DNA from: Fidelibacterota bacterium
Lineage (GTDB): Bacteria > Fidelibacterota > Marinisomatia > SCGC-AAA003-L08 > JACNLC01
Assembly: GCA_014381725.1 (NCBI GenBank)
Contig: JACNLC010000031.1
Location: forward strand, 1 to 46,496
Direction of reading: 5' to 3'
Length of the DNA stretch: 46,496 bases
The translations under genes were made by a program, and so were the position numbers. Of this stretch, positions 1 to 46,496 are shown piece after piece (within the stretch, counting starts at the first letter, position 1; each line of letters starts with the position of its first letter). The notes under the pieces are model-generated. The model saw nothing but the letters and a program-made list of their open reading frames with translations, was not told the DNA's origin and ran no database searches.

Positions 1-2
1 TA

Positions 3-146
3 GGTCTTTTATCCAATGCTATAATTGATTCAAACTATGGGACTGCGATGAGACATAGAATGGTATTTATGCCATTCATTTTTATAATTGCTTGTCATAT
101 AGTAACTATTATTGTCCCAAACGGAAATAAATATGTATCTGACTAA
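3..146 (+). CDS. C-terminal fragment of a polytopic membrane protein (polysaccharide polymerase-like), cut by the window edge
   Basis: The window opens inside a reading frame whose last 47 codons are open from base 3 to TAA at 144-146. The tail reads SNYGTAMRHRMVFMPFIFII followed by more hydrophobic residues and the short polar end NKYVSD. A basic NxGTAxRHR segment just before the last membrane helix recalls large polytopic proteins next to Wzx flippases in polysaccharide clusters (O-antigen/EPS polymerase or GT39-like). The next gene's ATG (133) lies inside this frame, so the two genes overlap by 14 bases and are probably translationally coupled. Too little is visible to name the family; polymerase is an inference from position and the motif. 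Confidence 0.55.
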   Translation, partial: GLLSNAIIDSNYGTAMRHRMVFMPFIFIIACHIVTIIVPNGNKYVSD

Positions 147-1350
147 ATATATCGGTAAAGTTTCTTTAGTTACTGGATTCGCTTCTCTAACTTTCTTTGC
201 AACTAATATTGTTCTTGCTAGAAAGTTAGAAGTAGAAGATTTTGGTCATTTTTCATTGATTCGATCTCTGGTAATGTTGATTCCTGTTCTTATATTTTTG
301 GGTTTTAGCAATTCCATAATAAGATTTTCAAAGTTTAATGTAATATCTCAATATAATATTTTTAAACCGATTAAAAAAGTTTCAATATTTAGTGTAATAT
401 TTGCTGTGTTTATTATAGGCTTCGTAAAATATTTATATTCTCTAGATATGCTAGATTCTTTAGTATTATTAGGTTCATCTTGGATATTAGGAAGACTGTG
501 GATTTCAAATTCTTTATTGAGAATAAATGAACAGTATTTAACGGCACAATTGTTACCTTTTGCATGGAAGTTCATTTTACTATTTTTGATAATTGTTTTG
601 GTATTGTTTGATAAAGTTAGCTTAATCTCTGCTTTAGTGGTTTTATTTTTCTCATTTATTGTATCTTATTTTTATGGAATTAGAAAAGAAAAACAGTTTA
701 AGTGTGGAACAAAAGAGTTGTCAGTTAAAAAAATCTATTTGACAGGTCTATCTTTTTTCTTTGTTAATCTATTAAGTTTGTTTATGTCACAGTTTGATAA
801 ATTAAGTATTGCGAAATTATTTTCTAATGAAAGTGTTGCCATTTATACTGGAGTTTCACTTATTGCACTAACTTCATTTAATTTATTAGGAACATCAGTT
901 GGATATGTTCTAATGCCACATTTAAGCAAAAATAAAATAATTAGTAAGACTGAGTTTATACTTTATGTGTTTATAGTTCCAATTATTTTATATTTATTAT
1001 TCTTTAATTTTGGTGAAATTTTTAATGATTTGTTTTACAAAAATAAGTATTCAAATTATCCAGTAATTTTTCAATTGACTTTAGTTATAGCGGTTTTGCA
1101 ATATTATAATAATTTAATCCAATTTTCAATAGGTGGAATAGGAAGTAACAAACATGTAATACAGTATTTATTTTTAATTATTATATCATCAGTAATTATA
1201 GTATTCACTTATATTTTACTGAAAAATACGACACTTATTGGTGAAAACAGGTTAGTTGGATTAATTATTTCAATTCTCATTGGTTGGATGTTTAGAGTAT
1301 TCTTTGGTGGAGGACTATTAATTGGCAAGTTGTTGAAAGCAAGAAAATGA
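133..1350 (+). CDS. Wzx-type polysaccharide flippase (MOP superfamily)
   Basis: This is a 405-residue, almost wholly hydrophobic protein with about 12 predicted membrane helices. It has the N-terminal pattern of the polysaccharide biosynthesis/flippase family (TGFASLTFFATNIVLARKL, then EDFGHFSLIRSL), where the first two helices are joined by a short basic loop. Members flip lipid-linked oligosaccharide repeat units across the inner membrane. An in-frame TTG exists at 112, but ATG at 133 is preferred: ACGGA lies 8 bases upstream, and the start overlaps the end of the previous gene. Glycosyltransferases and a WecA-like enzyme follow, so a surface polysaccharide role fits. The substrate cannot be read from sequence. 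Confidence 0.8.
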   Translation: MYLTKYIGKVSLVTGFASLTFFATNIVLARKLEVEDFGHFSLIRSLVMLIPVLIFLGFSNSIIRFSKFNVISQYNIFKPIKKVSIFSVIFAVFIIGFVKYLYSLDMLDSLVLLGSSWILGRLWISNSLLRINEQYLTAQLLPFAWKFILLFLIIVLVLFDKVSLISALVVLFFSFIVSYFYGIRKEKQFKCGTKELSVKKIYLTGLSFFFVNLLSLFMSQFDKLSIAKLFSNESVAIYTGVSLIALTSFNLLGTSVGYVLMPHLSKNKIISKTEFILYVFIVPIILYLLFFNFGEIFNDLFYKNKYSNYPVIFQLTLVIAVLQYYNNLIQFSIGGIGSNKHVIQYLFLIIISSVIIVFTYILLKNTTLIGENRLVGLIISILIGWMFRVFFGGGLLIGKLLKARK

Positions 1351-1402
1351 TAAACTACTATATTGGAACTTATAACTTGAAACTTATTTTAAAGGCATTG
1401 AT

Positions 1403-2299
1403 GTGAATTATACTAGGATAATACCAAACCAAAATATTAGATTTAAGATTCTTTCTTTAATTAAACATGTTCCTGATAGATTAATAATTATTATACAGTA
1501 TTATTTGAAGTTATCAAGAATCCCAAATATTAATAATCCTGTAAGATTTACGGAAAAATTGCAGTGGTATAAACTATATTATCGCAATCCATTGATGACA
1601 TTATGTGCCGATAAATATAAAGTAAGAGAGTATATTAAATCCAAAAAATTAGATGGTATCTTAAATCACTTAATTGGAGTTTTTGAAAATTTTGATGAAA
1701 TTGATTTTACTTCATTACCTCATCGATTTGTGATGAAAACAACAAATGGTAGCGGGACAAATATAATTTGTAAAGATAAATCAAAATTCGATATTAAAGA
1801 TGCAAAAAGTAAGATTGAAACTTGGTTAAAAAGAAATAATTATGCATCTGGAAGAGAATGGTGTTATAAAAATATTAAACCTCAAATAATAATTGAAGAA
1901 TTCCTTGAAGATAGTATGAGTAGTTTTGAAGGACTAAATGATTATAAGTTCTTTTGTTTTAATGGCAGAATTGAATACATTGCTGTAGATGTAAATAGAG
2001 AGATAGCTCATAGGAGAAATTTATATAATATTAATTGGAACTATATTAAGGTTTATGGCAACGATGCTTGTTCTTTTGGTGATTGTCTGGAAAAACCAAA
2101 AAAAATTGATGAAATGTTGCGGGTGGCTAGAAAACTATCTAAAGATTTTCCGTTTGCTAGAGTTGATTTATATTTAGTTAAAAACAAAATTATATTTGGT
2201 GAGTTAACTTTCTATCCTTGGACAGGCTATGTTAGTTTTACTCCTGATGAATTTGATTTTGATTTGGGAGAGAAGTTGGCTCTCCCGGTAAAATATTAA
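1403..2299 (+). CDS. TupA-like ATP-grasp protein (polysaccharide-linked)
   Basis: A 298-residue soluble protein matching the TupA-like ATP-grasp family. The family opening is present (PVRFTEKLQWYKLYYRNPLM, then CADKYKVREY), followed by FVMKTTNGSGTN as the nucleotide-binding loop, IIIEEFLED, and DYKFFCFNGRIEYI. Family members sit in capsule, teichuronopeptide and LPS clusters and are thought to ligate amino acids or act on sugars. The start is GTG at 1403 with AAAGG at 1391-1395. The overlapping ATG at 1401 is immediately followed by a stop. The gene lies between the flippase and a glycosyltransferase, so it probably modifies the same polysaccharide. The exact reaction is unknown. Confidence 0.75.
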   Translation: MNYTRIIPNQNIRFKILSLIKHVPDRLIIIIQYYLKLSRIPNINNPVRFTEKLQWYKLYYRNPLMTLCADKYKVREYIKSKKLDGILNHLIGVFENFDEIDFTSLPHRFVMKTTNGSGTNIICKDKSKFDIKDAKSKIETWLKRNNYASGREWCYKNIKPQIIIEEFLEDSMSSFEGLNDYKFFCFNGRIEYIAVDVNREIAHRRNLYNINWNYIKVYGNDACSFGDCLEKPKKIDEMLRVARKLSKDFPFARVDLYLVKNKIIFGELTFYPWTGYVSFTPDEFDFDLGEKLALPVKY

Positions 2300-2309
2300 A
2301 GTTTAGAAA

Positions 2310-3422
2310 ATGAAAATTATATTAATTGCAAATACATCTTGGTATCTCTATAATTTTAGGAGACCACTATTAAAGGAACTCATTGTTCAAGGTTATGAAG
2401 TCCATACAATTTCTCCTGTAGATGGCTATACAGAAAAACTTAATGAGTTAGGCATTACTACTCATAATATCAAAATTTCTAGGTCTGGTCTATCTCCTGT
2501 TAAAGATACCAGATTAATGTTCTCATTATTCAATCTATATCGCAAAGTTAAACCGGATATTATTCATCACTTTACTGTTAAACCGGTTATTTGGGGAAGT
2601 ATTGCTTCAAGATTATTCTCCAAAATTAGAGTGATAAATTCAATTCCAGGTTTAGGGATTGTATTTAAAGGAAATAAATTTACAAAATTTATTGTAACAA
2701 CATTATACAAGTTTGCCTTTCGTAAGAAACATAAAGTGATATTTCAGAATCCAGATGATTATAAAATATTTTTAAGTGAGAAACTTGTCGATGAAAAACA
2801 GTGTTCATTGATATTAAGTTCTGGTGTAGATACTGAGTATTTTGTAAAAACAATGAAGAAAATCAATAACACTACAGTTACATTTGGAGTTATGGCAAGA
2901 TTATTATGGAGCAAAGGAATTAGAGAGTTTGTAAAAGCATCACATAGGATTGTTAGTGAATTTCCACATGCAAAATTCATAATATTAGGCAGCCCAGATT
3001 TAGGAAGTAAAGATTCTATTCCGCTTGAATGGTTGGAAAAAACCAATTCTAAATATGACTATATTATTTGGATAGAACATACTGAAGATGTTCGACCATT
3101 TTTAGATGATATTGATGTGTTTGTTTTGCCAAGTTATTATCCCGAAGGCGTTCCAAAATCACTCATTGAATCAGCATCATTTAGCTTACCTTTGATTACA
3201 ACTGATACACCAGGGTGTAAGGAAGTTGTAGAAAATGGATGTAATGGTTATCTTGTTAAGCCAAACGATGTTGATGAATTAGTAAATTCAATGAAAAATT
3301 TGATAAATGACACGAACAAACGGATTGAATTTGGGAAACATAGTAGAGACTTAGCCATAAGAAAGTTTGATGTGAAAAATGTAAATAACAGAACAATTGA
3401 TTTATATGAGTCAATAGAATAA
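2310..3422 (+). CDS. Glycosyltransferase, GT4 family (GT-B fold)
   Basis: A 370-residue GT-B glycosyltransferase. The N-terminal half starts MKIILIANTSWYLYNFRRPL and contains PDIIHHFTVKPVIWGSIA and INSIPGLG, typical of PglA/WbpH/CapM-like enzymes that add a sugar to a membrane-bound undecaprenyl-diphosphate intermediate. The C-terminal half has FGVMARLLWSKGIREF and the donor-binding signature YPEGVPKSLIES (around residue 277; E-x7-E pattern), followed by TTDTPGCKEVV. It follows the ATP-grasp gene by 10 bases in the polysaccharide cluster. The donor sugar cannot be deduced; N-acetylhexosamine is a reasonable guess from the closest-looking relatives. Confidence 0.85.
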   Translation: MKIILIANTSWYLYNFRRPLLKELIVQGYEVHTISPVDGYTEKLNELGITTHNIKISRSGLSPVKDTRLMFSLFNLYRKVKPDIIHHFTVKPVIWGSIASRLFSKIRVINSIPGLGIVFKGNKFTKFIVTTLYKFAFRKKHKVIFQNPDDYKIFLSEKLVDEKQCSLILSSGVDTEYFVKTMKKINNTTVTFGVMARLLWSKGIREFVKASHRIVSEFPHAKFIILGSPDLGSKDSIPLEWLEKTNSKYDYIIWIEHTEDVRPFLDDIDVFVLPSYYPEGVPKSLIESASFSLPLITTDTPGCKEVVENGCNGYLVKPNDVDELVNSMKNLINDTNKRIEFGKHSRDLAIRKFDVKNVNNRTIDLYESIE

Positions 3423-3544
3423 AAAAATTGAATAAACTTTGATATTATATATGAAGAAAACTAACTTGAGATGTGGATTACACAAACAATACATACAATA
3501 GATATTGATAAATGGTCTGAAATTCATCAGAATAATTTTAAACT

Positions 3545-5137
3545 ATGAACTATTTGTTAATTATACTTGTTCCATTTTTGCTTACAATGCTTATGATGCC
3601 GATTGGTATTAAAATATTGACACATCTAAAAGTAATGGATTTACCTGATCATCGCAAAGTCCACGACCAACCGATTCCAAGCACTGGTGGAGGTATTTTC
3701 TTTATTTCGTTTGTTTTAACTATAATCTTTTTTTTCATCTATCAATCCTCTATTGAAATTGATTTAACACTAAAAGCATACTTTGTTGGTGTTACTTTTT
3801 TGGTTATCATTGGTATTGCTGATGATGTTAAACCTGTATCAGCATCATATAAATTTTCTGCACAATTGCTTGCGGCATTTTTATTTACAAGTTTGACAAA
3901 AATCCATCTTACAATTCCTTATTTAGGTGAATATCCGATAGTTTCGTTTATTATCATCATTTTATTTATTGTTGGAATTACCAATTCAATAAATCTGATT
4001 GATGGAATGGATGGCTTAGCAGCAGGTATAAGTATCATTGCACTTGGATTCCTCGCGTTTTTCTTAAAGGGAACGATTTATTTTCCATTTATCCTTATTA
4101 TGCTAAGTGTAATATTCGGATTCTTAAGAGCAAATACATTTCCTGCAATGATTTTTATGGGAGATGGTGGTAGTTATTTTTTGGGTTATTCTCTCGCTAT
4201 TTTTAGTTTGATTTCAGTTGGAAATCTGTTAATACCAATTTGGTTTCCGATATTGATTTTAGGCATCCCGATATTAGATACGACACTAGTATTTATTAAA
4301 CGAATCATTGAGAGGAGATCAATATTTTCTCCTGACAAGAATCACATCCATCATAGATTTCTCAAAAAGGGAGTTTCTCACAAGAACGCAGTATTTCTAT
4401 TGTATTCATTGCAAGCACTGATAGCAATGATTGGTTGGGCGATAATATTTGACATCACAAAGTACTATTGGTGGGCGTTAACTATCCTTGTATTATTGAC
4501 ATTGCAACACGGATTTTTGATTTTAAGAGATGATGTAAAGAAAATAACAGTTAATAATCAACAGATGTTTACAAAGATATTCGATAAAATTCCACTCTTT
4601 AAGCGAGCGTATGTCTTGTATTTTCTTTCATTTCTTGTGATTTTATCCGGAATGCAAATTCACATTATTGATAAATTGTCAGGATCGGAAATTATTATCA
4701 TTTTCATTTCTTTGATTACAGCATTTTTGTTTATCGTAGATCATAACACAGGTCGTTCTTCTAATGTAAGTATTGGTATGATTATTTTGGCAGGACTAAC
4801 TATGATGTTAAGTTATCCGAATAGTGGTTTGGCGTTAACTAAATTTGATAATTTCGTTTGGATATATCTTGTATTGGGTGTGATTCTATCTTCGATTGGG
4901 ATGTATAAAAAAAGACATTTCTTTGATTCTCCAACGGAGTATTTATTGATTATAATTATAATTTTTGCATCGCTAAATACTTCGATTGTGGGATTGGCTT
5001 ATACCTCCTTACATTTAGTCATCTTGTTTTTGGTCTATAAGATTCTTTTGCAGGATGAAATGGTTCGGAAACATAATATAATCTACATTTTGAATATTTT
5101 AACTTTGTGTATAATGATTCTATTGAATCCGAATTAA
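3545..5137 (+). CDS. Undecaprenyl-phosphate sugar-1-phosphate transferase, WecA/TagO family, with extended C-terminus
   Basis: This is a polytopic membrane enzyme of the MraY/WecA/TagO (PNPT) family, which starts repeat-unit synthesis by moving GlcNAc-1-phosphate, or a similar sugar phosphate, onto undecaprenyl phosphate. It shows [19 protein letters not shown] near the N-terminus, [16 protein letters not shown] (about residue 150), [12 protein letters not shown], and the cytosolic [10 protein letters not shown] loop (about residue 267). These motifs put it with WecA/TagO/WbpL rather than MraY. At 530 residues it is much longer than the usual 320-380. After residue about 330 it carries roughly seven more hydrophobic segments. 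No clear SD precedes ATG 3545. Confidence 0.88.
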
Positions 5138-5154
5138 TTGGGAAGGAAATTACT

Positions 5155-6078
5155 TTGAGAGTATTAGTTACAGGTGGAGCAGGTTTTATAGGATCACATC
5201 TATGTGAAATATTACTAAAATCCAAACACGATGTAATTTGTTTGGATAATTTATTTACAGGTTCAAAAGATAACATTCGGCACTTATTGAATAACGATCA
5301 TTTTGAATTTATCCGACACGATATTGTGGAATCAATTTTGCTTGAAGTTGATCAGATTTATAATTTAGCATGCCCGGCTAGTCCGGTTCACTATCAATAC
5401 AATCCGGTAAAAACAGTTAAAACATCTATAATGGGTGCAATAAATATGCTGGGATTGGCCAAGCGAGTTAAAGCAAGAATCCTACAAACTTCAACAAGCG
5501 AAGTTTATGGCAATCCTGAAATCCATCCACAGCCAGAATCATATTGGGGAAATGTAAATCCTATCGGAGTTCGTTCTTGTTATGACGAAGGTAAACGATG
5601 CGCGGAAACACTTTTTTTCGATTATCATCGACAGAATAAGGTAGATATTAGAGTGGCGAGAATATTCAATACTTATGGTGCAAGAATGCAACCGGATGAT
5701 GGGAGAGTAGTCAGTAATTTCATTATTCAGGCACTGAAAAATGAAAACATTACTATTTATGGGGATGGCAGTCAGACACGTTCATTTTGCTATATTGATG
5801 ATATGGTTGAAGGACTTATCAAACTTATGGAAAGCGATGAAATAGGTCCGATAAATTTAGGAAATCCAAATGAAATATCGATTAAGGAAATTGCTGAGAA
5901 AATTGTAACATTCAGTAAATCATCATCAAAAATTTCATATCACAAATTACCAGAAGATGATCCTGTAAGAAGACAACCCAATATAGATTTGGCGAAGAGA
6001 ATACTCAATTGGAATCCGACAATTACTTTAGATGAAGGTTTACAGAAAACGATAGCATATTTTATGGATTCAAAATGA
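5155..6078 (+). CDS. UDP-glucuronate decarboxylase (UDP-xylose synthase, UXS type), SDR family
   Basis: An extended short-chain dehydrogenase that converts UDP-glucuronate to UDP-xylose with bound NAD. Visible are the Rossmann loop GGAGFIGSH (residues 7-15), the UXS signature [18 protein letters not shown], the catalytic STSEVYG and SCYDEGKR (Tyr143, Lys147), [10 protein letters not shown], and [15 protein letters not shown]. The start is TTG at 5155: GGGAAGGA at 5140-5147 gives good spacing, and the protein then begins directly with the [11 protein letters not shown] strand. An upstream ATG at 5107 would overlap the previous gene and add a tail atypical of the family. It probably supplies a pentose donor for the neighbouring polysaccharide genes. 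A dTDP-glucose dehydratase is less likely because of the PASP motif. Confidence 0.88.
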
Positions 6079-7688
6079 TTAGTATTTGTTTAAAAACCGT
6101 TGAAGCTGTTAGTACAATTTTTGTCTATTTGACCCACAACGTAAGTCGTGGGTTACTACAATTACTGGTAGATTTGAACCATTTTAATGGTGTAAGATGC
6201 AAGTTGTTATTTGGAATGATATTTTTGTCATTAGTTTTTTCTCAAGGATTAACTGTTGATAAACCTAAGATTAATCTCATCAATGCGGAAATTAAGTCAA
6301 TTCAAAATAAACAAGTATTGGAAGAATTATATATTTTTCCTGTTCGTGAGAAGGTAGCCTCGAAACAGTGTTTGAATTTGTTTAGTAAATTCACAAAAAA
6401 AGTTATAGTAGAGCCTGTTATGGCAATTCGAGGTAGCTCTGCAGGATTTGAAATGGACTCAATTTATACACCGTCATCGGTATTCTGGATTACTCCAGGA
6501 ATCAAAGTATCGGGAAATATTCCACTCATCAATCCATTATCTAATGTGTGGATTTATGCTTGGGGTAGATTTAACAAACACTCTGCTTATGGATTTAATG
6601 GAGGTCATCCTGAATCAGGGCAAGATATATTTCAATATTCACCAACTCCAAATGCAGAATATTTAGTCCATACAAAAGAACCAGATAACGGAATTGATTT
6701 TGATGAAGGACAAGGCGGAATTACATTAATGTCACCATCTTTCAATGTAACTTTTGGGAAATTCAATTCGAGTTTGGGACCGTTTTATAGAGGAAATTTA
6801 AGTGTATCACGCGAAACACCTAGTTCACAGCAATTTCGTATAAACTGGGAAATAGGTAGTAAAATATTGTTTACATATTTGGTTGGATATTTGCAATCAG
6901 GCATTCCGGATACATCTCTAGAGAAATTTTACGAATCAGGAGGGGAAGTTAACAGAACACCAAGTGTTTCAAGATATGTAGTGAACCATCGATTAGATTT
7001 CTCACTAACGCAGAATTTCAGAATTGGTCTTTATGAACAAATAATTGTAGGTGCAAGAAATATGCCATTGACTTATTTGAATCCTTTAACTCCATATTGG
7101 TCTGCTCAACATGAATTGGGAGATTTAGATAATGTTCAAATGGGATTTGATTGTGATTGGATTGTTGCAAATTCTAGAATTTATGGAGCTTTTTATATGG
7201 ATGAGTGGTCTCCTTATGCAACATTTGATAAGGGTAATAATCACAATTGGTTTGCTTGGCAATTAGGTATTTCTCAATTACTATTGAACAATTTACTATT
7301 AAAAACTGAATTTACAAAAATGACCCCTCAAGTCTATGCTCATAAATTTGACATTAATTTACCGGAACATCACTCAGAACCAATTGGATTTTGGAGCGAT
7401 GGAAATTCTGATGATTTGTGGATTGGATTATTTTATTTGAATGATAATTATTCTGCAGAAATATCCTACGAAAAAACTCGTTTTGGAAACAAAGAATATG
7501 GAGTGGATATTTTGTTTTTATCAGGAGATTTTAAACAGAGAGAAGTTTATAGTATAAAATTCAATAAACAACTTCCGGTTAATTTCAACACATATGTCTC
7601 AATGCGTTATTTTGATACTTCTAAACTCTATAAAGAAAATAAATTTATTGATGTTCAATTTGCATTACTTTATAATATTCCATTTTAG
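6075..7688 (+). CDS. Wzi-like capsule assembly outer-membrane protein
   Basis: A beta-barrel protein resembling the capsule-assembly Wzi family, which anchors capsule at the outer membrane. It has [40 protein letters not shown], a repeated aromatic strand pattern, a conserved [11 protein letters not shown]-type segment, and a terminal aromatic (IPF). A hydrophobic signal peptide ([16 protein letters not shown]) sits at codons 43-58, unusually far from the ATG at 6075. That ATG overlaps the stop of the previous gene (ATGA), but codons 6-40 are encoded by an interspersed hairpin repeat. The native start is therefore more likely TTG 6204 or ATG 6216, though neither has a good SD. It closes the polysaccharide cluster. 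Confidence 0.72.
6092..6196 (+). repeat. Interspersed multi-hairpin repeat, copy 1
   Basis: The repeat has three successive dyads. They are a degenerate AAACCGTTGAAGCTGTT (6094-6110), a main stem ACCCACAAC/GTCGTGGGT (6132-6140 with 6145-6153, loop GTAA, one A-C mismatch), and a perfect ACCATT/AATGGT (6178-6183 with 6186-6191). The same first two dyads in the same order and spacing recur at 38282-38340, so this is a repeat family rather than a lone hairpin. It lies between the decarboxylase stop and the signal peptide of the Wzi-like gene and is open in that gene's frame. Confidence 0.7.
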
Positions 7689-7747
7689 TTCTTTGTCTGC
7701 ACCGAGTTAATATTCATAAATTCCACGATTGAAAGAGGGACAAAAAT

Positions 7748-9019
7748 ATGTTATCAATAAAATATATTCGTGAAAACATCGATTTAGTAAAAGAATCAGC
7801 AAAAAATAAAAACTCCGATGTAAATCTTGATGAGATTGTTAAACTTGATGAAAATCGTAGAGAAATAATTAAAGAAGCTGATGATCATAAGGCAAAGCGA
7901 AATGTTGTTTCTCAAGCAATTGCTCAAAAAAAGAGAAATGGAGAAAATTCAGATCAAGAAATATCTGATATGCGAATGGTCTCTGACAAAATTAAGGAAC
8001 TGGATGGAGATCTGAAAATTATTGAAGAAAAGCTTCATTCCTGTTTACTTTATGTCCCGAATGTTATTCATCCGTCAGTACCGATAGGGTTTGATGAATC
8101 TGATAATGTTACCATCAGAGAGTGGGGAGAATTACCTGAATATTCTTTTGGATTACAAGATCATTTGGAAATTGGTGAGAATCTAAAGTTGTTTGATTTC
8201 AAGCGAGCATCAAAAATATCAGGTTCTGGATTTCCTCTATATACTGGAATTGGTGCAAAGTTAGAGCGTTCTCTAATAAATTATATGTTGGATTTACATA
8301 CAGAAAAGCACGGATATACTGAGTTGTTTCCACCATTTTTGACTAATCGCGATGCAACTCAAACAACAGGTCAATTACCCAAATTTGCTGAGGATATGTA
8401 TCATATTCCAGCTGATGATTTATTTTGCATTTCAACTGCTGAGGTTCCTGTAACCAATATACATAAAGATGAAACACTTTTAGAAGATGATCTCCCGAAG
8501 AAATATTCAGCGTATAGTGCATGTTTCCGTCGGGAAGCTGGAAGTTACGGGAAAGAAACAAGAGGATTGTTGAGAGTACATCAATTCAACAAGGTTGAAA
8601 TGGTGAAATTTGTTAAACCAGAAGAATCTTACGAAGAGCTTGAAAAATTACTTGTGGATGCAGAAGAAGTTTTACAAAGTTTGAATTTGCATTATAGAGT
8701 TAGAGCATTGGCTTCTGGAGATTTGTCTTTTGCAGCAGCAAAATGTTTCGATATAGAAGTTTGGGCACCTGGTATGCAAAAGTACTTGGAAGTATCAAGT
8801 TGCAGTAATTTTCAAGATTTTCAAGCACGAAGAGGTAATATCAGATATCGCAGGAAATCTGATAACAAAGTAGATTTCGTTCATACTCTTAATGGTTCCG
8901 GAGTAGCAACTCCACGACTAATGATTGCATTGTTAGAGACATATCAACAAGACGACGGAAGTGTTATTATCCCAAAAGTTCTTCAACCATACTTGAAAGC
9001 TGATATTTTATTACCATGA
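7748..9019 (+). CDS. serS: Seryl-tRNA synthetase
   Basis: Class II aminoacyl-tRNA synthetase charging tRNA-Ser. It is 423 residues, the normal length. The N-terminal long coiled-coil arm (residues about 25-105, starting MLSIKYIRENIDLVKE) is followed by the class II core. Motif 2 is visible in CFRREAGSYGKETRGLLRVH and motif 3 in NGSGVATPRLMIALLETYQ. The serine-specific TAEVPVTN and EVSSCSNFQDFQARR are also present. AGAGGG lies just upstream of ATG 7748. The plsC-like gene starts within its stop codon (ATGA), so the two are cotranscribed. Confidence 0.98.
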   Translation: MLSIKYIRENIDLVKESAKNKNSDVNLDEIVKLDENRREIIKEADDHKAKRNVVSQAIAQKKRNGENSDQEISDMRMVSDKIKELDGDLKIIEEKLHSCLLYVPNVIHPSVPIGFDESDNVTIREWGELPEYSFGLQDHLEIGENLKLFDFKRASKISGSGFPLYTGIGAKLERSLINYMLDLHTEKHGYTELFPPFLTNRDATQTTGQLPKFAEDMYHIPADDLFCISTAEVPVTNIHKDETLLEDDLPKKYSAYSACFRREAGSYGKETRGLLRVHQFNKVEMVKFVKPEESYEELEKLLVDAEEVLQSLNLHYRVRALASGDLSFAAAKCFDIEVWAPGMQKYLEVSSCSNFQDFQARRGNIRYRRKSDNKVDFVHTLNGSGVATPRLMIALLETYQQDDGSVIIPKVLQPYLKADILLP

Positions 9020-9729
9020 AAAGTATCTTTCGAACACTATGGATTGTCTTCCACATGACAATTGCAACAATTTTGATTGGATTTATCGTAATATTAGTTG
9101 GTTACTTTGATCATAAAAAGAATATAACAGGTATTTTTGGACGGTTGTGGGGTAGATGGGTTTTATGGTCAACTGGAATAAATTATACAATCACAGGACT
9201 TCAAAATTTGGAACCGAATCAGCAATATATATTTGTTTCAAATCACGAGAGTGCTTTGGATATTCCACTTTGCGTAGCAGGTTTACCATATAATAATGTA
9301 TTTTTGGCAAAGAAAGAATTGTTTAAGATTCCTATTTTTGGTTGGGCAATGCACGCAGCGGGTATGGTAAGAGTTAATAGACAAAATCGTGAAAAAGCCA
9401 AAAAATCTATTGATCGTGCACTAAAACAAATCAGTAAAACTGATATTTCGATTATGATTTATCCGGAAGGAACTCGAACTCGAACTGGTGATTTGTTACC
9501 ATTTAAGAAGGGTAGTTTTCTGTTAGCCGTAAAGTCAGGACTTCCAGTAGTTCCAATAACTGTAAAGGGAATGTTCACAATACTTTCTAAGCATTCTTTT
9601 AGATTATCACCAGGCAAAGTGGAATTGATAATTGATAAACCAATTACTACATCTGAATTGTCCGAGGATGACAGAGATTATTTACTTGAAAAAACTCGAA
9701 ACAGTATTCAGAAAAATAAGGAAAATTAG
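9016..9729 (+). CDS. plsC: 1-acyl-sn-glycerol-3-phosphate acyltransferase
   Basis: A 237-residue membrane acyltransferase that makes phosphatidic acid from lysophosphatidic acid. An N-terminal membrane helix (IATILIGFIVILVGYF) precedes the PlsC domain. The catalytic HX4D box is NHESALD, the substrate-binding box is YPEGTRTRTGDLLPFKKG, and GLPVVPITVKG forms the fourth conserved block. ATG 9016 overlaps the serS stop codon (ATGA), which fixes the start. Other acyltransferases share HX4D, but the length and the EGTR block fit PlsC. Confidence 0.92.
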   Translation: MKSIFRTLWIVFHMTIATILIGFIVILVGYFDHKKNITGIFGRLWGRWVLWSTGINYTITGLQNLEPNQQYIFVSNHESALDIPLCVAGLPYNNVFLAKKELFKIPIFGWAMHAAGMVRVNRQNREKAKKSIDRALKQISKTDISIMIYPEGTRTRTGDLLPFKKGSFLLAVKSGLPVVPITVKGMFTILSKHSFRLSPGKVELIIDKPITTSELSEDDRDYLLEKTRNSIQKNKEN

Positions 9730-9798
9730 GAGTTATAATTTTAGTTTTTTCCAATTTGAATTTTACTTAACTTTCCTTTGTAGCTAAGGGAATAAAAT

Positions 9799-10872
9799 AT
9801 GCGTCTGGAATTGAATTGTATTTGCGATCAACCTCTAAATTTCATTAGTGATGAAGCAAATTACTATGGAATATGGCAAAATCAAACTGGTTGTTCATTT
9901 GTTTCATCACAAGGTATGATAAAAGTAATACATCCCGGTTTTCGTAATAACTATTCAGGACCCGATTTCAAGCAAGCGGTAATTCAATTTAGTGATGGTC
10001 AGATAAAGCGTGGAGATGTTGAAATTCATGTAAATAATTCAGATTGGGAAAAACATCACCACAGAAATAATCCTGCATTTCAGAAAGTAATTTTGCATGT
10101 AATTGGGAAAGGTGATCCTATGCCAGTTTGGCTTAATAATGAAAAAAATGTTCAAACCATTTCATTAGGAAATCAACTATTTTCCACAAATCAACCGTGC
10201 AGAGATTTTGGTTATCCAGATATCTTTCGATCATTTGTTGAAAGTGAATCATATCAGCGATGGGAATATCTTCAGTCGTTTTTCTGCAAAAATACTTTAG
10301 AGAGCATAAATCGGATATTTGGTTTAGTTTACAATAAAGAGACTTCTTTTGTCCAAGAATATTCTAATAAGTTTATGGCAATGTTTCACAATCGATATTC
10401 AGAAGATGAAATTCTAAAATCCATGGTGCAAATTGTAAATAATTATCAATGGATAATGGGTAGAAGACGACCAATGAATCATCCAAAGTATAAAATATCC
10501 ATATTGACTTTTCTTGCGATTAAATTATTGAAAACACCACAATTTGTAAGGAATTATTATTTATCAAATATGTTAAGCGATATCGAAAAGCTATCATACC
10601 TTGGTTATTTAACTCCGGGTAAGAGCTTCGTCAATGAAATCCTTGGAAATATAATTTATCCTTTAAAACAAATATTATCGTCACAAGATTATTTTTCAGA
10701 GTGGTTTTGTTTGCCTGCACAACCGTACGGAATTGTTAATCGTAAACTAAAGTTGTGGGGAATTAAAATTCCGATAAATTTTGGTCTTCAACAAGGGATT
10801 TTACAAATTGATAAGGATTACTGCCAAGGATGTGGTTGTGATTATTGTCCAATATTGCACTGTTCTTCTTGA
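9799..10872 (+). CDS. DUF2851 family protein
   Basis: A 357-residue protein of the DUF2851 family, common in Bacteroidota and relatives and of unknown function. It is recognised from the conserved block HPGFRNNYSGPDF, then RGDVEIHVNNSDWEKHHH, NPAFQKVILHVI and, near the end, a cysteine cluster CQGCGCDYCPILHC that could bind metal. The ATG at 9799 is preceded by AAGGGA. It has no signal peptide and no membrane helix, so it is probably cytoplasmic. The family link is firm, the function open. Confidence 0.82.
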   Translation: MRLELNCICDQPLNFISDEANYYGIWQNQTGCSFVSSQGMIKVIHPGFRNNYSGPDFKQAVIQFSDGQIKRGDVEIHVNNSDWEKHHHRNNPAFQKVILHVIGKGDPMPVWLNNEKNVQTISLGNQLFSTNQPCRDFGYPDIFRSFVESESYQRWEYLQSFFCKNTLESINRIFGLVYNKETSFVQEYSNKFMAMFHNRYSEDEILKSMVQIVNNYQWIMGRRRPMNHPKYKISILTFLAIKLLKTPQFVRNYYLSNMLSDIEKLSYLGYLTPGKSFVNEILGNIIYPLKQILSSQDYFSEWFCLPAQPYGIVNRKLKLWGIKIPINFGLQQGILQIDKDYCQGCGCDYCPILHCSS

Positions 10873-10932
10873 TTTTGCGAATAGAGTATTTTTTGAATGG
10901 TTGGTGTATATAAAAACCAGTATATTTCGCAC

Positions 10933-12594
10933 ATGAAATTTTACTATAAAATACCAATTATTCTAATAATGGCGAGTTCATCTGTATTGTTAGGTCAAGA
11001 AAATACAGTTTCTGCGCAGATAGTTCAAAAAGTAACAGATGCTCCAGAGCATAGCACCCAACTAGAAATTATTTCTGAGGATATTGATACTTCTAAAATT
11101 GATATGGAATCAAATCTTTTTGATATACGACTTTCAGAAGCTAAATCGTTATATGCTGAAGCAATAATTGCCGATATCACAGGAGATACACTTGAAGCTT
11201 CATATCAGTTTGAGTTATTATTTGAAGCTTTGTCCGAACTGGAAAACATTAGTCACGAAGATGAATTTCAATATTTGGAATTCAATCGAATGCTTACAGC
11301 ATCTATCAATTATTATGAGGAAAATACAGTAACTGTAGATAAAGTTGAAACTGGTTTGTCTGTCGCATTACTTAGAGATAAACTCAACGAATATATTTAT
11401 GCTCAAACACTTGAAGAATTAGAATATGTTGAGGAGAGTATTGAGGTGATTCCTGGGCATATTCCAATAACTTACAATCAAAAAGTAGCAAGAATTATAA
11501 AATTTTATCAAAACAAAGGACGGAATAGTGTTCAAAATTGGTTGAACAGAATGGATCGATTTAAAGCAATTATGTTACCAATATTGGAGGAAGAAGGAGT
11601 TCCTCCTGAATTATTTTATCTTGCGATGATAGAGAGTGGTCTAAATCCTATGGCTTATTCCTATGCTAAAGCTTCAGGACCTTGGCAGTTTATTACTTCT
11701 ACTGGTAAAAATTATGGGTTAAAAAAAACTTGGTGGGTTGACGAGAGAAGAGACTTTGAAAAATCAACACGATCTGCTGCAAGGTATTTAAGCGATTTAT
11801 ATAAAATGTTTGACGATTGGTATTTAGCTTTTGCAGCTTATAATTGTGGTGAGGGTAGAGTTAGAAAAACTATAAAAAGGCAAGGAACTAAAGATTATTG
11901 GAAACTTACCCGACTTCCTGGCCAAACAAGGAATTATGTTCCAAATATTATGGCAGCGATTTTTATTGCAACCGATCCTAAAAAATATGGTTTTCTTGTT
12001 CAGTCAGAAAGTCATCTTGAATGGAAAACTGTAAAGATTGATAAATCGGTAAGTTTTGAAGTGCTTTCAAATTGTTCTGGAGTAGATGCTTCTACTTTGC
12101 AAGAGTATAACCCCGAATTAAGGCAAAGTGCAATTCCTCCTCTTAAAGAAGGTGAAGTTTACAGTTTCAGAATGCCATCTTCGATTAAATTGAATTTTGA
12201 TTCATTATTTGCATTGGTTAAAGTTGAAAGAGGTGATGAAATTGTATTAGCAGATCATAAAGTTAGAAGAGGTGAAAATCTATGGGTTCTTGCTAGAAAA
12301 TATGGAGTAAGAATTAAAGACATTGTTTCAATTAACAATCTTCAAAATGCAAGATATATTCGCCCCGGCCAGGTATTACAAATCCCAACAAATGGATATG
12401 CACAACATAGGAAATCCACATTTGCAGAAACTTCTAAATCCAGAAAAATCTATTATACAGTTAGATATGGTGATACACTGAGTCATATTGCAAAAAAACA
12501 TTATACTTCTGTTAGAAAAATTAAAAAGTGGAATGGTCTTAGGGGTGACTTTATTAGAACTGGTCAAAAATTAATCATTTGGAAAAAAGTATGA
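10933..12594 (+). CDS. Membrane-bound lytic murein transglycosylase, MltD-like, with two LysM domains
   Basis: A secreted peptidoglycan lytic transglycosylase. A signal peptide (MKFYYKIPIILIMASSSVLL, then GQ) is followed by an acidic helical region. The SLT domain holds the catalytic Glu in LAMIESGLNPMAYSYAKASG (about residue 234), then GPWQF, and ends with AAYNCGEGRVR and RNYVPNIMA. Two C-terminal LysM modules follow (HKVRRGENLWVLARKYGV and YTVRYGDTLSHIAKKHYT) that bind glycan. ATG 10933 is chosen because it starts the signal peptide directly; an upstream ATG at 10897 adds 12 residues and has no better SD. The sppA-like gene starts at its stop codon. Confidence 0.88.
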   Translation: MKFYYKIPIILIMASSSVLLGQENTVSAQIVQKVTDAPEHSTQLEIISEDIDTSKIDMESNLFDIRLSEAKSLYAEAIIADITGDTLEASYQFELLFEALSELENISHEDEFQYLEFNRMLTASINYYEENTVTVDKVETGLSVALLRDKLNEYIYAQTLEELEYVEESIEVIPGHIPITYNQKVARIIKFYQNKGRNSVQNWLNRMDRFKAIMLPILEEEGVPPELFYLAMIESGLNPMAYSYAKASGPWQFITSTGKNYGLKKTWWVDERRDFEKSTRSAARYLSDLYKMFDDWYLAFAAYNCGEGRVRKTIKRQGTKDYWKLTRLPGQTRNYVPNIMAAIFIATDPKKYGFLVQSESHLEWKTVKIDKSVSFEVLSNCSGVDASTLQEYNPELRQSAIPPLKEGEVYSFRMPSSIKLNFDSLFALVKVERGDEIVLADHKVRRGENLWVLARKYGVRIKDIVSINNLQNARYIRPGQVLQIPTNGYAQHRKSTFAETSKSRKIYYTVRYGDTLSHIAKKHYTSVRKIKKWNGLRGDFIRTGQKLIIWKKV

Positions 12595-13457
12595 TAACAA
12601 AACCTCGTTTTCCAAAATGGATATTGTGGGTTGCTGGAATCATAATTGTAGCTATGATTCTATCGTATGTTACAGATAAAGAAAGATTTTATAGCGGACC
12701 AAAAATTGGAGTTATTGAAATCAGTTCTACAATAACTTCGTCGAAAGAAATTGTAGAAGATATAAATTATTTTGTAGATAGAAACGATATTGATGCAATC
12801 ATCATTAGGTTGGATACTCCTGGAGGTGGAGTTGCAGCAAGTCAGGAAATATACGAAAAAGTCAAATTTGTTTCCGACAGAAAATTAAAACCAATAATTG
12901 CTTCGATGGGTGGAGTTGCAGCGTCTGGTGGATATTATATCGCGTTAGGATGTGATACGATTATTGCAAATCCAGGGACTGCAACCGGCTCGATTGGAGT
13001 GATAATTAGTTATCCTGTAATTAGCGAATTACTTGAAAACTTTGGAGTAGGATATGAAACAATTAAAAGTGCAGATTTAAAAGATTCTGGATCTCCATTT
13101 CGTAAACCAACCGATGAAGACAGAATATATTTTCAGTCTATGATTGACGATTTGAATTCACAATTTGTTAAAGCGGTTACGGAACAGAGAAATTTATCTA
13201 TTGAACAAGTAAATGAAGTTGCAACAGGACAAGTGTTTTCTGGAAAACAAGCTTTACAGCTTTCGCTTATTGATATCTTAGGTACATTTGAAGATGCTAT
13301 TTATTTAATTGGGAAATTAGTAGGTTTTACAGAACGCCCATTACTAATTTATCCACCTAAAGAAAGAATAGGTTTGTTTGATTTATTATCGGGATATATA
13401 GATATAAGTTCCAAGATTAATTGGGCGTACCCTAAACCTGAATATAGGTTGTATTAA
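12591..13457 (+). CDS. sppA: Signal peptide peptidase SppA (S49 family, 36 kDa type)
   Basis: A membrane-anchored serine protease degrading cleaved signal peptides. One N-terminal membrane helix (ILWVAGIIIVAMILSYV) is followed by a ClpP-like S49 domain. RLDTPGGGVAASQEIY is the conserved entry strand, SMGGVAASGGYYIALG holds the nucleophile Ser112, and SADLKDSGSPFRKPT holds the general-base Lys164. The 288-residue length fits the short, single-domain SppA. ATG 12591 overlaps the preceding stop (ATGA) and has GGA 8 bases upstream; an in-frame TTG at 12579 is less likely. Confidence 0.92.
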   Translation: MITKPRFPKWILWVAGIIIVAMILSYVTDKERFYSGPKIGVIEISSTITSSKEIVEDINYFVDRNDIDAIIIRLDTPGGGVAASQEIYEKVKFVSDRKLKPIIASMGGVAASGGYYIALGCDTIIANPGTATGSIGVIISYPVISELLENFGVGYETIKSADLKDSGSPFRKPTDEDRIYFQSMIDDLNSQFVKAVTEQRNLSIEQVNEVATGQVFSGKQALQLSLIDILGTFEDAIYLIGKLVGFTERPLLIYPPKERIGLFDLLSGYIDISSKINWAYPKPEYRLY

Positions 13458-13470
13458 AGGAGAAATTACT

Positions 13471-13764
13471 ATGACAAAAGCAGATATTATCGAAGAAGTT
13501 GCAAATAAAACTGGATTTACAAAAGTAGAGACAGAAGCTGTATTTACAGCAATTATTGATTCGATATCAAAAGCATTGAAAAATAGTTCTCGAGTCGATA
13601 TAAGAGGTTTTGGTAATTTCTCCGTTAAGCAAAGAGTTGCAAGGGAAGCAAGAAATCCCAAAACTCAGAAAATTATTAAATTACAAGAGAGATATGTCCC
13701 TATTTTTAAAGTATCTAAATTATTGAGAGAAGAAGTTAGTAAAGCAATTTTAAGAGGATTTTAG
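13471..13764 (+). CDS. HU/IHF family DNA-binding protein
   Basis: A 97-residue nucleoid protein. It shows the HU fold order: MTKADIIEEVANKTGFTK helices, VDIRGFGNFSVKQR strands, the DNA-clamping arm AREARNPKTQKIIKL with the intercalating Pro, and VPIFKVSKLLREEV at the end. A strong SD (AAAGGAG) precedes the ATG. It is 13 bases after sppA and 13 bases before the tiny ribosomal-peptide gene, so these genes are probably cotranscribed up to the terminator at 13926. HU and IHF subunits cannot be told apart with certainty here. Confidence 0.92.
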   Translation: MTKADIIEEVANKTGFTKVETEAVFTAIIDSISKALKNSSRVDIRGFGNFSVKQRVAREARNPKTQKIIKLQERYVPIFKVSKLLREEVSKAILRGF

Positions 13765-13777
13765 AAAAGGAGGTTCG

Positions 13778-13867
13778 ATGCCCTGCGGTAAAAAGCGTAA
13801 AAAGAAAAAGATGAACACGCATAAGCGTAAAAAGCGTCTTCGTGCAGACAGACATAAGAAAAAGTAA
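13778..13867 (+). CDS. 29-residue basic AURKAIP1/COX24-domain peptide (probable ribosomal protein)
   Basis: A 29-codon gene with a full SD, AAGGAGG at 13767-13773, four bases before ATG 13778, ending at TAA 13865-13867. The product is extremely Lys/Arg-rich: it starts MPCGKKRKKKKMNTHKRKKR, and the conserved core is KMNTHKRKKRLRADRHKKK. This is the AURKAIP1/COX24 (DUF1713) signature, known from the mitochondrial small-subunit protein mS38 and from short peptides in Bacteroidota-related bacteria, where a ribosome-bound form has been described. It follows HU closely and is followed by a strong terminator. It is too short for most gene finders, but the SD and motif leave little doubt. Confidence 0.85.
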   Translation: MPCGKKRKKKKMNTHKRKKRLRADRHKKK

Positions 13868-13925
13868 AACTTAGGAAAGTTTACTTTAATTCTTAAGCTC
13901 GAAGAGTGTTGAAAAAAAGTGTGCT

Positions 13926-13960
13926 AAGGACCGTCAATCATTGATTGACAGTCCTTTCTA
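13926..13960 (+). terminator. Rho-independent terminator after the HU/COX24-like genes
   Basis: A long hairpin. AAGGAC (13926-13931) pairs with GTCCTT (13951-13956), and GTCAATC (13933-13939) pairs with GATTGAC (13943-13949). There is a three-base loop and a single C-A mismatch. It is followed by a short, interrupted T-rich run. It separates the sppA-HU-COX24 unit from xseA. Confidence 0.75.
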
Positions 13961-13984
13961 CTTAACTTTAACAGAAAGAGTTGA

Positions 13985-15208
13985 TTGATTTTGAATTTAC
14001 AAGAATCAACTATATTAACGGTTACACAACTTAACAATCAAGCAAAGTACTTTCTTGAAGAGAAATTTGCTCATGTTTGGATTGAGGGTGAATTATCATC
14101 TCCTAAGAAATATCCATCCGGCCACATTTATTTTACTTTGAAAGATGACAATAGCGAATTGTCATGCGTAATGTTTGCACAACAATCGAAAAAATTGTCT
14201 TTTGATTTGCTCACCGGGACAAAAGTAATAGCAAATGGTGATATTTCATTATATTTAGCAAGGGGACAATATCAATTCATTGTTAAAAATATGTATCCTT
14301 CAGGTCAGGGTGAGTTATGGTTGGCCTATGAAAAATTAAAACAAAAACTCTTCGATGAAGGTCTTTTTGATGAAGTGCATAAAAAACCGATTCCAAAATA
14401 TCCCAAAGAAATTGGAATTGTAACTTCAAGTAGCGGTGCTGTGCTTAGAGATATTATCAATGTGGTCAACCGTCGTTCTCCACAAGTCAGAATTTTGCTA
14501 CGATCTGCACAAGTACAGGGCGAGAATTCTGCTCAAGATATATCAAATGGAATTAATGAGTTAAACGAACACGGAAGAGTTGATGCAATTATCGTTGGGC
14601 GAGGTGGTGGTTCTTGGGAAGATTTGTGGAGTTTCAATGAAGAAATTGTAGCTAGAGCAATTTATGAATCAGAAATCCCAGTTATTTCTGCGGTAGGACA
14701 CGAGACAGATTTCACCATTACTGATCTAGTCGCAGATTTAAGGGCACCCACTCCATCAGTTGCTGCAGAACTGGCAGTCCCAATTAAAAATGAACTTATA
14801 CAAACAATTGATTATTTCTCGTCTAGATTATTTGATTCTGTAAAGAAAAGTATAGAAAATCGTAACGATTTAGTTAATCAATATTTATCTAGATATGGAT
14901 TGCATAAACCAAACATATTGTTAAATCGACTATCAGAAAACATAAATATTAAAGATCATCAAATAAGACAACTAATTTCCACAAAATTAAATCAATCTTA
15001 TGAAAAAGTAAATTCTTTTGAAAAGAATTTGGAAAATCTAAATCCAATGAAAATATTGGAAAGAGGGTATTCAGTAGTATTCGATGAAAATTGTAGTTTG
15101 GTAAATTCTACAAAATCTGTAAGTTTAGGTGATACAATTAATGTTAAATTTGCAAGAGGATTAATTTCTGCAAATGTTCAAAATATAGAGGATAGCGAAA
15201 ATGAATAA
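13985..15208 (+). CDS. xseA: Exodeoxyribonuclease VII large subunit
   Basis: The catalytic subunit of exonuclease VII, which degrades single-stranded DNA in both directions. It is 407 residues. The N-terminal OB-fold is FAHVWIEGELSSPKKYPSGHIYFTLKDD. The nuclease core carries GIVTSSSGAVLRDIINVVNRR, VGRGGGSWEDLWSFNEE and VGHETDFTITDLVADLRAPTPSVAAELAVP, then a helical stalk and the final ILERGYSVV. The start is TTG 13985 with AGAAAGAG just upstream; a second TTG at 13991 is possible. It overlaps xseB by 8 bases. Confidence 0.95.
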   Translation: MILNLQESTILTVTQLNNQAKYFLEEKFAHVWIEGELSSPKKYPSGHIYFTLKDDNSELSCVMFAQQSKKLSFDLLTGTKVIANGDISLYLARGQYQFIVKNMYPSGQGELWLAYEKLKQKLFDEGLFDEVHKKPIPKYPKEIGIVTSSSGAVLRDIINVVNRRSPQVRILLRSAQVQGENSAQDISNGINELNEHGRVDAIIVGRGGGSWEDLWSFNEEIVARAIYESEIPVISAVGHETDFTITDLVADLRAPTPSVAAELAVPIKNELIQTIDYFSSRLFDSVKKSIENRNDLVNQYLSRYGLHKPNILLNRLSENINIKDHQIRQLISTKLNQSYEKVNSFEKNLENLNPMKILERGYSVVFDENCSLVNSTKSVSLGDTINVKFARGLISANVQNIEDSENE

Positions 15209-15416
15209 AAATGATTTTGAAACTGCAATTAACAGACTCAACGAAGTCGTTGAGAATTTAGAATCAGACACTGTTTCTTTAGAAAATAGTATGGCTTTAT
15301 TTGAAGAGGGAATGCAACTTATTCAAGAATGTAAAGATTTGTTGCAAGAATCCGAAGAACGAGTAAAAACTTTGTTGAAAGAAAACGATGAATTCAAGGA
15401 AGTCCCGGGAGTTTGA
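15201..15416 (+). CDS. xseB: Exodeoxyribonuclease VII small subunit
   Basis: A 71-residue helical hairpin protein with the XseB pattern: FETAINRLNEVVENLES, then VSLENSMALFEEGMQLIQEC. It coats the XseA stalk and is needed for exonuclease VII activity. It overlaps the end of xseA by 8 bases, as in many genomes, which supports coupled translation. Confidence 0.93.
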   Translation: MNKNDFETAINRLNEVVENLESDTVSLENSMALFEEGMQLIQECKDLLQESEERVKTLLKENDEFKEVPGV

Positions 15417-15508
15417 ACGAGCTATGGAAAGAGCAAGCAGTAGGCAGTAAACAATTGAATAACTACTGAATTACCATAGAATCACCATTGTTTTAAGAGA
15501 GGTTTATT

Positions 15509-16375
15509 ATGAAGTTTGGTTGCACAGGAAATTATCAAAAACCCGAATTTTTCAAAATTGCTACAGAAATTTACTATCATTTAAAGAATACTGAACACGA
15601 TTACTATTTATCATCATCAGCTTTGACAAATGGAGAACATCCTGAACTTAAAGAGGTCGAAGTTAAACATATTCAAGATATTGCTGAAGAATGTGATGTA
15701 ATATTATCAATCGGTGGAGATGGAACTATTCTTGCAACTCTCAGGCAAATTGGAAAAAGCACTACCCCAATTCTTGGAATTCATATTGGTGGACTCGGAT
15801 TTTTAGCAGCTTGTTCACAGAAGGATTACATCGACAGCATTAACGAAATCATAAATGGTAACTACTTTGTTGAAAAGCGAATGCTTATAGAAGCTACAAT
15901 TGATACTAATAAAAGCAGAAAGTTCTTTGCCTTAAACGATATAGTAATTGATCACGGCACATCAGCTAGAATTCTTAAAACTCATGTTTATGTTTCTGAT
16001 AAATATCTTAACACTTTTGAAAGTGATGGAATGATATTTGCAACACCAACCGGCTCAACGGCTTATTCACTATCGGCAGGTGGACCAATAATCACACCTT
16101 CATTAGATGTAATATTAGTTACACCAATTTGCCCTCATAGTTTATCTGCGAGATCAATAGCTTTATCTTCAGAAGAAGTGATATCCGTTAGTTTTGCAGA
16201 AGAACCTGCAGGTATGGCCGTAACAATTGATGGCCAAGTCCGTTTACCAGTTGATTACTCAACAAAAATCTCAATACGAAAAGCTGATTATTCAGCAAAT
16301 ATGATTCAATTTGTTCATAACGATTACTTCCAAACACTTCGAACAAAAATGGGTTGGGCTGGGAATGTAAGGTGA
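15509..16375 (+). CDS. nadK: NAD kinase
   Basis: A 288-residue ATP-NAD kinase making NADP. The GGDGT signature is at residues 69-73 (LSIGGDGTILATLRQIG), and the second conserved block is DGMIFATPTGSTAYSLSAGGPI, followed by VTPICPHSLSARSI. A clear SD (AAGAGAGG) precedes ATG 15509. It follows xseB after a 92-base spacer that contains short degenerate repeats. The length and motifs are standard. Confidence 0.95.
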   Translation: MKFGCTGNYQKPEFFKIATEIYYHLKNTEHDYYLSSSALTNGEHPELKEVEVKHIQDIAEECDVILSIGGDGTILATLRQIGKSTTPILGIHIGGLGFLAACSQKDYIDSINEIINGNYFVEKRMLIEATIDTNKSRKFFALNDIVIDHGTSARILKTHVYVSDKYLNTFESDGMIFATPTGSTAYSLSAGGPIITPSLDVILVTPICPHSLSARSIALSSEEVISVSFAEEPAGMAVTIDGQVRLPVDYSTKISIRKADYSANMIQFVHNDYFQTLRTKMGWAGNVR

Positions 16376-16516
16376 TGTGTTGAGAATTGGGGAATGTGAG
16401 AAAAGGAGAAAGTAAACTGACTTTAAAAGATTTTACCAAATGAAAAAACACTAACAGATAATAGCTGACTATGATGATATTTAGAATAATTTTCGGGTAA
16501 ACATAATTGAAACAAT

Positions 16517-19500
16517 ATGTTAAATAAAACCTCAATAAAATTTTGTGGACGCCAAATTGAAATAGGTCAACTTCATGACCATTTCAAAGAAATATATAAA
16601 CAAAAGAAATCCGAAACTGTTATTGTTTGTGGTGAACCAGGCGTAGGTAAAACTGCATTACTAAATCAGTTTTTTGGATTAAACAAAAATATTGACTATT
16701 GGCATTTAATCCCTTCGACAAATGGAGGTATAATTAAATCAATAGTAGAATTTATTTTTAATAAATATGATGTAAATACAATATTACAATATCTTTCACC
16801 ATTGATGATTGTATGCCTAAATGGTTATTATCCAAAGTTAAGAAAAATAGCCGAACAAAAATTTATAGAATTACCTGAGAGAAAACCACTTGAAAGTAAA
16901 ATAGTACTTTTTGAAACTATTAAAGTTCTATTAGAAACCTCTATACGAAAAGAAAAACCTGCTATTCTTTGGTTTGATGATTTTCATTTAGCAAGCATTT
17001 TAGATGTTGAATGTTTAATCTATCTAATGAAAGAAGTAAATGAGAGGGGAATGAATTTACATTTCATATTTTGCAACCAAAATCAAAAATTAGAACAACA
17101 ACATAAGTCATTTCTTACTCAAACAAAACCCAGTTTAAGAATTGAATTGGAACCATTTACATTTGGGGAATTCATTAGTTTCTTAAATTGTGAATTTAGT
17201 TATACATTTAGTACACTTAATCAAGAGTTTACTAAAAAATTATACGCTAATTCTAGAGGTAATCCACTATTTATATTTCAAATTATTGAACAATTTAAAT
17301 TCAATAATATACTAGAGTATAAAAAAGATAAGAATTGGTATTTAAATGATTTTGAGAATTTTAACTGGCCTTCACAATTAACAGATTCAATCCAAAACAG
17401 ACTTGATACATTAAGTAAGAAATCAAAAGCATGGGATTTGCTTTGCTACATTTCTTTGAGTGAAAATAATTTGTGTTTTGAAGATTTCACAAAACTTTTG
17501 ATGATAACTAAAGCAGAATTCAAACAAATCTTAACAGATTTATCTGAAAGTAAATTAATTACTCTGGATTTGAAATTTACACATCCATTGTTATCGATGC
17601 TTGTATTGGAAAATATCTCCAAAAGAGAAAAAGAAAAAGTTAATCGGTTAATTATAGAATATCTCAAAAACAAAAAAAGAACAACACCTGTTATTTTAGC
17701 AGAATATTATCGAAAAATAAATCTGTCAAATCAAAAAGAGAAATTAGAAGCAAAAGAAGTATTTCTAAAAGCTTGGTTTAAAATGAAAGATAATATTGGA
17801 TTTATTTCCAATTTGATAGAGTATCTTAAACAAATTATTTATTTGGAAGTTGACGAATCAATAAAAGTTGATTTTAAAATTCGTTTAGCTAATCTTCAAT
17901 TAATAAATCAGATTAAAAAAAAGGAAGCGATATCGCTTCTTGAAAAGTGTGTTAATGAAGGAAATGATGAGCAAAAACTAACTGCTACAATACTACTTTT
18001 TGATAGGTTATTTGGTATAAAAGAAAATAACTATTTTGAAAAGTTCATCAATAATGGTTTAAAGATTGTAAAGAGGATAAACAATCCACAGTTGTTTGGT
18101 CGTTTTATGCTAAACTACGCATATTACTTAAAAGTAATAGGCAATTTCAACAAACGGAAAGAATTGATGGATAATTTGATGGCTATTGCATCTAAATCCA
18201 AAGACTTATATTGGGTACAAGTTGTAATCTATGATCAAATGAGTGAAGATTCTTCAAAAGAAGGAGATTGGCAGAAAACAAAACAATATGCAGAAAATGC
18301 ACTTAATATTTGTATAAAACATCCTTTTAAGTACCTCTATCATAGTTTAAAAGGAAGTGCTTATGAACAATTGAGCTATTATGAGTTAGTACATTCTAAT
18401 TATCCAAAAGCGATGGAGTTAGCCGAAGAAGCGTTAGAATGTTACCAGAAAAAAGGAGCACTCAGAGAAATAGCTCACGGAAAAGAATTGATTGGGCAAA
18501 TACTCACTTTTTCAGGTAGGAATAGTGAAGCTATTCCAAAATTGGAGGAAAGTGTTCGTATTTTGAACAGAATTGGTGAACATTTAGAACTAGCTAAACC
18601 ACTTATCAATTTAATTGATGCATATAATAAAAGTGGAAAGTTCAATAAAGCCTTATCAATTTGTAAGGAGTATAATAGCATATTGATAAAGTATAAGGAC
18701 CCATATTTTTACTCAGTATTTCTTCTAATATTTGGTCAAACTCTTACATTTTGTGGGTTTTATTCCAGAGCAATTCAAAAAATAAATAATGGTATCGAGA
18801 TTGCTGAAAAATATGAAATTGATTTAAACTCTGGACAAGGGTATTATCATTTAGGGAATTGCTATTTTCATAGAACTAAGCCAGATTATGAAAAAGCTTA
18901 TAATTCATTTAACAGAGCATACGAAATACTATTTCATAACTCCGATTTTGCAGAGATGGGAGCTGATAATGATGTTATGCTTATACAATCTGCATTTTAT
19001 TTGAAAAATTGGGATCAAGTAAAACTATGGCAAACAGTTCTTAAAAAGAGAGTAAAGGAATCAAAGCTAAATTCTTTACGATATAAGCTAATGAACTTGT
19101 GTTTCATTCAAAAACCCAATATCACAAAGCTTAATTCCAAAAAAGAGATTATGAACAGTAAAAATGATAGTGATATTGGATGGATATTTTATTATAAGAC
19201 TCTATTAAGTGATGATGATTCTGAAGAATTCCTAAATAATTTGCTTTCTTCAATACTGTTTTTCAATCGGAAAGGTTCAAGTGAACCGATTTGGCAATTA
19301 GTGCAAAAAACTAGAAAGAACATCCTTCCAATTCAATATTCTCCGAATATCAATGTAAAGATTGAACTATGTTTAAACCTGCTTAATGAAATCAATATTA
19401 ACACCCTTGTTGCAAGTGAGACAGTTAATCCTTCTAATCTCCTGTTGCAAATTGCTCAGAGGATGTATTCCAATGAAATTAGTATAAGTAATATTTTTGG

Positions 19501-19669
19501 AGGTTTATTATTAGAGCAAAGGCAATCTTTACTTGTTCAATTTTTGAAAGATATTTTCAACAATAAAACTAACTTATCATCTCTATTGCAGAAGTACTTT
19601 GAAGATGAAGTATCTAAAATTGGGATTGATTATTGCGATTTAGAAAATTTAGTTAAGAAGCAGTACTAA
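16517..19669 (+). CDS. Large STAND-type ATPase with TPR-like repeats, no recognised effector domain
   Basis: A 1050-residue protein. The N-terminus is an AAA_16/STAND-type NTPase: FCGRQIEIGQLHDHF entry helix, Walker A GEPGVGKT (39-46), Walker B ILWFDD (150-155), then RGNPLFIFQIIEQF. A winged-helix-like segment follows (about 310-380). From about residue 400 to 900 there are helical pairs resembling TPRs (for example YPKAMELAEEALECYQKKG and YEKAYNSFNRAYEILF). No cyclase, LuxR-type HTH, nuclease or protease motif was seen at either end. Similar architectures occur in signalling and regulatory ATPases. No SD is obvious before ATG 16517. The gene stands alone between nadK and tRNA-Leu and has its own terminator. 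Confidence 0.72.
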   Translation: MLNKTSIKFCGRQIEIGQLHDHFKEIYKQKKSETVIVCGEPGVGKTALLNQFFGLNKNIDYWHLIPSTNGGIIKSIVEFIFNKYDVNTILQYLSPLMIVCLNGYYPKLRKIAEQKFIELPERKPLESKIVLFETIKVLLETSIRKEKPAILWFDDFHLASILDVECLIYLMKEVNERGMNLHFIFCNQNQKLEQQHKSFLTQTKPSLRIELEPFTFGEFISFLNCEFSYTFSTLNQEFTKKLYANSRGNPLFIFQIIEQFKFNNILEYKKDKNWYLNDFENFNWPSQLTDSIQNRLDTLSKKSKAWDLLCYISLSENNLCFEDFTKLLMITKAEFKQILTDLSESKLITLDLKFTHPLLSMLVLENISKREKEKVNRLIIEYLKNKKRTTPVILAEYYRKINLSNQKEKLEAKEVFLKAWFKMKDNIGFISNLIEYLKQIIYLEVDESIKVDFKIRLANLQLINQIKKKEAISLLEKCVNEGNDEQKLTATILLFDRLFGIKENNYFEKFINNGLKIVKRINNPQLFGRFMLNYAYYLKVIGNFNKRKELMDNLMAIASKSKDLYWVQVVIYDQMSEDSSKEGDWQKTKQYAENALNICIKHPFKYLYHSLKGSAYEQLSYYELVHSNYPKAMELAEEALECYQKKGALREIAHGKELIGQILTFSGRNSEAIPKLEESVRILNRIGEHLELAKPLINLIDAYNKSGKFNKALSICKEYNSILIKYKDPYFYSVFLLIFGQTLTFCGFYSRAIQKINNGIEIAEKYEIDLNSGQGYYHLGNCYFHRTKPDYEKAYNSFNRAYEILFHNSDFAEMGADNDVMLIQSAFYLKNWDQVKLWQTVLKKRVKESKLNSLRYKLMNLCFIQKPNITKLNSKKEIMNSKNDSDIGWIFYYKTLLSDDDSEEFLNNLLSSILFFNRKGSSEPIWQLVQKTRKNILPIQYSPNINVKIELCLNLLNEININTLVASETVNPSNLLLQIAQRMYSNEISISNIFGGLLLEQRQSLLVQFLKDIFNNKTNLSSLLQKYFEDEVSKIGIDYCDLENLVKKQY

Positions 19670-19682
19670 ATTCGAAATATAA

Positions 19683-19722
19683 CTAATGGATTCATAATTT
19701 TATTATCCATTAGATATTTTTG
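19683..19722 (+). terminator. Rho-independent terminator after the STAND ATPase gene
   Basis: A perfect 9-bp stem, CTAATGGAT (19683-19691) with ATCCATTAG (19705-19713), has a 13-base AT-rich loop and is followed by ATATTTTTGTTT. It starts 14 bases after the stop codon at 19669. Confidence 0.75.
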
Positions 19723-19816
19723 TTTGAGATTGGTGTAATTGTCGGGGTGATTTATATGATACTAAAGATAAACATATTAAAACTAACAGAATATAGGAAG
19801 TAACTTTTTGTAAATG

Positions 19817-19900
19817 TACCGAGGGAGGGAATCGAACCCTCACTCTCCTAAGAGAACCGGATTTTGAATCCGGCGCGTCTACCAATTTCACCACCTCGGC
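19817..19900 (-). tRNA. tRNA-Leu (CAA)
   Basis: Read on the minus strand, the gene starts GCCGAGGTGGTGAAATTGG and ends CCTCGGT plus discriminator A. The anticodon stem-loop CCGGA-TTCAAAA-TCCGG gives anticodon CAA. A long variable arm (TCTCTTAGGAGAG) and the TTCGA T-loop fit class II tRNA-Leu. The length is 84 bases. The first acceptor pair is G-U, and CCA is not encoded. Confidence 0.95.
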
Positions 19901-20007
19901 TGAAAAAACAACCACGAAATTTAGGTCAATAAAACTGTGTTGAACAAGACTAAGTTTTGCAATAATTTGTTAAAATAGTTCCTGATTTCGTAGTAATTTT
20001 CAGTACT

Positions 20008-20475
20008 ATGGTGAACAAAATATATATTATTATTGTATTATCTGTGTTAGTTCAAATTGGTTGCACTCACAGAATCAAAGTTATTGATAAATGGGATAAT
20101 GGGAATATCAAAAAAACAACTCAAAAACTACAATCCCAATATGTTATTGAAACATTCTACTATCAATCTGGTGTTAAAGAATCAGAAATATCACTTTTTA
20201 ACAATAAATTAGATGGCGCTAGTAAACATTGGGATATTGAAGGAGTTTTAATTTCAGAATCTAACTTTGAAAATGGAGAGCTGCACGGTGCAACTATTCA
20301 TTATTATCCAGAAGAAATCCCTAAACATTCAGTTGAATATTTCTACGGGCAAAAACACGGTTACGATCGTTGGTATTACTCAAATGGACAAATAAAATCT
20401 GAAGCTCAGTATAAATTTGGAGAGAGAGATTCTGAGATAATCCGCTGGGATGAAAATGGTTATCTAATTTATTAA
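20008..20475 (+). CDS. Small lipoprotein with MORN-like (MORN_2/YwqK-type) repeats
   Basis: A 155-residue putative lipoprotein. A hydrophobic leader IYIIIVLSVLVQIGC ends in a plausible lipobox with Cys at residue 19. The rest is built of short repeats of the MORN_2 type: YYQSGVKESEISLFNNKLDG, YFYGQKHGYDRWYYSNGQIK and so on, each with an NGxxxSE-type turn followed by an aromatic strand. Such repeats form an open beta-sheet and occur in surface or periplasmic proteins of unknown role, including YwqK-family proteins. It stands alone with no operon partner. The lipobox lacks the usual Leu at -3, so lipidation is uncertain. Confidence 0.62.
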   Translation: MVNKIYIIIVLSVLVQIGCTHRIKVIDKWDNGNIKKTTQKLQSQYVIETFYYQSGVKESEISLFNNKLDGASKHWDIEGVLISESNFENGELHGATIHYYPEEIPKHSVEYFYGQKHGYDRWYYSNGQIKSEAQYKFGERDSEIIRWDENGYLIY

Positions 20476-20501
20476 AACTTGACAAAAAGTAAATAATCTG
20501 A

Positions 20502-20515
20502 GGGGATTTATCCCC
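20502..20515. other. Small GGGGA/TCCCC hairpin in the spacer
   Basis: GGGGA and TCCCC (with an extra A-T pair) flank a short AT loop about 30 bases after the lipoprotein stop codon. No T-run follows, so it is not a convincing terminator. The rest of the 269-base spacer up to 20744 shows no gene. Confidence 0.35.
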
Positions 20516-20661
20516 AAACTTGCTATTAAGTATTAATATTTGTGCTAAAGCCCAGTATATTTTAATAACATTACCAACGCATAAACGCGTGTGTGATTTA
20601 GTCTGTTTTAACAATTGTTTTGGACAGATATGGATAAAATTTGGAACAGTTAATGAAATCT

Positions 20662-20689
20662 TTGATATAAAAAATAATTACCGTAGATT
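20662..20689 (+). promoter_or_regulatory. Possible sigma-70-type promoter for the gene at 20745
   Basis: TTGATA (20662-20667), a 16-base AT-rich spacer and TAGATT (20684-20689) form a fair match to -35/-10 elements about 55 bases before the start codon. In such AT-rich DNA, chance matches are common. Confidence 0.35.
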
Positions 20690-20744
20690 TCGCTAACTAT
20701 ATATTCAGTAATTATGTTTAAACCATCAAATTAAAGGAAAAATA

Positions 20745-22217
20745 ATGAAGAAATTTATGTATGTTTTTGTTCTTCTTTCGTTTGTATTCGCACAATCTTT
20801 CCAATTTAATAGCTTATATTTAACAGAAGAAATTCGTAGTTCTGTAAAATCTCTATTGAATTATGAGGATATTGCTGTTAATATTGAGGATGATCAAAGT
20901 AGGATTGAATTTTATCAAGCAGTTTCTGAGGTTTTGCATTTTGAGATAATAGAGTTCAATTCAAAATCAGAAGAAAAATACAAAAATTATCAAGAAATTG
21001 TTACAAAATATTCAAATCAGCTAAATATTAAACAGTTAGACCTACATCTAATTCAAACTCCTGATTTCAAATATGAGTATAAACCTATTGAGATTAATAT
21101 GAAGAATGTCCAAAAACAACTTCATAAGAAACAAGCAAAAATTCTACGAAAGCAATTTCTACAATTGTACAAGAATTATAAATCTAATAAGGAGATATTC
21201 GTTCAAAGAATTAACGAACTAAAAGAACAGATAAAAGAGCAAGAGAAAATTGCTAAACAACAAATCGATAAGAAAACAGAAAAAGCAAAAGAGAAACAAG
21301 ACAAAATTGTCGAAGTAGAAATCCCAAAAGCTAAACTTAGTTTTGGCAAACTAAATACCGATACACAAACTTTAGAAATATTATACTTTAGCGAAACTAA
21401 TATTCACGGTTTTCAATTTGATTATACCGGTATTAAGATTAAAGATTGTATAAATGAAATGTTCACTAACAATTTATCTTCAAGTAAAATTCTTGGATTT
21501 TCCATGAGCGGTGGAGCGTTGCCTTCAGGGAATGGAAGATTAGTTGAAATACACTACGAAACAGATAAAGAAACTAATTTTTGCATTTCAAACCTAAAAC
21601 TTGCTGGATCTAAAGGGACAGAAATTTTGGCTGAATATGATGGTTGTATTGAAATTCCAGGCACATTACCCGTAGAAGCACTCGAGCAGAAAACTGAAAT
21701 TACAAAAGAAGAAATCAGAGAACCTGTAGTAGAAGAAACTAAACCTGTATTAATTGAGAAAGTTGAAATAGAGGAACACCAAGTAATAGAAGAATCTGCT
21801 AAAATTGAACCAGTTATTGAACAAATTAAAGAAGAAGTTGTTCAACCATATACCGGAGATAAATCTGCACTAACAAAACAATCCTCAGAAGAATTTACTA
21901 AACCAGTTGTAGTTGAGAAAATAAAAGAAACTGTTGAAAAAACTCCAATTGTTACTAAAAAGGAACAAGCTAAATCTAACGATTTTTCACATATAGCTCG
22001 ATTTGGTTCTGCTTTTAAAATGGCGAAAAATGAAGGTTTCACAAAGTTTAAGTACAAAGGACGATATTATTCCACATTAACTCGCACCGATTTCCGTAGA
22101 GCATTTAGAAGAGCCAGGGGAGAAGGGCGTAAATCATTTTATTTTTCTGGAAGAAGATATTCAACTAAGTTAGCAGGTGAATCTGAGAAAGAGTGGAAAG
22201 AAAAATTAGGGTTCTAA
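20745..22217 (+). CDS. Secreted modular protein: shared N-terminal domain, cohesin-like domain, tandem C-terminal repeats
   Basis: A 490-residue exported protein; SD AAAGGA, signal peptide MKKFMYVFVLLSFVFAQ. Residues about 20-165 match the N-terminal domain of the protein at 40576 (QF-S-YLT, SV--LL-YED-A, FYQAVSE, YKPI, H-KQAK), followed by a Lys/Glu coiled coil (150-190). Residues about 196-306 resemble a cohesin-like secreted domain (LEILYFSETNIHGFQFDYTG, KILGFSMSGGALPSGNGRLV). A Glu/Pro/Val-rich low-complexity linker follows. The end carries two copies of a motif of about 26 residues, with a 30-residue period: FGSAFKMAKNEG...KGRYYST (420-445) and FRRAFRRARGEG...SGRRYST (450-475). The function is unknown. 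A bidirectional terminator follows. Confidence 0.6.
   Translation: MKKFMYVFVLLSFVFAQSFQFNSLYLTEEIRSSVKSLLNYEDIAVNIEDDQSRIEFYQAVSEVLHFEIIEFNSKSEEKYKNYQEIVTKYSNQLNIKQLDLHLIQTPDFKYEYKPIEINMKNVQKQLHKKQAKILRKQFLQLYKNYKSNKEIFVQRINELKEQIKEQEKIAKQQIDKKTEKAKEKQDKIVEVEIPKAKLSFGKLNTDTQTLEILYFSETNIHGFQFDYTGIKIKDCINEMFTNNLSSSKILGFSMSGGALPSGNGRLVEIHYETDKETNFCISNLKLAGSKGTEILAEYDGCIEIPGTLPVEALEQKTEITKEEIREPVVEETKPVLIEKVEIEEHQVIEESAKIEPVIEQIKEEVVQPYTGDKSALTKQSSEEFTKPVVVEKIKETVEKTPIVTKKEQAKSNDFSHIARFGSAFKMAKNEGFTKFKYKGRYYSTLTRTDFRRAFRRARGEGRKSFYFSGRRYSTKLAGESEKEWKEKLGF
22002..22169 (+). repeat. Two 90-base coding repeats (FxxAFxxA-EG-GRxYST motif)
   Basis: Codons for residues 420-445 and 450-475 encode the same motif twice: Phe, Ala-Phe at +3/+4, Ala at +7, Glu-Gly, an aromatic strand, Gly-Arg, Tyr-Ser-Thr. 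The repeats are diverged at DNA level. This GR/K-x-Y-x-T repeat resembles short motifs in some phage virion and surface proteins. Confidence 0.6.
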
Positions 22218-22220
22218 AAA

Positions 22221-22252
22221 ATTAATAGGTGCCATGGATGACACCTATTAAT
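22221..22252. terminator. Bidirectional terminator between convergent genes
   Basis: A perfect 11-bp stem, ATTAATAGGTG (22221-22231) with CACCTATTAAT (22242-22252), has a 10-base loop. It lies between the stop of the + strand gene (22217) and the stop of minus-strand sodB (22263), with AT-rich flanks on both sides. Confidence 0.75.
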
Positions 22253-22262
22253 ATAAATATCA

Positions 22263-22844
22263 TTAACTCAAGAAATTAACTGTAACAAAATTCCAATTTA
22301 CGATATTCCAGAAACTTTCGACATATTTTGGTCTAGCATTTCTGTAATCGATGTAATATGCGTGTTCCCAAACATCACAAGTCAAAAGTGGTTTTCGATC
22401 AGTAGTTAATGGAGTACTAGCGTTTTGAGTACTGATTATTTCAAGTGAGTTGTCAGTATTTTTTACCAGCCAAACCCAACCAGATCCAAATGTAGTAATG
22501 GCCTTCTGAGAAAACTGTTCTATGAATTTTTGGATAGATCCAAATTCCTTCTGAATAGCATCCAATAATTTACCAGTTGGTTCATTATTATTTTGTGGAG
22601 TCAAACAGTTCCAATAAAATGAGTGATTCCAAACCTGAGCAGCATTATTGAATATTCCACCTGTTGAATTTTTGATAATCTCTTCGAGAGTCATATTTTC
22701 AAATTCAGTATTTTGAATGAGATTATTCAAATTGTTTATGTATGTTTGATGGTGTTTGCCATAGTGGAATTCCAATGTCTCTTTTGAGATATTAGGTTCT
22801 AAAGCATCCATCGTGTATGATAATTTAGGTAATTGATGTTTCAT
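22263..22844 (-). CDS. sodB: Superoxide dismutase, Fe type (Fe/Mn family)
   Basis: A 193-residue Fe/Mn superoxide dismutase converting superoxide to peroxide and oxygen. The metal ligands are all in place: His27, His74, Asp157 and His161 ([39 protein letters not shown]). The AAQVWNH context is that of Fe-specific enzymes, as is the short length without a signal peptide. AAAGGA precedes the ATG on the minus strand. It is the third gene of the perR-ahpC-sodB unit, so it is probably induced by oxidative stress. Metal preference is inferred from sequence. Confidence 0.95.
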
Positions 22845-22872
22845 GATTTTGTTATCCTTTCATAAGTAAGCT

Positions 22873-22916
22873 GGCGGAAAGGAAAAAGAAAAGGAGGAGA
22901 ACCTTTCCGCCTTTTT
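22873..22916. promoter_or_regulatory. Strong hairpin between ahpC and sodB
   Basis: A perfect 10-bp GC-rich stem, GGCGGAAAGG (22873-22882) with CCTTTCCGCC (22902-22911), has a 19-base loop. TTTTT follows on the + strand only. On the transcribed minus strand it starts about 12 bases after the ahpC stop and has no T-run after it. There the loop reads as pyrimidines including TCTCCTCC. It may stabilise the ahpC mRNA end, partly terminate, or block antisense transcription. Confidence 0.6.
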
Positions 22917-22923
22917 GAAAAAT

Positions 22924-23568
22924 TTATAATTCTTCTGCGTGTTTGTCAAGATAGTCTGCTACGCCATCTGTAGTACCTTCCATTCCTGCATCACCATCCA
23001 TCCATCCTGCTGGGCAGACTTCACCATGCTTCTGGTGAAACGAAAGTGCGTCCACCATTCGTAGCATCTCGTCGATATTTCTTCCAAGTGGAAGATCGTT
23101 GATTACTGAATGTCTAACGATTCCATCTTCGTCAATTAAGAATGAACCTCGTAGTGCGACTGATCCACCAATAGTTGAATCTTCCTCACCATTTTCTGTG
23201 AGAATAGTTGCGTTTTCAGCATCTACTAAAACATCATATTTTCTTGAGATACTTTTGTCAATATCAGCAATAATTGGATATTGAACATTTCCAATACCAC
23301 CTTTATTGACTGGTGTACTTTTCCAAGCTAAATGGCTGAAATGACTATCGACTGAACATCCAATAACTTGGACATTTCGTTTTTCAAATTCGCTCAATCG
23401 ATGGTTAAATGCTAATAATTCTGTTGGACATACAAAAGTGAAGTCCAACGGATAAAAGAAAATTACTATTTTTTTTCCTTTGTAATCATTTAGACTTATA
23501 TCTTTGAATGAATTATCAGGCATAATTGCAGTTGCTTTGAATTCTGGTGCTTGTTTTGTTACTAACAT
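22924..23568 (-). CDS. ahpC: Typical 2-Cys peroxiredoxin (AhpC/Prx)
   Basis: A 214-residue thiol peroxidase that reduces hydrogen peroxide and organic peroxides. The peroxidatic Cys47 lies in DFTFVCPTELLAF. The resolving Cys is near residue 185 (GEVCPAGWMDGDAGMEGT). GSVALRGSFLIDEDGIVRH is the conserved Arg segment. The extended C-terminus is that of the typical dimeric 2-Cys class. Its SD overlaps the end of perR: the minus-strand AAGGAG lies across the last perR codons, five bases separating the genes. A dedicated AhpF reductase is not seen in the window. Confidence 0.93.
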   Translation of the reverse strand: MLVTKQAPEFKATAIMPDNSFKDISLNDYKGKKIVIFFYPLDFTFVCPTELLAFNHRLSEFEKRNVQVIGCSVDSHFSHLAWKSTPVNKGGIGNVQYPIIADIDKSISRKYDVLVDAENATILTENGEEDSTIGGSVALRGSFLIDEDGIVRHSVINDLPLGRNIDEMLRMVDALSFHQKHGEVCPAGWMDGDAGMEGTTDGVADYLDKHAEEL

Positions 23569-23573
23569 TATTT

Positions 23574-23948
23574 TTACTCCTTATTGCTACATTTATTACA
23601 TATTCCTGTCAACAGAAGAAATGCTCCATTGACCTTGTGTTCGATTTCATTTTTATGGGATGATATGTAATTACTAATCCCAAAAAATAAATCATAAAGT
23701 TCATTACATTGAGTACAGTAGAAATGTTGATGGTCGTTTACATTTCCATCGTAGTGAAGAATTCCATTAATATCAAGTGAAAGAAGCTGATTTTCATTAG
23801 TAAGTACACCCAAGTTTCTATAAACAGTACCTAAACTGATATTTGGAATTTTAGGTTTAACCAAATTTAGAACATCAACTGCTGTAGGATGAGTTGTTAC
23901 TCCCCTTACTGCATTTAAAATTTCTTCCCTTTGTTTACTGTATCTCAT
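23574..23948 (-). CDS. perR: Fur-family peroxide-responsive repressor (PerR-like)
   Basis: A 124-residue Fur-family regulator. An N-terminal winged helix (RYSKQREEILNAVRG, SLGTVYRNLGVL recognition helix) is followed by a metal-binding dimer domain. Structural zinc is held by CTQC (78-81) and CNKC (117-120). The regulatory site NDHQH (Asp72, His73, His75) has the Asp expected for PerR, where iron-catalysed histidine oxidation senses peroxide. Being first in an operon with ahpC and sodB makes PerR more likely than Fur or Zur. It presumably represses its own operon. At 124 residues it is slightly shorter than B. subtilis PerR. Confidence 0.85.
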   Translation of the reverse strand: MRYSKQREEILNAVRGVTTHPTAVDVLNLVKPKIPNISLGTVYRNLGVLTNENQLLSLDINGILHYDGNVNDHQHFYCTQCNELYDLFFGISNYISSHKNEIEHKVNGAFLLLTGICNKCSNKE

Positions 23949-23973
23949 AAATAGTAATGATTCCTACTAACAA

Positions 23974-24003
23974 AATATAAAACAGTTATATAGTACTAGA
24001 CAA
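23974..24003 (-). promoter_or_regulatory. Possible promoter of perR-ahpC-sodB, with a short palindrome in the spacer
   Basis: On the minus strand TTGTCT (24003-23998), 18 bases, then TATATT (23979-23974) gives a plausible -35/-10 pair 26 bases from the perR ATG. The spacer contains the palindrome TAGTACTA (23991-23998). A PerR box would be expected here, but no full consensus site is visible. Confidence 0.35.
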
Positions 24004-24019
24004 GTCTTATTTAAAATAT

Positions 24020-24050
24020 ATCAAAAAAAACCCCGTTTTAAACGGGGTTT
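24020..24050 (-). terminator. Rho-independent terminator of the SurA/PpiD-like gene
   Basis: On the minus strand AAACCCCG pairs with CGGGGTTT (24050-24028, AT loop), followed by a run of T down to about 24023. It sits about 30 bases past the stop of the minus-strand gene at 24081 and separates it from the perR promoter region. Confidence 0.85.
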
Positions 24051-24080
24051 CAAATTCTTCTGTTTATTTAGGATTTCATT

Positions 24081-25637
24081 TTAATATAGAAGAGTCCTAT
24101 AATCTTCAATATCTATTTTGTCTTTAACTCCAGTTAGCCAATCAGAAAAGACAGATGCTCTTTTTGTAGATAGTAGTTGGTTATATAAATTATCATATTC
24201 TTCTAAATATTGAGCTTCATCGAATTCATCTTTAGCTATCATTTTAATTATAACAGCTCCGTTAGAAGTAGGAATAACAGGTGATGTATCTCCAGGATGC
24301 ATAGCTAAGAGTGTTCCTAGAACTTTCGAACTTCTGCCAATTTCAGGGAAACTGTCGCCAATACCTTTAGTTGTATCAGGCATAAATTCAATTAAATCAC
24401 TCTTATCAGCTAAGGTTTTAAGATCAAAATATGTTTCTGATTCCTTTTCAAGGATTTCTGCTACATAAGTTTTTTTCTTTTCACGAGTTAACTTTTTAGT
24501 GATACTCTCTTTAACTTCTTCCAATGGTTTGAATCCTCCTGATATTTCGTCTAATATATGGAAAATCGCATATCCAGTAGTTGCCCAGAGAGGATCGGAT
24601 ACTGAATCAATATCTCGATCAAATGCAAAGCGAACAGCGTCTCTCATTGGACCCATTTTGAAAGGAAATCCAGAGTTATTTTTGTATTCTTGTGTGATAT
24701 CAATAGTATCAGCAACTATGCCAAACGAAAAGAGAGCTTCTGAAAATGATGAATAATCTGCTTCTCCAGCAAATAGAAGAGCTTCACTTAAAATACTATC
24801 TTGGTAAGTTGCAAATTGAGAAGAATCAATTGTTGAGTAATCTATATCCCAAAGTGCATATTCTACAACTCGAGAAGGGTAAATTTGATATAATTCGTCC
24901 TTATCTTGGTTATATCTAGCTTCAATTTCAATTTCGCTGATTTCTATTAAACTATCTTCAACAGAACGAGATTTAACGAAAGCATACTGAATTGTTGTAT
25001 TTGTATTACTTGCAATAAAATTATATTTTACTTCATTCTCTGATATCGATGCAGCACTATTATATAACTCTCGTAATTTTCTTGATGTTAACCAATCTTT
25101 TAGATAAACTTCCCAAGTAACAAAGAATTGGTTTAATTCTTCAGGATAAGTACCATTTATAAGTGCAGTTTGGTAATCAAAAAGTTTGAAACTATTTGTA
25201 GTAGAATCTATAAATAATCCTGCTTGAGTTAAACTGTTTTGAAATGCTAAAGGTGGATTATATAACAAAAAATCATATACTTCATCATCAGATGTATTAA
25301 GTTGTAAGCTCTCAATTTTACGGTTTTGAATAACTTGATCTGTTATGTTACTCCAAGCTGAGTTTTGTGCAGTTTGCTTTGCTCGACCGTCAATTGTTTT
25401 GCCTTGTTGTTTTTGACGATTAATTTGTATATCCCATTCATTTCTGAATTGACGATGTGTAATGTTCTCACCATCAACTAATCCTACAAATGAGCCTGTA
25501 TTTCTCTTACCAAAAATGACATCTAAAATATTGGCTCCTCCAACCAGTCCACCAATTGTCATACTGGCTATAAATACAAACAACAATACCCACAAAATAA
25601 TGTGAGATCTTTCTCTAATAACTGTCATATTAAACAT
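24081..25637 (-). CDS. SurA/PpiD-like membrane-anchored periplasmic chaperone (peptidyl-prolyl isomerase family)
   Basis: A 518-residue protein with one N-terminal membrane anchor (SHIILWVLLFVFIASMTIGGLV) right after a short basic start, as in PpiD. Then comes a SurA_N-type chaperone segment (VGLVDGENITHRQFRNEWDI, typical for this family) rich in helices. A parvulin-like part is weakly visible: FPFKMGPMRDAVRFAFDRDI with SVSDPLWATTGYAIFHIL, then a second GDTSPVIPTSNGAVIIKMI. These resemble the GPF..AF...G..S.p...gyhii pattern of rotamase domains, but the residues needed for catalysis look degenerate. The ATG at 25637 has AGGAG on the minus strand. It may help fold outer-membrane proteins. Confidence 0.7.
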   Translation of the reverse strand: MFNMTVIRERSHIILWVLLFVFIASMTIGGLVGGANILDVIFGKRNTGSFVGLVDGENITHRQFRNEWDIQINRQKQQGKTIDGRAKQTAQNSAWSNITDQVIQNRKIESLQLNTSDDEVYDFLLYNPPLAFQNSLTQAGLFIDSTTNSFKLFDYQTALINGTYPEELNQFFVTWEVYLKDWLTSRKLRELYNSAASISENEVKYNFIASNTNTTIQYAFVKSRSVEDSLIEISEIEIEARYNQDKDELYQIYPSRVVEYALWDIDYSTIDSSQFATYQDSILSEALLFAGEADYSSFSEALFSFGIVADTIDITQEYKNNSGFPFKMGPMRDAVRFAFDRDIDSVSDPLWATTGYAIFHILDEISGGFKPLEEVKESITKKLTREKKKTYVAEILEKESETYFDLKTLADKSDLIEFMPDTTKGIGDSFPEIGRSSKVLGTLLAMHPGDTSPVIPTSNGAVIIKMIAKDEFDEAQYLEEYDNLYNQLLSTKRASVFSDWLTGVKDKIDIEDYRTLLY

Positions 25638-25688
25638 TAATAATTCTCCTAATAACTGTTTAATTATTTATAAAATATTTTGTCTCAG

Positions 25689-25762
<74 letters not shown>

Positions 25763-25944
25763 TAATATGGTTCGGGCAAGTCCTCAAATTTATCTCTATC
25801 ACGATAGTATGTCAAAGGAAAAAAGACAATATGATTTGTACAAATTAAAAATCTTAACAATCAATTCAAGACTGTTTATTGTAGAGAAGAGTATTTCTTT
25901 TTAAATTATAAGTAGTTAAATCAGACAAATCTAAGGAGATTAAT

Positions 25945-26352
25945 ATGGTTTCATCCAAAGAAAAATATTACAAAGGATTATTTCTGATAGCAGCTATCTA
26001 TGATTTAACGCTGGGAATTATTTTCACCTTTTTTTACAAACAAGCTTTTCAATTGATAGATATGTCAGATAAACTACCAGTATTTGGAGGATATATTTCG
26101 TTAATCGGAGCATTCTTGTTCGTAATTGGTATTGCATACTACCTAATTTGGCGTGGAGATTTGCAACAAAATCGTGATTTGATAATAGTCGGTACTTTTT
26201 ACAAAATTGCCTATGCAACAGTAGCGTTTGTTTATCTAATCCTAGGGAATATTCCTCATCCTATCTTTGCATATTTGTTTGGAATTGTAGACATAATATT
26301 TTTCATTCTGATGACTGAATGTATTTTATTTTTAAGGAAAGTCACAAAATAG
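25945..26352 (+). CDS. Small four-helix membrane protein of unknown function
   Basis: A 135-residue hydrophobic protein with about four membrane helices (GLFLIAAIYDLTLGIIFTFF, FGGYISLIGAFLFVIGIAYYL, KIAYATVAFVYLILG, YLFGIVDIIFFILMTECILF), joined by short charged loops. A strong SD (AAGGAG) precedes the ATG. I do not recognise the family. It stands alone, with the tRNA-Ala and chaperone genes divergent upstream and an outer-membrane protein gene downstream. Confidence 0.72.
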   Translation: MVSSKEKYYKGLFLIAAIYDLTLGIIFTFFYKQAFQLIDMSDKLPVFGGYISLIGAFLFVIGIAYYLIWRGDLQQNRDLIIVGTFYKIAYATVAFVYLILGNIPHPIFAYLFGIVDIIFFILMTECILFLRKVTK

Positions 26353-26439
26353 TATGATTCGATAATAGAATCGTTGGATAAATTGCTTGTTAACCAATAA
26401 ATTTGAGTTTCTATTTATAACAAAAAAAGGAGTAAATCA

Positions 26440-27903
26440 ATGAAGAAAGTTATTACTATTTTAAGTCTGGTTGGTTTTTTTGTAATTTTAACTGCCCAAA
26501 CAGAGGAACCTACCCACTCAATGACTGGTAGTTTAGGATCTGTTACAATTGACGGAACCATCTATAATCAAATCTCGCTTCGTCCGGAAATCCCAGTTGG
26601 GAAATTTGGTGTTGGATTGGACATTTATCTGTATATCGATGCAGATGGAAATCTTTACAAGGAGAATTGGGATTTTTCAAATGGTAAAGCTACATATCGA
26701 ACATTAGTCGATAAAATCTATTATCTCCGTTGGGGAAGACCTAATGATGATTTTTATTTCCAATTTGGAGCATTACCTTATACAACTTTAGGTCAAGGTA
26801 TTTTGGTCAATAATTATTCCAATACGATAGATTATCCAGAAGTCAGAAGAATGGGACTTGATTTAAAAGCTAAATATTCAGGACTCGGACTAGAAGTTAT
26901 TAACAGCGATTTCAAAAGAATTCCAGGGGTTTCAGGTTTTAGAGCATCTTACGATATTTTATCCAATTTACAAGTAGGCGTATCGTATGTTACAGATGCA
27001 GACCAAATGTCTGGTTTGAAAGACAGAGATGGAGATGGCTATCCGGATGTGTTTGACCACTATCCCGATATTGGCGAAAAATGGGATGAAGCCGAAGAAG
27101 AAAAAGATGTTTGGCAAAATATCTATGAAGAATTGAATGGTAATTCTGATGGATTTGAAGACTGGTTTAGTAGTTTACCCTTAAACCATAATCCCTATGA
27201 TCCATCCACAAGTGATGCAAATTCTATCAGTGGGACAAGTATTGATGTTGCTTACAAAATCAACAAAAATATCTCATTATACTCTCAAGTTGCCCAATTA
27301 GTTGGTAAGATAACTGATGATGATGATTCTATTAAATCTTTAGGTATGGGTTTTGTCCCACTAGGAGTATCTGCTAGATTTGGTCCGATGAAATTTAGAG
27401 CAGAATACAGGCAAACAAGCGATTATTTCATTTTCAATTATTGGGACCAATCTTATGATTTTGATAGAATAAAATATGATTCAGAAAATGAAGAACTTAT
27501 AACAAAAGAAAGTACACTTTCCAACTTTAAAGCAATGAAAGGTTTCTATGCTGAAATGTCAGCTAATATGTTTAATTTCTGTTCTATCGGAATTGGTTAT
27601 CAAGATATGAGGGGTGAAAATGTTGATGAAGAAGCAAACAAAACACTTTTAGGAAATCTTAACATAAATACATCTCAAATCCCTAAACTAAAAAAAGCAG
27701 AATTGTTTTATAAACAAAGTAATATTTCTACTTTATTTACAGAAGAATCATTGCTTAATACAATCTGGGGTTACGATGTTGGTTTAGAAATATCAGACGG
27801 ACTGATGCTAGTTTATAAAGGGAGAACATCTTACATTCGAAATTCTGATTTTGAAATTGAACCAGTAAACTCCGTTCAATTTGAAACACAGTTTGTTTTT
27901 TAA
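26440..27903 (+). CDS. Outer-membrane beta-barrel protein with a thrombospondin-3-like calcium loop
   Basis: A 487-residue exported protein with signal peptide MKKVITILSLVGFFVILTAQ and SD AAAGGAG. The body has alternating aromatic strands typical of an outer-membrane barrel: VGLDIYLYIDADGNLYKENW, DDFYFQFGALPYTTLGQGIL, GMGFVPLGVSARFGPMKFRA, and a final VQFETQFVF ending in Phe. About residue 195-210 there is an Asp-rich loop (KDRDGDGYPDVFDHYPD) like thrombospondin type 3 repeats, probably a calcium site in an external loop, followed by an acidic stretch. Similar barrels of unknown substrate are common in FCB genomes. It is 23 bases before alaS, so some cotranscription is possible. Confidence 0.65.
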   Translation: MKKVITILSLVGFFVILTAQTEEPTHSMTGSLGSVTIDGTIYNQISLRPEIPVGKFGVGLDIYLYIDADGNLYKENWDFSNGKATYRTLVDKIYYLRWGRPNDDFYFQFGALPYTTLGQGILVNNYSNTIDYPEVRRMGLDLKAKYSGLGLEVINSDFKRIPGVSGFRASYDILSNLQVGVSYVTDADQMSGLKDRDGDGYPDVFDHYPDIGEKWDEAEEEKDVWQNIYEELNGNSDGFEDWFSSLPLNHNPYDPSTSDANSISGTSIDVAYKINKNISLYSQVAQLVGKITDDDDSIKSLGMGFVPLGVSARFGPMKFRAEYRQTSDYFIFNYWDQSYDFDRIKYDSENEELITKESTLSNFKAMKGFYAEMSANMFNFCSIGIGYQDMRGENVDEEANKTLLGNLNINTSQIPKLKKAELFYKQSNISTLFTEESLLNTIWGYDVGLEISDGLMLVYKGRTSYIRNSDFEIEPVNSVQFETQFVF

Positions 27904-27926
27904 GAGAAAGTAGAAAGTAAACTATA

Positions 27927-30545
27927 ATGGCTAAAATTTCTTCAAAATCAATTCGTCAGCAATTTATTGAATTTTTCAAGAATAAGGGACATTCAATCAT
28001 TCGTTCTTCGTCGGTTGTTCCGAATGATGATCCAACTCTTTTATTCACAAACGCTGGGATGAACCAGTTTAAACCTATATTTTTGGATACAGAAAATCCA
28101 AAATCAAAACGAGCTGTAAATTCTCAAAAGTGCATTCGAGTAAGTGGAAAACATAACGACCTAGAAGAAGTCGGAGTGGACGATTATCATCACACATTTT
28201 TTGAAATGCTAGGCAATTGGTCGTTTGGAGATTACTACAAAAAAGAAGCTATTCAATGGGCGTGGGAATTGCTTACTAAAGTTTGGAAAATGGACAAAAA
28301 TAGGTTATGGGTTACTATTTTCCAAGACGATGATGAAGCTGGAGAATTGTGGAAAGAAGTAACCGACATTGACCCAAAACGAATACTCAAATTTGGTCAT
28401 AAAGACAATTTTTGGGAAATGGGAGAAACTGGTCCTTGTGGTCCGTGTTCCGAAATTCACTATTATACTGGTGAAGATGCAGATGCGCAAATTCCAGAAG
28501 GAGTAAACCGTGACCACAATTATAGAGAAATATGGAATTTAGTGTTCATCCAATATAATAGAGATGCAGATGGAAAACTCACCGACCTCCCTGCTAAACA
28601 TGTCGATACAGGTGCCGGTCTGGAGCGAATTGTTGCAATTCTAAACGGTAAAACATCGAATTACGATACTGATCTGTTTATGCCAATTATTGAGAAAATA
28701 TCGCAAATATCAAACACTGAATATTCAATAGATGATGGTGTACCACATAGAGTTATTGCTGACCACTTAAGAATGTTAGCATTTTCCATTGCTGATGGAG
28801 CAATGCCGGGTAATGAAGGCAGAGGATATGTTTTGCGTAGGGTTTTACGAAGGGCATCTCGCTACGGTCGAATTTTAGATATGCACGAACCGTTTATTTA
28901 CAAATTGATACAAACCTTAGTAGAAGTTATGGGTGACGCTTTCTCTGAATTAGCTGAAAAACAATCACATATTGAAAAAGTGATTAAAGCAGAAGAAACT
29001 TCATTTGGTTCAACTCTGGATAAAGGAATTGAAATTTTTGAGAAAATAAGTCAAGGAATGAAAACGGGTGAAAGTATTTCTGGAGAAGATGCGTTCAAAC
29101 TCTACGACACTTATGGATTTCCTTGCGACTTAACCGAGTTAATGGCTCGAGAAATTGGTTTATCTGTTGATACAAATGGATTTGAATCCTGTATGGATGT
29201 GCAGAAAAAAAGTTCACGGGAAGCAGGAGGTTTTACACATCAAACAGATAATTTCGACTGGACTGACATTTCAAAAGGTACTTCAAGTGAATTTGTCGGT
29301 TATGAACAAACTGCGTGTGATTCAATAATTAGAAAAATTCAATTTGAAAATGACAAAAAAGGGAGTATTATTCTCGATAAAACTCCATTCTACCCTGAAC
29401 AGGGGGGACAAGTTGGTGATGTGGGGATTTTGAAAAATACAGATTTTGAATTTATTGTAACTGATACTCAAAAATCTTCCGATGAAATTGTCCATTTTGG
29501 AAAAATAATGTATGGGAAATTACCTAAGGATGGAAAAGTTACTGCCACAATTGATAATGAGTATCGTCAAAAGATTAGCTTAAATCACACAACAACTCAT
29601 TTGTTGCATCAAGGGCTTAAACAAATATTGGGAGACCACGCACACCAATCAGGTTCTTTAGTTGGATCAGATAGATTTCGTTTTGATGTTACTCATTATG
29701 AACGAATTACTTTAGATGAAATTCGGCAGATTGAAGTCATTGTAAATTCAAAAATCAGAGAAAATATTGAAGTGTCAACAGATGTTAAGGATTATGAAAC
29801 AGCCCGTTCTGAAGGTGCTGTTGCCTTATTTGGAGAAAAATATGGTGATAAAGTTAGGATGGTCAATATTTCCGATTTTTCTAAAGAATTATGTGGCGGA
29901 ACCCACGCTAACAGAACTGGTGATATAGGTGCGTTTAAGATAATTTCTGAATCCGCTTTGGCAGCTGGAATTCGTCGTATTGAAGCCATAACTGGAAATT
30001 CTGTTATTAAATACTTGCATCAGAATGAAGAAATTATTCAACAGGCGAAGAACTTATTCAAGTGTAGTGAAACTGATATTCCAGAGAAAATTCAACAGAC
30101 TCTTGATCAAAAGAAATCACTAGAAAAAGAAAATAAAGAATTAAAACTACTAACTCAAAGTGATGTTGTAGATGATTTAATTTCTAAAGCACATCAATTT
30201 GGAGATGTTAGATTGGTTGTTACTAAAATTGATGAAATTGATGATTTAAAAGCTATCGGAGATGAGTTTAGACAGAAATTCAAACAAAGTGGAATTGCAC
30301 TAATTGGCACAGTTAAAAATGATAAACCGATGGTAATGTGCGCAATAACAGATGACTTAACCAACAATATTCAAGCTGGAAAAGTTGTGAAAGAAGTTGG
30401 TGAAAAAATCGGTGGAGGTGGCGGAGGTAAACCTCATCTAGCAACCGCCGGAGGTAGAAATTCTGATTCCTTACAAAGTGCATTGGATTTTGGCGAAACT
30501 TACATCAAAGCAAAAATTGATTTTTTTCAAGATAATCGAAAGTAA
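27927..30545 (+). CDS. alaS: Alanyl-tRNA synthetase
   Basis: A full-length (872-residue) class II synthetase. The aminoacylation core opens with IRQQFIEFFKNKGHSIIRSS and has TNAGMNQFKPIFL, then ETGPCGPCSEIHY and GAGLERI. The editing domain carries the zinc-binding HTTTHLLHQGL (HxxxH) and CGGTHANRTGDIG. The C-Ala oligomerisation domain ends in GGGGGGKPHLATAGG. It corrects mischarged Ser/Gly-tRNA-Ala. gcvPB begins 3 bases after its stop. Confidence 0.98.
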   Translation: MAKISSKSIRQQFIEFFKNKGHSIIRSSSVVPNDDPTLLFTNAGMNQFKPIFLDTENPKSKRAVNSQKCIRVSGKHNDLEEVGVDDYHHTFFEMLGNWSFGDYYKKEAIQWAWELLTKVWKMDKNRLWVTIFQDDDEAGELWKEVTDIDPKRILKFGHKDNFWEMGETGPCGPCSEIHYYTGEDADAQIPEGVNRDHNYREIWNLVFIQYNRDADGKLTDLPAKHVDTGAGLERIVAILNGKTSNYDTDLFMPIIEKISQISNTEYSIDDGVPHRVIADHLRMLAFSIADGAMPGNEGRGYVLRRVLRRASRYGRILDMHEPFIYKLIQTLVEVMGDAFSELAEKQSHIEKVIKAEETSFGSTLDKGIEIFEKISQGMKTGESISGEDAFKLYDTYGFPCDLTELMAREIGLSVDTNGFESCMDVQKKSSREAGGFTHQTDNFDWTDISKGTSSEFVGYEQTACDSIIRKIQFENDKKGSIILDKTPFYPEQGGQVGDVGILKNTDFEFIVTDTQKSSDEIVHFGKIMYGKLPKDGKVTATIDNEYRQKISLNHTTTHLLHQGLKQILGDHAHQSGSLVGSDRFRFDVTHYERITLDEIRQIEVIVNSKIRENIEVSTDVKDYETARSEGAVALFGEKYGDKVRMVNISDFSKELCGGTHANRTGDIGAFKIISESALAAGIRRIEAITGNSVIKYLHQNEEIIQQAKNLFKCSETDIPEKIQQTLDQKKSLEKENKELKLLTQSDVVDDLISKAHQFGDVRLVVTKIDEIDDLKAIGDEFRQKFKQSGIALIGTVKNDKPMVMCAITDDLTNNIQAGKVVKEVGEKIGGGGGGKPHLATAGGRNSDSLQSALDFGETYIKAKIDFFQDNRK

Positions 30546-30548
30546 AAT

Positions 30549-32000
30549 ATGTATTCGAAAACACCATTAATATTTGAACAAAGTAAAAAAGGGCAAATAG
30601 GAGCATCATTACCAAAATTGGATGTTCCTGAGTTTGCTCTATCTTCGGTTATTCCAGATAGTTTATTGAGAGCAATACCAGCAGAATTACCGGAAGTATC
30701 CGAACCTGAAGTAGTTCGGCATTATACTAATTTATCGGTTAAAAATCATCATGTGGACAGAGATTTTTATCCACTCGGTTCTTGCACAATGAAGTACAAT
30801 CCAAAAATCAACGATGTAATTTCAGGATTGCCGGGATTTGCAGGTTTGCATCCACTTCAATCAGATGAATCTGCTCAGGGAGCGTTGAAGATTATTTGGG
30901 AATTGGAACAAATGCTCATCAATATTACCGGTATGGAACGAGTTACACTCCAACCAAGTGCCGGAGCTCAAGGGGAATTTGTCGGTATTTTGATGATGAA
31001 AAAGTATCATGAATCTAAAAATGAAGATAGAAAATACATCATAATACCTGAGACTGCTCACGGAACTAACCCGGCGAGTATAGTGTTCTCTGGATATCTA
31101 ACTCGGCAAGTTGCTACCGATGAAAGAGGTAGAGTAGATATCTATGATCTCAAAGCAAAATTGGATTCGGATGTAGCAGGAATGATGTTAACTCAACCAA
31201 ATACTCTCGGATTATTTGAAGATAGAATCGAAGAAATATCTACTTTAGTTCACGAAGTTGGCGGATTGATGTATATGGATGGTGCAAATTTAAATGCCCT
31301 GATTGGAATTGTCCGACCAGCTGATATGGGATTTGATATCACTCATATTAACCTGCATAAAACATTTTCTACTCCACATGGAGGTGGAGGTCCCGGTTCT
31401 GGTCCGATTGCGGTAGCGGAAGAACTTACTCCATTTTTGCCAACTCCAATGGTTAAAAAGGAAGATGAAAAATATTGCTGGGATTACGAATATCCGCAAA
31501 GTATCGGACCAATTCACGGATTTTATGGTAACTTTAGCATTTTGGTTAGAGCGTGGGCGTTTATCAAAACGATGGGCGAAAGTGGATTAATAGCAATGAC
31601 TAAACAAGCAGTTTTAAATGCTAATTATCTAAAATCTCTTTTGGAAGAAAAATATCATATCCCATTTTCTGAAGGTACTTTACACGAATTTGTTATTTCC
31701 GGGACAAAACAAAAAGAGAGAGGAATTAGAGTTTTAGACATTGCAAAATCTCTCTTGGATTATGGATATCACGCCCCTACAATTTATTTTCCGATAAATG
31801 TTCCAGAGGCGATGATGATTGAGCCAACTGAATCCGAAACAAAACAAACTTTGGATAATTTCGCAAATACACTATTAGAAATTGATAAACGGATTGATAC
31901 TGAATCTGATACATTAATAGAAGCTCCGGAGAAAACTCCAGTTAAACGATTGGATGAAACTAAGGCAAATCGTGAACTCAATTTAAGATGGACCAAATGA
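30549..32000 (+). CDS. gcvPB: Glycine dehydrogenase (decarboxylating), subunit 2 of split P-protein
   Basis: The PLP-dependent half of glycine cleavage P-protein, which decarboxylates glycine and passes the aminomethyl group to GcvH. At 483 residues it matches the split form. It has YPLGSCTMKYNPKIN, the PLP-Lys segment INLHKTFSTPHGGGGPGSGP, and EPTESETKQTLD near the end. The partner subunit (gcvPA), GcvT and GcvH are not in the window. It follows alaS by 3 bases and overlaps the PPC-domain gene. Confidence 0.95.
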   Translation: MYSKTPLIFEQSKKGQIGASLPKLDVPEFALSSVIPDSLLRAIPAELPEVSEPEVVRHYTNLSVKNHHVDRDFYPLGSCTMKYNPKINDVISGLPGFAGLHPLQSDESAQGALKIIWELEQMLINITGMERVTLQPSAGAQGEFVGILMMKKYHESKNEDRKYIIIPETAHGTNPASIVFSGYLTRQVATDERGRVDIYDLKAKLDSDVAGMMLTQPNTLGLFEDRIEEISTLVHEVGGLMYMDGANLNALIGIVRPADMGFDITHINLHKTFSTPHGGGGPGSGPIAVAEELTPFLPTPMVKKEDEKYCWDYEYPQSIGPIHGFYGNFSILVRAWAFIKTMGESGLIAMTKQAVLNANYLKSLLEEKYHIPFSEGTLHEFVISGTKQKERGIRVLDIAKSLLDYGYHAPTIYFPINVPEAMMIEPTESETKQTLDNFANTLLEIDKRIDTESDTLIEAPEKTPVKRLDETKANRELNLRWTK

Positions 32001-32419
32001 AATACAAAATCGACGATGATAAGATATTTGTAAAACTCGTGCGAGGTGATTGGATTAACAAATCTCTAACAAAAATTGCTGAAGATAACAATCTTACTTC
32101 AGGTTGGATTTCTGGCATAGGTGCGATAGAAAATATAGAACTAGGTTATTATGATTTTGATTCAAAATCATACATCAAAAAGTCATTTGACGGAGAATTT
32201 GAGTTGATTGGATACAATGCAAATATCAGTTTGAAAGATAGTGAAGTGTTTATACACTCTCACGCAACTATTGGAGACATAAACTTCAAAGTTTTTGGTG
32301 GTCATTTATACGATGCAAAAATTTCTGCAGCAGGTGAATTTTTAATTCAAAAAGGCAAAATTGTAATCAATCGCACAATTGATAAAAACATTGGCCTAGC
32401 GTTATGGGAAATTTTGTAA
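31988..32419 (+). CDS. PPC/DUF296 domain protein
   Basis: A 143-residue protein consisting of one PPC (plants and prokaryotes conserved, DUF296) domain, a trimeric fold. Conserved features are GWISGIGAIENIELGYYD, a histidine pair HSHATIGD that binds metal in known structures, and VFGGHLYDAKI. Some relatives have an N-terminal AT-hook DNA-binding part; this one does not. The role is unknown. ATG 31988 overlaps the gcvPB end; ATG 31997, which overlaps the stop as ATGA, is an equally good start and gives 140 residues. It may be translated with gcvPB. Confidence 0.8.
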   Translation: MDQMKYKIDDDKIFVKLVRGDWINKSLTKIAEDNNLTSGWISGIGAIENIELGYYDFDSKSYIKKSFDGEFELIGYNANISLKDSEVFIHSHATIGDINFKVFGGHLYDAKISAAGEFLIQKGKIVINRTIDKNIGLALWEIL

Positions 32420-32520
32420 ATTTATTGTTGGTTTATTTGGCGTAAAGTGTGCTATAACTGATTACTAAGTGTAAAATTTAGCTTTGTAAGATTGTTACAA
32501 TGAATTAAAAGGAGAGAAAA

Positions 32521-33297
32521 TTGAAAATTATAAATGATATAGAAAAAAGAATTAGCTTGCTAGACTGGGGTATATTAATAGTGATAATAATTATGCTTAC
32601 AATAGTCTATTTACCAAGTTCTATTTGGCGAGAAGAAGTTAAATTTAGAACTAATAGCAGGCAACAAATGACAGATATAGCCGAAGCCGAAGAATTTTAC
32701 AAAGAACTTATCGGTAGTTATACAACAAACGGTGAAGAATTATTTTCATTAGTTGAAGCTGCGATGGATTCTTTGATTGCAGATTCATTATTTGTAGGTG
32801 AGCAGAAAATTTATCTAAATGATAAGGTTTATGAAGTAAATATGAGCAAAGGTTTCCACACAAGAGTTGATACTACATTTAGCTTTCCTCAGGAACTTAA
32901 ACGAACTTTTCTTGACACAATTTATGCTGTTGGAATGATTAACGAAGAAGAAAAATCTGTTGATACTATTTTTGTAAATGCAAGAGAAATCGAAAATGTT
33001 AAAAAAGATGAATTGTTTAGCACGATATTTTCTTCGGATACAACAAGATATTCAGAATATTATACAGATTATTTGAGAGATAAATATCATCTTACACCAG
33101 ATCGCCTATTATGTCCTCTAATTGGTGAACCATATCTATTGGAAATTGATAGTTCAGATTCTGAAAACACTATATTTAGTGTAAAAAGTCCAGTACCAGA
33201 AGATTATACAGAACCTCGATATGGGATTTTCAAGTTTGAAGCTGGTTGGCATGGTGAAATTATTGATGGTAGGAAAAGTTGGGCTGAGGATAACTAG
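32521..33297 (+). CDS. Single-pass envelope protein with pilin-like N-terminus
   Basis: A 258-residue protein read from TTG 32521 after a strong SD (AAAGGAG). After a short cytoplasmic start it has one membrane helix (about 14-32). Then comes a segment with the periodicity of type IV pilin or pseudopilin alpha-1 (IAEAEEFYKELIGSYTTNGE, residues 53-72), where pilins carry the AxxEaYyadnGsYPt pattern. The rest (to 258) is an acidic soluble part with two Cys-poor blocks and no recognised fold. There is no classic prepilin G-F-T-L-I-E cleavage site. It is 10 bases before the PilM-like gene, so the three genes form one unit. The pilin link is an inference. Confidence 0.55.
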   Translation: MKIINDIEKRISLLDWGILIVIIIMLTIVYLPSSIWREEVKFRTNSRQQMTDIAEAEEFYKELIGSYTTNGEELFSLVEAAMDSLIADSLFVGEQKIYLNDKVYEVNMSKGFHTRVDTTFSFPQELKRTFLDTIYAVGMINEEEKSVDTIFVNAREIENVKKDELFSTIFSSDTTRYSEYYTDYLRDKYHLTPDRLLCPLIGEPYLLEIDSSDSENTIFSVKSPVPEDYTEPRYGIFKFEAGWHGEIIDGRKSWAEDN

Positions 33298-33306
33298 GAG
33301 ACTCAT

Positions 33307-34203
33307 TTGCTAGCAATTGCTCAGTCACAGAATACTTTTCATTATCTAAATTGGATTCCATCCGAGAATGGTCCGCTTGTTACACACTATGGAAAAGTAC
33401 CGTATAAAACTGTTGATGTAAAATCGTTAGATGGACTTAAGAAAATATTAGCAGAAATTAATAACGAGATTAAAAATCCAGAAACATCTATAACTTATTC
33501 AATTGATTCACAGCATATATTGTTTTCTGAACTTCAGACTGATAAGTTATCGAGCGATATAGAATTGATGAATTGGCATTCTACTCAGATTCAAGATGAA
33601 CATTTTGATGACAAAATTCAGTCATATCATTTTCCATTCGCAGATAGTCTTTGTAAGAACTTAACTATTCACTTAGGCAGAAAAACCAAAACTTCAATTA
33701 CAGAATCAATCTCTCAGTTAAATCGTGATTTAAGAGTATTAGGTATTGGTATTTTTTCTGCAGAAGAAGGTGCACGGCGGTGGTTTAAAGCTGATCAACT
33801 AGATTCATATTTGATTTGGAAAATGGGTAAATATCATACTGATCAAATTCTATTTGTGAAGAATAACGAACTTGTTTCTTTTATAGTAGTAAAACGAACA
33901 CATGTTATGGCTAGGTTGATCAATGTCTGGGGATGCAAAAAAACAGCAAAGAAAATTGTAAATCTGATAAAATTGTATATAGAGAATCAAGTGCAAGAAT
34001 TTTCAATTGCAGAACGAGTATTTGTTTATCAGAGCGATGGTTCATTTGCTGATGTTAAACAATTATATAATTCGCAAGTAACCAATGTTTCATTACTAAA
34101 TCCTTTGAAAATTTTAGAAATTGAAAGCAATAATCAGATTAACTATTTCAAAACGCTCCCTTTAGCTGAAACTGGAATTGCATTTAGAGGTATTGATGTT
34201 TGA
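33307..34203 (+). CDS. PilM/GspL-like protein (actin-fold-like), tentative
   Basis: A 298-residue protein from TTG 33307. Distant resemblance to the PilM/GspL actin-like fold comes from the two-half organisation (a variant N-terminal strand-turn-strand LAIAQSQNTFHYLNWIPSEN, then the middle ISQLNRDLRVLGIGIFSAEEGARRWF, then the second sheet QILFVKNNELVSFIVVKRTHVM). The classical PilM nucleotide motifs are not clearly present. The strongest support is context: the next gene begins MFDINLLKKP, as PilN does, and the previous one is pilin-like. It overlaps the PilN-like gene by 8 bases. It could equally be an unrelated family. Confidence 0.45.
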   Translation: MLAIAQSQNTFHYLNWIPSENGPLVTHYGKVPYKTVDVKSLDGLKKILAEINNEIKNPETSITYSIDSQHILFSELQTDKLSSDIELMNWHSTQIQDEHFDDKIQSYHFPFADSLCKNLTIHLGRKTKTSITESISQLNRDLRVLGIGIFSAEEGARRWFKADQLDSYLIWKMGKYHTDQILFVKNNELVSFIVVKRTHVMARLINVWGCKKTAKKIVNLIKLYIENQVQEFSIAERVFVYQSDGSFADVKQLYNSQVTNVSLLNPLKILEIESNNQINYFKTLPLAETGIAFRGIDV

Positions 34204-34855
34204 TATTAATTTACTTAAAAAGCCACATGATCTAAAAGGTAAAATCTCATCATCAGCTGAAGAACAAGCAATTGAAAGATTGAAAGCGAAAAATAGTTCA
34301 AAAACAAAATCAATTGAGATTGAACAAAGAATAATATCTAAAAGTAAGTATGTTTGGATAATTAGTACTCTTTTGATTATCTCAATCATTTTGTTAATGA
34401 AATTTGACAAATTTTCTATATTTTCAAAGAATGAAACAGAATTTTCTCAAAAAGATACTATAGAAAATCTAATAGGTATTCTAGTAAATATATCAGATCA
34501 AGTTGAAATTGATTTTATAATGTTTTCAAACGATTTTATTAATTTACAAATAAATATTAGTGATCAACAGAGATTACAATCGATTAATAAAATGTATTTT
34601 GATAAGTTTAATAAATGGGCAACAATATTTGGTCCTCGAGAAAGTAAATACTACTTGCAGATAGAAATCCCTTGGTCAATAACTAAGAAAAATTCAGATA
34701 TAACATTTAGTAATTCAGAAATTTCTAAAAGTGAAATTGTATCAAAATTATTAGAGCTGATAGAATTAGGTTATATATTTACACATCAGTTAGAAATCAA
34801 GAAAACGCCAACTAATCATTATTCGATGAAGATTTATAAACAATTAACTGAATAA
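34196..34855 (+). CDS. PilN-like bitopic membrane protein, tentative
   Basis: A 219-residue protein from ATG 34196 with AGAGG at 34186-34190. An upstream TTG at 34178 is less likely. It begins MFDINLLKKPHDLKGK, the characteristic short cytoplasmic INLLP-type peptide by which PilN binds PilM. A charged linker, one membrane helix (KYVWIISTLLIISIILLM, about residues 45-62) and a periplasmic part of about 150 residues follow. It overlaps the PilM-like gene and is directly followed by rsmD. No PilO, PilQ or ATPase genes are in the window. Confidence 0.5.
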   Translation: MFDINLLKKPHDLKGKISSSAEEQAIERLKAKNSSKTKSIEIEQRIISKSKYVWIISTLLIISIILLMKFDKFSIFSKNETEFSQKDTIENLIGILVNISDQVEIDFIMFSNDFINLQINISDQQRLQSINKMYFDKFNKWATIFGPRESKYYLQIEIPWSITKKNSDITFSNSEISKSEIVSKLLELIELGYIFTHQLEIKKTPTNHYSMKIYKQLTE

Positions 34856-35374
34856 ATGACAACTATTATTTCTGGGAAATATAGAGGACGAAGACTCTAC
34901 GATTATAAAAATCCGAAAGTTCGTCCCACGCAAGCAAAAGTTCGTAAATCAATGCTTCAAATTTTGGAACCGTTTCAGGATTCTTGTGTCTTAGATCTTT
35001 TCGCAGGGATTGGGACATTGGGAATTGAAGCTATTAGTCGTGGTGCAAAATCAGTTACAATGGTTGAAAAATCAAGTCAAGCTTATAGAGCATTATCGCA
35101 AAATGTTGATGACATTTGCAAGAACGATAATTACAAATTAGTACATTCGGATGTTTTTAGTTTCTTGGAAATATGCGAGAATAAATTTGATATTATTATA
35201 GCTGATCCTCCTTATGGATTATGCGAATATTATGATTTACGAGCTAAAATAATTCCATTGCTGAAAACTGATGGATTATTTTGTATGGAAATGTCCAAAA
35301 CCAAATTTATTGATGATGATGTTAGAATTAAAAATTATGGTAATACACAAGTAGTATTTTGGAGAGCAAACTAA
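34856..35374 (+). CDS. rsmD: 16S rRNA (guanine(966)-N2)-methyltransferase
   Basis: A 172-residue SAM-dependent rRNA methyltransferase that modifies G966 of 16S rRNA. Motif I is VLDLFAGIGTLGIEAISRGA, the catalytic motif IV is ADPPYGL, and the N-terminus shows GKYRGRRLYDYKNPKVRPTQ, the RNA-binding start typical of RsmD. The ATG immediately follows the previous TAA. coaD starts on its stop codon (TAATG), a pairing seen in many genomes. Confidence 0.93.
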   Translation: MTTIISGKYRGRRLYDYKNPKVRPTQAKVRKSMLQILEPFQDSCVLDLFAGIGTLGIEAISRGAKSVTMVEKSSQAYRALSQNVDDICKNDNYKLVHSDVFSFLEICENKFDIIIADPPYGLCEYYDLRAKIIPLLKTDGLFCMEMSKTKFIDDDVRIKNYGNTQVVFWRAN

Positions 35375-35856
35375 TGAAAATTGCAATTTATCCAGGATCT
35401 TTTGATCCAATTACAAATGGACACATTGATATTATAGAAAGAGCTGTAGGTCTATTTGATAAGGTTATTGTGGCTGTGTCAAAGAATTTCGAAAAGAATC
35501 CATTATTTTCTGAAAGAGAACGGTTGGAAATGATTGAGAAATCAGTAGTACATTTGGATAATGTAGTTGTTGATTCTTTTCAAGGATTGTTGGTTAATTA
35601 TGCTTCAGAAAATAATGCTAAAGCAATTATTCGTGGGTTAAGAGCGTTATCGGATTTTGAGTTTGAATTTAAAATGGCTTTAATGAATAGAAGTTTGAAA
35701 GATGAAGTAACTACTGTATTTTTAATGCCACATGCTAAATATACTCACTTGAGTTCATCATTAGTCAGAGAAGTTGGCGAATTGAATGGAGATGTATCAA
35801 AATTAGTTCCATCTCATGTTATGAAAGCTGTAAAGGAAAAATTCGGAATTGAATAA
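35374..35856 (+). CDS. coaD: Phosphopantetheine adenylyltransferase
   Basis: A 160-residue nucleotidyltransferase for the penultimate step of CoA synthesis. The N-terminal MKIAIYPGSFDPITNGHIDI contains the GxxxPxTxGH nucleotide-binding motif. RGLRALSDFEFEFKMALMNR and the C-terminal HLSSSLVREV (ISSTxxR) are diagnostic. The start is ATG 35374, overlapping the rsmD stop, with GGAGAG at 35361-35366. An upstream TTG at 35359 would add five residues and is less likely. Confidence 0.96.
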   Translation: MKIAIYPGSFDPITNGHIDIIERAVGLFDKVIVAVSKNFEKNPLFSERERLEMIEKSVVHLDNVVVDSFQGLLVNYASENNAKAIIRGLRALSDFEFEFKMALMNRSLKDEVTTVFLMPHAKYTHLSSSLVREVGELNGDVSKLVPSHVMKAVKEKFGIE

Positions 35857-36778
35857 ATATCTTAAGAAAATTCTCGATGAAGGAATGTCAACAAAAGCTG
35901 ATATTGTAATTCCTGAACAAGCAGACGATAGAATAGAGTCAACCAAAAAGAAACTATCTAGTATGGGTTTCAGTATTGTTGAAACTGAAGATTTTGCAAG
36001 AAATAAAATTGAATATATTGATTTTTTATCAACTAAGGAATTTGCGAAGAATTGGTCTGTAAAAATGTTAACAGAATACTTGGATAATCCGATTCATTTT
36101 GGTTCCACGATAGTTGCAAATGGAGATGCTGATTGTATTATTTTGGGTGCGGTAACACCAAAAGATGAGATTATCCGAACAGCAATTCGTACAATTGGTA
36201 TAAAACAAAATTCAAAATTTGTGTTTAGTAGTACTTTTCTGTTGCATCGTTATGATGATATATCTTACACTTATGCAGATTGTAGTGTGTTACCTGAGCC
36301 AAATCCTGATCAGTTAGCAGTAATTGCTGGAGAAACTGCAAAAATATACAGATATATTTTTGGAGAAATTCCTGAAGTAGCGTTTATTTCATTTTCTACA
36401 TTAGCCAGTATGGAACATTATCGAATAGATAGAGTTCGTAAAGCTATGGAAATATTTGCAAGAAAATTTAAAGATATCAATTTTGTAGGAGAATTGCAAT
36501 TAGATAGTGCAGTTGATCCGTTGTCAGCAAAATACAAATCTGTAGAAAATGAAATCCAAGGAAATGCAAATGTGTTAATATTTCCAAATATGGATGCTGG
36601 AAATGTGGCAGTAAAATCTGCAGAACTATTCGGAGAGTTTACTTCTGCAGGCCCACTACTACAGGGGTTAAATAACTCTGTTGGAATGGTTTCAAGAGCT
36701 TGCTCGGTGGAGAATATAATCAATACTGTTGCATTAACGACAATGGAGGTTAATAAATATGCCGACATACAATTATAA
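35849..36778 (+). CDS. pta: Phosphate acetyltransferase (PTA/PTB family)
   Basis: A 309-residue enzyme of the phosphotransacetylase family, exchanging acetyl-CoA and acetyl phosphate. Family features are IVIPEQADDRIESTKKKL, ADCIILGAVTPKDEIIRTAI, VAFISFSTLASMEHYRIDRV, FVGELQLDSAVDP and NVLIFPNMDAGNVAVKSAEL. It matches the short, catalytic-domain-only type (about 320 residues) rather than the long E. coli Pta. The start is TTG 35849, overlapping the coaD stop. A butyryltransferase (Ptb) is an alternative; no acetate kinase gene is nearby. Confidence 0.88.
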   Translation: MNKYLKKILDEGMSTKADIVIPEQADDRIESTKKKLSSMGFSIVETEDFARNKIEYIDFLSTKEFAKNWSVKMLTEYLDNPIHFGSTIVANGDADCIILGAVTPKDEIIRTAIRTIGIKQNSKFVFSSTFLLHRYDDISYTYADCSVLPEPNPDQLAVIAGETAKIYRYIFGEIPEVAFISFSTLASMEHYRIDRVRKAMEIFARKFKDINFVGELQLDSAVDPLSAKYKSVENEIQGNANVLIFPNMDAGNVAVKSAELFGEFTSAGPLLQGLNNSVGMVSRACSVENIINTVALTTMEVNKYADIQL

Positions 36779-37028
36779 ATGTAATCAGTGCTCTGATGTA
36801 TTTTCCGTAAAGCAGAGTATAAAAGATGAACCACTAAAATTATGCGAAAGTTGTGGTGGAGAGGTTAGGAGACTGATTAGTGGAAATACTGGAATCATTT
36901 TTAAAGGAAGTGGATTCTATTTAACAGATTATTCCAGAAAATCTACTGTGCAGAATAATAGTAAATCTGAACCAAAAAAAGATGTTTCGAAAAATAAGAC
37001 AAAACTTACAAAGAAAGAAACTAAGTAA
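36759..37028 (+). CDS. FmdB-type zinc-ribbon protein
   Basis: An 89-residue protein starting MPTYNYKCNQCSDVFSVKQS, the FmdB zinc-ribbon hallmark (CxxC then CESCGG, four Cys). GGEVRRLISGNTGIIFKGSGFYLTDY follows, then a Lys/Ser-rich tail. These small proteins are thought to regulate or assist folding, but their role is not settled. It overlaps the end of pta by 20 bases with a good SD (GGAGG) inside pta. Confidence 0.88.
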   Translation: MPTYNYKCNQCSDVFSVKQSIKDEPLKLCESCGGEVRRLISGNTGIIFKGSGFYLTDYSRKSTVQNNSKSEPKKDVSKNKTKLTKKETK

Positions 37029-37057
37029 TAGATAAGTAATAAAAAGGAAAGAAAAAG

Positions 37058-38251
37058 ATGAATAAGTCAATAGAAAGAGCAAAAGAACATTTTGGAGAGG
37101 TTCTTGAGCAACAGCTTTTAAGAATTGAGAGGATGAAAGCTGGAGAACAGAAAACCGATTATAACGCTTTAAATAGTATTATTGTTGGAATTATTGGTGG
37201 TGACGGAATTGGCCCATTTATTGCCGATGAAGCAAAAAGAGTTTTGGAAGAAATTCTCGAGAACGAATTACAATCTGGAAAAGTCGAATTCAGAGATATT
37301 GAAGGTTTGACAATCGAAAAAAGAGCAGAAGTCAACAAACCAATACCTGACGATGTTCTAGAAGAAATTAAGCAGTGCCATGTAACTTTAAAAGGTCCTA
37401 CAACTACACCAAGAAAAGGTGATCCGTGGCCAAATATCGAAAGTGCTAATGTTGCAATAAGAAAAGAACTTGACCTGTTTGCAAATATGCGACCTGTGAA
37501 AGTTCCACAAGAAGGTATTGATTGGGCTTTCTTCAGAGAAAATACTGAAGGTGCGTATGCTCTTGGAAGTAATGGTGCAGATGTTACAGACGATTTAGCA
37601 GTAGATTTTACAGTTACAACTTCACAGGGTTCAGAAAGATTAATTCGCTTAGCTTTTGAATATGCTAGAAGAAATAAAATCAATAAATTAACTTTAGTAA
37701 CAAAAGCGAATGTTGTTAAAACGACTGATGGTAAATTTCTAAAAGTTGGACAAGATATTGCAAAAGAATATCCGGAAATAGAAGTTGATGATTGGTATAT
37801 CGATATTATGACAGCTAAACTTGTAGATAAAAAGCGACGAACACAATTCAAAGTTATGGCCTTGCCGAATTTGTATGGTGATATTTTGACTGACGAAGCT
37901 GCTGAATTTCAGGGTGGAGTTGGAACTGCAGGTTCTGCCAATATTGGAAACAAATATTCTATGTTTGAAGCAATTCACGGTTCTGCTCCAAGAATGGTTA
38001 CAGAAGGACGCGCTCAGTATGCAGATCCATCAAGTATGATTAGAGCTGGTGCAATGATGCTAAATCATATTGGTTATACTAAACAAGCTCGAAAACTCGA
38101 AATGGCTCTAGATATAACAGGTCAGTTCGAGAAAAGACTTGTTATGACAGGTAGAGATGACGGTGCATCAGGTAGAGAATTTTGTGATTATATATTGGGA
38201 ACTATGAATGATCCAGAATTAGAGAAAAAATGGAATTCATATCAACAATAG
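37058..38251 (+). CDS. icd: Isocitrate dehydrogenase-like beta-decarboxylating dehydrogenase
   Basis: A 397-residue dehydrogenase of the isocitrate/isopropylmalate family, converting isocitrate to 2-oxoglutarate. GIIGGDGIGPFIADEAK opens the Rossmann-like domain after about 45 residues of Lys/Glu-rich leader. SANVAIRKELDLFANMRPV carries the isocitrate-binding S-x-N-x3-R (Ser129, Asn131, Arg135). FFRENTEGAY and LPNLYGDILTDEAAEFQGGVG follow. The cofactor-loop residues after HGSAP are Arg-Met, not the Asp of NAD enzymes nor the Lys-Tyr of E. coli NADP enzyme, so cofactor use is uncertain. The SD (AAGGAAAG) is good. Isopropylmalate dehydrogenase is less likely because of the S-x-N-x3-R pattern. 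Confidence 0.8.
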   Translation: MNKSIERAKEHFGEVLEQQLLRIERMKAGEQKTDYNALNSIIVGIIGGDGIGPFIADEAKRVLEEILENELQSGKVEFRDIEGLTIEKRAEVNKPIPDDVLEEIKQCHVTLKGPTTTPRKGDPWPNIESANVAIRKELDLFANMRPVKVPQEGIDWAFFRENTEGAYALGSNGADVTDDLAVDFTVTTSQGSERLIRLAFEYARRNKINKLTLVTKANVVKTTDGKFLKVGQDIAKEYPEIEVDDWYIDIMTAKLVDKKRRTQFKVMALPNLYGDILTDEAAEFQGGVGTAGSANIGNKYSMFEAIHGSAPRMVTEGRAQYADPSSMIRAGAMMLNHIGYTKQARKLEMALDITGQFEKRLVMTGRDDGASGREFCDYILGTMNDPELEKKWNSYQQ

Positions 38252-38281
38252 AAAAATTATCTATAATTGATATTTTCCTTG

Positions 38282-38358
38282 AAACCGCTTTAGTGGTTTT
38301 GATAAATGTTGTAATTGTAGCCCACGATGCGAGTCGTGGGTTGCTTGCAACCATCTTA
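38282..38358 (+). repeat. Interspersed multi-hairpin repeat, copy 2
   Basis: The same element as at 6092-6196, here between icd and obg. The first dyad AAACCGCT/AGTGGTTT (38282-38299) is nearly perfect. The main stem CCCACGA/TCGTGGG (38321-38327 with 38334-38340) is perfect over 7 bp with loop TGCGAG, and TTGCTTGCAACCATC follows. Where copy 1 has CCCACAAC/GTCGTGGG, this copy has CCCACGA/TCGTGGG, so the stem is conserved while bases differ. The third dyad is truncated here. Confidence 0.7.
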
Positions 38359-38372
38359 AATTAAATAGAATT

Positions 38373-39380
38373 ATGAAATTCATTGATCAAGCAAAAATTC
38401 ATGTAAAAGCCGGTGGTGGTGGGCACGGGTGTATAGCGTTTTTGCGTGAAAAATTCCGTCCCAAAGGCGGTCCATGTGGAGGAGATGGTGGGAGTGGTGG
38501 TAATATAATTTTGGAAGTAAATCCACAGCTAAATACACTCCAGGATATTTCTTATAACAGACATTATAAAGCTGATAGAGGTCAACATGGAATGGGGACA
38601 AACAAACACGGGAAAAATGCTGCTGATGTGATTATATTTGTTCCACCAGGTACAATAGTTAGAGATTTTGATACTCAAGAAATATTATGTGATTTAGTTG
38701 AAAAAGAGGATTATTTTGTTGTTGCACAAGGTGGTAATGGTGGCTTTGGAAATGCTCGCTTCAAAACTAAAATTCAAACGGCCCCTAGAATTGCAAACGA
38801 CGGACAACCAGGCGAAGAACGAACTATTGAATTAGAGTTAAAAGTACTTGCAGATGTAGGTCTAGTTGGGTTTCCAAATGCTGGAAAATCTACATTTTTA
38901 TCTGTTGTATCTGCAGCAAAACCGAAAATTGCAGATTATCCATTTACTACTTTAGTTCCGAATTTAGGTATTGTAAAACATAGTGGTTACAAATCATTTG
39001 TAATGGCTGATATTCCGGGTTTGATAGAAGGTGCAAGCGATGGGAAAGGGCTTGGTAGTCAGTTTCTGAAGCATATTGAGAGAACTAAAATATTAGTATT
39101 TATTATTGATGGTTCTTCAGATAATATCGAAAATCAATATTACACTCTCCGAACTGAGCTAGAAAAACACCATTCTCAACTTAATAATCGCCCAAGTTTA
39201 CTATTGATTACTAAAAAGGATATTTGGGAAGACGAATCATTAGTAGAAATTCCCAATTTAGAAAATACTGAAACTGTATTTATCTCATCTGTTACACAAG
39301 AGAATTTATCTAAAGCAATTAATAATATCGCAAAATTATTGGAGTCCCAAATTAATGATACCATCACATCAACTGATTAG
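38373..39380 (+). CDS. obgE: Obg-family GTPase
   Basis: A 335-residue ribosome-associated GTPase. The glycine-rich Obg fold (AGGGGHGCIAFLREKFRPKG, then GGDGGSGGN) is followed by the G domain: G1 GFPNAGKST (about residue 166-174), G2 TTLVPNLG, G3 ADIPGLIEGASDGKGLG, and G4 LITKKD. It has a short C-terminus without an extended tail. It overlaps dprA by 26 bases. It functions in 50S assembly and stringent control. Confidence 0.96.
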   Translation: MKFIDQAKIHVKAGGGGHGCIAFLREKFRPKGGPCGGDGGSGGNIILEVNPQLNTLQDISYNRHYKADRGQHGMGTNKHGKNAADVIIFVPPGTIVRDFDTQEILCDLVEKEDYFVVAQGGNGGFGNARFKTKIQTAPRIANDGQPGEERTIELELKVLADVGLVGFPNAGKSTFLSVVSAAKPKIADYPFTTLVPNLGIVKHSGYKSFVMADIPGLIEGASDGKGLGSQFLKHIERTKILVFIIDGSSDNIENQYYTLRTELEKHHSQLNNRPSLLLITKKDIWEDESLVEIPNLENTETVFISSVTQENLSKAINNIAKLLESQINDTITSTD

Positions 39381-40428
39381 TTTATCAAATGTAAACGGAG
39401 TTGGTCCACGACGAATTCGCAGTATTTTGCGGAATTATCCACAACTAGAAAACATTACTCAGTTAACAAAATCTGATATTTGCCAAGTAGAAGGAATTTC
39501 TCAAGATACTGCCAGAAAAATAATAAATATAGATTTAGATTTTGGCAAAATAGCAATTGAAGAATCACATAAAGTAGGTGCTAAATACATCACATATTGG
39601 GATGATGAATATCCTGAACTTTTGAAAGTTGTATGGGACTCACCTATAGGAATTTTTACTTTAGGTGAAATTTCTACAAATAATATGATAGGCGTTGTAG
39701 GGACTAGACTCCCATCCAGTTATGGTAAGAAAATAGTTGAAACTATTACAAGAGAATTAGTTAAATCAGGATTTACTATTGTAAGTGGTCTTGCTCGAGG
39801 TATAGATACAAATGCTCATAAAACTGCAGTAAAATATGGCGGGAACACGATTGCTGTATTAGGTAATGGAATTGATATTTGTTATCCGTCAGAAAATATA
39901 GAATTGAGAAATAAAATAATTAATACAGGTGCATTGATTTCTGAGTTTGTTCCTAAAACACAACCTGACGCAATTAATTTCCCTAAACGAAATCGTATAA
40001 TTAGTGGATTATCACTTGGGACAGTTGTCATTGAAGCTGGAGGAAAAAGTGGGGCGGTCATTACAGCTCTAAATGCTCTTGATCAAAATAGAGAAGTATT
40101 TGCTATTCCTGGGAGAATTGACTCAAAACAGTCTAAAGGATGCAATCGCTTAATTCAACAAGGGGCTAAACTTGTAACTAACATTGATGATATTCTTGAA
40201 GAGCTAAATATTCATATTACACAGAAACCTAAGCAGGTTGAACTCCTTCCAGAATTGAATTCGAGGGAAAAACCTGTATATAAAATATTATCAAATGACC
40301 CTATTCATATTGATTATATTTGTGAGCAGTTAAAACAAGATGCGCCTGAAGTACTATCAGTACTATTAATGCTAGAACTAAAGAATCTCGTAGCCCAACA
40401 TCCTGGTAAACTTTTTACAATAGCTTAA
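39355..40428 (+). CDS. dprA: DNA-processing protein DprA
   Basis: A 357-residue RecA loader for transformation. An N-terminal helix-hairpin-helix region (SNVNGVGPRRIRSILRNYP) is followed by the Rossmann-like domain (GVVGTRLPSSYGKK, then VSGLARGIDTNAHKTA, AVLGNGIDICYPSEN, FPKRNRIISGLSLG, VIEAGGKSGAVITA, GRIDSKQSKGCNRLIQQGA). A C-terminal winged-helix segment (about 300-357) ends the protein. ATG 39355 overlaps obg by 26 bases. Competence is possible but not shown by other genes in the window. Confidence 0.95.
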   Translation: MIPSHQLISLSNVNGVGPRRIRSILRNYPQLENITQLTKSDICQVEGISQDTARKIINIDLDFGKIAIEESHKVGAKYITYWDDEYPELLKVVWDSPIGIFTLGEISTNNMIGVVGTRLPSSYGKKIVETITRELVKSGFTIVSGLARGIDTNAHKTAVKYGGNTIAVLGNGIDICYPSENIELRNKIINTGALISEFVPKTQPDAINFPKRNRIISGLSLGTVVIEAGGKSGAVITALNALDQNREVFAIPGRIDSKQSKGCNRLIQQGAKLVTNIDDILEELNIHITQKPKQVELLPELNSREKPVYKILSNDPIHIDYICEQLKQDAPEVLSVLLMLELKNLVAQHPGKLFTIA

Positions 40429-40469
40429 TTGTAGTTGGAGTTTAACCAAACATTGACCTTTTCAACAAT

Positions 40470-40498
40470 TTGACAATCAATTAAAAATACTATACATT
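40470..40498 (+). promoter_or_regulatory. Probable sigma-70-type promoter for the gene at 40576
   Basis: A perfect -35 TTGACA (40470-40475) is separated by 17 bases from TACATT (40493-40498), a 4/6 match to the -10. TATAAT also occurs at 40498-40503, but 22 bases away. The start codon is 78 bases downstream. The 147-base spacer after dprA shows no clear terminator. Confidence 0.5.
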
Positions 40499-40575
40499 AT
40501 AATCGTTAGAATCTATTAAATTCTTATGGTTGTTGTATAGAAATTTCAATCATTACACTAGCAAAATTGACTATT

Positions 40576-42495
40576 ATGAAAAAAATAACTGAATATTTAT
40601 TATTTGTACTTGTGATATCATCTGTGGTGTTTTCTGAGAAAACTCATCAATTTTCAAGTAAGTATCTAACAGATTCTATGATTGAATCTGTGAATGATTT
40701 ACTTAAGTATGAAGATGTTGCAAAGAAGATAAAGAAAAAAGGGGATAGGTACAAATTCTATCAGGCAGTCTCAGAAGAAATTGCATTTAAGATTGCCGAT
40801 CTGAAAGCTACATATCATAAGAAATTTCAAAAGTATGAAAAACAATTGACAAAATTATCTGAAAAACTTGAGGTAACTCAGGAAGCATTTAATTTTCCAG
40901 ACGCTCCACAAACAACTTATAAATATAAACCAATTAAAATTACTAAAGAGACTGTAAAAAAGAAAATTCATCCCAAACAGGCGAAAAAACTGAAAACTAT
41001 TTATTTATCTCTAAAAGCATATTATAAGGAAAAAGCGAGTATTTACAAAAGTAAGTTAAAATCTCTTCAAGCTGATCAGAAAAATCAACTAGATAAAACA
41101 TTTGCAGATATTCCTGTTGTTAAGGGAATTACTTCTAAAACGAATGTATATCCAAAGACAATTACTATTCACATTATGGAATTTGATAATTTAGAAGAGA
41201 ATTTTCGTTTTAATTGGTTATCAAAAACATTACCAAATTTGATAAAAGAAAAATACGCCAGTCGTTCTAATGTTAACATCCAATATGCTGGAACTATCGA
41301 ACCGTATTTTGTTGATAGTACTCCGGCTTTTGATTCAGCAAACAATATACTTGTTAATGGTAGTTTTTTCAGCAAAAAAGATTCTTTGAAGATTATTGTA
41401 GAAGTTTTTGATTTATCTACTTGGGAAACTATTGGGAGAAGTGTTATTGTTGCTGATTATGAAGATATAGCAAGTATTTATGACCAATTTATTCATACAG
41501 TTGGAGTAATTCTCAAACCGCATCTTCCTAAATTTATTATGACTTACAAAGAAATTCTAAATAACGAAGTTGAGGATAGAAAGAATAATAAGGAAGTAAC
41601 TAAATCGGCTAAAAAACAAGATAAAAAAGATAAGTCGTCATCGATGATTACGGAAAAAGAATTAATCCCAATAATTATCCAAACTTCTTCAACTAGAGAA
41701 ACAGTCCAGACATCATTGAGTGTATTTGAGCAAGCGCATAACAGAATCAACAATGCGTTAGATGAATTAGAAATTTATGCTGACGAATACTATAAATTAC
41801 GCCAGGAAGATACTGACCGTGGTCAGTTTGGAACTCGATATTTTAGAGAATTTGATTTAGATGAAGAAAGAAAATATCCTGTTTCTATTGAACAAGACAC
41901 TAAACAGTTTATCAAACTATTAGATGGAATATTAGAGAATCCATACGATGTGTTGATTGGCGAAATGGAAGTCATAATTGACAGAAGAGCTCCACAAATG
42001 GTTACTGTACAACTTCCTATTGACTATTCGTTGAAAAATAATTTGATTCAGGAAATGTTCATTAATCTACCTCACGAGAAAGTTGTGAATAAAAATGGTA
42101 ACATTCTTATAAAATTCCCAAAAGAATACTATCAATTTACTCGAGAATTTATGAAAAAATTATCTTTAATGGAATTCCAGATTACACCTGTTATTTTGTT
42201 AACCGATAAAGTAGGCAAACTTCAATTAGCAATTTTAGATTCTTGGGAAAAAAAGTACAACCAGCTTGAGTCGTCAGTAGTAGATTTTGTTAAAGTAAAT
42301 AAATTCTATCCTCTACTTGCAGTTTTGCAAGGCGAGGATGATATTCAAATTAGCATTGATAAATCTGCTTCAACTAGCGTATATAGATTTTCTGCTCCCA
42401 TTGATAAATTAGGAGATTATTCAAAAGTTATCGTAAAATTTATCCCAAATGATGAACTTGAATCATTTTTATCTGTTACATTAAGTAACAAATAA
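40576..42495 (+). CDS. Secreted protein sharing the N-terminal domain of the gene at 20745, with a TolB/CsgG-like middle
   Basis: A 639-residue exported protein with signal peptide MKKITEYLLFVLVISSVVFS. Residues about 25-168 match the domain in the 20745 gene: QFSSKYLT, SVNDLLKYEDVA, RYKFYQAVSE, YKYKPIKIT, HPKQAKKL. The start is ATG 40576; TTG 40567 lies 9 bases upstream. Residues about 193-320 recall TolB/CsgG/FlgO-type domains (ITIHIMEFDNLEENFRFNWL, LPNLIKEK, NGSFFSKKDSLKIIVEVFDL, then a strand after STWETIGRS). Residues about 345-360 are Lys-rich and low complexity. Residues 375-639 form an unrecognised region with a coiled-coil start and the YFREFDLDEERKYP and IIDRRAPQMVTVQLPIDY blocks. 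The function is unknown. Confidence 0.55.
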   Translation: MKKITEYLLFVLVISSVVFSEKTHQFSSKYLTDSMIESVNDLLKYEDVAKKIKKKGDRYKFYQAVSEEIAFKIADLKATYHKKFQKYEKQLTKLSEKLEVTQEAFNFPDAPQTTYKYKPIKITKETVKKKIHPKQAKKLKTIYLSLKAYYKEKASIYKSKLKSLQADQKNQLDKTFADIPVVKGITSKTNVYPKTITIHIMEFDNLEENFRFNWLSKTLPNLIKEKYASRSNVNIQYAGTIEPYFVDSTPAFDSANNILVNGSFFSKKDSLKIIVEVFDLSTWETIGRSVIVADYEDIASIYDQFIHTVGVILKPHLPKFIMTYKEILNNEVEDRKNNKEVTKSAKKQDKKDKSSSMITEKELIPIIIQTSSTRETVQTSLSVFEQAHNRINNALDELEIYADEYYKLRQEDTDRGQFGTRYFREFDLDEERKYPVSIEQDTKQFIKLLDGILENPYDVLIGEMEVIIDRRAPQMVTVQLPIDYSLKNNLIQEMFINLPHEKVVNKNGNILIKFPKEYYQFTREFMKKLSLMEFQITPVILLTDKVGKLQLAILDSWEKKYNQLESSVVDFVKVNKFYPLLAVLQGEDDIQISIDKSASTSVYRFSAPIDKLGDYSKVIVKFIPNDELESFLSVTLSNK

Positions 42496-42554
42496 TAGTA
42501 AAATAATCCTCTTTAGAAATATTAATTTATCCAATCAAATTATGTGAGGAATCC

Positions 42555-43109
42555 ATGAAAAAAGCACTTATTATTCTATATTTAGTTGCAATAGTATTTG
42601 GTGATGCAGGAATTGAATCTGATAAATCAGTACGGAAATCATTCCCAAATCTCAGAATAAAAAACCTGAAAAACAGACAAATTACAACGGAAGCTATTTT
42701 AGATAGTCAGCTCACATTAGTTAATTTTTGGGCTACCTTTTGCGTTCCCTGTAGAAAAGAGATGAAACATCTAAATCATCTCCATAATGCGTATATGGAT
42801 AGCAGTTTTCAAGTAGTTGGAATATCAATTGATGATTCTCGAACAGCTCGGCGAGTCTCATCTGTTGTAAAATCACAAAAACTGGATTATCCGATTTATC
42901 TTGATACAGAACAAAAACTTTATAAGCAGTTCAATTCTTCTGCGATGCCATTCTCTGTTTTGGTTTCTCCTAATGGTTATATTTTGTGGGAGCATACTGG
43001 TTACATTCCTGGAGATGAAGAAGAGATGGAAGAAATTATTTTGAAAGAATTGGGAATAGCAATAAAAACAGATTCACTTCAAATTGACACAATTCAAAAT
43101 GAGAAATAA
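42555..43109 (+). CDS. TlpA-like thiol-disulfide oxidoreductase, exported
   Basis: A 184-residue thioredoxin-fold protein of the TlpA/ResA type. The N-terminal signal peptide is MKKALIILYLVAIVFGD. The redox site is CVPC (Cys63/Cys66) in NFWATFCVPCRKEM. The cis-Pro segment is SSAMPFSVLVSPNG, and the extra insert VVGISIDDSRTARRV is typical of the family. It reduces or isomerises disulfides in the periplasm. The beta-barrel gene starts inside its 3' end, so the two are cotranscribed. The N-terminal part before residue 33 lacks a lipobox. Confidence 0.85.
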   Translation: MKKALIILYLVAIVFGDAGIESDKSVRKSFPNLRIKNLKNRQITTEAILDSQLTLVNFWATFCVPCRKEMKHLNHLHNAYMDSSFQVVGISIDDSRTARRVSSVVKSQKLDYPIYLDTEQKLYKQFNSSAMPFSVLVSPNGYILWEHTGYIPGDEEEMEEIILKELGIAIKTDSLQIDTIQNEK

Positions 43110-44730
43110 ATTACTTCTCACAATATTGTCAGTTTCACTGTTTGCACAAGGGTCCAATTGGAATGCTGGATTATACTCAAAATATGGAGATGGTGAGCAG
43201 GATGGAAATCCTTACGATTATCTTGAAAATTATCTTATACTAAATGCTAATGAAGGGAATTGGTTATTTAGTCTTGAGTTAGATTACAACTTTCCACCTG
43301 AATATGGAACAGAACATAGTGGAATAAGAACATACAATCTTCAGTATTTGGGAGAGCAATTATCCTTTGAATTAGGACAAGTCAGTTCAGTTATTGGCAA
43401 TGGATTATCACTTAATTTATTCGATGATAAAACTATAGATTTTGATAATAGACCTGTTGGGATGAAAATCCAATATGACATTAACGAAAATTGGCAAACA
43501 ACAACATTGTTTGGTTTTAAACAAAACTACCACTTTTATTCTCCGAGTGCAAATATAAGAACTCCTGATGGCAATAATGCTTATACCCTCGGAGGTGCCC
43601 AAATTCATTACTTTCCCGATGATGGTAGTTGGGGATTTACTCCATATATAATTGGAAGCCGATTCAAATCAGATATTATTTGGAAAGAATTAGCATTTGA
43701 AAATTTAGAAACTCAATCTGATACACTTTCACAATATTCATCAGTAATAAATCCTGGATTTGTGTTTTCAGTTTATGAAAATAGATGGGATGGAGTTTTA
43801 GAGATTTCTGCGAATCAGAAAAGATTTGATAAACCGTTCATCCGACAGAATAATGACGATGAAAATCTAACTATATCAGAAAGTTTGACTCAACAAAATG
43901 GTAACGCAATTTATTCACAAGTTAATTGGTATCCAGAATGGTTTACTCTTACTGCAGAATACAAAAGATATGCTTGGAATGTTGCGAGTGATGACAATAA
44001 AAAGAATTTGTATCGACAAGCTTTCTATCCATTGCCATACCAAATGGGACCTACAGGAATTCGCCAGCATGACATCGGTTTATTAGGGAATATTACTCAT
44101 CCAGTTGATTACAGTGATGAAGTTGGTGTATTTGTTGAGTTGAAAAAAGACTTTGATTATGCTCTAGCAACCTTTTCTTATGTCAGTGCGAGCAGAATCC
44201 AAAATGGGGATATTGTTTCTGAACAGTTATGGTTTCCTTCTCAGAATCTTGGATATTATCCTTTTATCGAATACTATGCTGAATTGGAAACTTCAGGTGA
44301 AACAATTAATAATCGGTCTGTGATAGCGTTTACAAAACTATCTACCGATGGAAATCTTTGGGAGCAACATATCACATTTACTCCTTTTTATGCGTCTTGG
44401 TCTATAAAAGATAATTTTGTGTTGAACTTAGTTTCTACAATTCAACTATCACATAGAGGAGAAGAGCAATACAAATCACAACAATATATTTCTTCTGTAG
44501 ATTTTGGAAGTAAATTATCACTCGCCGGGATTTTAGATATAAGCGATGATCTTGAGCTTGTTGGAGACGGACAATGGTTGAGTGGAGAAATTACATTTAA
44601 ACCGAAATCATCGATGTGGATTAGGGCATCTTATGGGAAGGAGAAAGGTGGAGTTCGGTGTACTAGTGGAGTATGCAGAATTATTAGTCCATTTGAGGGA
44701 TTCCGCTTGGCAATGGAGATTAGATTATGA
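43099..44730 (+). CDS. Outer-membrane beta-barrel protein linked to the redox genes
   Basis: A 543-residue exported protein; ATG 43099 starts the signal peptide MRNKLLLTILSVSLFAQG directly. TTG 43084, inside the tlpA-like gene, is less likely. The body has regular amphipathic strands with aromatic ends: NYLILNANEGNWLFSLELDY, LSFELGQVSSVIGNGLSLNL, VGMKIQYDINENWQTTTLFG, through to a last strand GFRLAMEIRL. An overall similarity to DUF6029-like Bacteroidota barrels is suspected but not certain. It overlaps the TlpA-like gene by 11 bases and the Omp28-like gene by 4, so the three probably form one transcript and one function. Confidence 0.65.
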   Translation: MRNKLLLTILSVSLFAQGSNWNAGLYSKYGDGEQDGNPYDYLENYLILNANEGNWLFSLELDYNFPPEYGTEHSGIRTYNLQYLGEQLSFELGQVSSVIGNGLSLNLFDDKTIDFDNRPVGMKIQYDINENWQTTTLFGFKQNYHFYSPSANIRTPDGNNAYTLGGAQIHYFPDDGSWGFTPYIIGSRFKSDIIWKELAFENLETQSDTLSQYSSVINPGFVFSVYENRWDGVLEISANQKRFDKPFIRQNNDDENLTISESLTQQNGNAIYSQVNWYPEWFTLTAEYKRYAWNVASDDNKKNLYRQAFYPLPYQMGPTGIRQHDIGLLGNITHPVDYSDEVGVFVELKKDFDYALATFSYVSASRIQNGDIVSEQLWFPSQNLGYYPFIEYYAELETSGETINNRSVIAFTKLSTDGNLWEQHITFTPFYASWSIKDNFVLNLVSTIQLSHRGEEQYKSQQYISSVDFGSKLSLAGILDISDDLELVGDGQWLSGEITFKPKSSMWIRASYGKEKGGVRCTSGVCRIISPFEGFRLAMEIRL

Positions 44731-46037
44731 GATATTCGATAAACAAACCTCAGGTTTCACAGAAACAAAAAAATATTTTCAGTTATATTTTAATAATCTT
44801 GTTTGGAATATTGTTAGCCAATTGTGAGTTTTTTACAGAACCAGAATCTAATCCACCTGAATATATTTCACAAAATTATTGGTTAAATGTGAATGGAATA
44901 TTAAAAATAGAAATCAGCGAATTTATTGCTGAGTCAGATATTATTTCTTCAGTTGAAATGATTGATGATGGAGATACTTCAGTCTGTGTTGTTGAAATTG
45001 ATGATAGCATTGTTACAATTACTGCAACTGGTTTGGGGAGTAGTAATATTCTAATAAAAATTAAAGCAGACAATCAAGAACATCGAATTTATTTAACTGT
45101 GGATGTACTAAGTGGATATCCAGTCAATTTGTTTATGGGAGAGTATTTTACTCTTGAACTATCGGAAATTTCAGATACACTGCCTGATTATGATTCATTA
45201 TCTGTTGTGCTGGATTCACTTGATAATACAGTAGAAGTATTATCTATTGGAAGTGATTATATAAATTTTATGGGGATTTCTCCTTTTGAAACCACAGGGG
45301 AGATTCAATACTTTTTGGTTGGTGAACTAAAGGATAAAAGTCTATTATCCTTTAATTGTAAAATCCGCAAAGTAGTTCTTGGAGAAATGTTTACAAACGA
45401 TAATTGTGCAGGTTGTGTTGAAGGTAATCACAAAGTAGATGAGATAATAGAAAACAAAGAAGAATCGGTTGCAATCATTCGCTATCATTTAAATTGGCCT
45501 GACCCAAATGATCCAATGTACTTGTATAATGTTGCTGAAAATGAAGCTCGAATGTATTTTTATCAAGATTTCTTTAGTGATGATGCCTGGGCATTGCCTA
45601 ATTTCATTGTTGGAGGAGTTGAAAATCCTGTTAGCGTTGAGACCGACTGGGAATTTTCTGTACAATCACTTATAGGAGGAGATGCTTCTGTTTATATAGG
45701 TCACGAAGTAGAAGCATCAGGTACAGATTCAATTTTGGTTACAGTTCAGATTTATACACAAGAACAGATAGTAGGATCTTATGATTGTTATGCTGTAGTG
45801 GTTGAGGATAATTATGAACACTCTGGAGGAAACGGAGAAAATATCCATCATCAAGTTATGCGCGACATGGAAGTTAAAGAAGATATTGCAATTGATGGCA
45901 ATATTGAATTTTCTTTAAAGCTCTTGAGGCCTCCCGGGTATTCATTGGAGAATACTAATTTCCATATAGTTACATTTTTGCAAAATTCAGACAAAGAAGT
46001 ACTTCAGACTAATATTGATCATCCAATAATTGAGTAA
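44727..46037 (+). CDS. Omp28-like lipoprotein with thioredoxin-fold domain and Ig-like domain
   Basis: A 436-residue exported lipoprotein. The hydrophobic stretch YILIILFGILLANC ends in lipobox-like LANC (Cys about residue 33). Residues about 65-130 look like a BIG2/Ig-type domain (VVEIDDSIVTITATGLGSSN). The core resembles the Omp28 family: VVLGEMFTNDNCAGCVEGNH with a CAGC redox-like motif (Cys227, Cys230), then WALPNFIVGG with the cis-Pro-like position. Omp28-type proteins carry similar CxxC thioredoxin-like folds. The ATG overlaps the end of the barrel gene (ATGA). With TlpA and the barrel upstream it probably acts in envelope thiol chemistry, which is an inference. Confidence 0.65.
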   Translation: MRYSINKPQVSQKQKNIFSYILIILFGILLANCEFFTEPESNPPEYISQNYWLNVNGILKIEISEFIAESDIISSVEMIDDGDTSVCVVEIDDSIVTITATGLGSSNILIKIKADNQEHRIYLTVDVLSGYPVNLFMGEYFTLELSEISDTLPDYDSLSVVLDSLDNTVEVLSIGSDYINFMGISPFETTGEIQYFLVGELKDKSLLSFNCKIRKVVLGEMFTNDNCAGCVEGNHKVDEIIENKEESVAIIRYHLNWPDPNDPMYLYNVAENEARMYFYQDFFSDDAWALPNFIVGGVENPVSVETDWEFSVQSLIGGDASVYIGHEVEASGTDSILVTVQIYTQEQIVGSYDCYAVVVEDNYEHSGGNGENIHHQVMRDMEVKEDIAIDGNIEFSLKLLRPPGYSLENTNFHIVTFLQNSDKEVLQTNIDHPIIE

Positions 46038-46121
46038 ATTGTATCACCATTAGTTCCCAATTTATATTGTATGAAGTGATTAGAACTCATTAAATTTCCT
46101 AGCTATTTTCAAGTAATATTT

Positions 46122-46192
46122 TGGGGGATCGTCTAATGGCAGGACATCAGACTCTGACTCTGAGTATTGGGGTTCGAATCCCTATTCCCCAG
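46122..46192 (+). tRNA. tRNA-Gln (CTG)
   Basis: The gene begins TGGGGGATCGTCTAATGGC and ends TTCCCCA plus discriminator G. The anticodon arm TCAGA-CTCTGAC-TCTGA gives CTG. The U1-A72 pair and G73 fit tRNA-Gln. CCA is not encoded (AGCAGG follows). Length 71 bases; first of three clustered tRNAs. Confidence 0.95.
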
Positions 46193-46253
46193 CAGGAGAA
46201 GCATAAAAATATGAATTACGAACTAGAATTAAGAATTTAGAAAATAAATATTT

Positions 46254-46325
46254 GGTCCGTTCGTCTAGGGGTTAGGACGCTGGCCTCTCACGCCGGTAAC
46301 AGGGGTTCGATTCCCCTACGGACTA
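46254..46325 (+). tRNA. tRNA-Glu (CTC)
   Basis: It begins GGTCCGTTCGTCTAGGGG and ends ACGGACT plus A. The anticodon arm CTGGC-CTCTCAC-GCCGG gives CTC. The T-arm AGGGGTTCGATTCCCCT is perfect. The first acceptor pair is G-U, and CCA is not encoded. Length 72 bases. Confidence 0.95.
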
Positions 46326-46370
46326 CAAAATAATTGACAATTATAAATTGTTAGTTATCAATTTAAAATT

Positions 46371-46444
46371 GCACCCGTGGCTCAATTGGATAGAGTTCCT
46401 GACTACGAATCAGGCGGTTACAGGTTCGAATCCTGTCGGGTGTA
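46371..46444 (+). tRNA. tRNA-Arg (ACG)
   Basis: It begins GCACCCGTGGCTCAATTGG and ends CGGGTGT plus A. The anticodon arm CCTGA-CTACGAA-TCAGG gives ACG, so inosine modification by TadA is expected to read CGN. The first acceptor pair is G-U, and CCA is not encoded. Length 74 bases. Confidence 0.95.
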
Positions 46445-46449
46445 CATCA

Positions 46450-46470
46450 GTAAATAATCCAGTGATTATT
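46450..46470 (+). terminator. Possible weak terminator after the tRNA array
   Basis: AAATAATC pairs with GATTATTT around a CAGT loop and is followed by a short T-run (TTTTCC). The stem is almost all A-T, so it is weak. A second dyad follows to the window end (CCC-T-ACAA...TTGTGGG, 46478-46496). Confidence 0.45.
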
Positions 46471-46496
46471 TTCCAAACCCTACAAGCGATTGTGGG

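Follow-up and report, generated by a model that had tools for sequence, protein, structure and literature searches.

The window, by which we mean the whole stretch of 46,496 nucleotides that was analysed, corresponds to contig C79 in a genome of 2.18 Mb and 98% completeness (the window genome, G000) and contains two genes for exported proteins, gene A and gene B, which share an N-terminal domain (N-domain) and are otherwise built from different parts (Table 1). Just upstream of gene A lies a gene for a small lipoprotein with MORN-variant repeats (20008–20475). For comparison, we used a phylum sample of 245 genomes of Candidatus Neomarinimicrobiota; all genomes used are draft genomes, the named relatives being metagenome-assembled or otherwise uncultured, and the signal peptides were identified by eye from the sequence, not by a program.

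Table 1. Features of gene A, gene B, and the conserved neighbours of gene B, in positions of the window
Feature	Position	Strand	Basis or remark
Gene A, exported 490-aa protein (N-domain, cohesin-like domain, basic C-terminal repeats)	20745..22217	+	ORF and translation
Gene A, signal peptide, residues 1–16 (...SFVFAQ)	20745..20792	+	Read from sequence
Gene A, N-domain, residues 17–165	20793..21239	+	BLASTP against gene B, profiles, AlphaFold2
Gene A, middle beta-type domain, residues 197–305, cohesin-like by appearance	21333..21659	+	Genome profile matches, PDB
Gene A, two basic C-terminal repeats (FKYKGRYYST / FYFSGRRYST)	21966..22214	+	
Gene B, exported 639-aa protein (N-domain, TolB/PelC/LpoB-like domain, beta-rich C-terminal domain)	40576..42495	+	
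Gene B, signal peptide, residues 1–20	40576..40635	+	Read from sequence
Gene B, N-domain, residues 22–168	40639..41079	+	BLASTP, three-way alignment, structure model
Gene B, TolB-N/PelC/LpoB-type alpha/beta domain, residues 196–316	41161..41523	+	Foldseek
Gene B, conserved beta-rich C-terminal domain, residues 438–637	41887..42486	+	Part of the same old protein
TlpA-like thioredoxin, conserved neighbour downstream of gene B	42555..43109	+	
DUF6029 outer-membrane-type protein, second conserved neighbour of gene B	43084..44730	+	

The first-pass annotation had claimed that the proteins at 20745 and 40576 share an almost gap-free N-terminal domain of about 145 residues, and this was confirmed by BLASTP (102 bits; E value, 2e-27; the N-terminal ~145 residues almost ungapped) and by Smith–Waterman alignment (score, 265; mean of 1000 shuffles, 47; z, 25.9). 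A third copy was found in the window genome on contig C13, where it forms residues 1–195 of an M23 peptidase 923 aa in length. All three pairs within this genome score 24–26 SD above shuffles, and the three sequences align with 29 invariant columns; an extended linker and the YED.A and H.KQAK motifs are conserved across unrelated carriers. A composition artefact (the domain is Lys/Glu-rich) was ruled out as the cause of the similarity by the shuffles and by a clean search of the phylum, in which the N-domain profile, as a specificity control, gave no match at E ≤ 0.001 in the 233 other genomes. With a deeper profile, marginal matches (E value, 0.0015–0.0076) appeared in G004, G045, and G073 and were judged to be due to chance; two of them lie in unrelated proteins, one a regulator of the sigma-54 type and the other cytosolic in appearance, and the third is a 74-aa frame with an internal stop.

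An AlphaFold2 model of the N-domain based on 15 family members (pLDDT, 93.5; pTM, 0.83) predicts an all-helical hairpin, in which short helices (positions 12–28) precede two long helices (34–76 and 110–162) joined by the conserved extended linker PxFxYxYKPI. The same elements are present in the model of full-length gene B, and the comparison of predicted structures that had been suggested at the outset thus indicates a common fold. Within the N-domain itself, there is neither a lipobox nor a transmembrane helix, nor any known anchor motif. It had been said to belong to no named family, and indeed no consistent match was obtained against Pfam, NCBIfam, and PHROGs, where no described family was matched above its curated cut-off by several members and the best Pfam matches (E value, 0.003–0.03) each occurred in one of the 15 members. 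The N-domain profile matched no PDB sequence below an E value of 0.09, and the model had no Foldseek match below 0.88 in the PDB and viral models; given the low sensitivity of Foldseek for helical hairpins, we do not claim a new fold. No match was found on plasmids, nor outside the phylum in a pattern-based contig scan with the three-row N-domain alignment, and a limited literature search retrieved no paper on the module. As a helical fold in the periplasm that includes a conserved extended segment, the N-domain could also be a ligand sensor, comparable to the helical sensor domains of the periplasm, and regulate the enzyme to which it is attached; a distant Foldseek match to a D-lysine-binding sensor domain (TM, 0.33–0.34; E value, 5–8) points in the same direction; however, this match is not significant, and the carriers are not receptors and possess no transmembrane signalling part, so that a sensory role appears decidedly improbable.

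N-domain carriers were found in 12 of the 245 genomes, all within the order of the window, namely the window genome, one genome of f2, and ten of f3; the profile search detected none in f4, nor in f1 outside the window genome (four further genomes). The many further proteins anticipated by the first-pass annotation are thereby reduced to a small family confined to one order, with C-termini that are as varied as expected. Five architectures occur, in which the N-domain is combined with an M23 peptidase, a TolB-like protein, a cohesin-like protein, or a barrel-operon protein, or is repeated in a tandem-copy lipoprotein; its position is N-terminal in all carriers, directly after the signal peptide. 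The window genome has three N-domains on three different carriers, and every other carrier genome encodes one N-domain protein, the carriers differing between genera: the gene B-type fusion in three g17 genomes, proteins of 350–410 aa in g6, g11, g19, and g20, and, in the f2 genome, a lipoprotein of 1001 aa in which three to four N-domains stand in tandem (G005, L054:10728–13733). The gene for this lipoprotein occupies the barrel-operon locus, with a 5'-nucleotidase-like gene before it as in relatives. Its tandem copies, together with the long antiparallel helices and their charged surface, would be in keeping with a passive spacer, in which the hairpin serves as a rigid stalk or filler setting the distance from the membrane or wall to the catalytic body and has no specific partner. 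A spacer would nevertheless not need the linker and the YED.A and H.KQAK motifs to be conserved to this extent across unrelated carriers, and in most carriers there is no lipid or membrane anchor that could serve as the starting point of a distance; we regard a spacer as unlikely, though still to be kept seriously in view.

The C-terminal part of gene A had been described as cohesin-like followed by tandem repeats. The tandem basic repeats stand and are found in the window genome alone within the order, whereas the relationship of the middle domain to cohesin is only suggestive, with a weak PDB match to a scaffoldin cohesin (E value, 0.11) and no match in Pfam, including cohesin PF00963. A genome search with the middle domain gave matches in many relatives (E value, 1e-13 to 1e-7). 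This tandem domain is widespread within the order; most relatives (L006, L007, L010, L022, and others) have giant proteins of up to ~3000 aa that carry it in tandem. A Dockerin_1 domain is located at the end of an exported nuclease/LTD protein (L050:6024–7622), and a cohesin–dockerin-like surface system, of which Pfam does not recognise the cohesin-like side, is possible in the phylum. The fusion of the N-domain with the cohesin-like domain occurs in one assembly only.

The body of gene B, previously called TolB/CsgG-like, is predicted to have the TolB-N/PelC/LpoB fold on the basis of a Foldseek search with its model (HpaA homologue, TolB, and PelC; E value, 3e-4 to 1e-3; for the match to TolB, PelC, or LpoB, 4e-4 to 3e-3; probability, 1.00), and its similarity to solved structures is not detectable by sequence. 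Identification of gene B as TolB of the Tol-Pal system was rejected, since it has no C-terminal β-propeller, the C-terminal half being mixed β/α by the order of its elements, and since the Foldseek alignment covers only ~130 residues of TolB. The gene B body is present in 120 of the 245 genomes, normally without the N-domain, and in all 19 N-domain-less homologues read it directly follows the signal peptide; this number excludes frames of >600 aa in g13 and three other genomes, to which the N-domain profile gives no match. The TlpA and DUF6029 genes lie downstream of the fused gene B types, and the TlpA gene is also found downstream of several lone (N-domain-less) orthologues.

The third carrier of the window genome, encoded on C13, scores 54 bits against PF01551 (cut-off, 28.7) and is thereby a member of family M23; its zinc-binding motifs HxxxD (...FHAGLD...) and HxH (...PHLHFE...) are intact and are followed by Ig-like sequence. 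Orthologues of this peptidase are present in 39 of the 41 order genomes, with the body directly after the signal peptide in 17 of the 18 that have a readable start, and the fusion with the N-domain was found in one assembly only. In the orthologue of G030 (L114:562–3648), an unrelated N-terminal extension with Cys-rich repeats stands at the place of the N-domain. Downstream of the fused M23 gene lies a 176-bp remnant (L004:3515–3691; G000 C13:23514–23690) that matches the gene's 3' end at 94% identity and, with its repeated flanks, is a recent local tandem duplication next to it. The body of the ~390-aa carriers is a domain encoded in a barrel-TPR-queG cluster, upstream of the gene for a conserved barrel-like protein of 270 aa, and this barrel-operon protein body is present in 117 of the 245 genomes. 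Forms devoid of the N-domain occur in the window genome (C88:22469–22993), g12, and f4, and the body comes right after the signal peptide in all 13 with a readable start, including that of the window genome; the lone proteins of the window genome and g12 match, at E values of 1e-18 to 1e-22, a profile built solely from fused forms. The same domain is also located inside conserved frames of 2800–3070 aa across the class (e.g., G111:C135 and G104:C19).

As judged from these sequence comparisons, the N-domain was gained repeatedly at one spot, the junction between signal peptide and body, in three old, unrelated, and vertically inherited exported proteins, because nearly all relatives read run from the signal peptide straight into the conserved part; in the window genome, it was also placed ahead of the cohesin-like domain. 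Orthology of the fused and lone carriers is supported by synteny (TlpA/DUF6029 and the barrel-TPR-queG cluster). Conversely, the N-domain could have been an ancestral part of the old proteins that was lost many times, and the fused TolB-like genes of the window genome and g17 are compatible with one clade (AU, p = 0.45). However, three different ancestral proteins would then all have needed the N-domain, which is absent from >100 orthologue-bearing genomes outside the order, in other families and classes of the phylum; gain is therefore far more economical, and repeated loss appears very improbable. The N-domain tree is weakly supported, which renders the number of gains uncertain, and the tree of the barrel and M23 proteins does not resolve the f3 genera.

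Three carriers have orthologues that lack the N-domain and are evidently still exported, so that it is not needed for the export of its carriers. This result bears on the anchoring or sorting function that had been proposed for the module. A sorting or maturation signal, directing the protein to a particular compartment and maybe cleaved off, would suit the invariable position directly after the signal peptide, yet it is improbable given the export of those orthologues, the 145 well-folded residues that far exceed known targeting signals, and the existence of tandem internal copies. Anchoring is only plausible, the domain being devoid of a known anchor motif; the N-domain may tether or recruit.

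From the conservation of the linker and the end motifs on unrelated bodies, we infer that the contact-making part is the module itself, which would bind either another copy of itself or a partner common to the carriers, and this suggests a shared docking or assembly part for the N-domain carriers. The interpretation we tentatively favour, and to which we would give nearly an even chance, is a periplasmic docking or oligomerisation module added to several unrelated exported proteins within one order. The module would have been inserted between the signal peptide and the body during the evolution of the order, the recipients being an M23 cell-wall peptidase, a TolB/LpoB-like periplasmic protein, a barrel-operon protein, and a cohesin-like protein; in the periplasm, it would guide every carrier to the same envelope partner or, alternatively, make the carrier self-assemble. 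Of the four bodies, two belong to the peptidoglycan or Tol/Lpo type, and the carriers are not all clearly concerned with peptidoglycan. As no Foldseek relative was found in the PDB, the module has no structural link to a docking domain. We further put forward, as a speculation that we consider rather unlikely, that a new fold-level family might act as a mobile periplasmic "address", by which one envelope machine would recruit any carrier of the module, and lineages would change the connections of this machine as the module passed from one old protein to another, always at a fixed site after the signal peptide. Lineage-specific domains are common; here, one is seen added to three vertically inherited envelope proteins at the same spot, and the N-domain-less orthologues available for each of the three constitute a natural experiment on module function. 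Almost no envelope biology is known in the SAR406/Marinimicrobia group, where the module points to a putative envelope partner.

Among known systems, the Pfam DUF families and general coiled-coil modules likewise include small helical domains of unknown function, none of which matches the N-domain consistently. The third carrier has PF01551 and the motifs in common with peptidase family M23 and is distinguished by the extra N-domain, found in none of the 18 orthologues whose start was read. Similarly, the gene B body shares its fold with the TolB N-terminal domain, PelC, and LpoB, whereas its ~430 aa define a family specific to the phylum, in which the C-terminal half is conserved and particular to the family. 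EnvC and PcsB, which are recruited by FtsEX, resemble the M23 carrier in the order of a signal peptide, a long helical hairpin, and a cell-wall-enzyme-type domain; in EnvC, the coiled-coil domain (residues 35–222) docks on FtsX ahead of the LytM domain, which acts by activating the amidase AmiB (PMC11139282). The N-domain was rejected as an FtsX-docking coiled coil of the EnvC/PcsB type on the grounds of no sequence or Foldseek match, Foldseek being weak on helical hairpins. In contrast to EnvC, the peptidase motifs of the M23 carrier are intact, and the N-domain is also found on non-peptidase bodies. The proposed docking module would act in a manner like that of the helical coiled-coil part recruiting EnvC and PcsB to FtsX, without kinship to it.
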